From positions 1 through 64,000 of the forward strand of contig NZ_AUHD01000013.1 of the NCBI RefSeq assembly GCF_000423005.1: a stretch of 64,000 nucleotides of DNA, given 5' to 3'. Source of the stretch: Gelidibacter mesophilus DSM 14095. Its GTDB lineage: Bacteria > Bacteroidota > Bacteroidia > Flavobacteriales > Flavobacteriaceae. Made by a program: the position numbers and the translations under genes. The notes beneath the pieces are model-generated. The model had not been told where the DNA came from, searched no databases, and saw only the letters and a program-made list of their open reading frames with translations. Positions 1 to 64,000 of this stretch are shown in pieces. Within the stretch, counting starts at the first letter, position 1. Each line of letters opens with the position of its first letter.

Positions 1-344
1 TAAGGCAGGGCTTCAAAGCTTTTTTTCAATGATCTCCTTGGCCATTTGATGGTCTAGTGCTAGTGTGGCATACATCTGTTTGAGCCGACGGTTCTCCTCT
101 TCAAGCTCCTTGAGCCTCTTTAGTTCTTTGGAGTCCATGCCGGCATACTTGGAACGCCACTTGTAAAAAGCCGCAACGCTCACGCCGTGCTCACGACTGA
201 TCTCGTCTACGCTCTTTCCGTTGTCGAACTCCTTTAGGATCTTTGCGATCTGCTGTGGTGAAAATTTACTCTTTCTCATAATACTGTTTAAAATTAAGAT
301 AATTATTCTACTTTTAAACAGTTCGGTTTTAAGGGGAGCTTACA
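1..344 (-). mobile_element. IS3-family insertion sequence, 5' part (cut by window edge)
   Basis: This is the upstream end of an IS3-family element read on the minus strand. It holds a complete orfA (13-279) and the presumed terminal sequence: read on the minus strand the outer end starts TGTAAGCTCCCCTT near position 344, and the inverted repeats of this family commonly begin with TG. The orfB transposase would lie beyond position 1, so the other end, completeness and target duplication cannot be judged. It lies just downstream of the last gene of the polysaccharide cluster. The exact outer boundary is inferred. Confidence 0.7.
13..279 (-). CDS. IS3-family transposase OrfA (HTH_Tnp_1)
   Basis: This 88-aa DNA-binding subunit of an IS3-family transposase starts with the usual RKSKFSPQQIAKILKEF helix-turn-helix. 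A second helix (VDEISREHGVSVAAFYKWRS, residues 25-44) follows, then a Lys/Glu-rich leucine-zipper-like coiled coil (residues 50-85). Length and layout fit an intact orfA. In this family OrfA is joined to the DDE-domain OrfB by programmed -1 frameshifting, but orfB is outside the window. The ATG at 279 is the natural start. It is not part of the neighbouring sugar cluster. Confidence 0.9.
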   Translation of the reverse strand: MRKSKFSPQQIAKILKEFDNGKSVDEISREHGVSVAAFYKWRSKYAGMDSKELKRLKELEEENRRLKQMYATLALDHQMAKEIIEKKL

Positions 345-370
345 CACTTACTAAAATAACTTAAATTTTA

Positions 371-1866
371 TTACTGAAATAATAGATTTTCATTTGAGTA
401 AAATCTATTTTCATATAGCGCTTTATGATTATTTGGCCTGGAGGGACGTCTTAAAATTAATTCTTTAAGTTCATTTTTAACTCCATATTTTATTAAGGGA
501 TATATTGTATCTAAATCATTATTATCAATCTCCAGCTCAATTGTTCCAGCATCTTTGTTTCCCATAATTGTCCAACCAATTGTTTTATTTGAGACTTGAT
601 AATCTGATATATCAATTGGTAATGGTTGACTATTACTTTCGAACAATGATATTTTTGAATCCGCATAAAAGGATACTATCAATGAACGTAAAGACCATAG
701 ACAACTACCCGCTCCGGAGTATCCGTCCAACAAACTTAAATCATCTTCAAAAAAACCCTGAGTAACTTTCCCTTGCTTGATCGCATTATTTTCAATAAAA
801 TATTTCCAAGTAGAATCTAATGCATTTAAAGCAAGACCAGGAGGTATAACTTCGGGAGATAATATTGCGCCTGCAACGATAGGTGCAGGTGCAGCAGCTC
901 TATAGCAAACACTACGTCCCATCATAGGAAATCCATTTCTGCTAAACAAATATTTATAAAATTCAACGAATTCCCTATTAGAATCTCTTATAAAACCTGG
1001 ATCAAAATCTGGATCAATTTGATTTAACCAGAACAAACTGTAGTGAATTGCCCAACCATTATAGTAATCAAAACCACTTGGTGCGTCAAAGAACCATCCC
1101 TTTCCTTTATATGTGTTTGATTTATATCTCTCATATAATCCCACTGAATACTCAATATTATCGGGAATATTTGCCCCAAGCCCTTCCATTACTTTAAAAA
1201 TCATAATTGGAAAAAGATTCCAATTATTATCAACAAATTGTTTGCCTTCAGCTTCTATGAACCAATTAAATAATTGTTTCTTTTCTTCTCTATTAAATTT
1301 TTCCCAAACATAGTCCCTGCTCAGCCATAATCCTAAAGCAACGTCAGCTGCTTCAACCATTCTCTGATCTTTGTCGCCTATTTTGCCCCAATATTCAGGG
1401 TGGCTAGGATTAGTTCCACTAACAACTGCGTTTTTAAAAAGGCTTGAAAGTTTGTAATTATTTCCTTCGATATTTACAGATAGGTCGTTCGTTGATGACA
1501 TATATGATGCTGCCAAAGGAAAAAAACGAGCAAAACCTTCCAAAGCATTCATCCTTGCACCATACCAACTATTTTCTCCGGGATAAAAAACCAAAGCGCC
1601 ATCATTAGATTGGTATTCTAAATATCCCTTGAAGAAATATTTGAAAAGAGCTTCATAACGCTCAGAATAATTATTGTTATTACTTTCGGCCAAGAAAAGT
1701 TTTTTAATTTCTCATCATCCGCTTCATATTCGCTATATGGTTGAATATTGTTATCCCAATCTTCTACACTAAATCTTAAAACATAATAGTAGTAGCCTGA
1801 AATTACTAAACTGAGTGAAAGTGTCAGAAAGGCAATCCAAAAATATTTATTCTTAAAAATATTCAT
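371..1866 (-). pseudogene. DUF2264 membrane-anchored protein, -1 frameshifted (pseudogene, sequence error or programmed shift)
   Basis: The gene is split over two frames. From ATG 1866 the first frame gives a short cytoplasmic start, one membrane helix (about residues 7-28) and a charged stretch. The second frame, closed upstream by a TGA near 1714, carries the DUF2264 domain down to the stop at 371. Joined, the product is about 497 aa and matches the intact paralogue at 9048-10559 (503 aa), sharing for example RYE.LFKYF, GFARFFPLAAS, FPMMGRSVCYR and GSCLWSLRSLIV. The switch falls in an A6 run (minus strand 1705-1700) followed by C, making A AAA AAC in the zero frame, so one -1 step restores the domain. 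DUF2264 is probably an alpha/alpha-barrel; from memory, related proteins are classed as glycoside hydrolases (GH154, beta-glucuronidase), which I could not verify. It would act outside the membrane on the cluster's polymer. A TTG at 1693 could only start an anchor-less form. Confidence 0.75.
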
Positions 1867-1960
1867 TTTACAAAATTAGTTTTTAATGTTTATAAGTTTC
1901 TACCACAATTTTATATTTTGAACGTTTCAGATTTTGATTTCTTTTAAAATTATTATTCTG

Positions 1961-2572
1961 CTATTCTTTGGAGCCTAAAAATTCCGGCATATCTAAAGTT
2001 TCTGAATTATTGATGTCTTTTCTGTTTAAAACCTTGTCTATGGTCTTTAATACAATTTTTAAATCCAAAGAAAACGATAGATGTTCTACATAGTAAACAT
2101 CATATTCAAACTTCTGCTCCCAGCTTATCGTGTTTCTTCCATTTACTTGTGCCCAACCAGTGATTCCGGGAAGAACGTCGTGTCTTTTGTTTTGTCTTTC
2201 ATTATAATACTTCAAATATTGTGGTAAAAGTGGGCGAGGTCCTATTAGACTCATATCACCTTTGAAAATATTCAATAATTGGGGCAGCTCGTCCAGTGAA
2301 AATTTTCTACAAAAATTTCCAATTTTAGTCACGCGCTCCAATGCAGGTAATAATTCTCCATTTTGGTCTTTTTTATCATTCATTGTTTTGAACTTAATGA
2401 TAGTAAATAGAGAACCTTTTTTTCCGGTACGAGTCTGATAAAAAAAAGGTTTTCCATTATTAACTATAAAAAGAAGTATAATTAGAAGAATAAATATTGG
2501 GGAAATAATTATTAATCCAAAAAAAGCGGCCAAAAAGTCAAAAAGTCGTTTTAAAATTTTCTTATATATCAT
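1961..2572 (-). CDS. Undecaprenyl-phosphate sugar-1-phosphate transferase (PglC/WcaJ-type initiating enzyme)
   Basis: This 203-aa small monotopic phosphoglycosyl transferase (bacterial sugar transferase family, PF02397) transfers a sugar-1-phosphate from a UDP-sugar to undecaprenyl phosphate and so starts the repeat unit. Visible are the single N-terminal re-entrant hydrophobic helix (about residues 13-37, with S24-P25), the KFKTM motif (60-64), the catalytic Asp-Glu pair in SLDELPQLLN (D94, E95), GDMSLIGPRPLLPQY and the GITGWAQVNGRN stretch. It lacks the extra membrane domain of WcaJ/WbaP, so it is the minimal PglC-like form. It lies 2 nt downstream of a family 4 glycosyltransferase, so it is probably translated with the operon. 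The sugar transferred cannot be read from sequence. Confidence 0.93.
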   Translation of the reverse strand: MIYKKILKRLFDFLAAFFGLIIISPIFILLIILLFIVNNGKPFFYQTRTGKKGSLFTIIKFKTMNDKKDQNGELLPALERVTKIGNFCRKFSLDELPQLLNIFKGDMSLIGPRPLLPQYLKYYNERQNKRHDVLPGITGWAQVNGRNTISWEQKFEYDVYYVEHLSFSLDLKIVLKTIDKVLNRKDINNSETLDMPEFLGSKE

Positions 2573-2574
2573 CT

Positions 2575-3720
2575 TTAGTGCAGATTATTGTAAAGATCTA
2601 ATAATTCATTCCAAACTATATCTCTTTTGTATTTTTTAATAATATTTGGTCTAGCATTTTTTGCCAACATCATAGTCTTATCAGGATTGTTATATAATTC
2701 TAACATGGCATCCTTTAAGGCATTACTATTCTTTGCTGGTATGATCAATCCATTAAAATTATGCTCAATAATTTCATTGCATCCATTAATATCAGTCACA
2801 ATACATGGCTTTTCCATACAACTGGCCTGTAAGACAACATTAGGAAATCCTTCTCTATAGGATGGGAATGTTAAAATATGGCTTAAAGCAACATAAGGTC
2901 TTATGTCTTCAATATTACCTACTTCGTGTATTTTGCCATTATTTTTGATTAATAACTCACTTTTCGGACTGATGGGATCTAATTCTTCCTCTTTATACCC
3001 CACCAAAATTAATTGGACATTGGAATGGGATTCAGAAATATTATTAAATGCTTCAACTAACTCATCAATCCCTTTATCTCTCACAATCCGTCCAATAAAG
3101 AGGAACACTGTGTCATTGTGATGAATATTAAGTTTGTCTTTGATTTCGTCTACACTCTCTTTGGACACATTCATTTGGTTATAATGTTCTGTATCAATGC
3201 CATTGGAACTTCCATTAGCTATGACACGCAACTTTTTTTCTTTGCAAAATTTTTCTTGAATTATAATATCCTTTAAAGCAAAAGAGTTAGGTAGAACTAG
3301 TGTAGAAGAGGAGTAGGTTATTTTTTCAACACTATTTAGCAGTTGACGTTTTAAACCTGTAGCTTCTAGTAACGGGAGTCCGGCTACTGTATGTATTCTA
3401 TGGGGCACACCAGCTAATTTTGCCGCCAACATTGCCAATGTTCCCGCCTTTGGGGTATGTGAATGCACGATAAATGGCTTTTCCTTCCTGAAAATTCGGA
3501 ACAACTGATAGAGTCCCTTCAAATCTTGAAAAGGAGTAATACTTCGCGTCATCTCTACAGGGATCGCTCTAATTCCTTCATTGTCATGAAGTCTATTGAA
3601 ATCGCTATTATTACTTGATATGCCGATAACTTCGTAATAGTCACTCATAAAACGTAATTGTCCCTTTAATAATGCCCATAAAGATCCTGGAATAGTGGAA
3701 ACGCGTATAATTTTTTTCAT
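2575..3720 (-). CDS. Glycosyltransferase family 4
   Basis: This 381-aa GT-B retaining glycosyltransferase has an N-terminal acceptor domain with HSHTPKAGTLAMLAAKLAG (about residues 87-105) and RIHTVAGLPLLEATG, which resembles transferases acting early on lipid-linked sugars. The C-terminal donor-binding domain (PF00534) has FIGRIVRDKGIDELVEAF near residue 209 and the REGFPNVVLQASCMEKP stretch, an E-x7-E-like signature in which the second acidic position looks replaced (QAS instead of EAM). It sits between asnB-like and the initiating transferase with 2-nt gaps on both sides. It probably adds the second sugar of the repeat unit, but that order is inferred only from position next to the initiating enzyme. 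Confidence 0.88.
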   Translation of the reverse strand: MKKIIRVSTIPGSLWALLKGQLRFMSDYYEVIGISSNNSDFNRLHDNEGIRAIPVEMTRSITPFQDLKGLYQLFRIFRKEKPFIVHSHTPKAGTLAMLAAKLAGVPHRIHTVAGLPLLEATGLKRQLLNSVEKITYSSSTLVLPNSFALKDIIIQEKFCKEKKLRVIANGSSNGIDTEHYNQMNVSKESVDEIKDKLNIHHNDTVFLFIGRIVRDKGIDELVEAFNNISESHSNVQLILVGYKEEELDPISPKSELLIKNNGKIHEVGNIEDIRPYVALSHILTFPSYREGFPNVVLQASCMEKPCIVTDINGCNEIIEHNFNGLIIPAKNSNALKDAMLELYNNPDKTMMLAKNARPNIIKKYKRDIVWNELLDLYNNLH

Positions 3721-3722
3721 TC

Positions 3723-5627
3723 TTAATTAAGCATTAAATAGGTGTTTAAATACCATTTTTGAAAGGTGTAGAAGCACCATGCCTGCATACTCTTATCTTC
3801 TTTACCCGAAATATGATTATTAATTAAATTGCAAATATAATCATCATTAAAAATACCTTGAGACTCTAAGAATGCCGGGTCAATGTACGATTCAAGTTCT
3901 GCTCTCAGGCTTCCTCTTAACCAATCTCCAACTGGAACTCCAAACCCTTGTTTGGACTTCTCTAAAAACGAGGAAGGGAATTTATCGGCAAAAGCTTCTT
4001 TAAGAATGTATTTTTTATTCCACCCTTTTAAAAGATAGCTTTCAGGTAATGAATTCGCTAAATTCCATATTGTTTTATTAAGAAAAGGAGCTCTACATTC
4101 AAGAGAGTTAAGCATACTTGTTCGATCAACTTTTACCAACATATCACCTTCCAAACTAATGTTCTTATCTACCATTCTAAAATCGGTTAAGGTTTTAGGA
4201 TTTTGTTGATTATATTTTTCCTTCAATTCAAAAAAAGTATCCTCAATATTAGTATTAGATTTTAGTAGTAGAGTTTTTTCTTGCTCTGTAAAAGCCAGTG
4301 AGATTATATTCCAATATTGATTGCCGTCATAATTGAATGCCTTTAACAACCGGTTCAATCTGAAGCGTTTACCTCTGTTGTCATCTTTAGTATTCAATAG
4401 TTGAGAAGATAATCTTAAAATTTGTTTATGTACCGCTTTTGGAACAATAGAGGTGTATTTATTGTTCAATCTCCCCATATAGTATTTATTATAGCCTCCA
4501 AACACTTCATCACCGCCGTCTCCAGTTAAGGCCACTTTAACATAATCACTTGCGTGTTTAGATACCAAATATGTCGGGAGCGCAGATGAGTCGGCAAATG
4601 GCTCATCAAAATTTAACAAAATCTCATCTATTCCATTTTTAAAATCACCTTCTTTAATAATAAATTCATGATGATTGCTATTAACAATTTTCGCTACAAT
4701 CTTTGATTTGTCAGTTTCGTCATAATCTTTTCTGTCAAAACCAATTGAGAAAGTTTCTATTTTTTCATTGGAAATTTCAGCTAGACAATGAGTTACTACT
4801 GAAGAATCTACACCACCAGACAAAAATGTTCCTAAAGATACATCAGCAACAGATCTGCTCTCAACACTTTCCATAACTTTTGCATAAACTTCTTTTTTTG
4901 CAGCATCAAATGAAATGTCTTTTTTCTCAATGTGTGTTTGTTTTTCAATCTCATGGATTGAAAAATTATTAGAATTGAGATCAAAATCAATATAATGATT
5001 ACTAGATAATTTAAACACCTCCTGATATATTGAATAGGGAGCTGGAATGTAAGTTAACCTAAAATAAACATTTAAAGCTTCTTTAGAAATATCTGGTTTG
5101 TATGGGAGATAGCTTAATATAGACTTTAATTCAGATGCATAAATAAAGTCAGTTTTTGTCTTTGCATAATACAAAGGTTTCTCTCCGAAGAAATCCCTTG
5201 CAATGAAAACTTTGTTTTTGGCCTTGTCATGAATACTAAAAGCAAACATACCATCCAATTCCTTAAAAGCATCTACACCTTTTTGTTCATAAAGTTTTAG
5301 AATGACTTCAGTATCACTTGTTGTTCTAAATGTAACACCTGCATTTTCTAAGTTTTGCTTCAAAGCTCTATAGTTATATATTTCGCCATTAAAAACAATT
5401 CCAATTTTATTATCATTGGTGTACATGGGTTGTTTTCCTGTATTTAAATCTATAATAGACAAACGACGCATCGCCATAGCAACAGATGTTGATCCAGTAG
5501 AATCCATATAAAAGCCATCATCATCTGGTCCACGATGGAAAATGAGATTATTCATTTTGTATAATTCACTTTTAAGTAACCCTTTATCCTTATTACTGTT
5601 ATTTATAATTCCGTTTATTCCGCACAT
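3723..5627 (-). CDS. asnB: Asparagine synthetase (glutamine-hydrolysing) family protein
   Basis: This 634-aa two-domain amidotransferase opens with MCGINGII, giving the Cys2 nucleophile of a class II glutaminase. The glutaminase domain covers about residues 2-200 (HRGPDDDG, FNGEIYNY, DTEVILKLYE). The synthase domain follows, with the PP-loop LSGGVDSS at residues 269-276, LTGDGGDEVFGGYNKYY and CRAPFLNK. Length matches the AsnB family. Classical AsnB makes asparagine from aspartate, ATP and glutamine. Inside polysaccharide clusters, relatives are thought to amidate sugar carboxylates or act with amino-sugar pathways. Here it sits between two glycosyltransferase genes with gaps of 2 and 12 nt, so amidation of a uronic acid or an amino-acid substituent is possible. 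A housekeeping role cannot be excluded. Confidence 0.9.
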   Translation of the reverse strand: MCGINGIINNSNKDKGLLKSELYKMNNLIFHRGPDDDGFYMDSTGSTSVAMAMRRLSIIDLNTGKQPMYTNDNKIGIVFNGEIYNYRALKQNLENAGVTFRTTSDTEVILKLYEQKGVDAFKELDGMFAFSIHDKAKNKVFIARDFFGEKPLYYAKTKTDFIYASELKSILSYLPYKPDISKEALNVYFRLTYIPAPYSIYQEVFKLSSNHYIDFDLNSNNFSIHEIEKQTHIEKKDISFDAAKKEVYAKVMESVESRSVADVSLGTFLSGGVDSSVVTHCLAEISNEKIETFSIGFDRKDYDETDKSKIVAKIVNSNHHEFIIKEGDFKNGIDEILLNFDEPFADSSALPTYLVSKHASDYVKVALTGDGGDEVFGGYNKYYMGRLNNKYTSIVPKAVHKQILRLSSQLLNTKDDNRGKRFRLNRLLKAFNYDGNQYWNIISLAFTEQEKTLLLKSNTNIEDTFFELKEKYNQQNPKTLTDFRMVDKNISLEGDMLVKVDRTSMLNSLECRAPFLNKTIWNLANSLPESYLLKGWNKKYILKEAFADKFPSSFLEKSKQGFGVPVGDWLRGSLRAELESYIDPAFLESQGIFNDDYICNLINNHISGKEDKSMQAWCFYTFQKWYLNTYLMLN

Positions 5628-5639
5628 AAAAGAGTTGAA

Positions 5640-6788
5640 TTAATTTTTTATAAATTGGTTAAAAATAGAATAGACATTATCAATTTGGTAGTCTTTCGAT
5701 CTTTTTAAGCTTAATCTACTGTACTTTTCCCGTTGTTCAGGATGATTTCTGTAATATTCTAGAGCTTTATGAAGACCTAAGTGATCATCGTTATTTACTA
5801 GAAGACCATATTTTGCAATGTAGAATTCTCCATTTTTAATTTCAATATCTTCATTTTCATTTAACAATTCTAGCGGACCAGACAGACAATTAGTTGAAAT
5901 ACAAGGAAGACCAACAGCCATAGCTTCTAACAATGCGTTTGGAAATCCTTCTGTGAAAGATGATAGGACAAAACAGTTGCTGTTTCTAAAATAATCATCT
6001 ACATTCTTGACCTTCCCTCCAAGATTTATTTGTTCTATTAAGTCATGTTTAATGATTTCTTTTTCTAAATATTCGTGTAATTCACCTTCACCAAGAATAA
6101 TTAAATGAACATTATTACGTAGGTTTTTTAAAGCACGAATAATCATAACGTGATTTTTTCTCTTATTTAAGGTGCCAGCCGTAACAATCCTTAAATATTT
6201 TTCGTTTTCGTTTAAAGCCTCTGGTGATATTGTCTTTGAAGGGATCTCAATAGGATTATATATAACATCCATTGGTATAGTAATTCCGAAATTGTTTTTT
6301 AAATCTTCATTAATATGCGTTGAGTTTGAAAATAAAGCATCGCATCTATTGTAGAGAAGTGGATAAAACACCTTTGAAATAGATAATGATAACTTACTAG
6401 TGGTATTGTCAGATGGGAACCCGCGCTCACTAATGATAGTTTTTACTTTTTTATTAAGTATTGAAATGATCCCGTTTAATAGGTTTGGAAATGCAAGGAA
6501 AGAAATAGAAATACTTGTTTTGTTATTCTTTATGAATTGATAGTACTTTTTTAAGAATATAAAAAAATCAAAAAACCTTAAATAATATGGTCTGTCGGTT
6601 CCATTTTTGGAGAGTAGAATGACATTGACTTCCTTTGGAATAGGAAAATGAATGACATTATAAAAAAGCACCAAACTTACGTCATAATCGTTTTTTAATT
6701 TCTTAAGCAATAAGCTCACTACCTTTTCTGCACCACCGCTACCAAATGAAATCATAAGTATGCAAAGGTTTAAATTTTTATTTTTCAA
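5640..6788 (-). CDS. Glycosyltransferase family 4
   Basis: This 382-aa GT-B glycosyltransferase has the glycine-rich N-terminal motif ISFGSGGAEKVVSLL (about residues 13-27), the SERGFP acceptor-domain signature, TAGTLNKRKNH at the start of the donor domain and the catalytic-type EGFPNALLEAMAVGLPCIS (E-x7-E) near residue 280. It overlaps the preceding gene by 11 nt. The first ATG (residue 12) would cut into beta-strand 1, so the TTG at 6788 is the better start. It transfers a sugar to the growing lipid-linked repeat unit; donor and acceptor are unknown. Confidence 0.87.
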   Translation of the reverse strand: MKNKNLNLCILMISFGSGGAEKVVSLLLKKLKNDYDVSLVLFYNVIHFPIPKEVNVILLSKNGTDRPYYLRFFDFFIFLKKYYQFIKNNKTSISISFLAFPNLLNGIISILNKKVKTIISERGFPSDNTTSKLSLSISKVFYPLLYNRCDALFSNSTHINEDLKNNFGITIPMDVIYNPIEIPSKTISPEALNENEKYLRIVTAGTLNKRKNHVMIIRALKNLRNNVHLIILGEGELHEYLEKEIIKHDLIEQINLGGKVKNVDDYFRNSNCFVLSSFTEGFPNALLEAMAVGLPCISTNCLSGPLELLNENEDIEIKNGEFYIAKYGLLVNNDDHLGLHKALEYYRNHPEQREKYSRLSLKRSKDYQIDNVYSIFNQFIKN

Positions 6789-7872
6789 GTCGCTGTTGTT
6801 TTAAAATATTGATGAACAATTGTTCATATTCTGAAATAATTTTCTCTTTATTAAATTTTTTATAAACAGAATCAGAAATAATTTTTGGATCCCACTTTTT
6901 GTCACCATTAAGTCTTTCCAGAAATTCTTCTTCAGAATTTACTAAAAATCCATTAACTCCATTTTCTATAATTTCTCTTGTACCTCCAGGTGCATTAAAG
7001 GCTATTACTGGGATGCCCAAGACACAACTTTCAAGCAATGCATTGGGAAAACCTTCGGAATGGGAACCTTGCAAAAATATATCATTATTTAAAATGATTT
7101 CATTTACGTTATCCGAGTAAGATATATGCTTGATTTGAGCTGTGAGTCCTAGAAAATCGGCTTTTTCCAAAATTTTATTTTTTAAAGGACCATCGCCAAC
7201 TACAGTATAGATAAAAGGAAAATTCAGTTTTGAAAGTATATTCAAGATTCTTAAATGACCTTTAATTTCAGTTAACCTACCAATTGTCAAAAACATTGTA
7301 GGTTTGTGTTCATTGATATTTTTATATTTTTCAAAACTTGATTGAGTGATTGGATTATGTATAATTTGTATTCTTTTTTTATCATATTTATAGCAATCTA
7401 AAAAATCATTTTTCATATCTATAGACTGACAAATTATATAATCTAATCTAGTAATTCCATAATCACTCAATATAGTCAATTTATGGAAAATTGATTTTGT
7501 TTTTTTTGTATTAATCTTAGATGATATTTTATTGATTGCGGATACTCTTCCTACGAATTGGATTTTCGGGAATGCCACGGATATTAGTCCCATTAAGGCA
7601 TTCATATGACTTATGGAACTTACAACAATATCAGGTTTTTCATGCATTAAAATTCTACAAATCGCAAGAATTGCTTTTAGAATACGATTTTTGTTCAAAT
7701 AAATAATATCACCGTTTTCGACACTAAATTTGCTATCCTTTTTATAGCCAATTACGATTAATTTAGTAATAAATCTATCTTTGTTAAGATTTTGTGATAC
7801 GAAAGAAATAACCCTTTCTGCTCCACCAGCATATAGAGTAGGGAGGATGAAGAAAATTTTTTTTTTTGGCAT
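6778..7872 (-). CDS. Glycosyltransferase family 4
   Basis: This 364-aa GT-B glycosyltransferase has LPTLYAGGAERVISFVS at the N-terminus (about residues 10-26), TIGRLTEIKGH opening the donor domain, VVGDGPLKNK, and EGFPNALLESCVLGIPVIAF followed by GGTREIIENGVNGFLV. The set is typical of repeat-unit assembly enzymes. Its ATG overlaps the stop of the upstream TupA-like gene by one base, and its end overlaps the next glycosyltransferase by 11 nt, so translation is coupled. It is similar in layout to the genes at 5640 and 11781, suggesting old duplication within the family. Substrates are unknown. Confidence 0.88.
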   Translation of the reverse strand: MPKKKIFFILPTLYAGGAERVISFVSQNLNKDRFITKLIVIGYKKDSKFSVENGDIIYLNKNRILKAILAICRILMHEKPDIVVSSISHMNALMGLISVAFPKIQFVGRVSAINKISSKINTKKTKSIFHKLTILSDYGITRLDYIICQSIDMKNDFLDCYKYDKKRIQIIHNPITQSSFEKYKNINEHKPTMFLTIGRLTEIKGHLRILNILSKLNFPFIYTVVGDGPLKNKILEKADFLGLTAQIKHISYSDNVNEIILNNDIFLQGSHSEGFPNALLESCVLGIPVIAFNAPGGTREIIENGVNGFLVNSEEEFLERLNGDKKWDPKIISDSVYKKFNKEKIISEYEQLFINILKQQRLEK

Positions 7873-8795
7873 TACTTTTTCTCAATATTTAGTGAATTAC
7901 CGAATTTTAAATCATATTCTGATGGGGTAAATTTACCATGTCCAGATTCACTATGGAATGTTAATTCTCCAAAATATATTAAATTATTGACAGAATAGAA
8001 ATCAACTCTTACATAAATAAAGTCCTTCGCAATTGTTTCTGCCAAATTTCTCATTTTTTCAAATGATTCTGGTTTTTCTTCTTTTTTACCATTTTTATAT
8101 TTCCATACGCATGGTATAAAATTCCAATTTGGATCATATAAATTTCTTTTATGTTCTATATGACGATCAATATCCACTTGAATAAAAGCAAGTTCACCGT
8201 TAAAACAATGAAATTTATAATCAGAAGGAATACTTCCATCATCATAAGTCAGTAGTTTTTCAACAATAATTCGAGGTTCAATATTTTTATATTGCCACTC
8301 TCTTGAGCTGTAAAAGTAATTTTCTTTTAGTAATCTACTAAATCTTTTGCGTGCTTGCGGCCAATTTATAGACTTTTTATCTTTTACTATAATTCCTCCA
8401 GAACTGTCATGGTTTGTTTTTATTATAAAGCTTGTATTCGGTAAATTATCTGGTTTAATATCTTTTGGATCTTTAGTTTGAAAGATTAATGGTATCAAAT
8501 ATTCTGCCCCAATTGTATTTTCAATATAGGATCTCACTTTAAATTTATCTGCTACAGTAGTGTGTAAATCTTTTCTATCGTAAAGTTTGAGCCAATTTAT
8601 TTTCTCATTTAGAGTTTTAGGATTTTTTAAATCTAAATCGTAGCCCATTTTTTTTCTAAATCTTCTTTTTATTATATATTCATCTGATATGTGTTTTAGA
8701 ACAAATTCATATATTTTATAAATAGGTCTAACAGCATAATATCCAAATTCTGAATTTCTATAAATTCTAGCTACTTTATAATTAACACTTTTCAT
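7872..8795 (-). CDS. TupA-like ATP-grasp protein
   Basis: This 307-aa protein has the features of the TupA-like ATP-grasp family (PF14305): KINWLKLYDRKDLHTTVADK near residue 66, FIIKTNHDSSGGIIVKDK (nucleotide-binding strand, about residues 124-141), RIIVEKLL, PSDYKFHCFNGELAFIQVD and VRVDFYSVNNLIYFGELTFH with the metal-binding acidic residues. The family is named after TupA of alkaliphilic Bacillus, involved in the polyglutamate part of teichuronopeptide. Members are frequent in polysaccharide clusters, often mislabelled as glycosyltransferases. An ATP-dependent amide bond, for example attaching an amino acid to a sugar carboxylate, is inferred. The AsnB-like gene in the same operon would fit such chemistry. 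Confidence 0.85.
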   Translation of the reverse strand: MKSVNYKVARIYRNSEFGYYAVRPIYKIYEFVLKHISDEYIIKRRFRKKMGYDLDLKNPKTLNEKINWLKLYDRKDLHTTVADKFKVRSYIENTIGAEYLIPLIFQTKDPKDIKPDNLPNTSFIIKTNHDSSGGIIVKDKKSINWPQARKRFSRLLKENYFYSSREWQYKNIEPRIIVEKLLTYDDGSIPSDYKFHCFNGELAFIQVDIDRHIEHKRNLYDPNWNFIPCVWKYKNGKKEEKPESFEKMRNLAETIAKDFIYVRVDFYSVNNLIYFGELTFHSESGHGKFTPSEYDLKFGNSLNIEKK

Positions 8796-9047
8796 TTTGA
8801 TTAGAATTTAATTTGGGTTAATGATTTCTTTATTATATAATTTAGTCAAAACACTTAAAAATTGAAAGAAAGAAAATTTAATTTAATTAAATTGTTTGAG
8901 TATTAGATTGAACAACAATAATTACGTCAATCGTTCTAGAAGCAAATGACAAGATAATATTTCACTATAATACTAACTTTCGACTTCTTGTTTTGAATAT
9001 TTAAAATTTCACTTTATATTAAAAATTAAGTTTTTCTTAATACGAGA
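8796..9047. other. Non-coding gap inside the polysaccharide cluster
   Basis: These 252 bases lie between the DUF2264 and TupA-like genes and are very AT-rich. No open frame of note and no clear terminator hairpin was seen. It is the largest gap in the otherwise tightly packed operon, so an internal promoter for the downstream (lower-coordinate) half is possible but not shown. Confidence 0.5.
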
Positions 9048-10559
9048 TTATTTAATAATAAATAATTCAGCATCGGTAGAGTAAATATTATTTTCATACA
9101 ATGCTTTGGTATTATCTGGTCTCCATGGTCTCTTTGTTATAAGTTCTTTAAATTTATTTTTAAATGAATACTCTAATAATTCATATGACTTTAGAGAATC
9201 ATTTTTATTTAACCTTAATGATATTTTATGGTTTGATTTATCGCCAATAATAGTCCAACCTACAGTTTTGTTGGTGATTTCAAAATTTGATACTTCTACA
9301 GGTAATAATTGCTCATCTGCTTTGAATAGTGGTCTGGATCTATCAACGTAAAATGCAACAATTAACGACCTCAATGACCATAAACAGCTTCCTGTACCAC
9401 TATAATTATCTAAGATACGGAGATCGTCATCATAATATCCTTGAGTCATTATTCCATCTTGAAGTGCGTTGTTTTCAATAAAGTGAATCCACGTTAAATC
9501 CAATGTTCGCATTGCAAAACCAAGAGAAATTTCGTTAGGTGATAATATTGTGGCGGAAATGATTGGCGATGGAGCAGCCAATCTGTAACATACACTTCTT
9601 CCCATCATTGGGAAACCATTTTTACCAAAAAAAAATTTATAAAACTTCACAAATTCAGAATGTGTGCTTTTTATAAAGTCATGATCGAAATTTGGATCTA
9701 TCTGATCTAACCAAAAAAGAGCATAGTGAATGGACCACGCATTATAGTAATCGATTCCTTTTGGAGGGTCATCATACCACCCTTCTCCTAAATAATGCTT
9801 GTTTTTATAAGTTTCGAATAGCTCATTAGCATATTTTAAGTCTTTTTTATTCGAAGCTCCTAAAGATTCAAGTACTTTGATTATAGTAACAGGAAAAAGT
9901 TTCCAATTATTATCGCCAACCTTTTTATTGATCGACAGCTCTAACCACCTTACTATTCTATATCTTTCGTCACTTGTAAGATTAACCCATATTTGATCTT
10001 TACTAATCCATAATGACAATGCAATATCCGCAGCCTCTACAATACGTTGGTCGTAATCGCTAACATCTCCCCAATATTCTAGGCAAATTGGATCCGTACC
10101 GTTCAACAGCCCTTTTTTTAGAATGTTAACAAGATTATAGGAGGTGTCATTCAAAATTACATTTTCTGAACGATTGGAAGATAGCCAAGATGCTGCCAAA
10201 GGAAAGAATCTTGCAAAACCTTCTAAGCCATTAATTTTTCTTCCTCTACCGCTAATTTCTCCCGGATAATTAACATAAGCACCTTTAGGAGATTGATATT
10301 TTATATGCCCGTAGGCGAAGTATTTAAAAAGTTCTTCATATCGATATTCAGTAGTATTTTTCTTATTTAAAAATGTTTGCTTAAATGCAGAGTCAATATT
10401 TTTGGAATTTTCATAGGCTGTTATGCTCTCAGACCAGCCCTCAACAGCCATCGTAGAAATCTTTCCCTTCAAATAAAAGAATATTATGGCGATTAAACAT
10501 ACAAGTATTACTGATACTAGTCGTTTATGATTATTTATGGTCCTAAACTTTTCTATCAT
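9048..10559 (-). CDS. DUF2264 membrane-anchored protein
   Basis: This intact 503-aa protein has one N-terminal membrane helix (about residues 13-31, LVSVILVCLIAIIFFYLKG) with a positively charged cytoplasmic start, then a DUF2264 domain (about residues 75-490) facing the periplasm. Recognisable stretches are GFARFFPLAASWL, EYWGDVSDYDQRIVEAADIAL, NNWKLFPVTIIKVLE, DYYNAWSIHYALFWLDQIDP and GKNGFPMMGRSVCYR. Many Trp, Tyr and acidic residues suit a carbohydrate-active alpha/alpha-barrel. It is the paralogue of the frameshifted gene at 371-1866. It overlaps the polymerase gene by 17 nt, tying it to repeat-unit polymerisation. Hydrolysis or trimming of the polymer is inferred from family and context only; I recall GH154 (beta-glucuronidase) as a related class but could not check. 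Confidence 0.82.
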   Translation of the reverse strand: MIEKFRTINNHKRLVSVILVCLIAIIFFYLKGKISTMAVEGWSESITAYENSKNIDSAFKQTFLNKKNTTEYRYEELFKYFAYGHIKYQSPKGAYVNYPGEISGRGRKINGLEGFARFFPLAASWLSSNRSENVILNDTSYNLVNILKKGLLNGTDPICLEYWGDVSDYDQRIVEAADIALSLWISKDQIWVNLTSDERYRIVRWLELSINKKVGDNNWKLFPVTIIKVLESLGASNKKDLKYANELFETYKNKHYLGEGWYDDPPKGIDYYNAWSIHYALFWLDQIDPNFDHDFIKSTHSEFVKFYKFFFGKNGFPMMGRSVCYRLAAPSPIISATILSPNEISLGFAMRTLDLTWIHFIENNALQDGIMTQGYYDDDLRILDNYSGTGSCLWSLRSLIVAFYVDRSRPLFKADEQLLPVEVSNFEITNKTVGWTIIGDKSNHKISLRLNKNDSLKSYELLEYSFKNKFKELITKRPWRPDNTKALYENNIYSTDAELFIIK

Positions 10560-11784
10560 TATCTATCTTAAATCTTTTATTTTTTATAAAACTTAACTGG
10601 TGAGAAGATTCTTTGCTGTTATCGATAATATAGCCTACAAAAGCAAACAATACAACAAGATAAGGTTGATTTATTACTGTTTGGAGGCTTAGCATTGAAA
10701 TATACAAAGCTATCAAAAGTGACATTGAAAATAATTTAAGATGTAACTCTAAAGTAAAAGTTTTAACCATATAAAAAGACAAAACAAAAATGAAATATAA
10801 AAATGTGAATAATCCTGCATCCACCCAAACCCCAAGGTAAGTGTTGTGTCCACTCGCTTTTGAGGCAAAACTTAAACCGTTGCCAAGTAGTGGATTTTTA
10901 TAAAGATAGTACATTAAGTTTTCGAGTAGATATCCTCTTCCCGAGCTATCCACCTTTTCGACATTTAAGGTTAAAACATTAATAATATTATCAACTTTAA
11001 CGATTTGGGCCTGCGATAAATTTAATTCCTTCGTTTGAGATTTTATACTAAATATCCCTAAGTAGAACAGAACAATTCCCAGTCCCAATAGAATAATCCT
11101 CATACCTGTGAAAAATTTATAATTGAGTATGAAAAATATAACGATGAAAGCTAATAGTCCTGTTGTAGAGAATGTAATAAATATACTATAAAAAATAGCT
11201 ATCAAAATCAAAATCTTGACAGCCTTAAAAATATTGTAAGGAGGGGTATAAAATTTATTAAAAAGAATGTAGGCTATTATGCTTGCTAAGGCAGCGTTAT
11301 TAGCATCTCCGTATAGACCCTCTGCGCGATCTATATCTCTTCCAACCACACCTGCTATATCGTAATTAAAATTTATTTTATAAAAATAAATTGTAAAAAA
11401 GGAAGATATAACCATGGAGATAGTTAAAATCTTATAAAATATCTTGAGCTGATCGGGATTACTTAATAAATAGTAAAAACCTATAAAATACATTGGAGCA
11501 ACTAGTGTTGACAGTATATTTGAGTCAAACCCATAAATTCCTGAAGCTAAAATCGCAAATGAATAGTATACAAGATAGAATGTCAGCCATAATTGGTTTG
11601 TTTTTGAGAGACGACCAGTATTTACTTTTAAAATCACAACACCCAAAGTAATCAAAAGAATATTAAAATATGCCAGGTTTTGAGCGATACTAACCGATAA
11701 AAATTTAGTTACAAAGCCCTGAATATTCAAACAGCTACTTATTAATGGGAAATAAAAACATATGTAAATAATAAACTTATTCAT
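10543..11784 (-). CDS. wzy: O-antigen/exopolysaccharide polymerase or ligase (Wzy/WaaL-like)
   Basis: This 413-aa protein is made almost entirely of membrane helices (about 10-12 predicted by eye). It has the Wzy_C/O-antigen-ligase signature near residue 295: a large periplasmic loop ending in NPLLGNGLSFASKASGHNTY and LGVWVDAGLFTFLYF. Proteins of this fold join undecaprenyl-linked repeat units (Wzy) or transfer polymer to lipid A core (WaaL). The presence of a flippase and an initiating transferase in the same operon favours Wzy. The ATG overlaps the end of the upstream glycosyltransferase by 4 nt. Such proteins are poorly conserved, so polymerase versus ligase remains open. Confidence 0.82.
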   Translation of the reverse strand: MNKFIIYICFYFPLISSCLNIQGFVTKFLSVSIAQNLAYFNILLITLGVVILKVNTGRLSKTNQLWLTFYLVYYSFAILASGIYGFDSNILSTLVAPMYFIGFYYLLSNPDQLKIFYKILTISMVISSFFTIYFYKINFNYDIAGVVGRDIDRAEGLYGDANNAALASIIAYILFNKFYTPPYNIFKAVKILILIAIFYSIFITFSTTGLLAFIVIFFILNYKFFTGMRIILLGLGIVLFYLGIFSIKSQTKELNLSQAQIVKVDNIINVLTLNVEKVDSSGRGYLLENLMYYLYKNPLLGNGLSFASKASGHNTYLGVWVDAGLFTFLYFIFVLSFYMVKTFTLELHLKLFSMSLLIALYISMLSLQTVINQPYLVVLFAFVGYIIDNSKESSHQLSFIKNKRFKIDNDRKV

Positions 11785-12872
11785 GATTCATAAACTAATT
11801 TATTTAATAAAGACTCGTAGCGCTCAGTAATTACGTCAATATTAAATTTATCCATAGATTTTATGCCTTCATTACTCAATTTATTTCTCAATTCTTCGTT
11901 TTCAATAAGTTTCAGCAAACCTTGTTGCATCTTTTCAGTATTTTGATTTTCAATCAGTAAGCCATTTTTATTATTCTCAATAATATCCGATGGACCTGTT
12001 AAGCAATTGTAAGCTATGCATGCCATTCCTTGAGACATTGCCTCCAATAGTGCCATTGGTAAACCTTCATATTTAGAGGATAATATAAAAATGGAAGATT
12101 CATTCATAACATCAGAAATATTATCTATGAAACCGGTAAAAATCACTTTATCCAATACTTTTGCTCTTTTTGCAAGTTGAGTGAGGTGATTTAATCCTTC
12201 CTCTCCCGATCCAGCAATCTTTAAGCGCCAATCAGGATGATTTTTGAATATTGGAACCATTAGTCTTATTAAATTGTCAAAACCTTTTCCATCATATCGA
12301 TTTAAATTACCAGCCGCCAAAATGATTTTCTTTCTTAAGTGGTTGTTTTCAGTAATAGGTTTAAAACTACAAGGATTTGGCATAACGTAAACTTCAACAC
12401 CTAATTTTTTGTAATGCGGCACATCCAAATAAGTCAAAACAGTTAATAAATTGGCTAATCTATAAAGATGTTTTCTTGTTATAGTTGTAATAGAACTTCT
12501 CTTTTTGTCATATCCTAAATAAGAAGTATGCTCTTGCGCAATTATTTTTATCGAATAGAATTTAGCAACAAGTATTGTAATAAAGTTGGTTGAGGTCGAA
12601 AATGAAAGTATAAGATCTGGTCTTTGGGATTTGCTCTTATAATGTCCTAATAAATAAATCATGCTATTTAAAGTATGATTTTTTATTAATTTATTAGATT
12701 TTAATTGTACTCTTTTAATATTTGGTGTCAGTTCATAAGCCTCATTTCCTTTGTAGAAGGTTATGAGTGATATGTCATATCTTCTGTTTTTTGCTAAACT
12801 ATTTACTATTAGTGCCAAGACCCGTTCGGCGCCACCACCACCTAAGGATCCGATTATAAAATCTATTTTCAT
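11781..12872 (-). CDS. Glycosyltransferase family 4
   Basis: This 363-aa GT-B glycosyltransferase starts with KIDFIIGSLGGGGAERVLAL (glycine-rich loop, about residues 2-21). It continues with IAQEHTSYLGYD, AAGNLNRYDGKGFDNLI opening the donor domain, GSGEEGLNHL, and the E-x7-E type SKYEGLPMALLEAMSQGMAC. The family members acting on lipid-linked repeat units include GalNAc transferases like PglJ/PglH, which share the SxGGGGAER start; the actual sugar is unknown. It overlaps both neighbours by 4 nt (ATGA-type coupling). Confidence 0.88.
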   Translation of the reverse strand: MKIDFIIGSLGGGGAERVLALIVNSLAKNRRYDISLITFYKGNEAYELTPNIKRVQLKSNKLIKNHTLNSMIYLLGHYKSKSQRPDLILSFSTSTNFITILVAKFYSIKIIAQEHTSYLGYDKKRSSITTITRKHLYRLANLLTVLTYLDVPHYKKLGVEVYVMPNPCSFKPITENNHLRKKIILAAGNLNRYDGKGFDNLIRLMVPIFKNHPDWRLKIAGSGEEGLNHLTQLAKRAKVLDKVIFTGFIDNISDVMNESSIFILSSKYEGLPMALLEAMSQGMACIAYNCLTGPSDIIENNKNGLLIENQNTEKMQQGLLKLIENEELRNKLSNEGIKSMDKFNIDVITERYESLLNKLVYES

Positions 12873-14401
12873 ATCTTTATTTTTATGAGACTTAATAATC
12901 GTTTTGAAACATTTCTGAACCCTAAACTTGATAGATAAATTACAGGCGTATATATTAAGACGACTAATACTAAAATTTTTAGAGAATAAATTACTATGTT
13001 AACAAAATTGATATTACCCAAATATATAAACTTCTGAAGTTTATAAGTTGTAATCAAGGTAAAAATAAAAGATAATATTAAAATCAAAAAATGTCTCCAA
13101 TATTCCCAAAGGTTTGCTTTAAATCCATATTTATATAAATAGTAGGGCCGCCAGAGTAAGATGACGATTGTAAAAGCTATTGTCGTTCCCAATAAAACCC
13201 CAGCTAAATCGAAATATTGAAGTAGAATTAGCGAGGTTCCAAGATTAATAATACTTTGAATTACAGGAGCCCAAATATCTTGATACAAACCATGGGCATC
13301 TTTAAAATGATCTACTGGAATTCTAATTTGCATTATAAACATATTTAACAGAAATAGCAGTAGTACATATTTGCTTAAAACATATTTTTCGCCAAGCCAA
13401 TACAAAATAAAAGGTTCTGTCACATAATAGAGAACAATTACAGACACACCTCCAATATAAAAACGTAATGCCATCATTTCCCAGAATACTTTATTTATGT
13501 TTTTTTTGTTATTTTCTGCAACGAGATTTCCTATTCCCGCCGCTGTTCCCGAAAATGCCGTGTTAACCAATTGTAAGAGTCGGCTAAATATCATTTGATA
13601 ATTGCCAAAAAAAGCAACTGTTTCAATACTTATGAATGCAAAAATTAAAATTTGGTCCGTACCACCTGTAACAAATGCACCTAATTTATGAAATGATACC
13701 TGCTTAACTTTCTTAATGATTACTGGGTTATCCTTGAGTATCGAATTTGTTGTTTTTTGATTCAAATTTAACCATGGATATATTTGTTTTATTTTCTTGC
13801 GTAATACATAACTATTAACTACGTAGTAAGCTAATTCTAAAGAGACCCATCCATAAACACTCTCAAAATAGTAAACTATGAAACACTGGATAAAAATTTT
13901 TATAAGATTAATAGATTGTGAATATGAAGTTATTATATAATCTTTTTGATCTGCTTGAAGTAGGATGGTATGATAGTTGAAAAAGAAGTTTAAGCCCATT
14001 CCAAATAGAAAAGTGTAATAAGTATAATAAACAACAGCTAAAGGGGCTCCAAGCGAACTAAATATTATAGGAAAAAATAGCGATAATAAAAATCCTCCAA
14101 TTATAATGAATAACCCGATTTTTTTATAAAGATGGCCAAACAAACTTATCAGTTCATTTATACGCTCATTCTCTTTGTCAAATATCGGTTTGTATAAACT
14201 AAAACCAACTGCCGCTCCGATGCCTAATTCTGCTAAATTTAAAAAGCCTAAAAAACTACGGAGTGTTTCAGATAAGCCCATGAATTCATCTCCTAAATTA
14301 TCTAAGAATAATTTTCTTGAGACGAATTGTAAAACCAAAAATATTAAGTAGAAAAACATGCTAAATTTCATGTTTTTCAATGCATGATTGACTCTAGACA
14401 T
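12869..14401 (-). CDS. wzx: Polysaccharide repeat-unit flippase (Wzx-like, MOP superfamily)
   Basis: This 510-aa integral membrane protein has about 12-14 helices spaced like polysaccharide exporters of the MOP superfamily. The start is FYLIFLVLQFVSRKLFLDNLG with the downstream GLSETLRSFLGFLNLAELGIGAAVG stretch typical of Wzx-type proteins. It moves undecaprenyl-diphosphate-linked oligosaccharide to the periplasmic face. It overlaps the GT2 gene by 8 nt and the GT4 gene by 4 nt. Its presence with Wzy and a PglC-like enzyme defines the cluster as Wzx/Wzy-dependent rather than ABC-transporter-dependent. Confidence 0.88.
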   Translation of the reverse strand: MSRVNHALKNMKFSMFFYLIFLVLQFVSRKLFLDNLGDEFMGLSETLRSFLGFLNLAELGIGAAVGFSLYKPIFDKENERINELISLFGHLYKKIGLFIIIGGFLLSLFFPIIFSSLGAPLAVVYYTYYTFLFGMGLNFFFNYHTILLQADQKDYIITSYSQSINLIKIFIQCFIVYYFESVYGWVSLELAYYVVNSYVLRKKIKQIYPWLNLNQKTTNSILKDNPVIIKKVKQVSFHKLGAFVTGGTDQILIFAFISIETVAFFGNYQMIFSRLLQLVNTAFSGTAAGIGNLVAENNKKNINKVFWEMMALRFYIGGVSVIVLYYVTEPFILYWLGEKYVLSKYVLLLFLLNMFIMQIRIPVDHFKDAHGLYQDIWAPVIQSIINLGTSLILLQYFDLAGVLLGTTIAFTIVILLWRPYYLYKYGFKANLWEYWRHFLILILSFIFTLITTYKLQKFIYLGNINFVNIVIYSLKILVLVVLIYTPVIYLSSLGFRNVSKRLLSLIKIKI

Positions 14402-15383
14402 TTTTAAATACTTGAAGGATTTCTCTTTGAATCTTAATTCTCTTTTTATTTGTTAAAAGGAATATTCGATAAATAATGGGAGGCAGGTTAATAATAGCAT
14501 ATGGATAAACATTAAATTTTGATGAATCGTAATTTTTTTTCATTATTTTCCTGATATTTTTACGATGCTTACCCGCCTTATCTAATTCGTTATTTCTGGT
14601 CAAACCGTCATAATGGTAAGTTAAAAACTCTAATAAGTATTGTTTAGCTAAATCTTGTATTTCATCATTGTATTGAAGTGTATTTTCTACGACATAACTT
14701 CCCGCATTTATGGAATTTAATTTTTTTATTGAATAGTTACTCCTTATAACACTTGTTAGGTTTTGATCATTATAAACATATAATGGAATTTCAATATATC
14801 CCAGATAAGAAATCTCATTTAAAATATCTATTGTGTAGTAAACGTCTTGATGAAGAACATTTTCTATAAAAAAACGATTTTTCAAGATTGAACGATGATA
14901 TAGCCTCCGCCAAACAGAAAATCCGGTATTACTAATTATTCTTTTTAAAGCTATAATCCTTTCTTCAATTCTTCCTCCGACAGGATTTTCAGGAATTGAG
15001 TTTTCCTCTGTTATATGTGAGGTCGTAAAATTGGTTTCGACTACTTTTAAATCGTTTTCTAAAGCAAATTTGAGTAGCTCATTAAACATATTAGGTTTTA
15101 CCCAATCATCACTATCTACAAACCCAATATATTCTCCGCGACTTTTTTTAAGCCCTAAATTTCTAGCTATGCTCGATCCCCCATTTACAATGTGGTAAAC
15201 TACTACACGATTATCTTTTAAAGCGTATTGATCACAAATTGACCCACTCTCGTCAGTGGAACCATCGTTTATTAAAATTATTTCAAGGTTTTTATAAGTT
15301 TGATTCAGAATTGACTGTATACATCTGTCTATAAATTTTTCAACATTATAAACAGGAACAATAATAGAAATTAAAATGTTCAT
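14394..15383 (-). CDS. Glycosyltransferase family 2
   Basis: This 329-aa GT-A inverting glycosyltransferase has ISIIVPVYNVEKFIDRCIQS (nucleotide-binding strand, residues 5-24), ILINDGSTDES, GGSSIARNLGL and the metal-binding DxD-type GFVDSDDWVKP near residue 93. It is the first gene of the minus-strand polysaccharide operon, starting from ATG 15383 after a 511-bp divergent intergenic region. It probably adds one sugar to the cytoplasmic lipid-linked repeat unit. Donor specificity cannot be read. Confidence 0.9.
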   Translation of the reverse strand: MNILISIIVPVYNVEKFIDRCIQSILNQTYKNLEIILINDGSTDESGSICDQYALKDNRVVVYHIVNGGSSIARNLGLKKSRGEYIGFVDSDDWVKPNMFNELLKFALENDLKVVETNFTTSHITEENSIPENPVGGRIEERIIALKRIISNTGFSVWRRLYHRSILKNRFFIENVLHQDVYYTIDILNEISYLGYIEIPLYVYNDQNLTSVIRSNYSIKKLNSINAGSYVVENTLQYNDEIQDLAKQYLLEFLTYHYDGLTRNNELDKAGKHRKNIRKIMKKNYDSSKFNVYPYAIINLPPIIYRIFLLTNKKRIKIQREILQVFKNV

Positions 15384-15894
15384 TTTTCAGTTTGGGTTAT
15401 AATCATAAGTCAATTTTTAAAACGCGTTAAAGGCTTAGAAATAAGAGCTTACAAAATTTAATATTAACCATGAATTTTTTCGGGTGGAGGATTTTCTTGG
15501 TTATTAAACTTAATAAGAGGGTTAAGTTAATTTTGGCAAATATCAATATTTTTTTTAAAAGATTAATGATAAACTTGAAAAGTAAAGGTTTTTAACGATG
15601 TAGCGCTAGTTCATTAATGAAGGTAGGAACTTTGTAGGATTTCTCTTTGTTTTGTTAAAGTTTAGAAGTAGAGATCCAATTTTCAATATTGCGCGTACTT
15701 ATAACAGATTATTATGCTGTTAGTCGGAAATTTCTTTTTTATTAAACCTTAATTCAAATTTTTTAAAATTTAAGAAATTATATAGGTTTTATAATTTTAT
15801 AAACGTTCCAAATATAATTAGATAACAAATATGTACATTTTTACCTTTTATTTTTTTAATTAATCAACATCCCATTACTGTAATTCTTTATTTT
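15384..15894. other. Divergent intergenic region, polysaccharide operon / secreted beta-helix protein
   Basis: This 511-bp, very AT-rich region separates the minus-strand polysaccharide operon from the plus-strand 840-aa secreted protein and must hold promoters for both. The only motif resembling the flavobacterial -7 element is TATATTTG on the minus strand (15816 down to 15809), with no convincing TTG at the matching upstream distance. No JUMPStart/ops-like sequence, RNA structure or small gene was recognised. Confidence 0.4.
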
Positions 15895-18417
15895 ATGAAA
15901 TTCTCTATTAAGCTCACTAATGCTTCTATTAGTATTATTTTCTTTTTTTTAACGATATTTTCCTCTCAAATAATATCAGCTCAAAAACTAGCATTTCCAA
16001 CTGCTCGCGGTGCAGGTGCCTATGTAAATGGAGGTAGGGGACTAGAAGTCTACCACGTAACTAACCTAAATAACAGTGGTAAAGGTTCTCTTCGAGATGC
16101 ATTGTCTGAGGGCAATAGAACAATCGTATTTGACGTAAGTGGCGTTATACGTCTCACAAGTCCATTAAATTTACAGAATAAATCGAATATCACTATTGCT
16201 GGACAAACTGCACCGTTAGGAGGTGTTACGATTGATGGTGATTTGGTTCATTTTTCTGGTGCGGAAAATATAATAGTTAGACACATTAGATTTAAAGGAG
16301 GGATTGATTCTAAAGCCTATGAAAGAGGACCTACCAATAGCTTTCAATCCAAAGGGAGTAGTTTGAATCAAATTTTTGATCATTGTTCTTTTGCATTTGG
16401 TTTTTTTCAAGCAGCCTCTTGGTATGAAGGTGGAGGAAATTATGAAGTTGATAATGTAACAGTGCAGAGAAGTTTTTTTGCTGAGAGTTCAAGAGGTGTT
16501 ATGGCAGGGACTATTTCAGGTGGTAAAACGAGAACTGGGAAATTTTCATTTCTTTCAAATGCTTTTTATAATATAAGTCATAGAGTACCCAACATCTCGG
16601 GAGATAACGGAAGAATTGATGTCATTAACAACATTGTGTGGTATGTAAAGCATAGATTGATGCAAGCTAATGGTAGTATAGTTTTAAATCATTTAGGGAA
16701 TTATTATAATTATAATGATACACCAGCTACGAATTATATGTTTCATAATTTTGGTTCAAATACAAATGTGCTACCGAAGATATATACTAATGGTAACACA
16801 TATGTTGCAAAAAACACTTTAAGACCAATCTCAAATTCAATTTCTCAAATAAATTCTAACAATTCATTAGCGTTTAAATACTTTGTTGGTAAAAATTACG
16901 GAGATCAACTTCCAACATCATATTTCACTAACAGACAACATGTTTTAAATGGAGAGCCTTTTAAAGTGTTATCTGGAGACGAAGCTTATATAGACGTTAA
17001 AAATAATGTAGGCTGCAATGCCAGACTTAATGAAGATGGAAGTGTGAGTGATAATTTAGATGTTTTAGATGTTGAATGGCTCAATAATATAAAAAATGGT
17101 ATCCATTCTAAAAAACCATTAAGTCAAAGTCAATGGAAGGTTCCTAAAATAAACTCTATAAAAAGGCCAGGTGATTTTTACAGTTCAAATCCACACATAC
17201 CAGAAACATTTTTCAAGGCCCACGTTCCTAAAGGTCAAAATCACAATGATATAGCCCCGAGTGGTTATACTTGGTTAGAAGAGTATTTGAATAGAGTAGA
17301 TGGACATAACTTCGTTATGAGCAGCCAAAAGGTGGCAATAATACCAAGTTCCGGAGAAATTAAAATTTCTGATGAAATACAGTTAACCGTAAAAATTACA
17401 CCTACAAATGTTGAAAATAAAACTGGAAAATGGCACAGTAGTGATTCTAGGGTAGCTACAGTTGATGCTACTGGATTAGTCACAGCAATTTCTGAAGGTA
17501 ACGCGAACATTACATTCAAGATAAATGAAAGTAATATGATGGCTACGGCTGAAGTAAGCGTTTTGCCACAACCGGAAGAAGAATCATCAAAAGTAGATGC
17601 AGGGCAAGACCAGAGCATATGCATTAGAACTACTGGTGCCACATTAACAGCTACTGGGGGTGCAACATATATTTGGAGTACGGGAAATAAAACCGCAAGT
17701 ATTAAAGTTTTTCCAAATAAGACTACAACTTATTCAGTAACTGCGTTTGACAGCAATGGAAAAAAAATTGGAATGGATAATGTTGTAGTAAAAGTTAACC
17801 AAAGGCCTTATGTAAGAGCTGGAAAAAATGTAACAATAAATCAAGGAGAAAGTACTACATTAACCGCCACTGGTGCAAGTACTTATTTATGGAGTAATGG
17901 AGCAACTACCGCAAGTATTACTGTGAGTCCTGATAGAACGACCTTCTATTCTGTCGTGGGGACGTCTGCAGAGGGATGTGTGAATGATGATAGACTTCTG
18001 GTCATGGTAAAAAACACAACCTACTATGTGGATAAAAATAATGGGGTTGTTTCCTATAAAGCGCCATCGGGAGGAAGTAATTCTTCACCTAGGCCATCTA
18101 TGACATCAGTCTCGGTAGGCGCCTCTGGAAAGCTTGGTAAAATTAACGGAGCAGGAAATACAGATGCTTTTGACTTTTTAGTTCATCCGAATCCTACTAA
18201 TGGAGAACTTCACATTAATATTTCTGGTTTGACTCATATTTCCAATATTGAATTATATGATCTTTCGGGCAAATCTTTTTATAACGAAGTTATTTACGAC
18301 ATTGATCAAAAAAATTATATTAAAACATTAGATTTATCTGACTACACATCTGGAATTTACTTATTACGTTTGGTAGATAATGAAAGATCAATTATTAAAA
18401 AGATTATTTTGAATTAG
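15895..18417 (+). CDS. T9SS-exported pectate-lyase-like beta-helix protein with Big_2 and Ig-like domains
   Basis: This 840-aa secreted protein has a signal peptide (residues 1 to about 29), then a right-handed beta-helix domain of the pectate lyase superfamily (about 30-480). That domain shows LNNSGKGSLRDAL, ITIAGQTAP, IIVRHIRFKGG, IFDHCSFAFG and SHRVPN, placed like the DH and RxP motifs of PL1 lyases. A Big_2-like domain follows (about 485-560; KWHSSDSRVATVDATGLV), then two Ig/PKD-like domains (about 570-715) and a type A T9SS C-terminal sorting domain (about 765-840; HPNPTNGELHINISGL). It is therefore exported by the type IX system and anchored or released. The substrate is unproven: algal or plant uronan, or the polymer of the divergent operon. 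It is the shorter paralogue of the 22946 gene. Confidence 0.85.
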   Translation: MKFSIKLTNASISIIFFFLTIFSSQIISAQKLAFPTARGAGAYVNGGRGLEVYHVTNLNNSGKGSLRDALSEGNRTIVFDVSGVIRLTSPLNLQNKSNITIAGQTAPLGGVTIDGDLVHFSGAENIIVRHIRFKGGIDSKAYERGPTNSFQSKGSSLNQIFDHCSFAFGFFQAASWYEGGGNYEVDNVTVQRSFFAESSRGVMAGTISGGKTRTGKFSFLSNAFYNISHRVPNISGDNGRIDVINNIVWYVKHRLMQANGSIVLNHLGNYYNYNDTPATNYMFHNFGSNTNVLPKIYTNGNTYVAKNTLRPISNSISQINSNNSLAFKYFVGKNYGDQLPTSYFTNRQHVLNGEPFKVLSGDEAYIDVKNNVGCNARLNEDGSVSDNLDVLDVEWLNNIKNGIHSKKPLSQSQWKVPKINSIKRPGDFYSSNPHIPETFFKAHVPKGQNHNDIAPSGYTWLEEYLNRVDGHNFVMSSQKVAIIPSSGEIKISDEIQLTVKITPTNVENKTGKWHSSDSRVATVDATGLVTAISEGNANITFKINESNMMATAEVSVLPQPEEESSKVDAGQDQSICIRTTGATLTATGGATYIWSTGNKTASIKVFPNKTTTYSVTAFDSNGKKIGMDNVVVKVNQRPYVRAGKNVTINQGESTTLTATGASTYLWSNGATTASITVSPDRTTFYSVVGTSAEGCVNDDRLLVMVKNTTYYVDKNNGVVSYKAPSGGSNSSPRPSMTSVSVGASGKLGKINGAGNTDAFDFLVHPNPTNGELHINISGLTHISNIELYDLSGKSFYNEVIYDIDQKNYIKTLDLSDYTSGIYLLRLVDNERSIIKKIILN

Positions 18418-18447
18418 CGTAACTTTATTTTGAATATAAGATTTAGG

Positions 18448-18478
18448 TCGTCTAAAAAGAAATTTTTAGGCGATTTTT
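18448..18478 (+). terminator. Intrinsic terminator after the 840-aa secreted protein gene
   Basis: An 11-bp stem (TCGTCTAAAAA paired with TTTTTAGGCGA, one G-U pair) with a GAAA loop is followed by five T. It lies 30 bases after the stop codon. Confidence 0.75.
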
Positions 18479-18553
18479 ATTTTTGGTTCAATTTAACTTT
18501 GTATGATTGTTAAAATAGCGTCAATGTAAAATTGAAAAAGTTGGCTTACATGG

Positions 18554-20075
18554 TTAATCTATACTTTTTAAAGTTGTGGGCCATTGTGCAATTATACCTA
18601 TTTCGACATTTACTTTGTCGATTCCTCTTAACATAAATTGCTTAAAGTTCATGTTCTGTTTTATATTGCCAAAAACAGCTTCCACATCCCAATAACGTTG
18701 TTTTCTTTTAGCAATGCCCTGTTCACTTGTTAAAAGTGTCCTCGCTTGGGATTTCAATCGTATCAGGTTATGATTACATTCGATAATTCGATTATATTTG
18801 GATTTATGGCAAAGACTTCTTAATGGGCATCCATTACAGTTTTGGGCTTGATGCCTATGAAGTTCTTGCTCAAAACCAATTTTTGTTTTCTTTTTATAAC
18901 TGCCAATATTGGCCATCGCTTTTCTTATGGGGGCAATAATAGGTGTTCGTTTCTATGTAGTATTGGAATTGGTCTGAATGTAAAGGGTTGATTTTCCCTT
19001 TCTTTTTGTCCTGCTGTTCATTATGGAAGTAATTATATTTTACATAAGCTGTTATTTAACTGTCTTCCAGACCCGGTATAGTTTTCTTCGCTTCCATAGC
19101 CTGCGTCAGCTGTAGGTGTATCTGGTTTTTCGCTGTAGTTCTCAATATGGCTATTGAGGTGGCTTTTTAATGTTACATTGTCTGCCGCGGTCCGTGCCAA
19201 GGTATAATTGGTGATGTACTGATTGTTTGTGGAAGCTTGAATGTTATAAGCTGACTTGAGCTGTCCGTTCTGCAAGTAATCATCTTTCATGCGCATAAAA
19301 GTGGCATCCGGATCTGTTTTACTGTAGCTGTTCCTTTCTTTCAAAATGGCTTCCTGTTTTTCATATTTGGCCAATTTTTTTTCGCGTAATTTAGCTTTTG
19401 TTCTACTTTTTTGTCTATCTTCTTGCCTTGCAGGGCATCGTTTATTTGGATAATGGTCTCTTATATTTTATCAACATTGATAGCTTCAAAGTCTGGTGTG
19501 TCCGTGATGTATTGCTCGTCTTTGTAAACCTTTTCCACATAAGACCATAACTCTTTTAACTGCTTTTTGATGCGTTCTTTACTTGTTTTATGGACTTGCC
19601 ACCAAACAAATGTATAACGATTGGCATTGGCCTCAATCATGGTGCCATCTACAAAGATATTTTTTAGGACCACAACGCCATGTTCTGCCAAAAGCAATAC
19701 GACCTGATGGAATCTTCTTTAGATGCCCTTGTAGGCGTTTCCCTCTAAAATCATTTATGGTATTATGGTCGGGCCTGCTTTGTCCACTGAGCCACATAAA
19801 GTGAATATTCTCGTGCAAAACCTGTTCTATTATTTCGCGAAGAATAAAAGTTACGTAAATACGCATAAATAATAATTTTGAGTAACATGCGTGGATGGTA
19901 ACTGGATGTCCCACCACCTTTATAGCTCTTTTCGGTTCACTCATATCTACTTGGTCAATAATCATATTTTGAATGCGAACCAGGATGATTGATGGGAACT
20001 AGATCATCATAACTTGGTGGTAAAAGACTTAATTGGTCATGGTCATAGATCTTGAAAACTCTTTTTCTGCTAATT
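18554..20075 (-). pseudogene. IS1182-like transposase, decayed
   Basis: A DDE transposase of the IS1182 type can be followed on the minus strand across several frames. It begins near 20075 with a Q-L-S-L-L-P-P-S-Y-D-D-L start, then a zone with at least two shifts, ENIHFMWLSGQSRPDHNTIN (about 19810-19750), FVDGTMIEANANRYTFVW (about 19660-19610, first catalytic Asp), TADAGYGSEENY (about 19120-19080, second Asp), and a C-terminal part with CPLRSLCHKSKYNR and RYWDVEAVFGNIKQNMNFK (third acidic residue, about 18690-18640). At least four frameshifts separate these parts, so no functional protein is made. Outer ends were not identified with confidence. Confidence 0.85.
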
Positions 20076-20194
20076 CTTAAAGTTAAGAATTTACTAGAAA
20101 GACTGCAAAAAATGAACTACCTTTTCAAACAGTCTCTTTTGTTTATATATTCTTGTCCCGTCCTGAAATAGCGATACACTAAAACCTTAGTGTA

Positions 20195-20510
20195 ATGAAA
20201 ACATCAGAAAACGTTGGGTATACGAGACGTACCCAAAAAGTCTACCCACTTTCTTTTAAGCTCCAGTTAGTTGAAGAAATAGAACAAGGTCTTCTTACAA
20301 CAAGCCAAGCAAAGACCAAGTATGGTATTCAAGGAGATTCGACCGTAACAAAATGGTTACAGAAATATGGTAACTTTGATTGGGAAAACCAAGTTCCGAT
20401 AACAATGTCACCCCCACCCCCCCCCGCCCCCCGAACAAAGAATACTAGAACTCGAGGCCAAGGTCAAGCTGCTTGAAAAGTAGAAGGCCAGGGCCGAACA
20501 TCTAGCTGAA
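20195..20510 (+). pseudogene. IS3-family orfA, broken
   Basis: The first 75 codons read as a normal orfA (YPLSFKLQLVEEIEQG, KYGIQGDSTVTKWLQKYG). The frame is lost at a C-rich run (20409-20433): the expected ILELEAKVKLLEK continues in another frame, and an in-frame TAG follows at about 20480. The gene therefore has a frameshift plus a nonsense codon. Confidence 0.85.
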
Positions 20511-20559
20511 CGTTCTGATAAGAAAGCAATTATATTTGATATGCTGGTAGATCTGGCTG

Positions 20560-21495
20560 AAAAGGAATATCAAATAGATATCAGAAAAAATTACACACCC
20601 GAGTTATCGACCTCTTCAAGGAAGAGCACAAAGAAACAGTAGTTTCTACCTGTGATTTGCTCGGGGTAAATAGGCAGGTATATTATAGATCAAAAAAGGC
20701 TAGGCACCATAAACAATCTATCGCCCAAAAGGTAATAGCGATGGTGGGGAAGATCCGTATCATTATGCTCAGATTGGGAGGTAAAAAACTATATTTTTTA
20801 CTAAAAGATCAATTGTCTCCCCTAGAAGTGGGAAGGGACAAGCTCTTTAGAATATTACGAGCCAATCATATGCTGATAACACCCAAAAAACGATAGCATA
20901 TTACAACAGACTCCCACCATCGGTTTGGGAAACATAAAAATCTTGTAAGTGCCTTGGACATAGAAAGGCCGGACTCTGTATGGGTAAGCGATATAACATA
21001 TGTAGGAACCAGAACAAATCCATCGTATCTGGCATTGGTTACGGATGCATATTCAAAAAAAATTGTGGGCTATAATGTATCGACCTCCCTTTCTGTGGAT
21101 GGTTCATTAAAAGCCCTGAAAATGGCTCTGAACAATCGAAAACAAAGACAGTACCCTTTGATACACCACTCTGACAGAGGATTGCAATATTGTTCTAATG
21201 ACTATCAAAAACTCTTGAACGATAATGATATCACTCCAAGTAGGACCCCTACGAAAATACAATAGCAGAGCGGATAAATGGCGTTTTAAAACAAGAGTTT
21301 GACATAGCAAAAAACGTTAAGGACTTTGGTTTAAAGCAGAAACTTATTGCAAGTGCAATAAAAATATATAATCTTGTAAGGCCACACTTGTCCCATTACA
21401 TGTTAACCCCGATGCAAATGCACCAACAAAACAAATTGAAAAGAAAACAATACAAATCAAAAAAGCTGAACAATGACGTCATTGTTCAGCTTTAA
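20560..21495 (+). pseudogene. IS3-family orfB (DDE transposase), broken
   Basis: Pieces of the rve-type integrase are present: LGVNRQVYYRSKKARHHK (20658-), the catalytic-region WVSDITYVGT (first Asp, about 20980), LIHHSDRGLQYCSNDY (second Asp, about 21160) and, in a new frame, AERINGVLKQEF (Glu, about 21275), ending at TAA 21493-21495. A TAG at about 20893 and frameshifts near 20650 and 21245 disrupt the gene. Confidence 0.85.
21462..21493. repeat. 32-bp perfect palindrome at the end of the IS3 orfB
   Basis: Bases 21462-21477 are exactly mirrored by 21478-21493 (each half AAAGCTGAACAATGAC read on its own strand). It spans the last codons of orfB. It could form a strong transcription-terminating hairpin flanked by A and T runs, in both directions. 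Confidence 0.85.
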
Positions 21496-21549
21496 TTAAT
21501 AAATTTAATCCTTTATTAATCTGTATCGGTTATTTAGGACAAGACATAT

Positions 21550-22351
21550 TCTACTTAATTACTTGTGGCGACAGTGTCTTTCAAGAGTTCGATACACCAC
21601 TTATTATCCATAGAATTTGAGATACTCCAATTAAGGATTTTTCTACTATATACGGCAATTATTGCATTCATATATATAACCCGCGAAACATAGGAATATA
21701 ATTGATGTCGGTCTGCCATAGCTGATTGGTACGATCTATTTTAAGTTCTCTTAGCAGATCAGGGAACTTATAGCCTTTATGGTCTCAGATGTTGGTTCTA
21801 AGCTTTCTGTAGATGGCTTGTAGTCCCATGACCATGTACCGACGTCTTATTCTTGTGACGTCCGAGATGAAAACTCAGGTAGTCGATAATGTTCTCTACC
21901 CCATAGTAAGGGTGCTCCAAAAACCAGGCATCTATTTCCTTCACTATTCTTAAATTGAGCAGACTCTCGCTCTTGGGCTTATAATAAAGATTGGAGCGAT
22001 GATTATTATGAATATTACATTGTTGAATAAGACTCAGCCTTGGATGGGTTTTTACTAATTTTTGTCTTCTTTTAGTAGTACTCATTTGTCCAGGACATTG
22101 TTTTAAAAATGGTTTTTCTATTGTAAGTGACGTATTTTACTGTGAAGGGGATCCGATTCGAATCCTCTTTTTCAGATTTGGATACAAAGACCAGATCGGC
22201 ATTTTTAAAAACTCCCGCTTCCAACTGGATATTTGTGTAGGGTGCAGTTAAAATTTGGCAGCAAGTTCTTCCAGCCTTGTTGTTCTTTGATCGCTTCAAC
22301 AGCTACTTTGACCTTGAAAGACGTACTGAGTTTTCTTCTTGATGTTTTCAT
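21550..22351 (-). pseudogene. Second IS3-family remnant (orfA fragment and orfB N-terminal part)
   Basis: On the minus strand, from ATG 22351, a typical orfA start is seen (K-T-S-R-R-K-L-S-T-S-F-K-V-K-V-A-V-E-A-I-K) that ends early after a shift. The orfB start follows from about 22090 (LVKTHPRLSLIQQCNIHNNH, then YYKPKSESLLNLRIVKEID and FLEHPYYGV). After another shift come NQLWQTDINYIPMF and a further piece, SRKILNWSISNSMDNKW, near 21630. The coding similarity stops near 21550, next to the right end of the neighbouring element, so the C-terminal half of the DDE domain is missing. Confidence 0.8.
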
Positions 22352-22399
22352 ATTGACAGGGTTAAATTACAACTTAATGTCCTGTCCTATATTTGGGGA

Positions 22400-22945
22400 G
22401 TATTATAAAATCCTTTGTACGAGAGATTGTGTTTAACTTCATTTAATGATAATTAATCAAATTGGATTATATATTTATGAAAGGGCTACTTACTTATCTA
22501 TAAAAATATCATATTTATTCTCAAGTGATTAAGATTTAATCCTTCCCTTAGTATAACAGTTCAGTATATAATGTCTGTAAAGTGTTTAGAGATGCTTATT
22601 CCATTTTTTTTAAAGTTTGAAATGTGAATAGTATATATATATAACTTTTTCTTAATTAAAGAAAAAACTATCATAACTCATTAGATATAGAGGTGTTTTG
22701 TAGGTTTTTTCTCTTAGGTGTTAAAATGTATAATATAAAATCCGAGACATTCTTTTGAACGTATATATAATTCATTTCATCGTTAATATATTTAAAATAT
22801 AAGATTAATCTTACCATAATGATCATTAAATCGAATATTTGGGTATTTTGACTTTATTTAATTTTTTATTTTTTTACTTGCTTAAAATTATTGAATTAAA
22901 ACAATTGAAAGTTCAATAAAACTAAACTTTATTAACCCCAGAGCC
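22400..22945. other. AT-rich upstream region of the 1304-aa secreted protein
   Basis: About 545 bases separate the IS remnant from the next gene. The stretch is extremely AT-rich with a short TA-repeat run near 22630. No gene, terminator or clear promoter element was recognised, although the promoter of the downstream secreted protein must lie here. Confidence 0.4.
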
Positions 22946-25900
22946 ATGAAATTCCCAAACTACCTAACAGGTTACATTCGTAACAAAACCACCTTATGCT
23001 TATTTTTTATGTTTATCTTTTTATCGGAATATTCTAATTCACAACAATTGGCATTTCCTTCAGCTTATGGATCGGGGGCGTACGTCACCGGTGGTAGAGG
23101 AAAAGATGTGTATCATGTGACAAATTTAAATGATAGTGGTTATGGTTCTTTAAGAGATGCACTATCTCAAAGTAATCGTACGATTGTATTTGATGTAAGC
23201 GGTGTTATTAAATTGAAAAGTAGACTGGTTGTGGAAGATAAATCGAATATAACTATTGCTGGTCAAACTGCCCCTGAAGGAGGCATCACAATTGATGGAG
23301 AGGTATTTAGATTTCAACGAGTAACAAATTTAATTGTGAGGTATATTAGATTTAAAGGAGGTATTCGTTCTACAAATTATGAAGGAGGAGCTACCAACAG
23401 TTTCCAGTCAAAAGAGGGGAGTAAAAACCAAATATATGATCATTGTACATTTTCTTTTGGTTTTTTTCAAGGAGGTTCATGGTATGACGCTGGAGGATTA
23501 TATTCAAGTGAAAATTTAACGGTACAAAGATGTTTCTTTCCTGAAAATGACAGAGGAGCATTAGTTGGAGCACTGACTGGAACAACTTCTACCACAAAAG
23601 GTGCCTCATTTTTATTTAATTGTTTTTATCATGTTAGTCATAGAACCCCAAACATTAATGGTGACCTGGCCAGATTTGATGTTATCAATAATGTAGTATG
23701 GTACGTAAGGCATAGGCTAATGCAGCCAGGAGGTAGTCAAAGATTAAACCATATTGGTAACTATTATCATTATAATAACACAAAAATAAGTAAGGATAGA
23801 TTACAAATGTTCGCAAACTCGGATTCTAATCTCCCCGAAATATATACAAATGGAAATATGTATGTTGCACCCCAAGGAATTGAAGGGCCTGGTGTAGAGA
23901 GTGTTACTGAACTAAATTCTGATAATCGATTATCTTTTAAAGGATTTTATAACGGAGGACTACAAGTTCCCATGAACCATTTCGTATCAAAAATGCATCC
24001 TTTAAACGGAGAACCCTTTAAAATTTTATCTGCTGAAGAAGCTTTTATAAATGTTATTAATAATGTTGGGTGTAACGCTAGACTAAACTCAGATGGTAGT
24101 GTAAGTGATAATACTGACATTTTGGATAAAAGATATATTCATAACATGAAAAACAATGTGATGTTACCGCCTAAATTATCATCAGATATGCAAAATTGGA
24201 TAGTTCCACCTATTCCCTCAGTAGTACGTGGAGCAGAATTTTACGGTACAAATTCCCATATACCAGAGATATGGTTTTCCATCAATGTTCCAAAAGGCCA
24301 AGATCACAATGATATTGCGCCAAGTGGATATACGTGGCTAGAAGAGTATTTGAATCAGGTAGATCGTCCAAATAATGTAATTGATGTTCGTGATGTTGCC
24401 ATTATACCTTATGAAGTAAATGTCCAACTTGCAAAAACACACCAATTAAATCCAATTTTCACTCCAGCAAATGCTACTATTAAAGATGGGAAATGGAATT
24501 CAGATAACGTTCATATTGCTACAGTAGATACTAATGGTGTGGTAACAGCCATTTCAACAGGTACTGCTACAATTACTTTTATGAGTGCAGATGGAGGTTT
24601 CAAAGCTACTTCCCTTATAACGGTTTTTCCTCCAGCGCTCCAGGCGAGCGCAGGTATTGACCAACGGATGTGTAATGGCGAAAGTATTACTCTTACTGCA
24701 ACAGGAGGTGCTTCCTATAAATGGAATACAGGAGAGACTGCAGCAAGCATTACTGTTAATCCAAAAGCTACAACCACATATACAGTAACTGCCTATGATA
24801 GCACAGGGACCAATTCTGATTCTGATGACGTTAAGGTTACGGTAAATCCACTTCCTAAAGTAAATGCTGGGAATGACATCACTATAAAATTAGGGGAAAG
24901 TACAACATTGACCGCAACTGGAGCAACCACTTATAGCTGGAATACCAAAGCCTCTGGTGAGAGCATTACAGTAAGTCCTAAGGCAACTACTACCTATACT
25001 GTAACAGGTATATCAAACGGCTGTGAGGCGACGGACAGTGTAAAAGTTATCGTTATAGACACTGTGGAATTAATTGCAAATGCCGGTACAGACCAAAAAA
25101 TCTGTGCAGGCACAAGCGCAACCTTGACTGCAACGGGAGGTACTACATATAATTGGAATACCGGCGAGACTACAGCAAGCATCACTGTAAATCCAAATGA
25201 GACTACCACTTATAAAGTGACAGCATTTGACAGCACAGGAAACAAATCTGATTCTGATGACGTAAAGGTTACGGTAAATCCGCTTCCAAAAGTAGATGCG
25301 GGGAGGGATATTACAATCACATTGGGAGAAAGTACGACATTGACCGCTATTGGAGCAACTACTTACAAATGGGATACAGGCGACACAACTGCAAGCGTCA
25401 CCGTAAATCCTAAATCAACTAGAACATATTCTGTGATAGGAACGTCCAACGGCTGTGAGGCTACGGACAAGGTAAAGGTTACTGTACTTAATCCAATCAA
25501 GGTTGTTGCCGACGCCGGTGCTGACCAAAACATCTGTGCAGGAACCACTGCAACCTTGACGGCAACGGGAGGGACTACTTATAAATGGAATACCGGCGAG
25601 ACTAGCGCAAGCATTACGGTAAATCCCAAAACCACTACCACCTACAGTGTCACTGCCTATGATAACTCAGGCAAGAATTCTGATAAAGATGAAGTGGTCA
25701 TAACGCTCAATCCTCTTCCTAAAGTGGATGCAGGTAAGGATATTACTATTGCTCTTGGAGAAAGTGCAACTTTAACTGCAACTGGGGCCACCACTTACAG
25801 ATGGAGTACTAAAGCCTCTGGTGCGAGTATTACTATAAACCCTAAAGAAACCACTACCTACACTGTAGTAGGGAAAACAAATGATTGCGAATCTAGGGAT

Positions 25901-26860
25901 ACAATTATTGTAACGGTTGTGCAACCAGAAACAGCCGTTGTAGCCGATGCGGGAGCTAATAAGGTGATTTGTCCGGGCTCTATTGCCACATTGACGGCAA
26001 CAGGTGGAGATCGTTACTTGTGGAGTACAGGTGAGAAGACTGCAAGCATTGATGTGAGTCCGACTTCTACTACCAAATATTCGGTTACGGCTTACATTGC
26101 AGATGCATCCAATAGAGATGAAGTTACAGTTTTTGTAGGCCCAAGTCCTAATGTTAGTATTACAAACGGGAGTGAAGCAACCATACTTGAAGGCGAATTT
26201 ATAACCTTATCTGCTACCGGAGCCAATACTTATAAATGGAGTAATGGTGCGACCCAGCCCAATATTGCTGTAAGGCCCAATGTCAGTGAAACCTATGATG
26301 TGGTCGGATATATTAATGATTGTTCTTCACAAAAATCAATTACCGTAAACGTCTTTGAGAAAGTGGTAGCCAATGCCGGAGAAGATGTAGCTATTTGTCT
26401 TACCGAAAATACTGTTCTAACTGCAGATGGTCCGGCTAATAGTGAGTATTTGTGGAGCACGGGAGAGACAAGTAAGAGCATTACTGTAGAGCCTTCAGAA
26501 GATACGGAGTATTCTGTAATGGTGTATCATGCCTTGGATTCTGATACAGACAGCGTCATGGTTATGGTGAATAATTGTAATGCTCATCAAATTGTTGAAG
26601 ATACTCAGGAATTAGAGTTTTTGATCCACCCAAACCCAACCAATGGCGAACTTCACATAAACATTTCAGGGTTGACTAGTTTCTCAAGTATCAATTTGTA
26701 TGATCTCTCAGGTAAATCTCTCTACAATGAAATCATCAATGAAGGTGATCAACAGAAGTATATTAAAACGTTAAACCTATCCAATTATGCATCTGGTATT
26801 TATCTGCTTCAATTGGTCGATAACCAAAAAGTAATCACTAAAAAAGTGGTGTTGAGATAA
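22946..26860 (+). CDS. T9SS-exported pectate-lyase-like beta-helix protein with nine Ig-like repeats
   Basis: This 1304-aa paralogue of the 15895 gene has a signal peptide (residues 1 to about 32) and a beta-helix of the pectate lyase superfamily (about 33-480). Motifs there are LNDSGYGSLRDAL, ITIAGQTAPEGG, LIVRYIRFKGG, IYDHCTFSFG and SHRTPNINGD. A Big_2-like domain follows (about 485-560), then nine Ig/PKD-like domains of about 70-74 aa (residues about 564-1210). A type A T9SS sorting domain (about 1224-1304; HPNPTNGELHINISGL) ends in KKVVLR. The Ig units alternate between two subtypes (A: AGTDQKICAG...; B: PKVDAGKDITI...), five A and four B. Such stalks may extend the catalytic head from the surface or bind glycan. 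Substrate is unknown. The near-identical sorting domain and head show duplication; IS remnants lie between the copies. Confidence 0.87.
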   Translation: MKFPNYLTGYIRNKTTLCLFFMFIFLSEYSNSQQLAFPSAYGSGAYVTGGRGKDVYHVTNLNDSGYGSLRDALSQSNRTIVFDVSGVIKLKSRLVVEDKSNITIAGQTAPEGGITIDGEVFRFQRVTNLIVRYIRFKGGIRSTNYEGGATNSFQSKEGSKNQIYDHCTFSFGFFQGGSWYDAGGLYSSENLTVQRCFFPENDRGALVGALTGTTSTTKGASFLFNCFYHVSHRTPNINGDLARFDVINNVVWYVRHRLMQPGGSQRLNHIGNYYHYNNTKISKDRLQMFANSDSNLPEIYTNGNMYVAPQGIEGPGVESVTELNSDNRLSFKGFYNGGLQVPMNHFVSKMHPLNGEPFKILSAEEAFINVINNVGCNARLNSDGSVSDNTDILDKRYIHNMKNNVMLPPKLSSDMQNWIVPPIPSVVRGAEFYGTNSHIPEIWFSINVPKGQDHNDIAPSGYTWLEEYLNQVDRPNNVIDVRDVAIIPYEVNVQLAKTHQLNPIFTPANATIKDGKWNSDNVHIATVDTNGVVTAISTGTATITFMSADGGFKATSLITVFPPALQASAGIDQRMCNGESITLTATGGASYKWNTGETAASITVNPKATTTYTVTAYDSTGTNSDSDDVKVTVNPLPKVNAGNDITIKLGESTTLTATGATTYSWNTKASGESITVSPKATTTYTVTGISNGCEATDSVKVIVIDTVELIANAGTDQKICAGTSATLTATGGTTYNWNTGETTASITVNPNETTTYKVTAFDSTGNKSDSDDVKVTVNPLPKVDAGRDITITLGESTTLTAIGATTYKWDTGDTTASVTVNPKSTRTYSVIGTSNGCEATDKVKVTVLNPIKVVADAGADQNICAGTTATLTATGGTTYKWNTGETSASITVNPKTTTTYSVTAYDNSGKNSDKDEVVITLNPLPKVDAGKDITIALGESATLTATGATTYRWSTKASGASITINPKETTTYTVVGKTNDCESRDTIIVTVVQPETAVVADAGANKVICPGSIATLTATGGDRYLWSTGEKTASIDVSPTSTTKYSVTAYIADASNRDEVTVFVGPSPNVSITNGSEATILEGEFITLSATGANTYKWSNGATQPNIAVRPNVSETYDVVGYINDCSSQKSITVNVFEKVVANAGEDVAICLTENTVLTADGPANSEYLWSTGETSKSITVEPSEDTEYSVMVYHALDSDTDSVMVMVNNCNAHQIVEDTQELEFLIHPNPTNGELHINISGLTSFSSINLYDLSGKSLYNEIINEGDQQKYIKTLNLSNYASGIYLLQLVDNQKVITKKVVLR
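24632..26575 (+). repeat. Tandem coding repeats (alternating A/B Ig-like units)
   Basis: About 1.9 kb of coding DNA consists of nine units of roughly 210-222 bp, arranged A-B-A-B-A-B-A-B-A, so the natural period is about 430-440 bp. Units 1-6 share long nearly identical stretches (for example the codons for CEATD, TLTATG, DSDDVKVTVNP), while units 7-9 are more diverged. Unequal recombination between A-B pairs would change protein length by about 145 residues. Confidence 0.85.
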
Positions 26861-26886
26861 CGCCACTTTATAAAATAATTAAGATT

Positions 26887-26920
26887 TGAGCCACGGTTAA
26901 CTACTGTGGCTCACTTGTTT
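26887..26920 (+). terminator. Intrinsic terminator between convergent genes
   Basis: A perfect 8-bp stem (TGAGCCAC with GTGGCTCA, loop of 11 bases) is followed by TTGTTTTTATT on the plus strand, 27 bases after the stop of the 1304-aa protein gene. Its right arm overlaps the stop codon of the convergent DUF4258 gene. Confidence 0.75.
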
Positions 26921-27291
26921 TTATTGGGAACGATCACTTCTATGGTTGCTAAAGAATCACAGTTTTTTATTTGTAATTTAAACTCCTGCTCTTTATAGCT
27001 GTTTTCGATAATGTAGGTTTTACAAGCTTCACTTTTGGTGTCGCTCTCTGAAAAATTGACTGAGCCGTGTCTGATCATATCAGAAACTATGGTGGTGTCC
27101 ATTTCAAAAGATCGCATGACAGATAATGCGTCCTCAGTATAATGTTTTTGTTTGTGGGAAATGTTTTTTGTGGTTCTTGAATTAGGACTATAGTCACAAG
27201 AGGTTTTTTTTCCACTTAAGAAAAATGCTAAAATAATTAGACCTATGGAAAAACCTCCCAAATAATAACCTACTCTATGGATAAATTTCAT
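26911..27291 (-). CDS. DUF4258 domain protein with N-terminal membrane anchor
   Basis: This 126-aa protein has one membrane helix (about residues 9-26, YLGGFSIGLIILAFFLSG) and then a DUF4258-like domain (about 45-123; HYTEDALSVMRSFEMDTTIVSDMIRHGSVN). The domain belongs to a family of small proteins of unknown role. It is 2 nt downstream of the alanine dehydrogenase gene and so probably in the same transcript, an arrangement I recall from other flavobacteria. Whether it is inner-membrane bound with a periplasmic domain is inferred from the helix and the following polar sequence. No function is proposed. Confidence 0.7.
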   Translation of the reverse strand: MKFIHRVGYYLGGFSIGLIILAFFLSGKKTSCDYSPNSRTTKNISHKQKHYTEDALSVMRSFEMDTTIVSDMIRHGSVNFSESDTKSEACKTYIIENSYKEQEFKLQIKNCDSLATIEVIVPNKNK

Positions 27292-27293
27292 TC

Positions 27294-28493
27294 TTAAAAA
27301 ATTAATAGATTGACGTCGCTGTATTTTAAATCAAACCAATCGGCAACCGATTTATTTGTCAAAATACCGTGGTAAAAGTACAATCCATTTTTTAAACCGC
27401 GATCGAAACGGAGCGCATTTTCAATGCCGCCGTCATCTCCAATTTTTAAAAGGTAAGGAGTAAACATGTTACTTATTGATACCGAGGCTGATCGGGAATA
27501 GCGTGCCGGAATATTAGGGACACAATAATGTACAATCCCATTGCGTTCAAATGTTGGTTGGTCATGTGTCGTGACCTCACTTGTCTCAAAACAGCCGCCC
27601 ATATCAATACTGACATCAATAATAACCGCTCCCGTTTTCATGCAATTCACCATGGCTTCCGTGACCACAATGGGCGCTCTGTTAGCGCCTCGTACTGCGC
27701 CAATAGCCACATCACAACGTTTTAAAGCCTTGATCAGATTTTTTGGCTGTAAGGTTGAGGTGTAAAGTGTTCTGCCTAAATTGGACTGTAAAGCCCTTAG
27801 TTTTGTAATTGAATTGTCGAAAACTTTCACATTGGCGCCTAAACCTATTGCAGAGCGTGCAGCAAATTCGCCAACGGTCCCAGCTCCAATAATAACAACC
27901 TCAGTGGGTGGCACCCCGCTGATGTTTCCAAACATCAATCCGTTGCCTCCATTTATATTTGACAACATTTCCGCTGCAATTAGAATCGATGCTGTACCGG
28001 CTATCTCGCTTAAAGAGCGGACGGCAGGGTAGGAGCCATCATCGTCCTTAATGAATTCGAAGGCCAACGCGGTAATACGCTTTGTAGCCAAGGTTTCAAA
28101 ATATTTTTTGCTCTGTGTTTTTAATTGAAGTGCTGAAATCAGCAAAGTCTGAGGATTGATCAACTTAATTTCATCTATCGAAGGAGGTTCCACCTTTAAA
28201 ATGATAGGACAGGAATACACTTTGGCAGCATCTTTGGTGATTTCTGCTCCAGCTTCGCTATAGGCTCTGTCCTTAAAATTGGCACCATTTCCTGCACCGG
28301 ACTCGAGCATGACCCTATGCCCGTTGGTAACCAGCGCGGACACGGCATCAGGGGTCAAACACACCCTTTTTTCTTGAAAATAAGTTTCTTTTGGGATGCC
28401 TATAAATAGATTTCCTTTCTTCTTAAAAATTTCTAGGGTTTCTTCCTGAGGAAGTAATTGTGCTCTGGTGAAGGGGGAAAGGATTTTGCTCAT
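27294..28493 (-). CDS. ald: Alanine dehydrogenase
   Basis: This 399-aa enzyme has the AlaDH/PNT fold. The N-terminal domain (IGIPKETYFQEKRVCLTPDAV, about residues 33-53; KVEPP, residues about 100-104) is followed by a Rossmann domain with VVIIGAGTVGEFAARSAIGL and a C-terminal SVSISNMFTPYLL stretch. It reversibly deaminates L-alanine to pyruvate and ammonium with NAD. The sequence carries a 25-residue N-terminal extension relative to classical Ald, as usual for the bacteroidetal form, so a distinct subclass is likely. Transhydrogenase alpha subunit was considered but the chain is complete by itself and no beta subunit lies nearby. Confidence 0.88.
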   Translation of the reverse strand: MSKILSPFTRAQLLPQEETLEIFKKKGNLFIGIPKETYFQEKRVCLTPDAVSALVTNGHRVMLESGAGNGANFKDRAYSEAGAEITKDAAKVYSCPIILKVEPPSIDEIKLINPQTLLISALQLKTQSKKYFETLATKRITALAFEFIKDDDGSYPAVRSLSEIAGTASILIAAEMLSNINGGNGLMFGNISGVPPTEVVIIGAGTVGEFAARSAIGLGANVKVFDNSITKLRALQSNLGRTLYTSTLQPKNLIKALKRCDVAIGAVRGANRAPIVVTEAMVNCMKTGAVIIDVSIDMGGCFETSEVTTHDQPTFERNGIVHYCVPNIPARYSRSASVSISNMFTPYLLKIGDDGGIENALRFDRGLKNGLYFYHGILTNKSVADWFDLKYSDVNLLIF

Positions 28494-28634
28494 TTGAGTT
28501 CGAAATAAGAAGTCAAATTACAAATATTTTTTTGATTGTAAAGATTGAATTTTAACTATTGTTCTAGGAGATTATTATAACTGTGGTTTATTTATAACCC
28601 AGAGAGATGTTGCTGAGTTATTTTTTTTCTTTTT

Positions 28635-29960
28635 TTACACATCTAGCTCTGAATATACGTACATGATTTTTCCGGTTGCTGTTAAATTTATTTGATCCTT
28701 GAATTCAATATGAATTTTAACGTCTCCCAGCTCATTCTCAATTTTTTCGACTATTTCATTGAGTTGCAACATTGAATATTTAGAAGATTTCACAATTTTA
28801 ATCTCTATAACCTCCATGGATTTTTGAATAATTTGAAAATTTTTAATTCCATCTTTATTGAAAAATAAAGATGTAAAAAACTGACCGTCAACTCGTGTTT
28901 TATCTCTTTTATGAATGACTCCTAAGGTTCTGCCTGTAACGTTGTCAAGTTTTAAAGTTCCAAACTCACAATCGTCACCTTTTATTCCACGATCTCCTAT
29001 CTTATAGCGAATTAGAGGCATATAGAAATTGTTCAAAGTGGTGATGACAATATTCCCTTCTACTCCTTGATCAACAGGAACGTCATTATCATCTAGAATT
29101 TCTACAAATACATTGTTGTAAAATACAAAAAGACCTTCTAAATCATATATTTCTGAAGCAATTGCTGATCCTTCGCGTGAGCCATAAAAGTTGTAAACAT
29201 GCGCATCATTAAAAGCTTTTTTAATTTCAGTTCTTATTTCTGGATATAATGGGCCAGTTGTAGTTTGAACCACTGGTGTAAAGTTAATCTTGATTTTATT
29301 TTTATTTATGAATTTTGCAATGGCGTAAATAGAATGAACATAGGCTTTTATATATTTTGGTCTAATTTTGTTTAAATTTTGTATGTAATTTTCAATTATA
29401 TCATCACTTAAAATGAAAGTATTTAGAACTGTGGAATTTTTTACAAAGAATTTAAAGCTGAATGTACTTTTCATCTCATGCATGTCTCTTAAGGCTCCCC
29501 ATAGATCGACCGAACTTTCATAAATATTTATTTTATTCAAATACATAGAATATAGATAAGATCCCATTCCGTTGTTAGATTGATCTTTGGTTTGGTAAAA
29601 TTCTAACGGTTCCCCTGTTGACCCTCCTGATGAGTTTTTATAAACATCAGACATTTTTTTATAATTTGGGTTAACAAGAAAATGTGAATTTTCTCTAATA
29701 ATATCCTTTGACATAATTGGAACTTTTTGAAATTCCGAATAAGTCAATTGCTTTAAGTTTATAAAATGTAATCCTTTGTAATATTCGATGTCTCTAAAAG
29801 CTGTTTCTAACACTTTAACAAGCTTGGACTTTTGATACTTATTGTTTTCTACGAAATTAGATATATCTCTAGACTTTAGCTCGTTATGAATGAGCACTTG
29901 CTTTTTGTTGAAAGTGTTTTTATATAAAAAAACCAGAGTCTTTCTAAAAAAATTGTCCAT
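28635..29960 (-). CDS. CapK/phenylacetate-CoA-ligase-like adenylate-forming enzyme
   Basis: This 441-aa protein has the adenylate-forming family signature SSGGSTGEPLEFYQT (about residues 109-123), YGSREGSAIASEIYDLEG near residue 257, LIRYKIGDRG and a C-terminal lid domain. Relatives named CapK occur in capsule clusters, others activate aryl acids to CoA thioesters. The present gene stands alone (141 bp and 833 bp of non-coding DNA on either side), about 13 kb from the polysaccharide operon. An acyl-activation role in glycan decoration is possible, but nothing in the immediate context proves it. Confidence 0.75.
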   Translation of the reverse strand: MDNFFRKTLVFLYKNTFNKKQVLIHNELKSRDISNFVENNKYQKSKLVKVLETAFRDIEYYKGLHFINLKQLTYSEFQKVPIMSKDIIRENSHFLVNPNYKKMSDVYKNSSGGSTGEPLEFYQTKDQSNNGMGSYLYSMYLNKINIYESSVDLWGALRDMHEMKSTFSFKFFVKNSTVLNTFILSDDIIENYIQNLNKIRPKYIKAYVHSIYAIAKFINKNKIKINFTPVVQTTTGPLYPEIRTEIKKAFNDAHVYNFYGSREGSAIASEIYDLEGLFVFYNNVFVEILDDNDVPVDQGVEGNIVITTLNNFYMPLIRYKIGDRGIKGDDCEFGTLKLDNVTGRTLGVIHKRDKTRVDGQFFTSLFFNKDGIKNFQIIQKSMEVIEIKIVKSSKYSMLQLNEIVEKIENELGDVKIHIEFKDQINLTATGKIMYVYSELDV

Positions 29961-30793
29961 AACCGAATGCTGTAATTAAATAATCAAACTCTGTTCTTTT
30001 AAACTAGAGTGACAAAGTTAAAACAAATAATTACTAATTCTACACTAATTAATGGAATAAGGCCTGACTTTTTTGTTGATTTATCACATGAAACTTTTCA
30101 TTTAAAACTATCACATTTTAACAGCCATATCGATTTTAAACTCCTATAATTAGCTGTAAATAATAGAACAGAAAATTATATTGTGAGTTAAACCTGTAGA
30201 TATAGAAAAGACCAAAATGTAAATTTATGTAATTTCGATGCCACAGAAGTAACTGAGGCGATCAAGTAAAAAAAAGTTTTTTAGCTCTTGATGCAAAAAA
30301 AATCTAATTGGAAGAGTTGATTTATTAATTGTTGATTTGAGCTTTGAATCTATAGCTCCTTAGAAATTTTCGAATACCTAGCATAATTGCTTTAAATTAA
30401 ATCGGTGAGTGAAAATTGAGAAAAAAGAAAGGTCTGGGGTAAATGTTGCCTGCTGAAACTACTCAAAAGGCATTAAAACTTCATTCCAAGACTGAGTTCT
30501 GTGAAAATTTTTAATATCCAATAACTACCGTCTTTATTTTAGCTATAGAGCAAGAGCTTGCTCGCTATGGGAGTTATGAAAGATAACTAAATTTATTAGA
30601 GAATACATTGAATACTGATAGAAGGAGAAGATATTAATAAGAAAAACGTAACTTCTCAATTTACGACTTGATATCATATTTTTAAATTATACTATAAATT
30701 TTTTAAACTGTCACATTGTTATTTTGAAGTCTAAAAGTAATGAGATTTTATTTTAAATAGTTTTCCGGTATTAACCAAATAAGACGGTGTCGA
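29961..30793. other. 833-bp gene-poor region
   Basis: No open frame longer than a few dozen codons with coding character is present on either strand. The stretch is AT-rich and contains one clear hairpin (30544-30568). It may represent a decayed gene, an untranslated region or a small RNA locus; none of these can be shown by eye. Confidence 0.5.
30544..30568. repeat. Hairpin / inverted repeat in the gene-poor region
   Basis: ATAG-AGCAAG-AG-CTTGCT-CG-CTAT forms a nearly perfect stem with a 2-nt loop and a 2-nt bulge. There is no T run after it, so it is not a typical terminator. A REP-like element is possible. Confidence 0.5.
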
Positions 30794-31336
30794 TTAAAAA
30801 TACTCTTTGATTTTCCCATAAAATCCTTTAGGTTTAATTTTAAATTCATCTTCCAGATCCTGCATGGTCTTGCCAGCATCGTTAATTTTGTTAAACATTT
30901 TTGCCCTAATCAGATAAATTGAAGGGACAATTATTGCCATGATGGGAATTAAAAATAGAATTTGCTTGCTGTCAACATAACTCAAATCTTCATTAAAAAT
31001 GGTGAATATTTGGTAAGCAAACATTGCTATCGGAACTAGTAGTACATGGTACCACCAATGTCGGCAAGTAAAAAACCATATTAATAATAAAAAAAGTGGT
31101 ATAAACTTGTTGGATAGTGTCCAGGCTAAAACAAACACACTGCCATAATGTTTACTATCATATGTAAATAAAAAAGTGTCCCAGACTTGTTGGTCTGGAA
31201 CACTTTCATATAAATAAAACAAATAAGGTGTAGCAGCGATTAACGTAGCTGTAATACTACCTAAAATAAAACTCTTTTTATCCGTGTTTCGGAACGATAA
31301 TTCTATTTCTTTCAATTTGTGTTGTTGTTTGTTCAT
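30794..31336 (-). CDS. Hypothetical multi-pass membrane protein
   Basis: This 180-aa protein of unknown function has four or five hydrophobic helices: about residues 24-43, 62-82 (including SVFVLAWTLSNKFIPLFLLL), 87-108 and 127-143. A charged C-terminal tail ends in GFYGKIKEYF. I do not recognise the family. Its first 59 bases overlap, in another frame, the end of a small secreted-peptide gene (31278-31421), which suggests translational coupling. The ATG at 31336 is the only reasonable start before helix 1. Confidence 0.6.
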   Translation of the reverse strand: MNKQQHKLKEIELSFRNTDKKSFILGSITATLIAATPYLFYLYESVPDQQVWDTFLFTYDSKHYGSVFVLAWTLSNKFIPLFLLLIWFFTCRHWWYHVLLVPIAMFAYQIFTIFNEDLSYVDSKQILFLIPIMAIIVPSIYLIRAKMFNKINDAGKTMQDLEDEFKIKPKGFYGKIKEYF

Positions 31337-31421
31337 TTAAATCAATAAGATTTGAAGCTTGTGCAGTGAACAATGCACCTCCGAAAATTGCTAAGGCAAT
31401 CATGTACTTTTTTGTTTTCAT
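31278..31421 (-). CDS. Small signal-peptide-containing protein (47 aa)
   Basis: The ATG at 31421 opens a 47-codon frame. A typical signal peptide (K-rich start, then MIALAIFGGALFTAQA, about residues 7-22) is followed by a 25-residue polar mature part ending RNRIIVPKHG, and a TAA at 31278. The start ATGAAAACAAAAAAGTAC has the usual coding look. Similar very short exported peptides of unknown role are common in flavobacteria. It overlaps the next membrane-protein gene by 59 bases in a different frame. Support is the signal sequence only. Confidence 0.5.
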   Translation of the reverse strand: MKTKKYMIALAIFGGALFTAQASNLIDLNEQTTTQIERNRIIVPKHG

Positions 31422-31587
31422 AATTCAAGGGATTTAATTAATTATTTGATTCAAAATTAGGTTTAACATGGCATAAAAACTGTTAAACAAATGTTAAAAC
31501 AAATCGCTCAAGTCCCTTGAACGTTACGGTTTTACCGTACTTTTCAAAATTGGCGCGGGGTGTAGTTGCAAGATTTTTTCACTTTAT

Positions 31588-32031
31588 TTACTGCATTTTC
31601 ACTTTTTCTTGGTTTAAGTTAGTTTGGGTAGTTAGTTTTAGAGTTCTTGAACCATCTATATTTACTAAAAGTTCAATTTTATTGGAATTTTCAGGGATCA
31701 AATTACCCAATTTTTCTGGCCATTCAACAAAAATCCATTGATCAGAATATAAATACTCTTCTATGCCAAAATTTAGAGCTTCTTCTTCATTTTTAATCCT
31801 GTATAAATCAAAATGATAAATTAAACCTTTATCTATTTCATAGTCATTGACAATTGAAAATGTTGGACTACTGACGCTAGAAATACTTCCTAATTGTTTT
31901 GAGAGTACTTTGATCAACGTCGTTTTTCCGACGCCCATATCGCCATAAAATAAAAGCGTTTTGGAAGTCATGTTTTTTAAAACGCCTTCAGCCACTTTTT
32001 CAATATCTTCAATACGATAGTTGAACTCCAT
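31588..32031 (-). CDS. tsaE: tRNA threonylcarbamoyladenosine biosynthesis ATPase TsaE
   Basis: TsaE is the ATPase partner of TsaB/TsaD in forming the t6A base at position 37 of ANN-decoding tRNAs. The protein shows the Walker A loop YGDMGVGKTTL (residues 29-39 from the start chosen), the SPTFSIVNDYE region, FHLD-like YHFDLYR and FVEWPEKLG near residue 108. The ATG at 32031 (MEFNYRIEDIEKV) gives the usual 147-aa length and is preferred over an upstream start at 32064. It is downstream of porX on the same strand with about 100 bp between them, so possibly cotranscribed. Confidence 0.92.
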   Translation of the reverse strand: MEFNYRIEDIEKVAEGVLKNMTSKTLLFYGDMGVGKTTLIKVLSKQLGSISSVSSPTFSIVNDYEIDKGLIYHFDLYRIKNEEEALNFGIEEYLYSDQWIFVEWPEKLGNLIPENSNKIELLVNIDGSRTLKLTTQTNLNQEKVKMQ

Positions 32032-32134
32032 GTTTTCTACTTCTGAAATTGGTTTATTAAGCAATATTAATAATTAATTATGACAAAAACTAATGAAATA
32101 AGTAGTTCATCGGGTTTTTGTGTATTACATGGAT

Positions 32135-33688
32135 TTATTTAGGGTTCAAAACTACAAAGGGAATAATCATTTCTTCTAGGGATACGCCACCATGCTGGTA
32201 AGTATTTCTAAAATAACTCACATAATGATTATAGTTATTGGGGTAAGCCAAAAACAGATCACCTTTGGCAAAGATAAAGGAGCTGCTCATGGTTATAGCA
32301 GGTAATAACACAGATTTAGGGTCTTTTATAACGAAGACATCCTTAGACTCGTACGTCAAACTTCTTCCAGTTTTATATCGCAAATTCAAACTCGTGTCTC
32401 TATCGCCAATAACTTTAGACGGATTTTTAACATTAATGGTACCATGATCTGTAGTTAAAATTAATTTAAAGCCCATTTGTTGTGCTTTTTGAATCATTTC
32501 CAATAATGGTGAGTTTTTGAACCAACTTAAGGTAAGAGATCGATAAGCCTTGTCATTGGAAGCTAATTCTTTAACGACATCCATTTCGGTTTTGGAATGC
32601 GAGAGCATGTCCACAAAATTATAGACAATAACGGATAGGTCATTGTTTTTTAGGGATTTGAAATTATCAACCAATTTTTTTCCTGATTGGAGGTTGGTGA
32701 TTTTATGATATTCCGTTTTTAAATTCTGAAGTCCCAACCGTTTCATTTGCGCTTCTAAGAACTCAGCTTCGTAAAGATTTTTACCACCATCGTCCACATC
32801 ATTTTTCCAATATTCAGGATGTCGTTTTTCCATTTCGCTGGGCATCAATCCTGAGAAAATAGCATTCCTAGCGTATTGGGTGGCCGTTGGTAGAATGCTG
32901 TAAAAAGAGCTTTCAGACGTCTTTTTGTAATAATTGCTCACATTAGGCTCAAATGCCTTCCATTGATCATAGCGTAAATTGTCAATCACAATTAGTAATG
33001 TCGGCTGTTTGTCACTCAATTCTGGTGCTATTTTGTCTTTGAACAAAGTATGAGACATCACTGGGGCATCGGTATTTTTTTCGAACCAATCCGTGTAATT
33101 TTTTTCTATAAACTTTCCAAATTGTGCATTAGCTTCGGTCTTTTGAGATTCTAGAATCTCTGTCATTCCTACATCTTCAATATCTTCAAGTTGTAGTTCC
33201 CAGTAAATCAATTTCTGATATAAATCAACCCACTCCTCATAACTATTGACCATAGACATGTCCATGGCAATTTTTCTGAATTCCTGTTGATAATTGGATG
33301 TTGTTTTTTCTGAAATCAATCTCGAATGGTCCAAATTCTTTTTTAAACTCAACAGAATTTGATTGGGATTCACCGGTTTAATAAGATAATCTGCAATCTT
33401 ATTTCCTATGGCTTCTTCCATTATATACTCTTCTTCACTTTTGGTAATCATCACTACAGGAAGATTGGCGCGACGTTCTTTGATCTCATTCAGTGTTTCT
33501 AAACCCGTAAGTCCTGGCATGTTCTCGTCTAAAAAGACAATGTCAAAGTTGGTGTCGTCAATAATCTCCAATGCTTCGGTTCCACTTTTACAAGTAGTGA
33601 TATTATAGTTCTTTTTTTCTAAAAAAAGGATGTGGGGTTTTAGTAAATCAATTTCATCATCTACCCAAAGAATATTTATATGGTTCAT
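32135..33688 (-). CDS. porX: T9SS regulator PorX: response regulator fused to a PglZ domain
   Basis: From ATG 33688 the protein is 517 aa. A CheY-like receiver (residues 1-120) has the acidic pocket D10/D11 in WVDDE, the phospho-acceptor D54 in FLDENMPG, and the conserved Lys in LIKPV. A helical linker (about 125-205) and a PglZ alkaline-phosphatase-like domain follow (about 215-517), with LLIVIDNLRYDQW, LPTATQYARNAIFSGLMP and KLILTTDHGTI metal-binding motifs. This is the layout of PorX, which with PorY and SigP controls T9SS genes in Porphyromonas and is required for gliding and secretion in flavobacteria. It fits the two T9SS cargo proteins in the window. Twenty extra upstream codons (to 33748) do not look coding. 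It is divergent from the HD gene with only 19 nt between start codons. Confidence 0.92.
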   Translation of the reverse strand: MNHINILWVDDEIDLLKPHILFLEKKNYNITTCKSGTEALEIIDDTNFDIVFLDENMPGLTGLETLNEIKERRANLPVVMITKSEEEYIMEEAIGNKIADYLIKPVNPNQILLSLKKNLDHSRLISEKTTSNYQQEFRKIAMDMSMVNSYEEWVDLYQKLIYWELQLEDIEDVGMTEILESQKTEANAQFGKFIEKNYTDWFEKNTDAPVMSHTLFKDKIAPELSDKQPTLLIVIDNLRYDQWKAFEPNVSNYYKKTSESSFYSILPTATQYARNAIFSGLMPSEMEKRHPEYWKNDVDDGGKNLYEAEFLEAQMKRLGLQNLKTEYHKITNLQSGKKLVDNFKSLKNNDLSVIVYNFVDMLSHSKTEMDVVKELASNDKAYRSLTLSWFKNSPLLEMIQKAQQMGFKLILTTDHGTINVKNPSKVIGDRDTSLNLRYKTGRSLTYESKDVFVIKDPKSVLLPAITMSSSFIFAKGDLFLAYPNNYNHYVSYFRNTYQHGGVSLEEMIIPFVVLNPK

Positions 33689-33689
33689 G

Positions 33690-33697
33690 TATATTTG
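33690..33697 (+). promoter_or_regulatory. Possible -7 element (TATATTTG) for the HD hydrolase gene
   Basis: The sequence matches the Bacteroidota -7 consensus TAnnTTTG and lies 10 bases before the ATG at 33708. No matching -33 TTG was found at the usual distance, so this is tentative. Confidence 0.35.
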
Positions 33698-33707
33698 TTT
33701 ATAATTA

Positions 33708-34961
33708 ATGATTAAACTCTCAAGTTTGGATAAAGTAAACAAACTCAAAATATTTAACGACCCAATTTACGGATTTATTACGATACCAAATTCGTTGATC
33801 TTCGATTTGATTGCCCATAAATATTTTCAAAGACTGCGACGCATTTCTCAAATGGGAATGTCTTATTTAGTGTATCCGGGAGCACATCATACAAGATTCC
33901 ATCATGCTATGGGATGTATGCATTTAATGCAGAAGGCGATCAATGTACTTCGTTTTAAGGGTGTTGAAATTTCTGAAGAAGAAGAAAATGGATTATTGAT
34001 TGCAATTCTTTTACATGATATTGGCCATGGTCCTTTTAGTCATGCCATGGAACATAGCATAGTAACCGGTGTTTCTCATGAAGCAATTTCCCTTCTTTTT
34101 ATGGAGCGTTTGAATATAGAATTTAACGGAAGTTTAACTCTGGCCATTCAAATCTTTAAAGGAGAATACCACAGAAACTTCATGTGCCAACTTATCTCGG
34201 GACAATTGGATATGGATAGGACAGATTACTTAAAACGCGATAGTTTCTATACAGGTGTTGCTGAAGGTAATATAAATGCCGAACGTTTGATTGCGATGCT
34301 CAACGTTGTGGAAGACGAATTGGTGGTGGAAGAAAAAGGCATTTATAGCGTTGAGAAATTTTTGGTGGCCAGAAGACTCATGTACTGGCAAGTCTATTTG
34401 CATAAAACAAGTGTTGCTGCTGAGCAGTTGCTGATGCGTGTTTTGAAACGCGCAAAGGAATTAACCGATAGAGGTTTTGATCTGAAAGCGAGCAGGGCTT
34501 TGGATTACTTTCTGAAAAACGAAATCAATAACTCCAACTTTTCTACAGAAACTCTTGATGTTTTTGCGCAATTAGATGATTATGATATTGTTTCAGCAAT
34601 GAAGGAATGGCAGCATCATGAAGATTTTGTATTGAAGAATCTTTGTGATATGATCATCAATAGAGATTTGTTAAAGGTAAAATTAAAGAATAAGAAACGC
34701 AAGATTGAAGGTGTAAAAGTACACAAAGATAAATTAATGAAGCGTTACAATATAAGCGCAGAAGAAGCAGATTATTTTGTATTTACAGGCCAAATTACCA
34801 ATCAGGCATACGAATTAAAATCTCAGAACATCAATATTTTGCACAAATCAGGCAAAATTCAGGATATCGTAAAAGCGTCAGATCAATTGAATTTAAAGGC
34901 GCTCTCTAAGCCAGTAACCAAATACTATATGTGCTATCCTAAGCCAGAATCCATTTCATAA
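33708..34961 (+). CDS. HD-domain phosphohydrolase (dNTPase-like)
   Basis: This 417-aa protein has the HD fold: the metal-binding His in HHTRFHHAMGCMHLM (about residues 62-76), HDIGHGPFSHAMEH (about 103-116) supplying the HD pair, and QLDMDRTDYLKRDSFYTG carrying the last Asp. These motifs match dNTP triphosphohydrolase-like proteins (SAMHD1/Dgt group). The bacteroidetal family usually begins near NKLKIFNDPIYGF, which is residue 11 here, so the extra N-terminus from ATG 33708 is short and plausible. Substrate is not established. It is head-to-head with porX and followed by lpxD, a gene order I recall from other flavobacteria. Confidence 0.88.
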   Translation: MIKLSSLDKVNKLKIFNDPIYGFITIPNSLIFDLIAHKYFQRLRRISQMGMSYLVYPGAHHTRFHHAMGCMHLMQKAINVLRFKGVEISEEEENGLLIAILLHDIGHGPFSHAMEHSIVTGVSHEAISLLFMERLNIEFNGSLTLAIQIFKGEYHRNFMCQLISGQLDMDRTDYLKRDSFYTGVAEGNINAERLIAMLNVVEDELVVEEKGIYSVEKFLVARRLMYWQVYLHKTSVAAEQLLMRVLKRAKELTDRGFDLKASRALDYFLKNEINNSNFSTETLDVFAQLDDYDIVSAMKEWQHHEDFVLKNLCDMIINRDLLKVKLKNKKRKIEGVKVHKDKLMKRYNISAEEADYFVFTGQITNQAYELKSQNINILHKSGKIQDIVKASDQLNLKALSKPVTKYYMCYPKPESIS

Positions 34962-35088
34962 ATAATTTTAATAAAGTCGATTTTAAAGGAACAATATGGA
35001 TCTTATGGAATGATTAGATTTTTAAAACCGTTAATAACTCCATAATAAACAACTTTACAACAAAGAACATTATATGGTACATTTTTTC

Positions 35089-35096
35089 TATTTTTG
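35089..35096 (+). promoter_or_regulatory. Possible -7 element (TATTTTTG) for lpxD
   Basis: It fits TAnnTTTG and ends 6 bases before the lpxD ATG at 35103, which would give a nearly leaderless transcript. No -33 element was recognised; tentative. Confidence 0.3.
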
Positions 35097-35102
35097 CGGT
35101 TG

Positions 35103-36131
35103 ATGAAATTTACAGCATTACAAATAGCAGGAATATTAGAAGGCGATATCGTGGGCAATCCGGATGTTGAAGTTTCTAAACTCTCAAAAATAGAAGAGGG
35201 TGTTGAGGGGTCATTGACTTTTTTGGCCAATCCAAAATACAAATCTTATATCTATTCCACAAAGGCATCCATAACCATAGTAAATAAAACCTTTGAACCT
35301 GAAGGCGCTATTACGACAACACTCGTAAAGGTTGAAGATGCCTACAAATCATTTTCAAAATTATTGGAGTACTATAATCAAGTAAAACTTAATAAATTTG
35401 GCATTGAACAACCTACTCATATTGCTGAAAGCACGGTGTATGGAAAGGATGTCTATATTGGAGCTTTTACCTATATTGGAGAAAATGTCACCATAGGGAA
35501 TAATGTCAAAATATTTCCTAACTCATATATTGGTGACAACGTCAAAATTGATGATAACTCTGTATTGTTTGCTGGAGCTAAGGTGTATTCTGATTGTATT
35601 ATCGGAAAAAACTGTGTGATCAATTCAGGTGTAATTATTGGTGCTGATGGATTTGGATTTGCTCCAAATGAGAATGGTGAATACACAAAAGTACCCCAAA
35701 CCGGGAATGTGATTTTAGAAGATTTTGTGGATGTGGGTGCTGCTACAACTATTGATAGAGCAACCTTAGGATCAACAATAATTAGAAAAGGTGTAAAACT
35801 CGACAATCAAATCCAAATAGCACATAATGTTGAAATTGGCAGAAATACGGTTATCGCTGCCCAAACGGGAGTGGCAGGGTCTACCAAAATCGGAGAAAAT
35901 TGTATCATTGGAGGTCAGGTAGGTATTGTGGGACATATAATTATTGGAAATAATGTGAAAATACAGGCCCAATCAGGGATTGGAAGAAATGTTAAGGATG
36001 ATGAACTTCTTCAAGGTTCTCCAGCATTTTCTTACGCCGACTATAATAAATCTTACGTGTATTTTAAAAACTTGCCTAAAATCATCAAAGAAATTAATGA
36101 AAATGATAAAAAAGTAAATGGGAATAGTTAA
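35103..36131 (+). CDS. lpxD: UDP-3-O-acylglucosamine N-acyltransferase LpxD
   Basis: This 342-aa enzyme adds the N-linked 3-hydroxyacyl chain to UDP-3-O-acyl-glucosamine in lipid A synthesis. The N-terminal uridine-binding domain ([32 protein letters not shown]) is followed by a left-handed beta-helix of hexapeptide repeats (about residues 105-320). The catalytic-type His is in QIAHNVEIG. The ATG at 35103 (MKFTALQ) is preferred over an upstream TTG. Its end overlaps lpxC-fabZ by 14 nt, so translation is coupled with the next lipid A step. Confidence 0.94.
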
Positions 36132-37524
36132 GACAGAAATTAAGCAAAAATCAATCCAGAATAGAGTCTCCCTTTCGGGCGTTGGATTGCATACAGGGAA
36201 AGATGTAACCCTGACGTTTTCACCTGCACCAGTTAATTCTGGTTTTTCATTTAAGCGCCTTGATCTCGAGGGCACACCAGTTATTGAGGCCGATGCTAGT
36301 TTTGTGACCAATACACAACGCGGTACATGCTTAGAAAAAAACGGCGTTGTTATTCAAACTTCAGAGCATGTTTTGGCAGCTTTAGTGGGAATGGACCTCG
36401 ATAACGTGTTGATAGAATTAAGTTCTTCAGAACCACCCATTATGGATGGCTCTTCAAAGTTTTTCGTAGAAGCACTTGAAAAAGCAGGAATTGTCGAACA
36501 AGATGACTTTAGGGAAGAATACGTCGTGACTGACGTAGTTTCTTATATTGACGAAGAATCTGGAAGTGAAATCATCATCATGCCTGCCAAGGAGTACCAA
36601 GTGACCACTATGGTCGATTTTGGCACTAAAGTCTTGGGAACCCAAAATGCAACCTTAAATAATATCCAAGATTTTAAAGAAGATATTTCAAATGCAAGGA
36701 CTTTTAGTTTCTTACATGAAATTGAAATGCTTTTAGAGAATGGTTTAATAAAAGGAGGCGATTTAAACAATGCCATTGTTTATGTGGACAAGGAATTATC
36801 CCCTAAAACAATGGAAAAATTGAAAGTTGCTTTCAAAAAAGACTCTATTGCCGTAAAACCAAATGGCATTCTGGATAATTTGACTCTGCATCATCCAAAT
36901 GAAGCGGCGCGACATAAATTATTGGATGTAATTGGAGATCTGGCACTCATTGGGATTCCATTAAGAGGCAAAGTCATTGCTAATAAACCTGGACACTTTA
37001 TCAACACCCAGTTTGCTAAAAAAATGACCAAAATGATAAGAATTGAGAGAAGGAGCAATGTTCCTACAATCGATTTGAATCAGGAGCCATTGATGGATAT
37101 CAACCAAATTATGGACATGTTGCCACATAGGCAACCGTTTTTGTTGATTGATAAAATTTTTGAGCTTACCGACACTGGCGTTATCGGAATGAAAAACGTC
37201 ACGATGAATGAGCCGTTCTTTGCAGGCCATTTTCCTGGAGCTCCAGTAATGCCAGGGGTTCTTATTGTTGAAGCAATGGCGCAAACCGGAGGAATTCTAG
37301 TCTTAAGTACTGTGCCTGATCCAGAAAACTACTTAACTTTTTTCATGAAAATTGACAAGGTTAAGTTCAAGCAAAAAGTGGTTCCCGGTGATACTTTAGT
37401 TTTTAAATGCGATCTCATTACGCCTATCAGAAGAGGTATTTGTCACATGCAAGGCTATGCCTATGCTAATGGAAAACTTTGTGCTGAAGCAGAATTGATG
37501 GCGCAGATTTCTAAAATTAAATAA
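36118..37524 (+). CDS. lpxC-fabZ: Bifunctional LpxC deacetylase / FabZ dehydratase
   Basis: This 468-aa fusion is characteristic of Bacteroidota. The LpxC half (about residues 1-310) removes the N-acetyl group of UDP-3-O-acyl-GlcNAc, the committed step of lipid A synthesis. Its Zn ligands are in [11 protein letters not shown] and [18 protein letters not shown] (HKxxD). The FabZ half (about 320-468) dehydrates 3-hydroxyacyl-ACP, with [14 protein letters not shown] and the catalytic [20 protein letters not shown]. The fusion couples the pools of 3-hydroxyacyl-ACP used by lipid A and by fatty acid synthesis. It lies between lpxD and lpxA. Confidence 0.96.
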
Positions 37525-37609
37525 TGTGAATAACCCTTTAAATTATTCAATTAAAACGAGATAGTTGCTGAGTCAATTAAAAGAACATAAAAAAATTAAA
37601 AAGAAGGAA

Positions 37610-38395
37610 ATGAATCAACCACTAGCATATGTACACCCTGGAGCCAAAATAGCAAAGAATGTTGTGATTGATCCTTTTACAACGATACATAATAATGTGA
37701 TTATTGGTGAAGGCACCTGGATAGGGAGTAACGTAACCATTATGGAAGGTGCTCGCATTGGAAAAAATTGTAATATTTTTCCGGGAGCAGTGATTTCGGC
37801 AGTTCCTCAAGATTTGAAATTTCAAGATGAAGACACCATCACTCAAATTGGAAACAATGTTACTATAAGAGAATGTGTGACCATCAATCGAGGCACTACT
37901 GACCGAATGAAAACCGTGATTGGTGATAATTGTCTCATTATGGCTTATTGTCATATTGCCCATGATTGCATTGTGGGTAATAATTGCATTTTTTCAAATA
38001 ACAGTACACTTGCCGGACATATTACAGTTGGAGATTATGTGGTTTTGGCAGGAATGACTGCTGTGCATCAGTTTTGTTCCATAGGAAATCACGCTTTTGT
38101 TACTGGAGGTTCTTTGGTGCGTAAAGATGTCCCTCCATTTGTTAAAGCAGCGCGAGAGCCGTTATCTTACGTAGGAATCAATTCAGTAGGCTTAAGAAGA
38201 AGAGGTTTTACTGCGGATAAAATTAGAGAAGTACAGAATATATACCGTATTCTTTACCAAAAGCACTACAACAATACCCAAGCTTCAGAAATTATAGAAG
38301 CTGAAATGGAAGCCACGCCAGAACGTGATGAAATATTGCAGTTCATCAAAAATTCTCACCGCGGCATCATGAAAGGATATTTTAAATCAAACTAG
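37610..38395 (+). CDS. lpxA: UDP-N-acetylglucosamine O-acyltransferase LpxA
   Basis: This 261-aa enzyme catalyses the first lipid A step, O-acylation of UDP-GlcNAc. Its left-handed beta-helix has hexapeptide repeats (VHPGAKIAKNVVIDPFTTI) and the catalytic His region MAYCHIAHDCIVGNN. The family C-terminal helical domain (LRRRGFTADKIREVQNIYRI) closes it. The ATG at 37610 (MNQPLAYVHPGAKI), preceded by AGAAGGAA, gives the usual length; an upstream TTG start would add 15 lysine-rich residues unlike the family. It follows lpxC-fabZ at 85 bp. Confidence 0.94.
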   Translation: MNQPLAYVHPGAKIAKNVVIDPFTTIHNNVIIGEGTWIGSNVTIMEGARIGKNCNIFPGAVISAVPQDLKFQDEDTITQIGNNVTIRECVTINRGTTDRMKTVIGDNCLIMAYCHIAHDCIVGNNCIFSNNSTLAGHITVGDYVVLAGMTAVHQFCSIGNHAFVTGGSLVRKDVPPFVKAAREPLSYVGINSVGLRRRGFTADKIREVQNIYRILYQKHYNNTQASEIIEAEMEATPERDEILQFIKNSHRGIMKGYFKSN

Positions 38396-38415
38396 TTATT
38401 AATTATTAAAATAAA

Positions 38416-38430
38416 CCCGCTTTGGTGGGC
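38416..38430 (+). promoter_or_regulatory. Hairpin leader element before efp (same as before hisG)
   Basis: CCCGCTTTGGTGGGC can fold as CCCGC-TTTG-GTGGG (5-bp stem with one G-U pair, 4-nt loop). It ends exactly 6 nt before the efp ATG at 38437. An identical 15-mer with the same spacing precedes hisG (45530-45544). The 3' arm contains a GGTGG that could serve as a ribosome-binding site. Confidence 0.6.
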
Positions 38431-38436
38431 AATATT

Positions 38437-39003
38437 ATGGCAACTACATCAGATATAAGAAATGGATTGTGCATCAGGTACAATAATGACATTTATAAAA
38501 TTACAGAGTTTTTACACGTAAAACCAGGAAAGGGTCCAGCGTTTGTTAGAACAAAGATGAAAAGTGTAACCAATGGTAAAGTTTTGGAAAACACGTTTTC
38601 AGCAGGACATAAAATTGACGAAGTAAGAGTTGAAACGCACAAGTTTCAGTATTTGTATAACGATGGTGAATTTTACCATTTTATGAATCAAGAAGATTAT
38701 TCGCAAATCAGATTGTTAGAAGCTGCTTTAGATAGAGCGGATTTGATGAAAGAAGGCGAGGTGGTCACTATTCAAATCAATACTGAGGATAATATGCCCC
38801 TCTCTGTAGAGATGCCCGCAACAGTTATCCTAGAGGTTACTGCAACGGAACCTGGTATTAAAGGAAATACGGCAACTAACGCTACAAAGCCTGCTACGGT
38901 TGAAACTGGTGCTGAAGTAAACGTACCTTTATTTATTAATGAAGGTGATAAAATTAAAGTTGAAACTGAAAAAGGAACTTATAAGGAGCGTATTAAAGAG
39001 TAG
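38437..39003 (+). CDS. efp: Elongation factor P
   Basis: This 188-aa translation factor relieves ribosome stalling at polyproline. The N-terminal KOW-like domain shows HVKPGKGPAFVRTKMKS, with the tip residue Lys32 at the usual modification site. Two OB domains follow, ending in EGDKIKVETEKGTYKERIKE. Length matches the family. The ATG at 38437 is chosen; an in-frame TTG/GTG lies 15/12 bases upstream within the conserved hairpin element. It sits between lpxA and a second lpxD-like gene, an order I recall from many flavobacteria. Confidence 0.95.
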   Translation: MATTSDIRNGLCIRYNNDIYKITEFLHVKPGKGPAFVRTKMKSVTNGKVLENTFSAGHKIDEVRVETHKFQYLYNDGEFYHFMNQEDYSQIRLLEAALDRADLMKEGEVVTIQINTEDNMPLSVEMPATVILEVTATEPGIKGNTATNATKPATVETGAEVNVPLFINEGDKIKVETEKGTYKERIKE

Positions 39004-39073
39004 TTGTCGGTTGTCCGTTTTAGGTTAGCAGGCATAATCAGTGATTCACTACAACAATTAAATATTAAAAAGG

Positions 39074-40009
39074 ATGAAGTTCCCAAAAACACATACGTTA
39101 AAGCAAATTTCAGAAATCATCAATAGCAGTTATGTTGGCGATGACAATTTTCCTGTGTTGGGAATGAATGAAATCCACGTGGTGGAACCTGGTGATATCG
39201 TATTCGTGGACCATCCTAAATATTATGATAAAGCTCTGAAATCTGCTGCTACTATTGTGTTGATCAATAAAGAAGTAGATTGCCCTAAAGGCAAAGCACT
39301 TCTTATCAGTGACGATCCTTTTAGGGATTTCAATAAATTGACCCAACATTTTAAACCTTTCCAAAGTGCTTATAAAAGTATTTCTGATTCGGCGAAAATC
39401 GGAGAAAATACGATTATACAACCAAATTGCTTTATTGGCCATAATGTAATTATTGGTGACCATTGCTTGATACATCCTAATGTTATCATTTATGATGACA
39501 CGATCATCGGTAACAATGTGACCATCCATGCCGGAACAGTTTTAGGAGCAAGTGCTTTCTACTACAAAAATCGTCCAGAAGGTTTTGATCAATTAATTTC
39601 AGGCGGACGCGTAGTTGTAAAGGATAACGTCCATATTGGAGCGCTTTGTACTATTGATAGAGGCGTAACAGGAGACACTGTTATTGGTGAAGGATCTAAG
39701 CTCGATAACCAAATTCAGATTGGTCATGACACATCCATCGGAAAAAAATGCTTGATTGCTTCTCAAGTAGGAATAGCTGGTTGCGTCATTATAGAAGATG
39801 AAGTGACTATTTGGGGTCAAGTAGGTAGCACAAGTGGTATTACGATAGGAAGTAAAGCTATTGTTCATGCCCAAGCAGGAATCAGTAAATCTTTGGAAGG
39901 TGGTAAAACCTACTGGGGTAGACCGGCACAAGAGGCTAAAGCTGAATTAAAAGATAAAGTTTATATAAAGAGAATTCCAGAGATTCTAGAACAGTTAAAA
40001 CATATATAA
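39074..40009 (+). CDS. LpxD-like acyltransferase (second copy)
   Basis: This 311-aa hexapeptide-repeat protein has the LpxD layout: an N-terminal domain (HTLKQISEIINSSYVGDD; GDIVFVDHPKYYDKAL), a left-handed beta-helix (about residues 105-290) and a His in QIGHDTSIGKKC. It is shorter than LpxD at 35103 and lacks the C-terminal extension. Databases commonly call it UDP-3-O-(3-hydroxymyristoyl)glucosamine N-acyltransferase, but since a full LpxD is encoded 4 kb upstream, it may act on another nucleotide sugar. It overlaps the next gene by one base (TAATG). Confidence 0.82.
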   Translation: MKFPKTHTLKQISEIINSSYVGDDNFPVLGMNEIHVVEPGDIVFVDHPKYYDKALKSAATIVLINKEVDCPKGKALLISDDPFRDFNKLTQHFKPFQSAYKSISDSAKIGENTIIQPNCFIGHNVIIGDHCLIHPNVIIYDDTIIGNNVTIHAGTVLGASAFYYKNRPEGFDQLISGGRVVVKDNVHIGALCTIDRGVTGDTVIGEGSKLDNQIQIGHDTSIGKKCLIASQVGIAGCVIIEDEVTIWGQVGSTSGITIGSKAIVHAQAGISKSLEGGKTYWGRPAQEAKAELKDKVYIKRIPEILEQLKHI

Positions 40010-40416
40010 TGTCACCAAAGGAAATTGTCAAATCATTTTATGAATCAGATTTTGCCAACGATCAAAATTTGCTCTCAAAATACATTCATAAAGATTGCCA
40101 GTTGCATTGGAACAGCAGCACCGGCTACAGGGTCTTAGATTATAAGGGGTTAGATCTGTTTTTTAAAAATATCGTTTCATCCTATCATTCCATAAATTCC
40201 CAGATCAGTCATTTATTGCAGGATAATGAGCAGGTAACCATCCGGTATACTATGTTCGTAAATACCATTGAAGATCCTGAAAATGAGCAACCTTTGGCAA
40301 ATTTTATCAGTATTTGGGAAGTGAAGGACGGAAAGCTTTATAGAGGCTATGAAATAAGTCAAGCAGCGGATGACAACTTAGAAAGTTACAAATCATATTC
40401 AGAAATAAAAGTTTAA
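40009..40416 (+). CDS. NTF2/SnoaL-like protein
   Basis: This 135-aa protein has the cone-shaped NTF2-like fold signature: FYESDFANDQNLLSKYIHKDCQLHW at the start (about residues 11-35), GLDLFFKNIVSSYHS, VTIRYTMFVNT and IWEVKDGKLYRGYEISQAAD. Members are small-molecule-binding or enzyme domains with highly variable function (SnoaL-like polyketide cyclase family). It is translationally coupled to the LpxD-like gene by a one-base overlap and is followed by sucD 69 bp later. No specific role is suggested. Confidence 0.75.
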   Translation: MSPKEIVKSFYESDFANDQNLLSKYIHKDCQLHWNSSTGYRVLDYKGLDLFFKNIVSSYHSINSQISHLLQDNEQVTIRYTMFVNTIEDPENEQPLANFISIWEVKDGKLYRGYEISQAADDNLESYKSYSEIKV

Positions 40417-40446
40417 CAAAGGCTTCATAAATGCTGCCAAATAGAT

Positions 40447-40454
40447 TACTTTTG
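40447..40454 (+). promoter_or_regulatory. Possible -7 element (TACTTTTG) for sucD
   Basis: It matches TAnnTTTG and lies 31 bases before the sucD ATG. A -33 TTG was not found at the expected distance, so the assignment is tentative. Confidence 0.4.
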
Positions 40455-40485
40455 CGTAGTCTTAAAAATTTAAAATATAATATAA

Positions 40486-41358
40486 ATGAGCGTTTTAGTA
40501 AATAAAGATTCGAAGATAATAGTTCAAGGTTTTACAGGCAGTGAAGGGACTTTTCACGCTGAACAAATGATAGAATACGGAACTAACGTAGTTGGTGGTG
40601 TGACTCCTGGTAAAGGCGGTCAAACCCATTTGGACAGACCTGTTTTCAATACTGTCGAAGACGCAGTTAAGGAAGCTAAGGCAGATACTTCAATTATATT
40701 TGTTCCACCTGCTTTTGCTGCAGATGCCATTATGGAAGCGGCTGACGCTGGTATTAAAGTCATTATCTGTATCACTGAAGGAATTCCTGTTGCTGATATG
40801 ATAAAGGTCGCAAGCTATATTAAAACTAAAGAGTGTCGTTTAATCGGTCCAAATTGTCCTGGTGTTATTACTCCAGGTGAAGCAAAAGTTGGTATTATGC
40901 CAGGTTTTGTATTCAAAAAAGGTAAAGTAGGGATTGTTTCTAAATCAGGAACTTTAACTTATGAAGCAGCTGACCAAGTTGTAAAACAAGGTTTAGGGAT
41001 TACAACGGCTATTGGTATTGGTGGAGATCCTATCATTGGAACAACTACTAAAGAGGCTGTAGAATTATTGATCAATGATCCAGAAACAGAATGTGTGGTA
41101 ATGATTGGGGAAATTGGCGGACAATTGGAAGCGGATGCCGCTCATTGGTATAAGGAAAGTGGTAGTAAAAAACCAATTATCGGGTTTATTGCTGGAGAAA
41201 CTGCACCTGCAGGACGTACTATGGGACACGCTGGAGCAATTGTTGGAGGAAGTGATGATACGGCCCAAGCTAAAAAGAAAATTATGAGAGCATGCGGAAT
41301 TCATGTAGTGGATTCTCCTGCTGAAATTGGTAAGAAAGTAGCCGAAGTTATGGCATAA
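40486..41358 (+). CDS. sucD: Succinyl-CoA synthetase alpha subunit
   Basis: This 290-aa subunit of the TCA-cycle enzyme interconverts succinyl-CoA and succinate with ATP/GTP formation. The CoA-binding N-domain shows [27 protein letters not shown] and [10 protein letters not shown]. The ligase domain has [28 protein letters not shown] and the phosphorylated His248 in [10 protein letters not shown]. The beta subunit (sucC) is not in the window. A strong terminator follows, so it is probably a single-gene transcript. Confidence 0.96.
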
Positions 41359-41380
41359 CCATCAGATACAATTTATTAAG

Positions 41381-41408
41381 AACCTCACATTTTTGTGGGG
41401 TTTTTTTA
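41381..41408 (+). terminator. Intrinsic terminator after sucD
   Basis: CCTCAC paired with GTGGGG (one T-G pair) with a short T-rich loop is followed by seven T. It lies about 25 bases after the sucD stop. Confidence 0.85.
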
Positions 41409-41598
41409 TTTGGAACAGCTTCTTATCCTTATATTTGAAAAGAGAATGATCAATCTAAGGAGCGTGCTACAAGTCAAATGAATAGTGCATTCTCTACTAA
41501 ATTTATAATTATGAAATGAGCATGACAAAAATTCGATCACTAAAGAATGAAGAGTTGCGAATTACATATAACCACTAAAAAGCAATAAATATCTATAT

Positions 41599-42345
41599 AT
41601 GAAATTATTAGAAGGAAAAACAGCAATTATTACAGGAGCCAGTAGGGGAATAGGAAAAGGCATTGCCCAAGCGTTCGCGGAACAAGGTGCCAACGTGGCG
41701 TTTACATACAGTTCTTCAGTTGAGTCAGCAAACGCCCTTGAAGATGAATTAAATCAATTAGGCGTTAAAGCTAAAGGGTACCAAAGCAATGCGGCCAATT
41801 TTAATGAATCTCAAAAATTGGCGGATGAGGTGTTGGCTGAATTTGGAAGTATTGACATTTTGGTAAACAATGCAGGTATCACCAAGGATAACTTATTGAT
41901 GCGTATGGGTGAAGAAGATTTTGATAAAGTTATTGAAGTCAATCTGAAATCAGTTTTTAATATGACCAAAGCTGTTCAGCGTACCATGTTAAAGCAGCGC
42001 AAAGGGTCTATCATTAATATGAGCTCAGTAGTTGGGGTTAAAGGAAATGCTGGTCAGACCAACTATGCAGCTTCAAAAGCTGGTATTATTGGGTTTTCTA
42101 AATCGGTAGCTCTAGAGTTGGGGTCTCGTAATATCAGAAGTAATGTCGTTGCGCCAGGGTTTATAGAAACTGAAATGACCGCCAAATTAGATGAAGAAAC
42201 AGTAAAAGGGTGGAGACAGGCTATTCCATTGAAACGCGGTGGAACTCCAGAAGATATCGCCAATGTGTGCGTGTTCTTAGCGAGTGACATGAGCGCTTAT
42301 ATCACCGGACAGACCATCAATGTTGATGGTGGCATGCTGACTTAG
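41599..42345 (+). CDS. fabG: 3-oxoacyl-ACP reductase FabG
   Basis: This 248-aa short-chain dehydrogenase reduces 3-oxoacyl-ACP with NADPH in fatty acid synthesis. It has [12 protein letters not shown] (cofactor loop, residues 13-24), NNAGITKDN, a catalytic Ser in NMSSVVG, and the YxxxK pair Y156/K160 in [10 protein letters not shown]-terminal [12 protein letters not shown] ends the protein. Length and motifs are those of genuine FabG rather than a generic SDR. A 240-bp region precedes it. A hairpin separates it from the downstream membrane-protein gene, which is probably cotranscribed. Confidence 0.92.
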
Positions 42346-42349
42346 CAAT

Positions 42350-42367
42350 TTTCCACGGAAGTGGAAA
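42350..42367 (+). promoter_or_regulatory. Intergenic hairpin with GGAA tetraloop after fabG
   Basis: TTTCCAC and GTGGAAA form a perfect 7-bp stem closed by GGAA (GNRA type). There is no T run, so it is unlikely to be a terminator; an mRNA processing or stability element in the fabG 3' region is possible. Confidence 0.45.
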
Positions 42368-42391
42368 CTCGAGATTTCAACCTCTTATTTA

Positions 42392-44425
42392 ATGACTACA
42401 GAAACCCTACTATACATCATATTAGCTGGAATTATAGCGCTTTCATTAGCGCTTTTTCAGTATGGTTATAAGTTAAAGAAGCGCACAAGGGTTACCACAT
42501 TTTTAACGTTTTTACGATTTGTAACATTATTTTCTGTTCTTCTGCTATTGATCAATCCAAAATTCGATAAAACGACGTATTATACTGAAAAACCAAACTT
42601 GATTGTTGCTTTGGATAATTCAGAATCGGTTAAATTTTTGGGTCAAGATCAAAACACAACGGACTTTGTTTCTCGGCTTAAAGCTGATGTTGCGTTGAAC
42701 GACCGTTTCAATCTAGAGTTTTTTAGTTTCGGAAAAACCATCCATCACTTGGCAGACCTGACGTTTGACGAAAAACAAACCAATCCAACGCTATTGTTTG
42801 ATCGTTTTTCTCAAGTTTATGGAAACTCTATCGCGCCATTGTTAATGGTTACAGATGGGAATCAAACCTATGGCAACGATTATGAATTTATGGCCAAAAA
42901 TTATAAGCAAGTCATATTTCCTGTTATTTTGGGAGACACAACGCGTTATACTGATTTAAAAATTGAACAGCTTAACGTTAATAAGTATGCGTATTTAAAA
43001 AATAAATTTCCTGTAGAAATTATTGGAGTTTATAATGGGGAGGATGAAGTGCGTACGCAGCTAATAATATCTTCCGGCAATACGACGGTCTATACTGAGA
43101 ATTTAATCTTTAACAAAGAGCAGTCAAGCCGCCTTATCAATCTAAGTTTACCGGCAAACAATTCAGGCGTCCACAGTTATAAGGCCGAGTTAATAGCGCT
43201 TCCCAATGAAAGGAATACGGTCAATAATATTAAGAATTTTGCCGTGGAAGTGATCGATAGAAAAACGAAGGTCGCGATTATTTCTGATATCATCCACCCA
43301 GATTTAGGCGCTTTAAAAAAAGCGATGGAAAGTAATGAACAGAGACAAGCTTCTATTTTGAAACCTTTGGAATTTATGAATTTATCTGATGATTTTCAGC
43401 AAGCTATCATCTATCAGCCAAACCAAAATTTTAAATCGGTGTATGAGGAAATCGAAACACTCAATATCAATACGTTCACTATTCTAGGAACAAAAACAAA
43501 TTGGTCAGAGCTTAATAAATTGCAACCTTACATTCAACAAAAGGTCACCAATCAATACGAGGATTTTCAAGCTGCCTTAAATTCCAATTACAATGTTTTT
43601 ATTGTTGATGATTTAAAATTTTCAGATTTTCCACCGTTACAAACGGAGTTTGGTGCGACAGTTATTTCTGTACCTACAGAAGTTATTTTATATAAATCGG
43701 TTAATGGCATCCAATTAAACGAGCCCATGTTGTTGACTTATGAGGTCAATCAAAAAAGAACCGCGGTTTTAAATGGCGAAGGCATTTGGCGATGGAGGGC
43801 GCAAAGTTACTTAGGTGATAAAGCCTTTACCAATTTTGATAATTTCATTGGAAAAATCATTCAATATCTTGATTCAAACCAAAAGCGCTCTCGGTTAAAT
43901 GTCTCTTATGAATCGTTCTATGAAGGTAATGACAATGTGATCTTGACAGCTCAATTTTTCAACAAAACCTATGAGTTTGACAACTCAGCAAATCTTGAAA
44001 TTACCGTTAAGAACAAGGAGGATGAACACTCTCAAACGGTGCCATTCATTCTGAAACAATCTAACTATCAAGTGGATTTAAGTGGCTTGAAGGCTGGTGA
44101 TTATACATTTTCTGTAGAGACACAAAATGAGAACATGTCTAAATCAGGCGAGTTCAAAATTTTAGATTATAATGTTGAACAGCAATTCTTGAATGCAAAT
44201 GTCTCAAAACTTCAAAACTTGGCAACAACTAATCAGGGATTTTCATCTTTTATTAACGATACAGATGCGCTCGTTGAGCAGCTCTTAAAGGACGAAAGGT
44301 TTGCCACGGTCCAAAAAAGCATCAAAAATGTTGTACCTTTGATCGATTGGAAATTTCTACTGGCGATCATCGCGTTAAGCCTTTCTTTGGAATGGTTTGT
44401 TAGAAAATACAACGGCTTAATTTAA
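42392..44425 (+). CDS. VWA-type membrane protein, function unknown
   Basis: This 677-aa protein has two N-terminal membrane helices (about residues 6-24 and 36-53), a long periplasmic region, and one C-terminal helix (about 653-670, DWKFLLAIIALSLSLEWFVRK). The region after helix 2 starts LIVALDNSESVK, like the first strand of a von Willebrand A domain with a degenerate MIDAS (DxS). It resembles a conserved bacteroidetal class often labelled VWA domain-containing, related in topology to BatA-like proteins. Role unknown. It is 46 bp after fabG and 13 bp before the prohibitin-like gene, so the latter two are likely cotranscribed. Confidence 0.65.
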   Translation: MTTETLLYIILAGIIALSLALFQYGYKLKKRTRVTTFLTFLRFVTLFSVLLLLINPKFDKTTYYTEKPNLIVALDNSESVKFLGQDQNTTDFVSRLKADVALNDRFNLEFFSFGKTIHHLADLTFDEKQTNPTLLFDRFSQVYGNSIAPLLMVTDGNQTYGNDYEFMAKNYKQVIFPVILGDTTRYTDLKIEQLNVNKYAYLKNKFPVEIIGVYNGEDEVRTQLIISSGNTTVYTENLIFNKEQSSRLINLSLPANNSGVHSYKAELIALPNERNTVNNIKNFAVEVIDRKTKVAIISDIIHPDLGALKKAMESNEQRQASILKPLEFMNLSDDFQQAIIYQPNQNFKSVYEEIETLNINTFTILGTKTNWSELNKLQPYIQQKVTNQYEDFQAALNSNYNVFIVDDLKFSDFPPLQTEFGATVISVPTEVILYKSVNGIQLNEPMLLTYEVNQKRTAVLNGEGIWRWRAQSYLGDKAFTNFDNFIGKIIQYLDSNQKRSRLNVSYESFYEGNDNVILTAQFFNKTYEFDNSANLEITVKNKEDEHSQTVPFILKQSNYQVDLSGLKAGDYTFSVETQNENMSKSGEFKILDYNVEQQFLNANVSKLQNLATTNQGFSSFINDTDALVEQLLKDERFATVQKSIKNVVPLIDWKFLLAIIALSLSLEWFVRKYNGLI

Positions 44426-44438
44426 TTAAAAACTATTT

Positions 44439-45254
44439 ATGGAAAGATTACCTAAAATTGCAATACCTGCAATTATTGCTGCAATTGTATTAATTATAAT
44501 ACTTGCAAAATCTGCTGTTACTGTTACTTCAGGACAAGCAGGCGTTTTATATAAAACCTTTGGCGGTGGTGTTGTAACAGATGAACCAGCTCTTGGAGAA
44601 GGTTTTCACTTGATAGCCCCTTGGAATAACGTCTTTATCTACGAGGTTAGGCAACAAGAGATTCTTGATAAAATGAGTGTACTATCTTCAAATGGATTGG
44701 ACATAAAATTAGAGGCCTCAGTTTGGTTTCAACCAGCATACGAAAGTCTTGGTAAATTACACCAAGAAAAAGGTGAAATGTATAAAGAGCGGATTCTGCT
44801 ACCAGCTATACGTTCAGCAGCAAGAAGTGTTGTAGGTCGTTATACGCCAGAGCAATTGTACTCTAGCAAGCGTGATGCCATTCAACAAGAGATTTTTGAG
44901 GAGACTCAGAAATTTGTAAAAGATCAATACATTCAGTTGAACGAAGTTTTAGTACGTGATGTCACTTTACCTTCAACAATAAAAGATGCCATAGAGCGCA
45001 AATTGAGACAAGAGCAAGAATCTTTGGAATATGAATTTAGACTGGTAACCGCTTCTAAAGAAGCAGAAAAGGTTATTATTGAGGCTCAAGGAAAGGCAGA
45101 TGCCAATAGAATCTTAAGTGCATCATTGACCGATAAGATCCTTCAGGATAAAGGTATTGAAGCTACAGTTAAACTCTCAGAATCCAATAATAGTAAAGTT
45201 ATTGTAATTGGTTCTGGAGATTCTGGTCTGCCTATTATTTTAGGAAACCAATAA
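44439..45254 (+). CDS. Prohibitin/SPFH-domain protein
   Basis: This 271-aa protein has one N-terminal membrane helix (about residues 8-25, IPAIIAAIVLIIILAKS) and a band-7/SPFH domain (about 28-215). Motifs include VTSGQAGVLYKTFGGGV, LGEGFHLIAPWN, the RSAARSVVGRYTPEQLY stretch and an alpha-helical REEQESL-like coiled coil (RKLRQEQESLEYEFRL). Prohibitin-like proteins form ring oligomers on membranes and act as scaffolds or protease partners; no protease gene is adjacent. It is the last gene before the his leader. Confidence 0.88.
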   Translation: MERLPKIAIPAIIAAIVLIIILAKSAVTVTSGQAGVLYKTFGGGVVTDEPALGEGFHLIAPWNNVFIYEVRQQEILDKMSVLSSNGLDIKLEASVWFQPAYESLGKLHQEKGEMYKERILLPAIRSAARSVVGRYTPEQLYSSKRDAIQQEIFEETQKFVKDQYIQLNEVLVRDVTLPSTIKDAIERKLRQEQESLEYEFRLVTASKEAEKVIIEAQGKADANRILSASLTDKILQDKGIEATVKLSESNNSKVIVIGSGDSGLPIILGNQ

Positions 45255-45337
45255 TAAATTATAAAATATTTATCTGTATTTTCTTAAAAAGTATTAGGAT
45301 GGTAAGATATATTTTTAAATATTTGTAAAACATAAAA

Positions 45338-45400
45338 ATGAACATGACATTTATTCAATCACATCATCACCATCATCATATTTGCACTCAAGCGAAATGA
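45338..45400 (+). CDS. hisL: His leader peptide (six consecutive His codons)
   Basis: A 20-codon frame, ATG 45338 to TGA 45400, encodes MNMTFIQS, six His (45362-45379, codons CAT CAT CAC CAT CAT CAT) and ICTQAK. It precedes an intrinsic terminator and the complete his operon, exactly the layout of a translation-controlled attenuator. The ATG lies 12 bases after an AATATTTG that is one base off the TAnnTTTG -7 consensus. When charged His-tRNA is scarce, a ribosome stalled on the His run would alter folding of the downstream RNA and prevent termination. The peptide itself probably has no other role. Confidence 0.9.
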   Translation: MNMTFIQSHHHHHHICTQAK

Positions 45401-45413
45401 AGATGTATTGAAT
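45353..45413 (+). promoter_or_regulatory. Attenuator 1:2 helix in the his leader
   Basis: ATTCAATCACATC (45353-45365), which overlaps the first His codons, can pair with GATGTATTGAAT (45402-45413), which starts just after the leader stop codon. It gives 12 base pairs with one bulged C. A ribosome stalled on the His codons would cover the first arm and free the second. A competing antiterminator pairing with the 5' arm of the terminator was not clear by eye; the only candidate is TCAAC (45418-45422) with GTTTGA (45435-45440). Confidence 0.65.
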
Positions 45414-45428
45414 AAAATCAACATATTT

Positions 45429-45460
45429 AAAACCGTTTGAGTAATCAAACGGTTTTTTTA
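45429..45460 (+). terminator. Attenuator terminator upstream of hisG
   Basis: An 11-bp stem, AAAACCGTTTG with CAAACGGTTTT, closed by the loop AGTAAT, is followed by T-rich sequence. It lies between the His leader peptide and hisG, so read-through rather than constitutive termination must occur for the operon to be expressed. Confidence 0.9.
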
Positions 45461-45529
45461 TTCTTGCCAAGGCCGGAAACTTGCCCTAAAGATTTACTCA
45501 AACAACACTTAAGTTTAATATAAAAAATA

Positions 45530-45544
45530 CCCGCTTTGGTGGGC
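45530..45544 (+). promoter_or_regulatory. Hairpin leader element before hisG (same as before efp)
   Basis: The same 15-mer CCCGCTTTGGTGGGC as at 38416-38430 ends exactly 6 nt before the hisG ATG at 45551. It lies downstream of the attenuator terminator, so it is present only in read-through mRNA. A role in translation initiation is inferred. Confidence 0.6.
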
Positions 45545-45550
45545 AACACG

Positions 45551-46408
45551 ATGAGTAAATTAAAAATAGCAGTTCAAAAATCGGGACGTTTACACGACGA
45601 TTCCATGAAAATCCTTAATGACGTAGGTATTTCCATAGACAATGGCAAAGATCAGCTTAAAGCTTCAGCCAAAAATTTTCCTTTAGAGGTGTTCTATCTT
45701 CGCAACGGTGATATTCCACAATATCTTCGGGATGGTGTGGTGGACGCCGCCATCATCGGTGAAAATATTCTGCTTGAAAAAGGTGCAGATGTATCAGTCA
45801 TCGAAAAACTTGGATTCTCAACCTGTAAAGTGTCAATCGCAGTTCCTAAATCTTTTAAATACAAAGACATAAAAGATTTGGAAGGCAAACGCATTGCGAC
45901 TTCCTATCCTAATACAGTACAACAGTTTCTTGATAAAAATAATATCAACGCACAACTACATATTATCAACGGTTCGGTTGAAATAGCACCAAATATAGGT
46001 CTTGCAGATGCTATTGTAGATATAGTTTCAAGTGGAAGTACACTCTTTAAGAACAATCTAAAAGAGGTAGAAGTCTTATTGAAATCGGAAGCTGTTCTAG
46101 CGGCATCCCCACTGATTTCTGATGAGAACGCCGCGATCCTTAAAAAACTACGATTTAGGTTTCAATCTGTTTTGAAAGGTCGCCAGTCAAAATATGTGCT
46201 TTTAAATGCACCAAATGAAAAACTCGAAAAAATTATCAGTGTACTTCCAGGAATGCGAAGTCCTACAGTACTTCCATTGGCTCAAGAAGGATGGAGTTCT
46301 ATACATTCCGTAATTAACAAGAATGAATTCTGGGAAGTTATTGACGAGCTTAAGGCCAATGGCGCCGAAGGAATATTAGTTTGTCCAATTGAAAACATGG
46401 TCATCTAA
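45551..46408 (+). CDS. hisG: ATP phosphoribosyltransferase (long form)
   Basis: This 285-aa enzyme performs the first step of histidine synthesis, condensing ATP and PRPP. It has the IAVQKSGRLHDDSMKIL start, FLRNGDIPQYLRDGVVDAAI, ATSYPNTVQQFL and the PRPP-binding DIVSSGSTLFKNNL. The C-terminal ACT-like regulatory domain (about residues 213-285, ending GAEGILVCPIENMVI) identifies the long form that is feedback-inhibited by histidine and needs no HisZ. The ATG at 45551 is preferred; a TTG/GTG 15/12 nt upstream lies in the hairpin element. Confidence 0.95.
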   Translation: MSKLKIAVQKSGRLHDDSMKILNDVGISIDNGKDQLKASAKNFPLEVFYLRNGDIPQYLRDGVVDAAIIGENILLEKGADVSVIEKLGFSTCKVSIAVPKSFKYKDIKDLEGKRIATSYPNTVQQFLDKNNINAQLHIINGSVEIAPNIGLADAIVDIVSSGSTLFKNNLKEVEVLLKSEAVLAASPLISDENAAILKKLRFRFQSVLKGRQSKYVLLNAPNEKLEKIISVLPGMRSPTVLPLAQEGWSSIHSVINKNEFWEVIDELKANGAEGILVCPIENMVI

Positions 46409-46450
46409 TACTATTTAATTCCTTGTTGGAAATCTCAAATAATTGAAAAT

Positions 46451-47737
46451 ATGCAAATTATAAAAAACCCTAATAAATCTTCTTGGTCAGCGTTGATTAA
46501 AAGACCAACCCAGTCTGTAGAAAGTATAGAAGATACTGTTGTTCAAATTTTTGACGATGTTAAAAGAAATGGTAATGTGGCCATCCAAAAATACACCGCT
46601 CTATTTGACGGGGTGGATTCAGAAGTCGTTGAAGTCTCAGAGGCTGAAATCGCATCAGCATCTAAGAACATAACGACAGATTTGAAAGATGCGATTAGAT
46701 TGGCAAAAAAAAACATAGAAACCTTTCATAAGGCTCAGGAAACAAGCAGAATTGAAGTCGAAACTATGCCAGGTGTTCACTGTTGGCAAGAAAAAAGACC
46801 AATCGAAAAAATTGGTTTGTACATTCCAGGGGGAACGGCACCATTGTTTTCAACGGTTTTAATGCTTGCCGTTCCCGCACAAATTGCGAGATGCAAAGAA
46901 ATAGTTTTATGTACGCCTCCAAATAAGAATGGAGCTATTGCCAATGAAATTTTATATGCTGCACAATTATGTGGTGTGACGAAAATTTACAAAATTGGAG
47001 GTATTCAAGCTATTGCTGCCATGACTTTTGGATCAGAAAATGTCCCACAAGTCTATAAAATTTTCGGTCCCGGAAATCAGTTTGTTACCGTAGCCAAACA
47101 ATTAGCGACAAAATACGGTGTTGCCATTGATATGCCGGCTGGTCCAAGTGAACTTTTAATAGTTGCCGATGATAGCGCAAATGCAGCGTACGTGGCATCT
47201 GATTTATTGAGTCAAGCTGAACACGGCGCTGATAGTCAAGTGATTTTGGTTTCTAATTCTGAAACTTTAATTGCTGCTGTAGAAATTGAGATAGCGTTAC
47301 AAATGGCTGTCTTATCAAGGAAATCCATGGCAGAGAAGGCTATTGAGAACTCTAAATTGATTTTAATTACAGAAGATAAAGAAGCCTTAGATTTTGTTAA
47401 TGCTTATGGTCCGGAGCACTTCATCGTGTGTTCTCAAAATGAAGCTTTGTTTGTTGATGGCATTAGCAATGCAGGCTCTGTTTTTGTGGGCAATTACACC
47501 CCTGAAAGTGCGGGCGACTACGCTTCGGGCACCAATCATACCTTGCCAACCAACGGTTTTAGTAAATCGTATTCTGGTGTCAATTTAGATAGTTTTTTGA
47601 AAAGCATGACCTTTCAGAAAATAAACAAAGAAGGCTTGTTAAATATTGGAAAAACAATAGAACTCATGGCCCATGCCGAAGGTTTGCAAGCACACAAAAA
47701 CGCAGTTTCCATACGATTAAATGATTTAGAGCAATGA
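46451..47737 (+). CDS. hisD: Histidinol dehydrogenase
   Basis: This 428-aa Zn enzyme oxidises histidinol to histidine with two NAD. Motifs include the KRPIEKIGLYIPGGTAPLFS stretch, GPGNQFVTVAKQLA, DMPAGPSELLIVAD, LLSQAEHGADSQVILVS (Zn-binding Gln/His), GPEHFIV and ASGTNHTLPT. The stop overlaps the start of hisC (ATGA), so the two are translationally coupled. Length matches the family. Confidence 0.96.
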   Translation: MQIIKNPNKSSWSALIKRPTQSVESIEDTVVQIFDDVKRNGNVAIQKYTALFDGVDSEVVEVSEAEIASASKNITTDLKDAIRLAKKNIETFHKAQETSRIEVETMPGVHCWQEKRPIEKIGLYIPGGTAPLFSTVLMLAVPAQIARCKEIVLCTPPNKNGAIANEILYAAQLCGVTKIYKIGGIQAIAAMTFGSENVPQVYKIFGPGNQFVTVAKQLATKYGVAIDMPAGPSELLIVADDSANAAYVASDLLSQAEHGADSQVILVSNSETLIAAVEIEIALQMAVLSRKSMAEKAIENSKLILITEDKEALDFVNAYGPEHFIVCSQNEALFVDGISNAGSVFVGNYTPESAGDYASGTNHTLPTNGFSKSYSGVNLDSFLKSMTFQKINKEGLLNIGKTIELMAHAEGLQAHKNAVSIRLNDLEQ

Positions 47738-48771
47738 ACATTCAAGATTTAATTAGACCTTCAATCAAAGCAATAAAGCCTTATTCTTCAGCTCGCGACG
47801 AATTTAAAGGTAGTAAAGACAACTTGATTTTCCTGGACGCTAATGAAAACCCTTATGATAATGGAGTCAATCGCTATCCTGATCCACAACAAAGTGAATT
47901 AAAAGCCCTAATCTCTAAAATCAAAGACGTTCCTTCAGAATGTATCCTTTTGGGGAATGGGAGTGATGAAGTGTTGGATTTACTGATTAGAATGTTCTGC
48001 GAGCCAACTAAGGATAATATTTTGATCCTTCCACCAACTTATGGTATGTATGAGGTCTTGGCAAACGTCAACGCGGTTGAGACTATTAAAATAAATCTTT
48101 CTGAGCCTATGTTTCAGCCAAAACCGACCTCAATTTTGGATGACGCAACGATTAACAGTAAATTATTGTTTTTATGCTCACCAAATAATCCAACAGGAAA
48201 TTGCTTTGAGACTTCCACTATCGCGTTTTTGCTTGATAATTTTAAGGGCATCGTGGTGATCGACGAGGCTTATATTGATTTTTCCAAACAGGAAAGTTGG
48301 CTGAATCAATTGTCAAAATATCCAAATTTGGTGGTTACGCAAACCTTGTCCAAAGCGTATGGAATGGCTGGGATTCGATTGGGGATTTGCTATGCTTCCG
48401 CAGAAATCATTTCAGTTTTAAATAAAATAAAGCCTCCTTATAATATCAATGAACTCACGCAAATTAAAGCGATTGAAAGTTTAGGTGACTTAACATTGGT
48501 AAATAATCAAATTAGCTGTTTATTAGAAGAAAAAGACGCTTTAATTAAAGCATTTGATGAAGTTTATTTTATTGAAAAAATCTTTCCATCTGACGCTAAT
48601 TTTGTGATGGTAAAAGTTGATGACGCCAATACACGTTACCAACAATTGATTGACAACGGCATTGTAATTCGCAATAGAACCTCACAACCTTTGTGTGACA
48701 ATTGCTTAAGATTTACCATTGGAACAAAACAAGAAAACGACATACTGATTAAAATTTTGAAAACTTTATAA
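47734..48771 (+). CDS. hisC: Histidinol-phosphate aminotransferase
   Basis: This 345-aa PLP enzyme of fold type I converts imidazole-acetol phosphate to histidinol phosphate. It shows FLDANENPYD at the N-terminus, LGNGSDEVLDLLIR, CSPNNPTGN, VVIDEAYIDFS and the PLP-lysine motif QTLSKAYGMAGIRLG (Lys near residue 211). It starts with a 4-nt overlap with hisD and precedes hisB by 12 nt. Confidence 0.95.
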   Translation: MNIQDLIRPSIKAIKPYSSARDEFKGSKDNLIFLDANENPYDNGVNRYPDPQQSELKALISKIKDVPSECILLGNGSDEVLDLLIRMFCEPTKDNILILPPTYGMYEVLANVNAVETIKINLSEPMFQPKPTSILDDATINSKLLFLCSPNNPTGNCFETSTIAFLLDNFKGIVVIDEAYIDFSKQESWLNQLSKYPNLVVTQTLSKAYGMAGIRLGICYASAEIISVLNKIKPPYNINELTQIKAIESLGDLTLVNNQISCLLEEKDALIKAFDEVYFIEKIFPSDANFVMVKVDDANTRYQQLIDNGIVIRNRTSQPLCDNCLRFTIGTKQENDILIKILKTL

Positions 48772-48783
48772 CCGCTATATGCT

Positions 48784-49905
48784 ATGAGGAAAAAAGTATT
48801 ATTTATAGACCGTGATGGAACTATTATTATAGAACCGGAAGATTACCAAATTGACAGTTTTGAGAAGCTTTTGTTTTATCCTAAAGTGTTTCAATATTTA
48901 GGTAAAATAGCCAGAGAATTGGATTATGAAATTGTTTTGGTAACCAATCAAGATGGGCTTGGCACTAATTCTTTTCCGGAAGATACCTTTTGGCCAGTTC
49001 ATAATTTCATGATTGAAACCTTCAAATCTGAAGGCATCGAGTTTAACGAGCAATTCATTGACCGCACTTTTGACAAAGACAATGCACCAACACGAAAACC
49101 AAGAACCGGTTTGTTGACCCAATTCTTTTCTGAGACCTATGATTTGGAGAATTCCTTTGTGATTGGTGATCGGTTGACCGATGTTGAATTGGCTAAAAAC
49201 CTGGGTGCTAAGGCAGTTTTCATGAATTCGACCTCGGATAATGAACCCTCTACTGAAAATTTTCGTAAGTATATTGCACTGGAATCTACCGATTGGGAAC
49301 AGATATACAATTTCTTGAAAGCAGCCGATAGAACGGCCAATCTTAAACGCAACACCAATGAAACCAAAATTTCGATTAACTTAAATTTGGATGGAACGGG
49401 CGTAAGTAACATTGATACAGGAATTGCGTTTTTTGATCATATGTTGGACCAAATTGCCCGTCATGGACAATTGGATTTGGATATTAAGGTAAAAGGGGAT
49501 TTGGAAGTTGATGAGCACCATACCATTGAGGATACCGGCATTGCTTTAGGTGAAGTTTTTGCTAATGCTTTAGGGAATAAGCTCGGTGTGGAACGTTACG
49601 GGTTTTGTTTGCCGATGGATGATTGTCTGGCGCAAGTGGCCATTGATTTTGGAGGACGAAATTGGTTAGTTTGGGATGCGGAATTTAAACGAGAGATGAT
49701 CGGGAAGATGCCAACAGAAATGTTTTTTCATTTTTTTAAATCGTTTACTGATGGCGCCAGATGTAATTTGAATATCAAAGCAGAAGGTGAGAATGAACAC
49801 CATAAAATTGAAGCTATTTTTAAAGCTTTTGCCAAATCTATTAAGATGGCAATAAAGCGCGATATGGATAAAATGATTTTGCCTTCCACTAAAGGTGTCC
49901 TATAA
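48784..49905 (+). CDS. hisB: Bifunctional histidinol-phosphatase / imidazoleglycerol-phosphate dehydratase
   Basis: This 373-aa fusion starts with a HAD-type phosphatase (about residues 1-165; [15 protein letters not shown] with the DxD catalytic pair, [37 protein letters not shown]). An IGP dehydratase follows (about 180-373), with [45 protein letters not shown] and [15 protein letters not shown] supplying the Mn ligands. It thus performs steps 6 and 8. The HisNB fusion is known from gamma-proteobacteria, some Campylobacter and Bacteroidota. Confidence 0.96.
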
Positions 49906-49983
49906 TTTAAGAATCAAATTTTTAGTACCAAAATCCAATACTTAGTTTGGAATTTGGGATTTGGAATTTTAAAAATGATTTCA

Positions 49984-50580
49984 ATGAATATTGTAATAAT
50001 AGATTATGGTGCCGGCAATACTAAAAGTGTCCAATTTGCCTGTAACCGATTGGGATATAACCCTATTTTGAGTAATATACCAGATGTAATTAGTTCTGCA
50101 GATAAAGTAATCTTTCCGGGTGTGGGGCAAGCAGGTAACGCCATGGAAATGCTTAAAAATTCACAGTTGGACTTGACCATCCCTCAACTGAAACAGCCTG
50201 TTTTGGGCATCTGTCTAGGAATGCAATTGCTCTGTAATTCTACAGAAGAAGGTGCAACCAAAGGCTTAGGCATTTTTGATGTGGATGTCAAACGCTTTTC
50301 CAATCAGAAAAAAGTTCCACAGATGGGTTGGAACACCATTTTTAATCTTGAATCAAATTTATTTGAAGGGATAAAAAATGATGCTTATATGTATCTTGTG
50401 CACAGTTATTTTGCAGAATTGGGCAAACATACCATTTCGCAAACCAAGTATGGCGTAAATTATAGCTCGGCACTCAAAAAAGACAATTTTTACGGGGTAC
50501 AATTCCATCCAGAAAAAAGTAGCACTGTGGGAGCAGAAGTATTGAGGAATTTCCTCAATTTAGGAAATCTAGAATCATAG
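49984..50580 (+). CDS. hisH: Imidazole glycerol phosphate synthase glutaminase subunit
   Basis: This 198-aa class I amidotransferase supplies ammonia to HisF. It has VIIDYGAGNTKSVQFA, FPGVGQAGNAM, the nucleophile Cys in LGICLGMQLLC and the catalytic His/Glu in GVQFHPEKSS. The ATG at 49984 (MNIVIIDYGAG) is the family start; in-frame upstream codons to 49954 do not belong. It is 78 bp after hisB. Confidence 0.95.
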   Translation: MNIVIIDYGAGNTKSVQFACNRLGYNPILSNIPDVISSADKVIFPGVGQAGNAMEMLKNSQLDLTIPQLKQPVLGICLGMQLLCNSTEEGATKGLGIFDVDVKRFSNQKKVPQMGWNTIFNLESNLFEGIKNDAYMYLVHSYFAELGKHTISQTKYGVNYSSALKKDNFYGVQFHPEKSSTVGAEVLRNFLNLGNLES

Positions 50581-50600
50581 ATCATAAACAGTAAAATAGT

Positions 50601-51335
50601 ATGAGAATAATACCCGCAATAGATATCATAGACGGCAAATGTGTACGTTTGACGAAAGGCGATTATAGTACAAAAAAAATCTACAATGAAAATCCGCTTG
50701 AAGTTGCCAAACAATTTGAAGCTTCTGGAATTGAATATTTACACCTCGTCGATCTCGATGGCGCTAAGGCAAAACAAATAATCAACTACAAGGTATTGGA
50801 GCAAATCGCTTCAAAAACAAGTTTGAAAATTGATTTTGGTGGCGGCCTCAAATCTGATGAGGACCTGCATATTGCCTTCAACTGTGGCGCCAAACAAATT
50901 ACTGGTGGAAGTATTGCCGTAAACGACCATCGTACTTTTGAGTCTTGGCTCGAAAAATATGGAACAACTAAGATTATTTTGGGAGCGGATTGCAATAACA
51001 GGAAAATTGCCATTAGCGGTTGGCAAGAAGAAAGCAGTTTAGAAGTTATTACGTTCATTAAAAATTACCAACGCCGAAAAGTGCAATACGTTATTTGCAC
51101 GGATATTGCAAAGGATGGTATGTTGGAAGGACCTTCATTTGAGCTTTATAAGGAAATTATCCAAGAGTGTTCAAACACGAGCTCCGATCAATCGATAAAA
51201 CTTATTGCTTCTGGTGGAATTTCGCACATTGATGAGCTTCCCAAACTAAAAGAATTGGGCTGTGAAGGGGTTATTATTGGAAAAGCCATTTATGAAAACA
51301 AGATCAGTTTGCAGGAATTGGAGCGGTTTTTTTAG
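50601..51335 (+). CDS. hisA: ProFAR isomerase
   Basis: This 244-aa TIM-barrel enzyme catalyses the Amadori rearrangement of ProFAR to PRFAR. It shows [20 protein letters not shown] (catalytic Asp in the first strand), [37 protein letters not shown] (second catalytic Asp) and the phosphate-binding [13 protein letters not shown]. It is the paralogue of HisF, which follows 83 bp later. Confidence 0.96.
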
Positions 51336-51418
51336 ACAATTATCCAATTGTTGATATCTTATTCCTATTAAATCTTATTGAAAACCTCATTTAAATCGCT
51401 GTTGTAACAGTAAATATT

Positions 51419-52174
51419 ATGCTTACTAAACGAATAATTCCTTGTTTGGACATTAAAAACGGACGTACTGTCAAAGGCATCAATTTCGTCAACCTCGTTG
51501 ATGCTGGTGACCCTGTGGTTTTAGCCAAACAATATGCTGAAAAAGGTGCTGACGAATTGGTGTTTCTTGATATTTCAGCAACTTTAGAAGGGCGAAAGAC
51601 CACTTTGGAAATGGTATTGAAAGTGGCAGAGCAAGTCAATATTCCTTTTACGGTGGGTGGCGGAATTTCATCTATTGAAGATGTCGATTTGCTTTTAAAA
51701 TCTGGCGCAGATAAAGTCTCTATCAATTCATCCGCAATTAAGCGGCCTGAACTGATTAATGAACTGTCTGATAAATTTGGAAGCCAATGTGTGGTGGTTG
51801 CCATAGATGCTAAACAAATCGATGGACAGTGGAGAGTGCATTTAGCTGGTGGCAGTATCCCAACATCCTTGGACCTTTTTGAATGGGCGAAAGAAGTAGA
51901 ATTAAGAGGCGCGGGTGAAATTCTTTTTACATCTATGGACCACGATGGCACTAAAGATGGTTTTGCCAACGAAGCGTTGGCAAAATTGTCAACGGACTTA
52001 AACATTCCTATTATAGCTTCAGGTGGTGCCGGAACAATGCAGCATTTTGTGGACACCTTTAAAATAGGGAAATCTGATGCAGCTCTTGCCGCAAGTGTAT
52101 TTCATTTTGGTGAAATAGAAATCAAGGATTTGAAAGCAGAATTAAGAAAAAATAATATAGAAGTGAGAATTTAA
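51419..52174 (+). CDS. hisF: Imidazole glycerol phosphate synthase cyclase subunit
   Basis: This 251-aa TIM-barrel protein uses ammonia from HisH to form IGP and AICAR. It has [20 protein letters not shown] (catalytic Asp11), [24 protein letters not shown], the [13 protein letters not shown] stretch, [14 protein letters not shown] (second catalytic Asp) and [15 protein letters not shown]. Length is as expected. Confidence 0.96.
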
Positions 52175-52293
52175 AAAAATAGCCACTAATTCACGAATGC
52201 TTTTCTTATGTATGATCAAAATCCAAGGTTGCATATTTGTTAAATCAATCGTGAGCCATTTAAAATTAGAATCAGGACAAAATCAAAATAACC

Positions 52294-52890
52294 ATGAATT
52301 TAAAATATAACTCAGATGGCTTAATTCCGGCCATAATCCAAGATGCTTCAACTAAAAATGTCCTGATGTTGGGCTATATGAATGCCGAGGCCTTCCAGAA
52401 AACCCAAGAAACTAAAAAAGTTACTTTTTATAGCCGCAGCAAACAACGTTTATGGATTAAAGGAGAAGAAAGCGGTAATTTCCTCAATTTGGTTGCATTA
52501 AAAGTGGATTGTGATAACGACACTTTATTGATTCAGGCAAATCCACAAGGTCCAACTTGCCATAAAGGAACGGACACTTGTTGGGATGAACCGAATGTCT
52601 CTAATTTCGGTTTTATTTCTAAGCTGGAAGCAACTATAGAAGAGCGGCGCACGAATGCTAAAGCTGAAGAATCGTATGTGGCATATCTATTTGCAAAAGG
52701 CATTAACAAATTGGCTCAAAAAGTAGGTGAGGAGGCAGTAGAAGTGGTTATAGAGGCTAAAGACAATAATGATGATTTATTCTTAAATGAGAGCGCTGAT
52801 TTGCTGTTTCATTATTTGATGCTGCTCCAAGCCAAAGGTTTTAAGTTGGAGGATATTGAAACGGTCCTCAAAAACCGTGAGAAAAAATGA
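52294..52890 (+). CDS. hisIE: Bifunctional phosphoribosyl-AMP cyclohydrolase / phosphoribosyl-ATP pyrophosphatase
   Basis: This 198-aa fusion performs steps 2 and 3. The HisI half (residues 1-105) has VLMLGYMNAEAFQKT, TFYSRSKQRLWIKGEESGN and the metal-binding VDCDNDTLLIQANPQGPTCH and TDTCW. The HisE half (about 110-198) has KLAQKVGEEAVEVVIEAKD and the ESADLLFHYLMLL helix. It is the last gene of the operon, 119 bp after hisF. Confidence 0.95.
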   Translation: MNLKYNSDGLIPAIIQDASTKNVLMLGYMNAEAFQKTQETKKVTFYSRSKQRLWIKGEESGNFLNLVALKVDCDNDTLLIQANPQGPTCHKGTDTCWDEPNVSNFGFISKLEATIEERRTNAKAEESYVAYLFAKGINKLAQKVGEEAVEVVIEAKDNNDDLFLNESADLLFHYLMLLQAKGFKLEDIETVLKNREKK

Positions 52891-53013
52891 TTCCGAATTT
52901 ACCTCTGAACCAAAGCTCTCTTTTCAATAGTTATATTTTAGAAACGAAATTATATTATACGCCCTCTTAGAACTACTTATTATAGGAGCTATGTTGTCAA
53001 AAACTTCGGAATT

Positions 53014-53796
53014 ATGAATCAGAATTATTTTTACCTTATTACCATTCAATATTTAGGTTTTCGCTATCATGGTTGGCAAAAACAACCAAAGCTTAAAACT
53101 GCACATTTGGCCATTGATAAGACCTTAAATTTCGTTTTTGAAAAGAATAAAAAATTCAAGACTCTGGCCGTAGGTAGGACCGATGCCATGGTATCTGCAA
53201 CTGAAACGGCATTTGAACTGTTTATGGAGGAACCCATTTCAGAATTCGACGCATTTTTGGAATTGTTCAATTATTATTTGCCACAAGATGTGCGGGCATT
53301 GGCTATGACCGAAGTTTCAAAGGATTTTAATGTCATCCATAACGCAAAATTGAAGGAATATGTTTATTTGTTTGCCCATGGTCAGAAAGCACACCCGTTT
53401 TGTGCTTCTATCATGACCACATTTAGAGATGTCTTAGATATTGAGCTGATGACTAAAGGTGCCAAGCTCTTTGAGGGTACCCATAATTTTAAATCCTTTT
53501 GTTCTAAAATTTCCGAAAATGGGCTTTACACGAGAACCATATTCTCTTGTAATCTGGTAGAAAACGATATGTTCAGTGCCAGTTTTTTTCCGTCTGAGTC
53601 CTACCTACTTAAAGTGGAAAGCGAAGGTTTTGGTTATAACCAAGTGAGAACCATGATGGGAGCCTTAGTGAAATTAGGAATACATGAGTTCACTCTAGAT
53701 GATATTGTCAAGAATTTGCAGCCAGAAAGTGTGGAGCAGATCGATTATATTGCTCCGGCTTCTGGATTGATCTTAAATAGAGTGGAATTTGAATAG
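53014..53796 (+). CDS. TruA-like tRNA pseudouridine synthase, divergent
   Basis: This 260-aa protein has the TruA fold: IQYLGFRYHGWQKQP at the N-terminus, the catalytic Asp57 in AVGRTDAMVSATE (canonical TruA has GRTDAGVHA), the KEYVYLFAHG stretch, FEGTHNFKSFCSK and GFGYNQVRTMMGALV. The Gly and His after the catalytic Asp are replaced by Met and Ser, so RNA contact may differ. A canonical truA is probably elsewhere in the genome; this may be the second bacteroidetal paralogue with another target uridine. It stands alone after the his operon. Confidence 0.85.
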   Translation: MNQNYFYLITIQYLGFRYHGWQKQPKLKTAHLAIDKTLNFVFEKNKKFKTLAVGRTDAMVSATETAFELFMEEPISEFDAFLELFNYYLPQDVRALAMTEVSKDFNVIHNAKLKEYVYLFAHGQKAHPFCASIMTTFRDVLDIELMTKGAKLFEGTHNFKSFCSKISENGLYTRTIFSCNLVENDMFSASFFPSESYLLKVESEGFGYNQVRTMMGALVKLGIHEFTLDDIVKNLQPESVEQIDYIAPASGLILNRVEFE

Positions 53797-53821
53797 TACG
53801 CCTTACGATGCGATATAGGAT

Positions 53822-54241
53822 TTATTTTAACCAAGCTTTCGTGACAGCACGTTTTGAAAACCAAACCATAAATGCTGCAATAACAATAATGGTCAAGCTT
53901 AAAAAAATATCTCTTGGGTTAACAACAGTCAATACATAAAATTGCTGAAAGCCAACCGCAAGAAAAGAAATGATAAATAGCATATAGGCCCATCTTTTTC
54001 GTAGCAGTAAGGAGATACTTCCAAAAAGTCCAGCAAAGACTGCAATGGCAAACACTGAAATGTACCACATCGGAAGATCCCAAAATAATTTTTGGTTGTT
54101 ATTTGAAATACCTGCAAGTTGCTCATCGCTCAAAAAAGCTTGCATAAGATAAATTGAAACGCCAAAAGCATTCCAGAGAAATGCGATGATGGCTACGATC
54201 CAAAAAAAGAGAGGGGGTTTGGTTGAAGACGAAAAATTCAT
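53822..54241 (-). CDS. Hypothetical four-helix membrane protein
   Basis: This 139-aa protein has four membrane helices (about residues 12-31, 53-75, 82-100 and 112-128) and short loops. I do not recognise a named family. It ends 26 bp from the TruA-like gene in convergent orientation. Start from ATG 54241 is the first in frame. No function is proposed; similar proteins are conserved among flavobacteria in my recollection. Confidence 0.6.
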   Translation of the reverse strand: MNFSSSTKPPLFFWIVAIIAFLWNAFGVSIYLMQAFLSDEQLAGISNNNQKLFWDLPMWYISVFAIAVFAGLFGSISLLLRKRWAYMLFIISFLAVGFQQFYVLTVVNPRDIFLSLTIIVIAAFMVWFSKRAVTKAWLK

Positions 54242-54340
54242 AAACTATTGCGTTTTTAGTAATTGATAACACAACAATTTATGAATTTTATTTTTATGAA
54301 CAGTAACTATTTTTTCTTTAAGACTCTTTGATAGTGAAAT

Positions 54341-54565
54341 TTAATCTTCTATCACGTGAAGTACAGGGGTTTTATTGACCCATTTGCCGTTTTTTGATTC
54401 TCCTAAAACATACACTTCTTTTGTCAATTCATACTCTTTAATTGTACGAAGCATATGCTCTTTGGTATCTCTATGGATTTTAATTCCTGTTGTTTTACCT
54501 TTATTTCTTATTTCTATATACCAACCGTCTCTAAATTTGATCGGTCTTGTAGGTGGTCTTCCCAT
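54341..54565 (-). CDS. Conserved small basic protein of unknown function
   Basis: This 74-aa protein starts MGRPPTRPIKFRDGWYIEIR and has a basic, beta-rich look (KGKTTGIKIHRDTKEHM), with a C-terminal WVNKTPVLHVIED. It has no signal peptide or membrane helix. Small cytosolic proteins with this start occur in flavobacteria, and nucleic-acid binding is only a guess from the charge. It stands alone between a membrane protein and corA. Confidence 0.6.
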   Translation of the reverse strand: MGRPPTRPIKFRDGWYIEIRNKGKTTGIKIHRDTKEHMLRTIKEYELTKEVYVLGESKNGKWVNKTPVLHVIED

Positions 54566-54771
54566 TTATATTAATTGTTTGAAGTATTAACTTGCATATT
54601 AAACAAAAAATTGCCAATAAGCAAACCTTAATTGAATTTTTCAAAAATAGACTGTTTTTATTGTAAATTGGCAAGAATGTGATAGTAATTCTATATTCAT
54701 TAATTGAGCAATGCTATCAGGGAAAAAATCTCTACATTTAATGCATAAACGACTACAAGAAATTTCAAATA

Positions 54772-55842
54772 ATGAAATCTAAAAGGAAAAAGAAGTCTTA
54801 CAAAACTGTTAATCGCTCACCCGGTACGGTACATTACAGAGGCAAGAAGCAATCTACGGTAACGGCTATTGACATCATCAATTATAGCAAAGAAAACTAC
54901 CATAAGCTTGAAGCTCAAGATGTAGAGAAAGCATTTCATTTTAAAGGAAATGATCAAGTTACTTGGATTAATGTTAACGGACTGAACAACACCACAGAAA
55001 TTGAAAAGCTGGGCAATCATTATGACTTGCATCCATTAACCTTAGAAGATGTCGTTAATACAAACCATCGTCCTAAATTAGACGAGTTTGATGACTATTT
55101 ATTTATCATCTTAAAAATGCTCTACTTCAAAAATGGGGATGATTTAATCTATGAGCAACTGAGTATAGTCGTGGGAGCGGATTATGTATTGACATTTCAG
55201 GAATCTGATGGCGATGTTTTTGATGATTTAAGAGAACGGATTTCAGCTGGTAAAGGTCGGGTGCGGAACTTAGGTTCGGATTATTTAATGTATGCACTCA
55301 TGGATGCTGTTGTAGATAATTATTTGACGGTGATTGAAGCTTTTGGGGATAAAATTGAAGATATTGAAGATCTAATTTTTGAGACTGATACAGAAAATTC
55401 TCAAACGCCCAATACAATCCAAGCATTAAAACGTGAGGTTTTAAAAATTAGAAGGTCTGTATTTCCATTGCGTGAAGTCATTAACCGTCTCGATAAAATG
55501 GAGCACGCCATAATTGAAGAAAAAACCCATAATTTTTTGAGAGATTTATATGATCATATTGTTCAGGTCAATGAAAGTATTGAGGTATATAGAGAGATGG
55601 TTTGGAGTTTATTGGATATGTATATGACGATAATAAGCAATAAAATGAACGAAGTCATGAAAGTCCTGACCATTATGGCCTCTATTTTTATTCCATTGAC
55701 TTTTATTGCAGGGGTCTACGGAATGAATTTTGACAATATTCCCGAACTACATTACAAATACAGCTATTTTATCCTTTGGGGTGTTATGATTCTAGTATTT
55801 ATAGGAATGTTAGTCTATTTTCGAAAAAAGAAATGGCTTTAA
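54772..55842 (+). CDS. corA: CorA-type magnesium/cobalt transporter
   Basis: This 356-aa protein has a long soluble funnel domain with a lysine-rich N-terminus, and two C-terminal membrane helices. The signature YGMNF (G317-M318-N319) follows the first helix (VLTIMASIFIPLTFIAGVYG). The pore-lining coiled helix (ISNKMNEVMKVLTIMASIF) is typical. It forms a pentameric Mg2+ channel in the inner membrane. Upstream, 206 bp separate it from the small basic protein gene on the opposite strand; no Mg riboswitch was recognised. Confidence 0.93.
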   Translation: MKSKRKKKSYKTVNRSPGTVHYRGKKQSTVTAIDIINYSKENYHKLEAQDVEKAFHFKGNDQVTWINVNGLNNTTEIEKLGNHYDLHPLTLEDVVNTNHRPKLDEFDDYLFIILKMLYFKNGDDLIYEQLSIVVGADYVLTFQESDGDVFDDLRERISAGKGRVRNLGSDYLMYALMDAVVDNYLTVIEAFGDKIEDIEDLIFETDTENSQTPNTIQALKREVLKIRRSVFPLREVINRLDKMEHAIIEEKTHNFLRDLYDHIVQVNESIEVYREMVWSLLDMYMTIISNKMNEVMKVLTIMASIFIPLTFIAGVYGMNFDNIPELHYKYSYFILWGVMILVFIGMLVYFRKKKWL

Positions 55843-56190
55843 TATAATTTACCGCTTACACTACTTTCGTAAAAAAATGAAGACAAATTTGTGAAATATT
55901 TATTTTGAGCGTATATTATAGGAAATGCACACGATAACATCACCTTATATCCCAATACGCTATTTCAGACATTGAAAGTTTCTCAAACTTTTAAATAATC
56001 TTATACTTTTCCAAATAAAAACCTTTGGTATCCATCCAAAGACCCCACAATTGGAAACCCCATAGATCAATTGGTCGCTAGATCATTGAAAAATGAAAAT
56101 TAGTAGGATAATTATTCTTAACATCTTCTCTAAAGATCAGAGTACAAAATCAACATAAATATTCATTAAATTAACAATAAAGCGCATTAT
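55843..56190. other. Non-coding region upstream of the MscS gene
   Basis: These 348 bases lie between corA and the 297-aa MscS gene. They are AT-rich, and no gene, clear terminator, promoter consensus or RNA structure was recognised. Confidence 0.5.
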
Positions 56191-57084
56191 ATGAAAGACG
56201 AAATAAATAAATCCTTTGACTTATTATTGGATAAACTTGTAGGATGGATGAATTCCATTGTAGAAAGTCTTCCCAATTTAATATTGGCCACGATTGTACT
56301 TCTGGCCGCTTATTTTTTGTCTAAGTACGTCAGTAAGCTGACCATGAGATTAGTAGGGAGTAGGGTCAAGCAAAAATCGGTGAGCAATATTATTGCAAGA
56401 TTGGTCACCGTAGTAGTCATTATGGTGGGTCTGTTTTTGGCACTGGGGATTTTAAACCTCTCTCAAACACTTACTTCTTTGATTACCGGTGCAGGTGTTC
56501 TTGGTTTGGTGATTGGTTTGGCCTTACAAGGTACGTTATCAAATATCATTTCTGGAATTGTCATTTCCTTCCGAGATAAAATTCAAATTGGTAATTGGGT
56601 AGAAACTAATGGCTTTACAGGGGAGATTATGGATATCAATCTGAAAAATCTGACTTTAAAAGAATCGGATAATAATATGGTGATGATTCCCAATAAAAAC
56701 ATTTTGGATAATCCCATGAAGAATTATTCATTAACACCTCATATCCGTGTAGACCTTTCTTGTGGCGTTGGCTATGAGTCGGATTTAGAGTTTGTGGAAA
56801 AGTTAACCAAAAATACCTTGGAAAAAACATTCGAAAAAATTGACGACAGCAAACCTGTGGAGTTCTTTTTTACTGAATTTGGAGACAGTTCTATAAATTT
56901 TAGATGTCGCTTCTGGGTTGAGGGCACTAAAAACGTCCACAAACTAAATGCAACCAATAAAGCTATGATTGCCATTAAAAAAGCCTTTGATGCGGAAGAT
57001 ATCAACATCCCATTCCCAATCAGGACCTTGCAATTTGATAATAAACTTGCTATGGAAAATAATGAGAATGAAAAGCAGGCCTGA
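56191..57084 (+). CDS. mscS: Small mechanosensitive ion channel (MscS)
   Basis: This 297-aa protein has three N-terminal membrane helices (about residues 27-48, 69-91 and 95-125). The pore helix is glycine/alanine-rich, as in MscS (TSLITGAGVLGLVIGLALQG), and GTLSNIISGIVI leads into the beta-domain (IGNWVETNGFTGEIMDINLKN). Size and layout match E. coli MscS. It releases solutes on hypo-osmotic shock. A terminator follows the gene. Confidence 0.93.
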   Translation: MKDEINKSFDLLLDKLVGWMNSIVESLPNLILATIVLLAAYFLSKYVSKLTMRLVGSRVKQKSVSNIIARLVTVVVIMVGLFLALGILNLSQTLTSLITGAGVLGLVIGLALQGTLSNIISGIVISFRDKIQIGNWVETNGFTGEIMDINLKNLTLKESDNNMVMIPNKNILDNPMKNYSLTPHIRVDLSCGVGYESDLEFVEKLTKNTLEKTFEKIDDSKPVEFFFTEFGDSSINFRCRFWVEGTKNVHKLNATNKAMIAIKKAFDAEDINIPFPIRTLQFDNKLAMENNENEKQA

Positions 57085-57124
57085 TCCATTCTAAAAATTT
57101 AAAATCTCGAATAGACCAACCTAA

Positions 57125-57149
57125 AGTCCCAATTGTATTGGGGCTTTTT
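57125..57149 (+). terminator. Intrinsic terminator after mscS
   Basis: AGTCCCAAT paired with ATTGGGGCT (one G-T pair), 3-nt loop, followed by TTTT. Confidence 0.85.
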
Positions 57150-57181
57150 CGTACATTTAAAACATTAAAATATATTTGATT

Positions 57182-57865
57182 ATGCCCGAAACAAAGACAT
57201 TCTCCAAAGATTTATTGGATTTTCTTAAACGATTAAAGGAAAATAATGATCGTGATTGGTTTGCTGACCACAAAGATGAGTTCAAAAAATTGGAAACAAG
57301 TGCAAAAAGTAAATTTAATGCGCTTTTTGAAACTCTAAAAACACATGATGATATTGATAGGGTTAAGATTTTTCGCATTTATAGAGACGTCAGGTTTTCA
57401 AAAAACAAAGCCCCATATAAAACACATTTCAGTGGCTCCTTCAGTAGAAGGAAACCAGAATTGCGAGGTGGCTATTACCTCCATATTCAACCCAATGATG
57501 AATCGTTCATTGCAGTTGGATTTTGGGATCCTTCCAAAGAGGATTTATTGCGAATAAGAAAGGAATTTGAAATGGACGACGAAGAAATCCGTACCATTAT
57601 TGGCAACAAAACCTTCCACAATATTTGGGGAGATTTTACAGGTGATGCGCTAAAGACTGCACCTAAAGGCTTTGATAAAGAACATAATGCCATTGACTTA
57701 ATCAGGAGGAAACAATTCATATTTACCAAACATTATACAGATGCACAAGTCCTTTCTTCTGGTTTTTTAGAAGAAGTGGATGTGGCCTTTAAAGCCGTGA
57801 GGCCTTATTTTGATTATATGAGTAGTGTTCTAAGCACTAATGTGAACGGGGAACCGCTTATATAA
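57182..57865 (+). CDS. DUF2461 family protein
   Basis: This 227-aa protein is a complete member of DUF2461 (TIGR02453-type): FLKRLKENNDRDWFADHKDEF at the N-terminus, KIFRIYRDVRFSKNKAPYKTH (about residues 60-80), GGYYLHIQPNDESFIAVGFWDP, and a C-terminal FTKHYTDAQVLSSGF. No enzymatic residue set is established. The ATG at 57182 (MPETKT) is preferred over a TTG at 57176. A TATATTTG at 57171-57178 precedes it by 3 bases. Its end overlaps the convergent GreA-like gene by 8 nt. Confidence 0.85.
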   Translation: MPETKTFSKDLLDFLKRLKENNDRDWFADHKDEFKKLETSAKSKFNALFETLKTHDDIDRVKIFRIYRDVRFSKNKAPYKTHFSGSFSRRKPELRGGYYLHIQPNDESFIAVGFWDPSKEDLLRIRKEFEMDDEEIRTIIGNKTFHNIWGDFTGDALKTAPKGFDKEHNAIDLIRRKQFIFTKHYTDAQVLSSGFLEEVDVAFKAVRPYFDYMSSVLSTNVNGEPLI

Positions 57866-58304
57866 CTTCAGTAATGGTAAAGCTATTGCCATTAAATTCA
57901 ATCTGATCTCCCTTGGTTTTATTTTTTAGGAGCATGCCAATTGGAGAACCAGGTGAAATTGCAAAGACATTTAAGTGTTCATTCTCAATTTTTCCCGCAC
58001 TGATAGAAATATAAAAATTATTGGCAGTCGTTTTGACCAAGCTCCCCAAAACAACGTTTTCAGAAACCAGATTAGGTCTGATCGTCTTTAAACTTTCCAA
58101 CATTTTTTGGGCATCGGTCAAATGTTGAGAGTTTTTCTCTAAATCATTAAAAAGTTTTCCATTACCGGAATCATCATCTGGATCGCCACCTTTATCATTG
58201 CTCTCTATCGAGTCTTTGATGGTTTCAATCTCATTCTTATAATTGGTAATCCGCTTGTTGGCGTAATCAAAACAAGCTTGCAAAACATCACTTTTTATTT
58301 TCAT
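57858..58304 (-). CDS. GreA/GreB-like transcription elongation factor
   Basis: This 148-aa protein has an N-terminal coiled-coil-like region (about residues 15-75, with acidic DPDDDSGNGK between the arms) and a C-terminal FKBP-like domain of the GreA family (about 90-148; FAISPGSPIGMLLKNKTKGD). Gre factors enter the RNA polymerase secondary channel and stimulate transcript cleavage through acidic residues at the coil tip, which the DDD stretch could provide. It is shorter than GreA (about 158 aa), so a paralogue with altered role is likely. It overlaps the upstream 137-aa gene by 4 nt. Confidence 0.78.
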   Translation of the reverse strand: MKIKSDVLQACFDYANKRITNYKNEIETIKDSIESNDKGGDPDDDSGNGKLFNDLEKNSQHLTDAQKMLESLKTIRPNLVSENVVLGSLVKTTANNFYISISAGKIENEHLNVFAISPGSPIGMLLKNKTKGDQIEFNGNSFTITEVI

Positions 58305-58714
58305 ATAACTTTTGCCATTTCCGGCTGAAATAGTTGGATATGACTAATCAAACGCTCTTTCACAAGATTCATCATGCGCTTGTTTAAGGCCGATGAATTC
58401 TCAATATAAACACCATACTCTTCAATTGTAAATTGACCAATGATCATTCCTTTAATTGAATTTCTGAACTTCATATCCTTATGTATAGCATTTTCGATAT
58501 AGTCCAATTGTTTGGGCAAAGATAGCTCATAAAACACATTTTTGTGCTTTGTAATATAATTTTTAAATACGGCAATTATAAGTTCATTTTGCAGCTTAAG
58601 TAAAGGGCGTAACGTCCCATTTTGAAAACGCTCTTCAGTGCTCATTTCCTCATAGATTAAAGCAGTGGAAATGACAGGTCTAATCGTTAAGAGAGCGTCG
58701 GTTCTAGTGTTCAT
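58301..58714 (-). CDS. Conserved flavobacterial protein of unknown function
   Basis: This 137-aa, mostly alpha-helical protein has RFQNGTLRPLLKLQNELIIA (about residues 29-48), LPKQLDYIENAIHKDMKFRN and a helical C-terminus. From memory, similar proteins are conserved in flavobacteria and are sometimes annotated as glyoxalase, but no glyoxalase metal motif is visible, so I do not use that name. It is translationally coupled (ATGA overlap) with the GreA-like gene, suggesting a shared process. Confidence 0.65.
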   Translation of the reverse strand: MNTRTDALLTIRPVISTALIYEEMSTEERFQNGTLRPLLKLQNELIIAVFKNYITKHKNVFYELSLPKQLDYIENAIHKDMKFRNSIKGMIIGQFTIEEYGVYIENSSALNKRMMNLVKERLISHIQLFQPEMAKVI

Positions 58715-59011
58715 GGCTTTAAGTTTTAATAAAATTATGGATAATGCTTTTTATAAATCACCAATTTGAGAGATCTTGTCAACGGGTTTATTAACAATAG
58801 TATTATTCAATGATGCTTTAAGGAGATTCGATTCATTTAAACCTCTATTGAGTAACTATTGAACTACCTTTGGACTATATTTTAAAATTTACTTTCTGAT
58901 TAGTTAAACCTCTGTCTAATCTTTTAAAGAATTATGCAAAACAAGGCAGGGTTTTATCAGTTAAAACGAAGGTCTAATCCTGAATAATTTTAAAAACAAA
59001 ACTAAATACAT
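58715..59011. other. Divergent non-coding region
   Basis: Nearly 300 bases lie between the divergent 137-aa protein gene and the thioesterase gene. No clear structure or consensus promoter was recognised, though both promoters should be here. Confidence 0.45.
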
Positions 59012-59398
59012 ATGAGATTTCATACACGAAAATGGGTAAAACCCGAAGATCTAAATCCTAACGGCACCTTATTTGGAGGGCAACTGTTAGCTTGGATAGA
59101 TGAAGAAGCAGCACTATATACAGTAGTGCAACTTGAAAACCCAAAAATTGTAACAAAGCTTATTTCTGAGATAAATTTTATGAGTTCTGCCAGACAAGGT
59201 GATATTATTGAAATAGGAATGGAAGTTGTTAAATATGGTAACTCTTCTTTGATCTTGAAATGCGAAGCACGTAATATGATGACAAGAGAAACCATACTGA
59301 CTGTAGATAATATTATTATGATCAATTTGGGGAGTGATGGCAAGCCTGCACCGCACGGTAAAACAGAAGTGGAATTTGTTAAAGATCGATTGAAATAG
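59012..59398 (+). CDS. Hotdog-fold acyl-CoA thioesterase (YciA/BACH-like)
   Basis: This 128-aa hotdog-fold protein has VKPEDLNPNGTLFGGQLLAWIDEEAA (about residues 10-35, with the N-x-x-G-x-x-F-G-G motif and an Asp catalytic candidate), the INFMSSARQGDIIEIGMEV strand and the CEARNMMTRETI C-terminal sheet. It hydrolyses acyl-CoA esters; chain-length preference cannot be judged. It stands alone, and a hairpin lies downstream before the OmpA-like gene. Confidence 0.88.
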   Translation: MRFHTRKWVKPEDLNPNGTLFGGQLLAWIDEEAALYTVVQLENPKIVTKLISEINFMSSARQGDIIEIGMEVVKYGNSSLILKCEARNMMTRETILTVDNIIMINLGSDGKPAPHGKTEVEFVKDRLK

Positions 59399-59480
59399 AA
59401 ATATAGTTTTGGGTATTTTATATAAATAATGGGAAACCGTTAACAACCATTTTGTAGTATTAATCGTATATTTATTAAAG

Positions 59481-59515
59481 CCGGTGTCACATTTATTACA
59501 ATGTAAAAAAACCGG
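59481..59515 (+). promoter_or_regulatory. Two-part stem-loop upstream of the OmpA-like gene
   Basis: CCGGT (59481) pairs with ACCGG (59511) and the inner ACATT (59489) with AATGT (59500), giving a hairpin with an internal loop. No T run follows. It may end the thioesterase transcript or act in the leader of the OmpA-like gene. Confidence 0.4.
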
Positions 59516-59539
59516 AAATTAGACTGTTTATGGCAGCTT

Positions 59540-59547
59540 TACTTTTG
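59540..59547 (+). promoter_or_regulatory. Possible -7 element (TACTTTTG) for the OmpA-like gene
   Basis: It fits TAnnTTTG and lies 92 bases before the ATG at 59640. No -33 TTG was found at the usual distance. Confidence 0.4.
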
Positions 59548-59639
59548 TCGTTTTCGCTTTCTAAATCTTAGAAATTTAAGAGAATGATGATAGATGACAA
59601 ACTTAAACTTGCAAGAACAACTTTATAAAACTTGAAATT

Positions 59640-60332
59640 ATGAGAACTATAGTAAAATCGATCACACTATTATTTATGGTTGTTGCATTAGTAAGTTGCG
59701 AGGCGACAAGAAATGCAAACAATAAACAAAAAGGAACTGCAATTGGTGCAGGTAGCGGCGCCGTTATTGGTGGTGTTATCGGCAACAATGTGGGTAGTAA
59801 AAACAATTCGGCTTTAGGTGCTATTATAGGTGCTGTGGTAGGTGGTGTTGCAGGTAATTATATTGGCGACAATATGGACAAGCAAGCTGACCGGATTGAA
59901 GAGGAAATTCCAGGAGCTCAAGTAGAGCGTGTTGGCGAGGGTATTAATGTTGTTTTTGATGAAAGCAGTGGTGTTTATTTTGATACCAACAAATATAATA
60001 TTAACGCTGCGTCTTCAGCAACACTTAGCAAGTTGGCAGGAATATTTAAAGAATATCCTGATACTGATGTTTTGGTGGAAGGACATACTGACAGTACGGG
60101 TCCAGATGATTTTAATATGACCCTGTCTAAACAGCGAGCGAAGGCTGTAACAACATTTTTATCAGGACAAGGCATTTCTTCCAGTCGATTCACGACCAAT
60201 TGGTACGGTCCTAATCAACCTAAATACGATAATGCTACATCAGAAGGCAGAGCAAAAAACAGACGTGTAGAATTGGCCATTATTGCAAATGACAAAATGA
60301 AAAAAGAAGCACAAGAACAAGCTGGTAATTAA
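59640..60332 (+). CDS. OmpA-family lipoprotein with glycine-zipper segment
   Basis: This 230-aa outer-membrane lipoprotein has a lipobox LVSC with lipid-accepting Cys20. A glycine-zipper membrane-associated region (about residues 33-80; IGAGSGAVIGGVIGNNVG) follows, and then an OmpA C-terminal peptidoglycan-binding domain (about 105-220; VLVEGHTDSTGPDDFNMTLSKQRA, NRRVELAI). It resembles E. coli YiaD. It probably links the outer membrane to peptidoglycan. A strong bidirectional terminator separates it from the convergent YbdG-like gene. Confidence 0.92.
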   Translation: MRTIVKSITLLFMVVALVSCEATRNANNKQKGTAIGAGSGAVIGGVIGNNVGSKNNSALGAIIGAVVGGVAGNYIGDNMDKQADRIEEEIPGAQVERVGEGINVVFDESSGVYFDTNKYNINAASSATLSKLAGIFKEYPDTDVLVEGHTDSTGPDDFNMTLSKQRAKAVTTFLSGQGISSSRFTTNWYGPNQPKYDNATSEGRAKNRRVELAIIANDKMKKEAQEQAGN

Positions 60333-60357
60333 AACTTACCTTATTTATTACTAATAG

Positions 60358-60395
60358 AAAGCGGCCTTATTCGAAATGAATAGGGCCGCTTTTTA
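60358..60395. terminator. Bidirectional intrinsic terminator
   Basis: AAAGCGGCCTTATTC pairs with GAATAGGGCCGCTTT (one G-T pair) around a short loop, with A run before and T run after. It serves both the OmpA-like gene and the converging YbdG-like gene. Confidence 0.9.
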
Positions 60396-60411
60396 TAGGT
60401 TTCTATTAGTC

Positions 60412-61662
60412 TTAATTTTTGGGAACTTCAAAAATTGATGGGGTCAATTCAAACAGCTCTAGGTCAAAATAGTTTATGGCTGAGAGAATATGATCAAAAA
60501 TATCAGACATAATATATTCATAGTTCACCCAACGCTTATCGCTGCTAAACGCATAAATTTCTAAAGGAATTCCTTGAGAGGTCGGTTCCATCTGTCTTAC
60601 CATAATAGTCATGTCTTTATTAATTCCGGAATGATTTTCAATATAAGTTTGGACATACTTTCTAAAAACACCTAAATTGGTCAGATTACGTCCGTTGATC
60701 AACGTTGTTTTGTCAATATTATGCTTGGTGTTATAATCCACCAATTCCTTTTGTTTTGTCTCGAGGTAAGTGGTGATGAGCTGGATCTTCTTTAAGTTTT
60801 CAATTTCATCATCCGTTAGGTAATGGATGCTTTTGGATTTGATCAAGATGGATCTTTTGATACGTCGGCCCCCTGAAGATTCCATACCGCGCCAATTTTT
60901 GAACGCTTCGGAAATAATGGCATAAGTTGGAATATTGGTGATTGTCTTATCAAAATTCTGCACTTGAACGGTTGAAAGATTGATTTCTATCACATCACCA
61001 TCAGCACCATATTTATCCATGGTAATCCAATCACCAATCCGTAACGTGTCGTTAATGGCTACTTGAATACTTGCCACAAATCCTAAAATAGTATCTTTGA
61101 AAATCAATAGGAGAACTGCCGAGGCGGCACCAATAGTGGTAAAGAATTTCAAAAATGACAAGTCGATAAGGACGGCAAGACAAGAAGCCACACCTATAAT
61201 CCAAACAAAGAGCATGACCACCTGAATATAACTGTCAATGGGTTTGTCTCTTAAACGCGGTAAGGTTTTGAAATAAGATTCTAAGGTGCGTAAAACACTT
61301 CTTAAAATCCAAATAGTCAATAAGATGCCATATACTTTGAGTCCGATAACCAAGAAAGCCTCAATTCTTGGATAATCAGAAAACACCAAAGGAAATAACC
61401 TAATGGTAATAAACAAAGGGACGAGATGTGCAATATTTCGGGGCGCTTTATGACTTACCAATAAATCATCAAACGTTGTTTTTGATCGTGAGGCAAATTT
61501 TGTAAAAGCTTTTACCAATAACCTTCTGGCAATAACATCTGAAATGAAAATCAGAATTCCCAAGATAAACATCAACGTGAGCAAATTAAAAAACTTTGCC
61601 CAGTCCTCCGTAAGACCGAGATTATAATATATATCGTAAAAAAAATGATTGTATAGAAACAT
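60412..61662 (-). CDS. MscS-superfamily channel, YbdG-like
   Basis: This 416-aa protein has about five N-terminal membrane helices, with the last two forming the pore region (FFTTIGAASAVLLLIFKDTI, then LGFVASIQVAINDTLRIGDWI). A beta/alpha cytoplasmic domain follows, with RRIKRSILIKSKSIHYL and NLTNLGVFRKYVQTYIENH, stretches typical of YbdG. Length matches E. coli YbdG (about 415 aa), a low-abundance miniconductance channel. Its start overlaps the end of the DUF3817 gene by one base. Confidence 0.9.
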   Translation of the reverse strand: MFLYNHFFYDIYYNLGLTEDWAKFFNLLTLMFILGILIFISDVIARRLLVKAFTKFASRSKTTFDDLLVSHKAPRNIAHLVPLFITIRLFPLVFSDYPRIEAFLVIGLKVYGILLTIWILRSVLRTLESYFKTLPRLRDKPIDSYIQVVMLFVWIIGVASCLAVLIDLSFLKFFTTIGAASAVLLLIFKDTILGFVASIQVAINDTLRIGDWITMDKYGADGDVIEINLSTVQVQNFDKTITNIPTYAIISEAFKNWRGMESSGGRRIKRSILIKSKSIHYLTDDEIENLKKIQLITTYLETKQKELVDYNTKHNIDKTTLINGRNLTNLGVFRKYVQTYIENHSGINKDMTIMVRQMEPTSQGIPLEIYAFSSDKRWVNYEYIMSDIFDHILSAINYFDLELFELTPSIFEVPKN

Positions 61663-61958
61663 TATACAGCTGTTTTCAAATACTTTCTCTCAACATAAAA
61701 GGTAGCGAACGGAATTAAAGATGCTAACAAAACAATCCCTAAAGTTTTGAAAGACCATTTTAATTTAGAACCTACCAAAAGAGCCAATAGAACATAGGCT
61801 ATAAACAATAGACCGTGACCCATCCCTATGGGGTAGAGCAAGGTTTTATAAAGTTCAGGATAAAAGGGTTTAATGAGAAGCATATTGCCAAACAATACCA
61901 AGTAGGAAATACCTTCTAAAATGGCGACTGCCTTAAAGCTTTTAATTAGTGTAAACAT
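61662..61958 (-). CDS. DUF3817 membrane protein
   Basis: This 98-aa protein has the DUF3817 pattern: AVAILEGISYLVLFGNMLLIKP at the start, YPIGMGHGLLFIAYVLLALLVG in the middle and a third hydrophobic helix before FYVERKYL. Three or four membrane helices are expected. The family has no known function. It is cotranscribed with, and one base overlapping, the YbdG-like channel gene, but a functional link is not shown. Confidence 0.85.
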   Translation of the reverse strand: MFTLIKSFKAVAILEGISYLVLFGNMLLIKPFYPELYKTLLYPIGMGHGLLFIAYVLLALLVGSKLKWSFKTLGIVLLASLIPFATFYVERKYLKTAV

Positions 61959-62108
61959 GAATACTTAAATTTTATGCAAAAATACCCATGAAATCCTATA
62001 ATAACTAGTTTTTAACGAGAAATTAATGAATATCAAAACAGCTGCAAAGAAGCACATTACTTTTTCTATAACGTACCTGACTGCCCCAATTGAAATGTTA
62101 TCGGAGGA

Positions 62109-62573
62109 TTAACCTTTGTCCGGTTTTGATATGTAAAGCCACTCCATATGATCCTGATTTTGGACTAATTTAATTCGGGAAAATCCGTTTTTTTCATAAA
62201 AGTGTTGAAGATAATCTTCTTCTGTAAGCAAAAAATAGTTTTGCCTAGGGTTTTCAGATTTCAATTGGTTTAACCAAAAAGTACCCAAATTCTTATTCCG
62301 CTGGTGTTCTGCAATCCAAATAAATCCCAAATACAAATAGCCCTCGTCAAAATAAGGCTTTGCTTCAGTTTCAAAATATTCAAATTGAGGTGGCGATTTG
62401 GAAAAAACAATCCCACCTCCAATAATTGTGCAATGATTTTCTATAATATAGATTTTGGCAGAATTTTTATGAGTTTTCCAAAAAGGAACAATCTCGACCT
62501 GCCAATTTTCAGGAAGTAGGTTGAAGAATTGCTCAGGGTTATTTTTTAATTCTCTAAATGTAAACGCATCCAT
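62109..62573 (-). CDS. GNAT-family acetyltransferase
   Basis: This 154-aa protein resembles GNAT N-acetyltransferases: a beta-alpha-beta layout with IIENHCTIIGGGIVF, FIWIAEHQRNKNLGTFWLNQL (the acetyl-CoA-binding Q/RxxGxG/A-like loop is here NKNLGT, about residues 95-100) and YFLLTEEDYLQHFYEKNGF near the C-terminus. Substrate unknown. It is 6 bp downstream of the PurD-like ATP-grasp gene on the same strand, so the two are in one operon. Confidence 0.8.
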   Translation of the reverse strand: MDAFTFRELKNNPEQFFNLLPENWQVEIVPFWKTHKNSAKIYIIENHCTIIGGGIVFSKSPPQFEYFETEAKPYFDEGYLYLGFIWIAEHQRNKNLGTFWLNQLKSENPRQNYFLLTEEDYLQHFYEKNGFSRIKLVQNQDHMEWLYISKPDKG

Positions 62574-62579
62574 CTCTAC

Positions 62580-63875
62580 TTATAATAAGCCCCATGACCA
62601 TAATCGGTCTGAATCCTCAAACCATCTATCGCCAATATCAGTTCTATAATACCCATTGTTGACAATCACAGAGTGTATTCTATTGTTCATCATTTTTTGG
62701 GCATCGCGCATGGTAATTCCCGTTCCTGTCACTAAAAGCGCAATTCCGGTATTTCCTGTAATCAACCATTCCTCATTGACTTTTTTCAAGTGCATCGGGT
62801 GGATCCCTTCCTTCAAATCCTTTTTAAAAACAACAACGGCATCTTTTGAAAACAATTCGAAAGTCTTTTTGTCGTCATAAGGAAAAGGAGGGACCACAAT
62901 AAAAGCACCAACCTGAAAGCCTTTTTTAGTAGCGATTTGAAAATTTTGGCCAGAAGCTACTTTATAGAGCATTTCTCCAATAGGCTCCGTAATGCCGGCA
63001 CGTTGAATAAAGATTTGAGGATAACCAAAGCGGGAGGTAAATTCTAAAGGATAAATGCCATTCCCATTGACAATGCAGTTGATATCAATATGACCTAAAA
63101 ACTTTTGCTTGGCTAAGGTAGCTTCAAATTTTTTCAAAGTAGCATCAAAAACAGGAGACTTGTTGACCCAAAACATGCTGGAGCCCATCTCTCCTGTTGA
63201 AACGCCCAGTTCTTTTGGAAATAGTTTCTTATGTTCAAAAGTGATGTTGTAAGGTTTTAAAAACTCTTTTCCGTTGAAAAAAGACGATACAGAAATTTCA
63301 ACACCTTTTACCTTTTTCTGTAGCTGAAAGTTCCCAAAATCATCGCCCCATGATTTATCATAAGCTTTCAAGACCCTAATAACGTCTAATCCTTCATCAT
63401 CACTGCCCACAAATAATAATTGTTTAAGCTCTTGAGTCTCGCCCGAAGGTTTGATTACATAAGCGTCTGGATGTTTTTCAACATAGGAAATAGCGTCCTG
63501 AAAACTTACAAACTCTTCAAATGGCAGCGTTTTGATTTTATGTTTCTTTAACTCCGTTTGACCAAAGTTCCGATCTAATTCAAGAAGGTCTGTGTAGACG
63601 CTTCCCCCAAAAACAATTTTTCCTGAAGCTCTTAATGCTTCGCATTCCTTTCCAAAACCGGTATAATCAAAGATTAGAATATCTGCCCAATCACTATGTT
63701 TTTTCCAGTCTTTAACTCTTTTGACAAACCCAGTTCCAATTTCTTTGGAGCCCTTATCTTCAATATACAATTTAACGGTGTTGCCTTCACTTTGGGTGGC
63801 ATAGGCAATATCTAGAATTTCTCCCCAGCGGGAAATAAACAAGAAGTTTTTTGGTAGGCTATTCTGCTTTTTCAA
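62580..63875 (-). CDS. PurD-like ATP-grasp ligase (phosphoribosylamine-glycine ligase family)
   Basis: This 431-aa protein resembles GAR synthetase (PurD) in its ATP-grasp domain: YVIKPSGETQELKQLLFVGS near residue 139, EISVSSFFNGKEFL, the metal-binding HIDINCIVNGNGIYPLEFTSRFG stretch (about 239-261), and a C-terminal GIALLVTGTGITMRDAQKMM domain. The N-terminal PurD dinucleotide-like region is altered (FLFISRWGEILDIAYATQSEG). It probably is not the housekeeping PurD, so the acceptor is open. Start is TTG 63875: an in-frame TAG lies close upstream with no ATG between. The operon partner is the GNAT gene. Confidence 0.75.
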   Translation of the reverse strand: MKKQNSLPKNFLFISRWGEILDIAYATQSEGNTVKLYIEDKGSKEIGTGFVKRVKDWKKHSDWADILIFDYTGFGKECEALRASGKIVFGGSVYTDLLELDRNFGQTELKKHKIKTLPFEEFVSFQDAISYVEKHPDAYVIKPSGETQELKQLLFVGSDDEGLDVIRVLKAYDKSWGDDFGNFQLQKKVKGVEISVSSFFNGKEFLKPYNITFEHKKLFPKELGVSTGEMGSSMFWVNKSPVFDATLKKFEATLAKQKFLGHIDINCIVNGNGIYPLEFTSRFGYPQIFIQRAGITEPIGEMLYKVASGQNFQIATKKGFQVGAFIVVPPFPYDDKKTFELFSKDAVVVFKKDLKEGIHPMHLKKVNEEWLITGNTGIALLVTGTGITMRDAQKMMNNRIHSVIVNNGYYRTDIGDRWFEDSDRLWSWGLL

Positions 63876-63943
63876 AGTGTTTTTTTGAGGAATTTGATTC
63901 TACGAAATTAGTTTTTTTTTGGTTTCAAAATCATTTTTAAATG

Positions 63944-63975
63944 AAAAAAGACCGTTATTTCTAACAGTCTTTTTT
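63944..63975. terminator. Intrinsic terminator near the window edge
   Basis: AAAAAAGAC paired with GTCTTTTTT, continued by GTTA/TAAC after a C-A mismatch, with loop TTTC. It is symmetric and could terminate a gene lying beyond the window or transcription reading toward either side. Confidence 0.7.
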
Positions 63976-64000
63976 CGGATTAATTAATCAACTTCAAATG

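Follow-up and report, generated by a model that had tools for sequence, protein, structure and literature searches.

A candidate ribosome-mediated attenuator of the his operon in Gelidibacter mesophilus, with a covarying segment downstream of the terminator

Ribosome-position attenuation needs a ribosome that closely trails RNA polymerase, and in the textbook his attenuator of the enterobacterial type the 1:2 helix shares an arm with the antiterminator. Ribosome-mediated attenuators of amino-acid operons in Bacteroidetes/Chlorobi were reportedly predicted by comparative genomics by Vitreschak et al. in 2004. A further RNA of this group, the Bacteroid-trp RNA (RF01692), is presumably a trp attenuator. 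Like the element analyzed here it is a cis-regulatory RNA of Bacteroidetes associated with an amino-acid operon, although the amino acid is a different one (PMC2864571). The 2021 transcriptome of Flavobacterium psychrophilum (PMC9723704) describes clues that amino-acid operons are attenuated through leader peptides, and for hisG a structured 5' element that is conserved in Flavobacteriaceae and has no Rfam match. The hisG element is very probably the same as ours, and the kind of element is therefore already known, while its anatomy, antiterminator, covariation, and the segment termed S5 below are not given in those passages. A sequence-only reading of the present locus had called such attenuation far less studied in Bacteroidota; this is fair as a general statement but leaves out that clues to such attenuation and the hisG element had already been reported in F. 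psychrophilum.

The window, that is, the whole stretch of DNA analyzed, comprises 64,000 nucleotides of Gelidibacter mesophilus DSM 14095 (GCF_000423005.1; NZ_AUHD01000013.1, positions 1-64,000, forward strand). No match to RF01692 is found in it at the gathering threshold. The only plausible sub-threshold Rfam match is RF00514 (His_leader), which scores 26.8 bits against a gathering score of 49 bits (E 0.02 in 401 bases), and at the gathering threshold RF00514 matches neither the window nor 20 relatives. Both elements have a run of His codons, a 1:2 helix, and a terminator before hisG. They differ in that the antiterminator arm lies here in the last codons of the leader, the 1:2 helix encloses this arm rather than sharing one with the antiterminator, and S5 is additional. 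Rfam does not contain the element, which would thus be worth adding as a new family. The Rfam comparisons also bear on a T-box or another leader that senses tRNA or a ligand directly in place of a translating ribosome. Such a leader would likewise precede an amino-acid operon and end in a terminator, but no T-box or riboswitch is matched at the gathering threshold in the window and 20 relatives, and none is among the matches listed in a permissive Rfam scan. Furthermore, the leader is only about 130 nt long and its conserved parts are codons, which makes direct sensing extremely unlikely.

As the sequence-only reading had proposed, the complete his operon, hisGDCBHAF(IE), lies 3' of the leader, and every gene is called by NCBIfam equivalog models. 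The first gene, hisG (45551-46408, forward strand, start region ATGAGTAAATT), scores 188.8 bits with TIGR00070 (cut-off 75.75), and hisD, hisC, the bifunctional hisB, hisH, hisA, hisF, and hisIE follow on the same strand (46451-52890). A short His-rich leader frame stands directly 5' of these genes. The claimed 20-codon frame, MNMTFIQSHHHHHHICTQAK, is indeed present and runs from an ATG at 45338 to a TGA stop at 45398-45400, but it probably opens six bases too early. Homologous leaders begin at the Met of 45344 with MTFIQ, and for this reason the second ATG is probably the start, giving a leader peptide gene of 18 codons (MTFIQSHHHHHHICTQAK, 45344-45400, forward strand), with the in-frame ATG at 45338 as the alternative. 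The six consecutive His codons at 45362-45379 (forward strand, CATCATCACCATCATCAT), the putative sensing element, are present as described, and 3-6 His codons are kept in relatives. A stretch of six successive CAY codons is found a single time in the window (0 in 100 shuffles) and nowhere else in the 4.43-Mb genome. The region 45320-45465 folds well below shuffled sequence (z = -4.7), and the element as a whole is far from what chance would produce.

A candidate -7 promoter box, AATATTTG (45318-45325, forward strand), departs by one mismatch from TAnnTTTG, the consensus taken from PMC9723704. In most of 160 unique leaders a TTTG is located 18-26 nt (mostly 20-23) 5' of the leader start, and 155 of them have some TTTG within 45 nt. 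In F. johnsoniae, translation initiates without a Shine-Dalgarno sequence, and structure together with A at -3 and -6 matter (PMC6847099); the leader start agrees with this pattern. The preceding gene (44439-45254, same strand, 271 aa) looks prohibitin/slipin-like by eye, and its product has no NCBIfam match at 1e-20. It appears to adjoin the leader in a distant relative (L161) as well, which suggests a conserved gene order.

HisG served as the query for collecting upstream regions. The family was represented by 149 genomes, hisG being present in 123, and 80 loci of named genomes were added, the nearest being Gelidibacter salicanalis and G. algens; removal of duplicates left about 160 distinct leaders. 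A His-run leader is found directly 5' of hisG in nearly every uncut flavobacterial upstream region, the exceptions being mostly cut contigs. The relatives keep the order His-run leader, terminator, hisG, with 17-18 codons as the norm and the consensus MTFIQLHHHHFHTCTQA(S/R/K/N). Loss of the His run and terminator in close relatives, named beforehand as an observation that would speak against attenuation, is not seen; these two features and the 1:2 helix persist in relatives both close and distant. When 72 divergent leaders were used to build a covariance model, the window was recovered at E 4e-21, with no second true copy elsewhere in its genome. Across the order, most Flavobacteriaceae and members of several other families give strong matches to the model; across the phylum the matches are few and distant, lie 5' of hisG where a leader is seen, and in some cases have quite different letters. 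Other matches in this genome (E 0.004 and weaker) proved, where inspected, to be ordinary terminators without leader peptides, and the same holds for weak matches in distant genomes without hisG (L222-L224 and L232-L235).

An intrinsic terminator separates the leader from hisG. Its 5' arm, T5 (AAAACCGTTTGA, 45429-45440), is common to the antiterminator, terminator, and S5 pairings; a GTAA loop follows (45441-45444), then the 3' arm TCAAACGGTTTT (45445-45456) and a T-rich tract that extends to 45463, all on the forward strand. The stem had been given as 11 bp but measures 12 bp (45429-45440 with 45445-45456) before the T run, whereas the 28 nt stated between leader stop and terminator are correct. 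Over the 72 divergent leaders 98.5% of the terminator cells are paired, and six pairs are changed on both sides.

The 1:2 helix of the sequence-only reading is real but longer than the 12 bp described. Its 15 bp are interrupted by a single bulge: 45350-45359 and 45361-45365 pair with 45402-45416, so that segment 1 occupies 45350-45365 and segment 2 occupies 45402-45416 (both forward strand). Covariance of the pairing arms, which had been suggested as a check, was assessed by comparing native with swapped arms over disjoint pairs of near relatives, with distances computed over the 90 bases at the 5' end of hisG. Such contrasts guard against shared ancestry approximately, and they were used because a tree-based independent-pairs test, applied to one loop position, yielded 2 pairs and thus too few changes. 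The native 1:2 helix wins in 42 pairs and the swapped in 14 (p=2e-4), and none of 5000 permutations over divergent leaders, a procedure that ignores ancestry, is as good as the native arrangement. The helix encloses the His codons and the antiterminator arm, and it can therefore act as a protector that favors termination when the leader is untranslated; the pairing is present, and its effect on termination is predicted from the fold. In the antiterminator state segment 2 would refold into a local hairpin (45401-45428) 3' of the stop codon, for which the near-relative contrast (24 vs 15) shows no significant covariation.

The switch itself was missed by the sequence-only reading: the antiterminator arm is inside the last codons of the leader. 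This arm, ACTCAAGCG (45386-45394, forward strand; Thr-Gln-Ala codons), pairs with 45434-45442, the Gln-Ala codons CTCAAGCG (45387-45394) matching CGUUUGAG of the terminator 5' arm. The antiterminator excludes the terminator and is placed such that the position of a ribosome would decide between them. In the 72 divergent leaders 89% of its cells are paired, as against 18-47% when the arms are slid. Spacing was counted over 117 leaders selected because they have the arm motif. The distance from arm to stop is 11 nt in all 117, and that from the last His of the main run to the start of the arm is 16 nt in 112, unlike the spacer to the terminator, which varies. Such fixed spacing is what ribosome position requires: the arm would be exposed while a ribosome occupies a His codon and covered once it has reached the stop. 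When the His region is masked and the 3' arm of the terminator (T3) is still to be transcribed, the predicted fold contains the antiterminator in 133/133 leaders chosen for the arm motif; for the untranslated leader it does so in only 52 of these 133. The window itself is predicted to form the antiterminator in the stalled state (-15.4 kcal/mol), the terminator with the ribosome at the stop (-14.7 kcal/mol), and the 1:2 helix plus terminator when untranslated (-32.2 kcal/mol).

Several leaders keep the antiterminator pairing with changed letters. L151 pairs CAGGTG with CATCTG, and L170 and L171 pair CAG with CTG; the far relatives L220, L219, and L221 pair CCAGGCG with CGCCTGG, TGCGCCGG with CCGGCGTA, and GTGTCGG with CCGGCAC, respectively. 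The helix is weak or broken in L134, L162, L165, L218, and L230. The near-relative contrast between native and swapped antiterminator arms (15 vs 12) is not significant because the helix is nearly invariant within the family, and the case for the antiterminator as judged from sequence is thus built on its invariance and fixed spacing together with a few compensations in distant leaders. In L003, L008, and L135 a stop stands in place of the Gln codon, having arisen by separate changes, while the RNA pairing persists through G-U. These three leaders argue that RNA, not peptide, is conserved, and the conserved Gln-Ala codons accordingly seem to be kept for the RNA. They also weigh against reading the short frame as the gene of a functional peptide, His-rich and metal-binding, and the terminator as that of the preceding gene. 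The peptide sequence is conserved and a same-strand gene does end at 45254, as that reading would have it; yet the Gln-to-stop changes truncate the peptide, the leader stays linked to hisG with both the 1:2 and the antiterminator pairing conserved, and a promoter-like box stands just 5' of the leader. We consider a functional peptide very improbable.

Taken as a whole, the comparative evidence strongly supports the earlier identification of a ribosome-sensing histidine attenuator, with the antiterminator as the part that model lacked. We assign a probability of roughly 0.9 to the locus being a ribosome-mediated transcription attenuator of the his operon, in which stalling, termination efficiency, and the response to histidine are what we infer from the conserved arrangement. 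RNA polymerase would make the leader and a ribosome would translate it. When charged His-tRNA is scarce, the ribosome would stall on the His codons and mask the 5' arm of the 1:2 helix, leaving the Gln-Ala codons CTCAAGCG free to pair with CGTTTGAG of the terminator 5' arm; no terminator would form, and polymerase would read into hisG. When His-tRNA is plentiful, the ribosome would reach the stop just behind CTCAAGCG and cover the arm, which lets the terminator form. Without translation of the leader, the antiterminator arm would be enclosed by the 1:2 helix and termination would be favored.

A locked-spacing his attenuator across Flavobacteriales, together with Trp and Phe leaders in the same genome as the window, amounts to indirect evidence for transcription-translation coupling in Bacteroidota. 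The ribosomes of this phylum do without the Shine-Dalgarno sequence, and the leader offers a ready reporter for coupling.

The unexpected part, outside the classical attenuation model, is the covarying segment S5 (TTTACTCAAAC, 45493-45503, forward strand), which is complementary to 45435-45444, a stretch of T5 and the terminator loop, and in this genome to the hisG start as well. Native T5:S5 combinations are better than swapped ones in 58 near-relative pairs and worse in 6 (p=9e-12), the reversed and the other-arm control each coming out close to even. The swap test applied to 65 divergent leaders gives z=-10.6, and the reversed control shows nothing. In the region of the terminator loop, all four positions tested after GAG/GTTTGAG covary with S5 (0/5000 permutations each, which again take no account of ancestry); in the window the covarying loop letters are GTAA. 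S5 is also found in other families of the order, and its core is usually 22-23 nt before the hisG start, compared with 54 nt in this genome. What is new here is S5, which covaries with T5 and the loop, can pair with the hisG start, and is absent from trp and phe attenuators. The notion of S5 as a general flavobacterial attenuator feature was rejected (mean z of -0.1 for trp and 0.2 for phe, vs 2.8 for his). A second notion, that S5 is kept mainly for matching the hisG start, was also rejected, as S5 tracks the terminator loop where the hisG start is unchanged.

S5 is made after the terminator; therefore it can have no cis influence on the termination decision and must act on readthrough mRNA, where it would possibly affect hisG translation. 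In the minimum free energy fold of the readthrough RNA, 45491-45500, made up of S5 and preceding bases, forms a 10-bp helix with 45552-45561 in the hisG start codon region. The potential of S5 to pair with the hisG start in part of the clade, the window included, suggests, as a modeled possibility, a translational gate: added to attenuation, S5 would hide the hisG start unless it is itself paired with T5 and the loop. Such a gate would agree with the strong T5:S5 covariation, with the complementarity of S5 or adjacent bases to the hisG start in many species, and with the window's readthrough fold, in which the start codon is paired to S5. TTTACTC is present in 42/99 genomes with ATGAGTAAA starts vs 1/54 others, and enforcing T5:S5 raises the predicted accessibility of the start from 0.56 to 0.67. 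A contrast between hisG start and spacer (36 vs 13, p=0.001) should be taken as suggestive because several contrasts were run. Against the gate, folding predicts the terminator hairpin over T5:S5 (P 0.80 vs 0.15), and in the starved state T5 would be held by the leader, leaving S5 free to block hisG, which makes the histidine logic doubtful. Moreover, pairing with the hisG start is clear only in part of the clade, and the distance between S5 and hisG varies (usually -23, here -54). With the predicted balance favoring the terminator hairpin and the histidine logic not clear, a translational layer is a tentative proposal, possible though unlikely. The fuller version, a two-layer switch in which T5 and the loop would be read first by the Gln-Ala codons (transcription) and then by S5 (hisG translation, in cis) under the same histidine signal, is in our judgment rather unlikely.

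S5 might instead, and again in addition to attenuation, serve as the site on his mRNA at which leader RNA acts in trans after termination and release. Such RNA would contain the arm and loop complementary to S5, and attenuator-derived RNAs that act in trans have been described in the literature (rnTrpL). The complementary arm would, however, be hidden in the terminator hairpin, and cis pairing accounts for the covariation equally well; we regard an action in trans as improbable.

Other amino-acid leaders were sought in the same genome. No candidate Ilv leader is seen 5' of ilvD in the window's genome, and scattered ones occur in relatives. A trp attenuator candidate (L247; G000:C4, upstream of 258368, minus strand) consists of a Trp leader, MYTILNHTWWWNFSKQHS, and a terminator 5' of trpE, and is conserved in relatives. 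The phe attenuator candidate (L282; G000:C5, upstream of 304146) has a Phe leader, MKTINYTYHSLFYFFFSKGNETSYV, 5' of pheA and a terminator, and its CGAGACTT arm inside the leader pairs with the 5' arm of that terminator.
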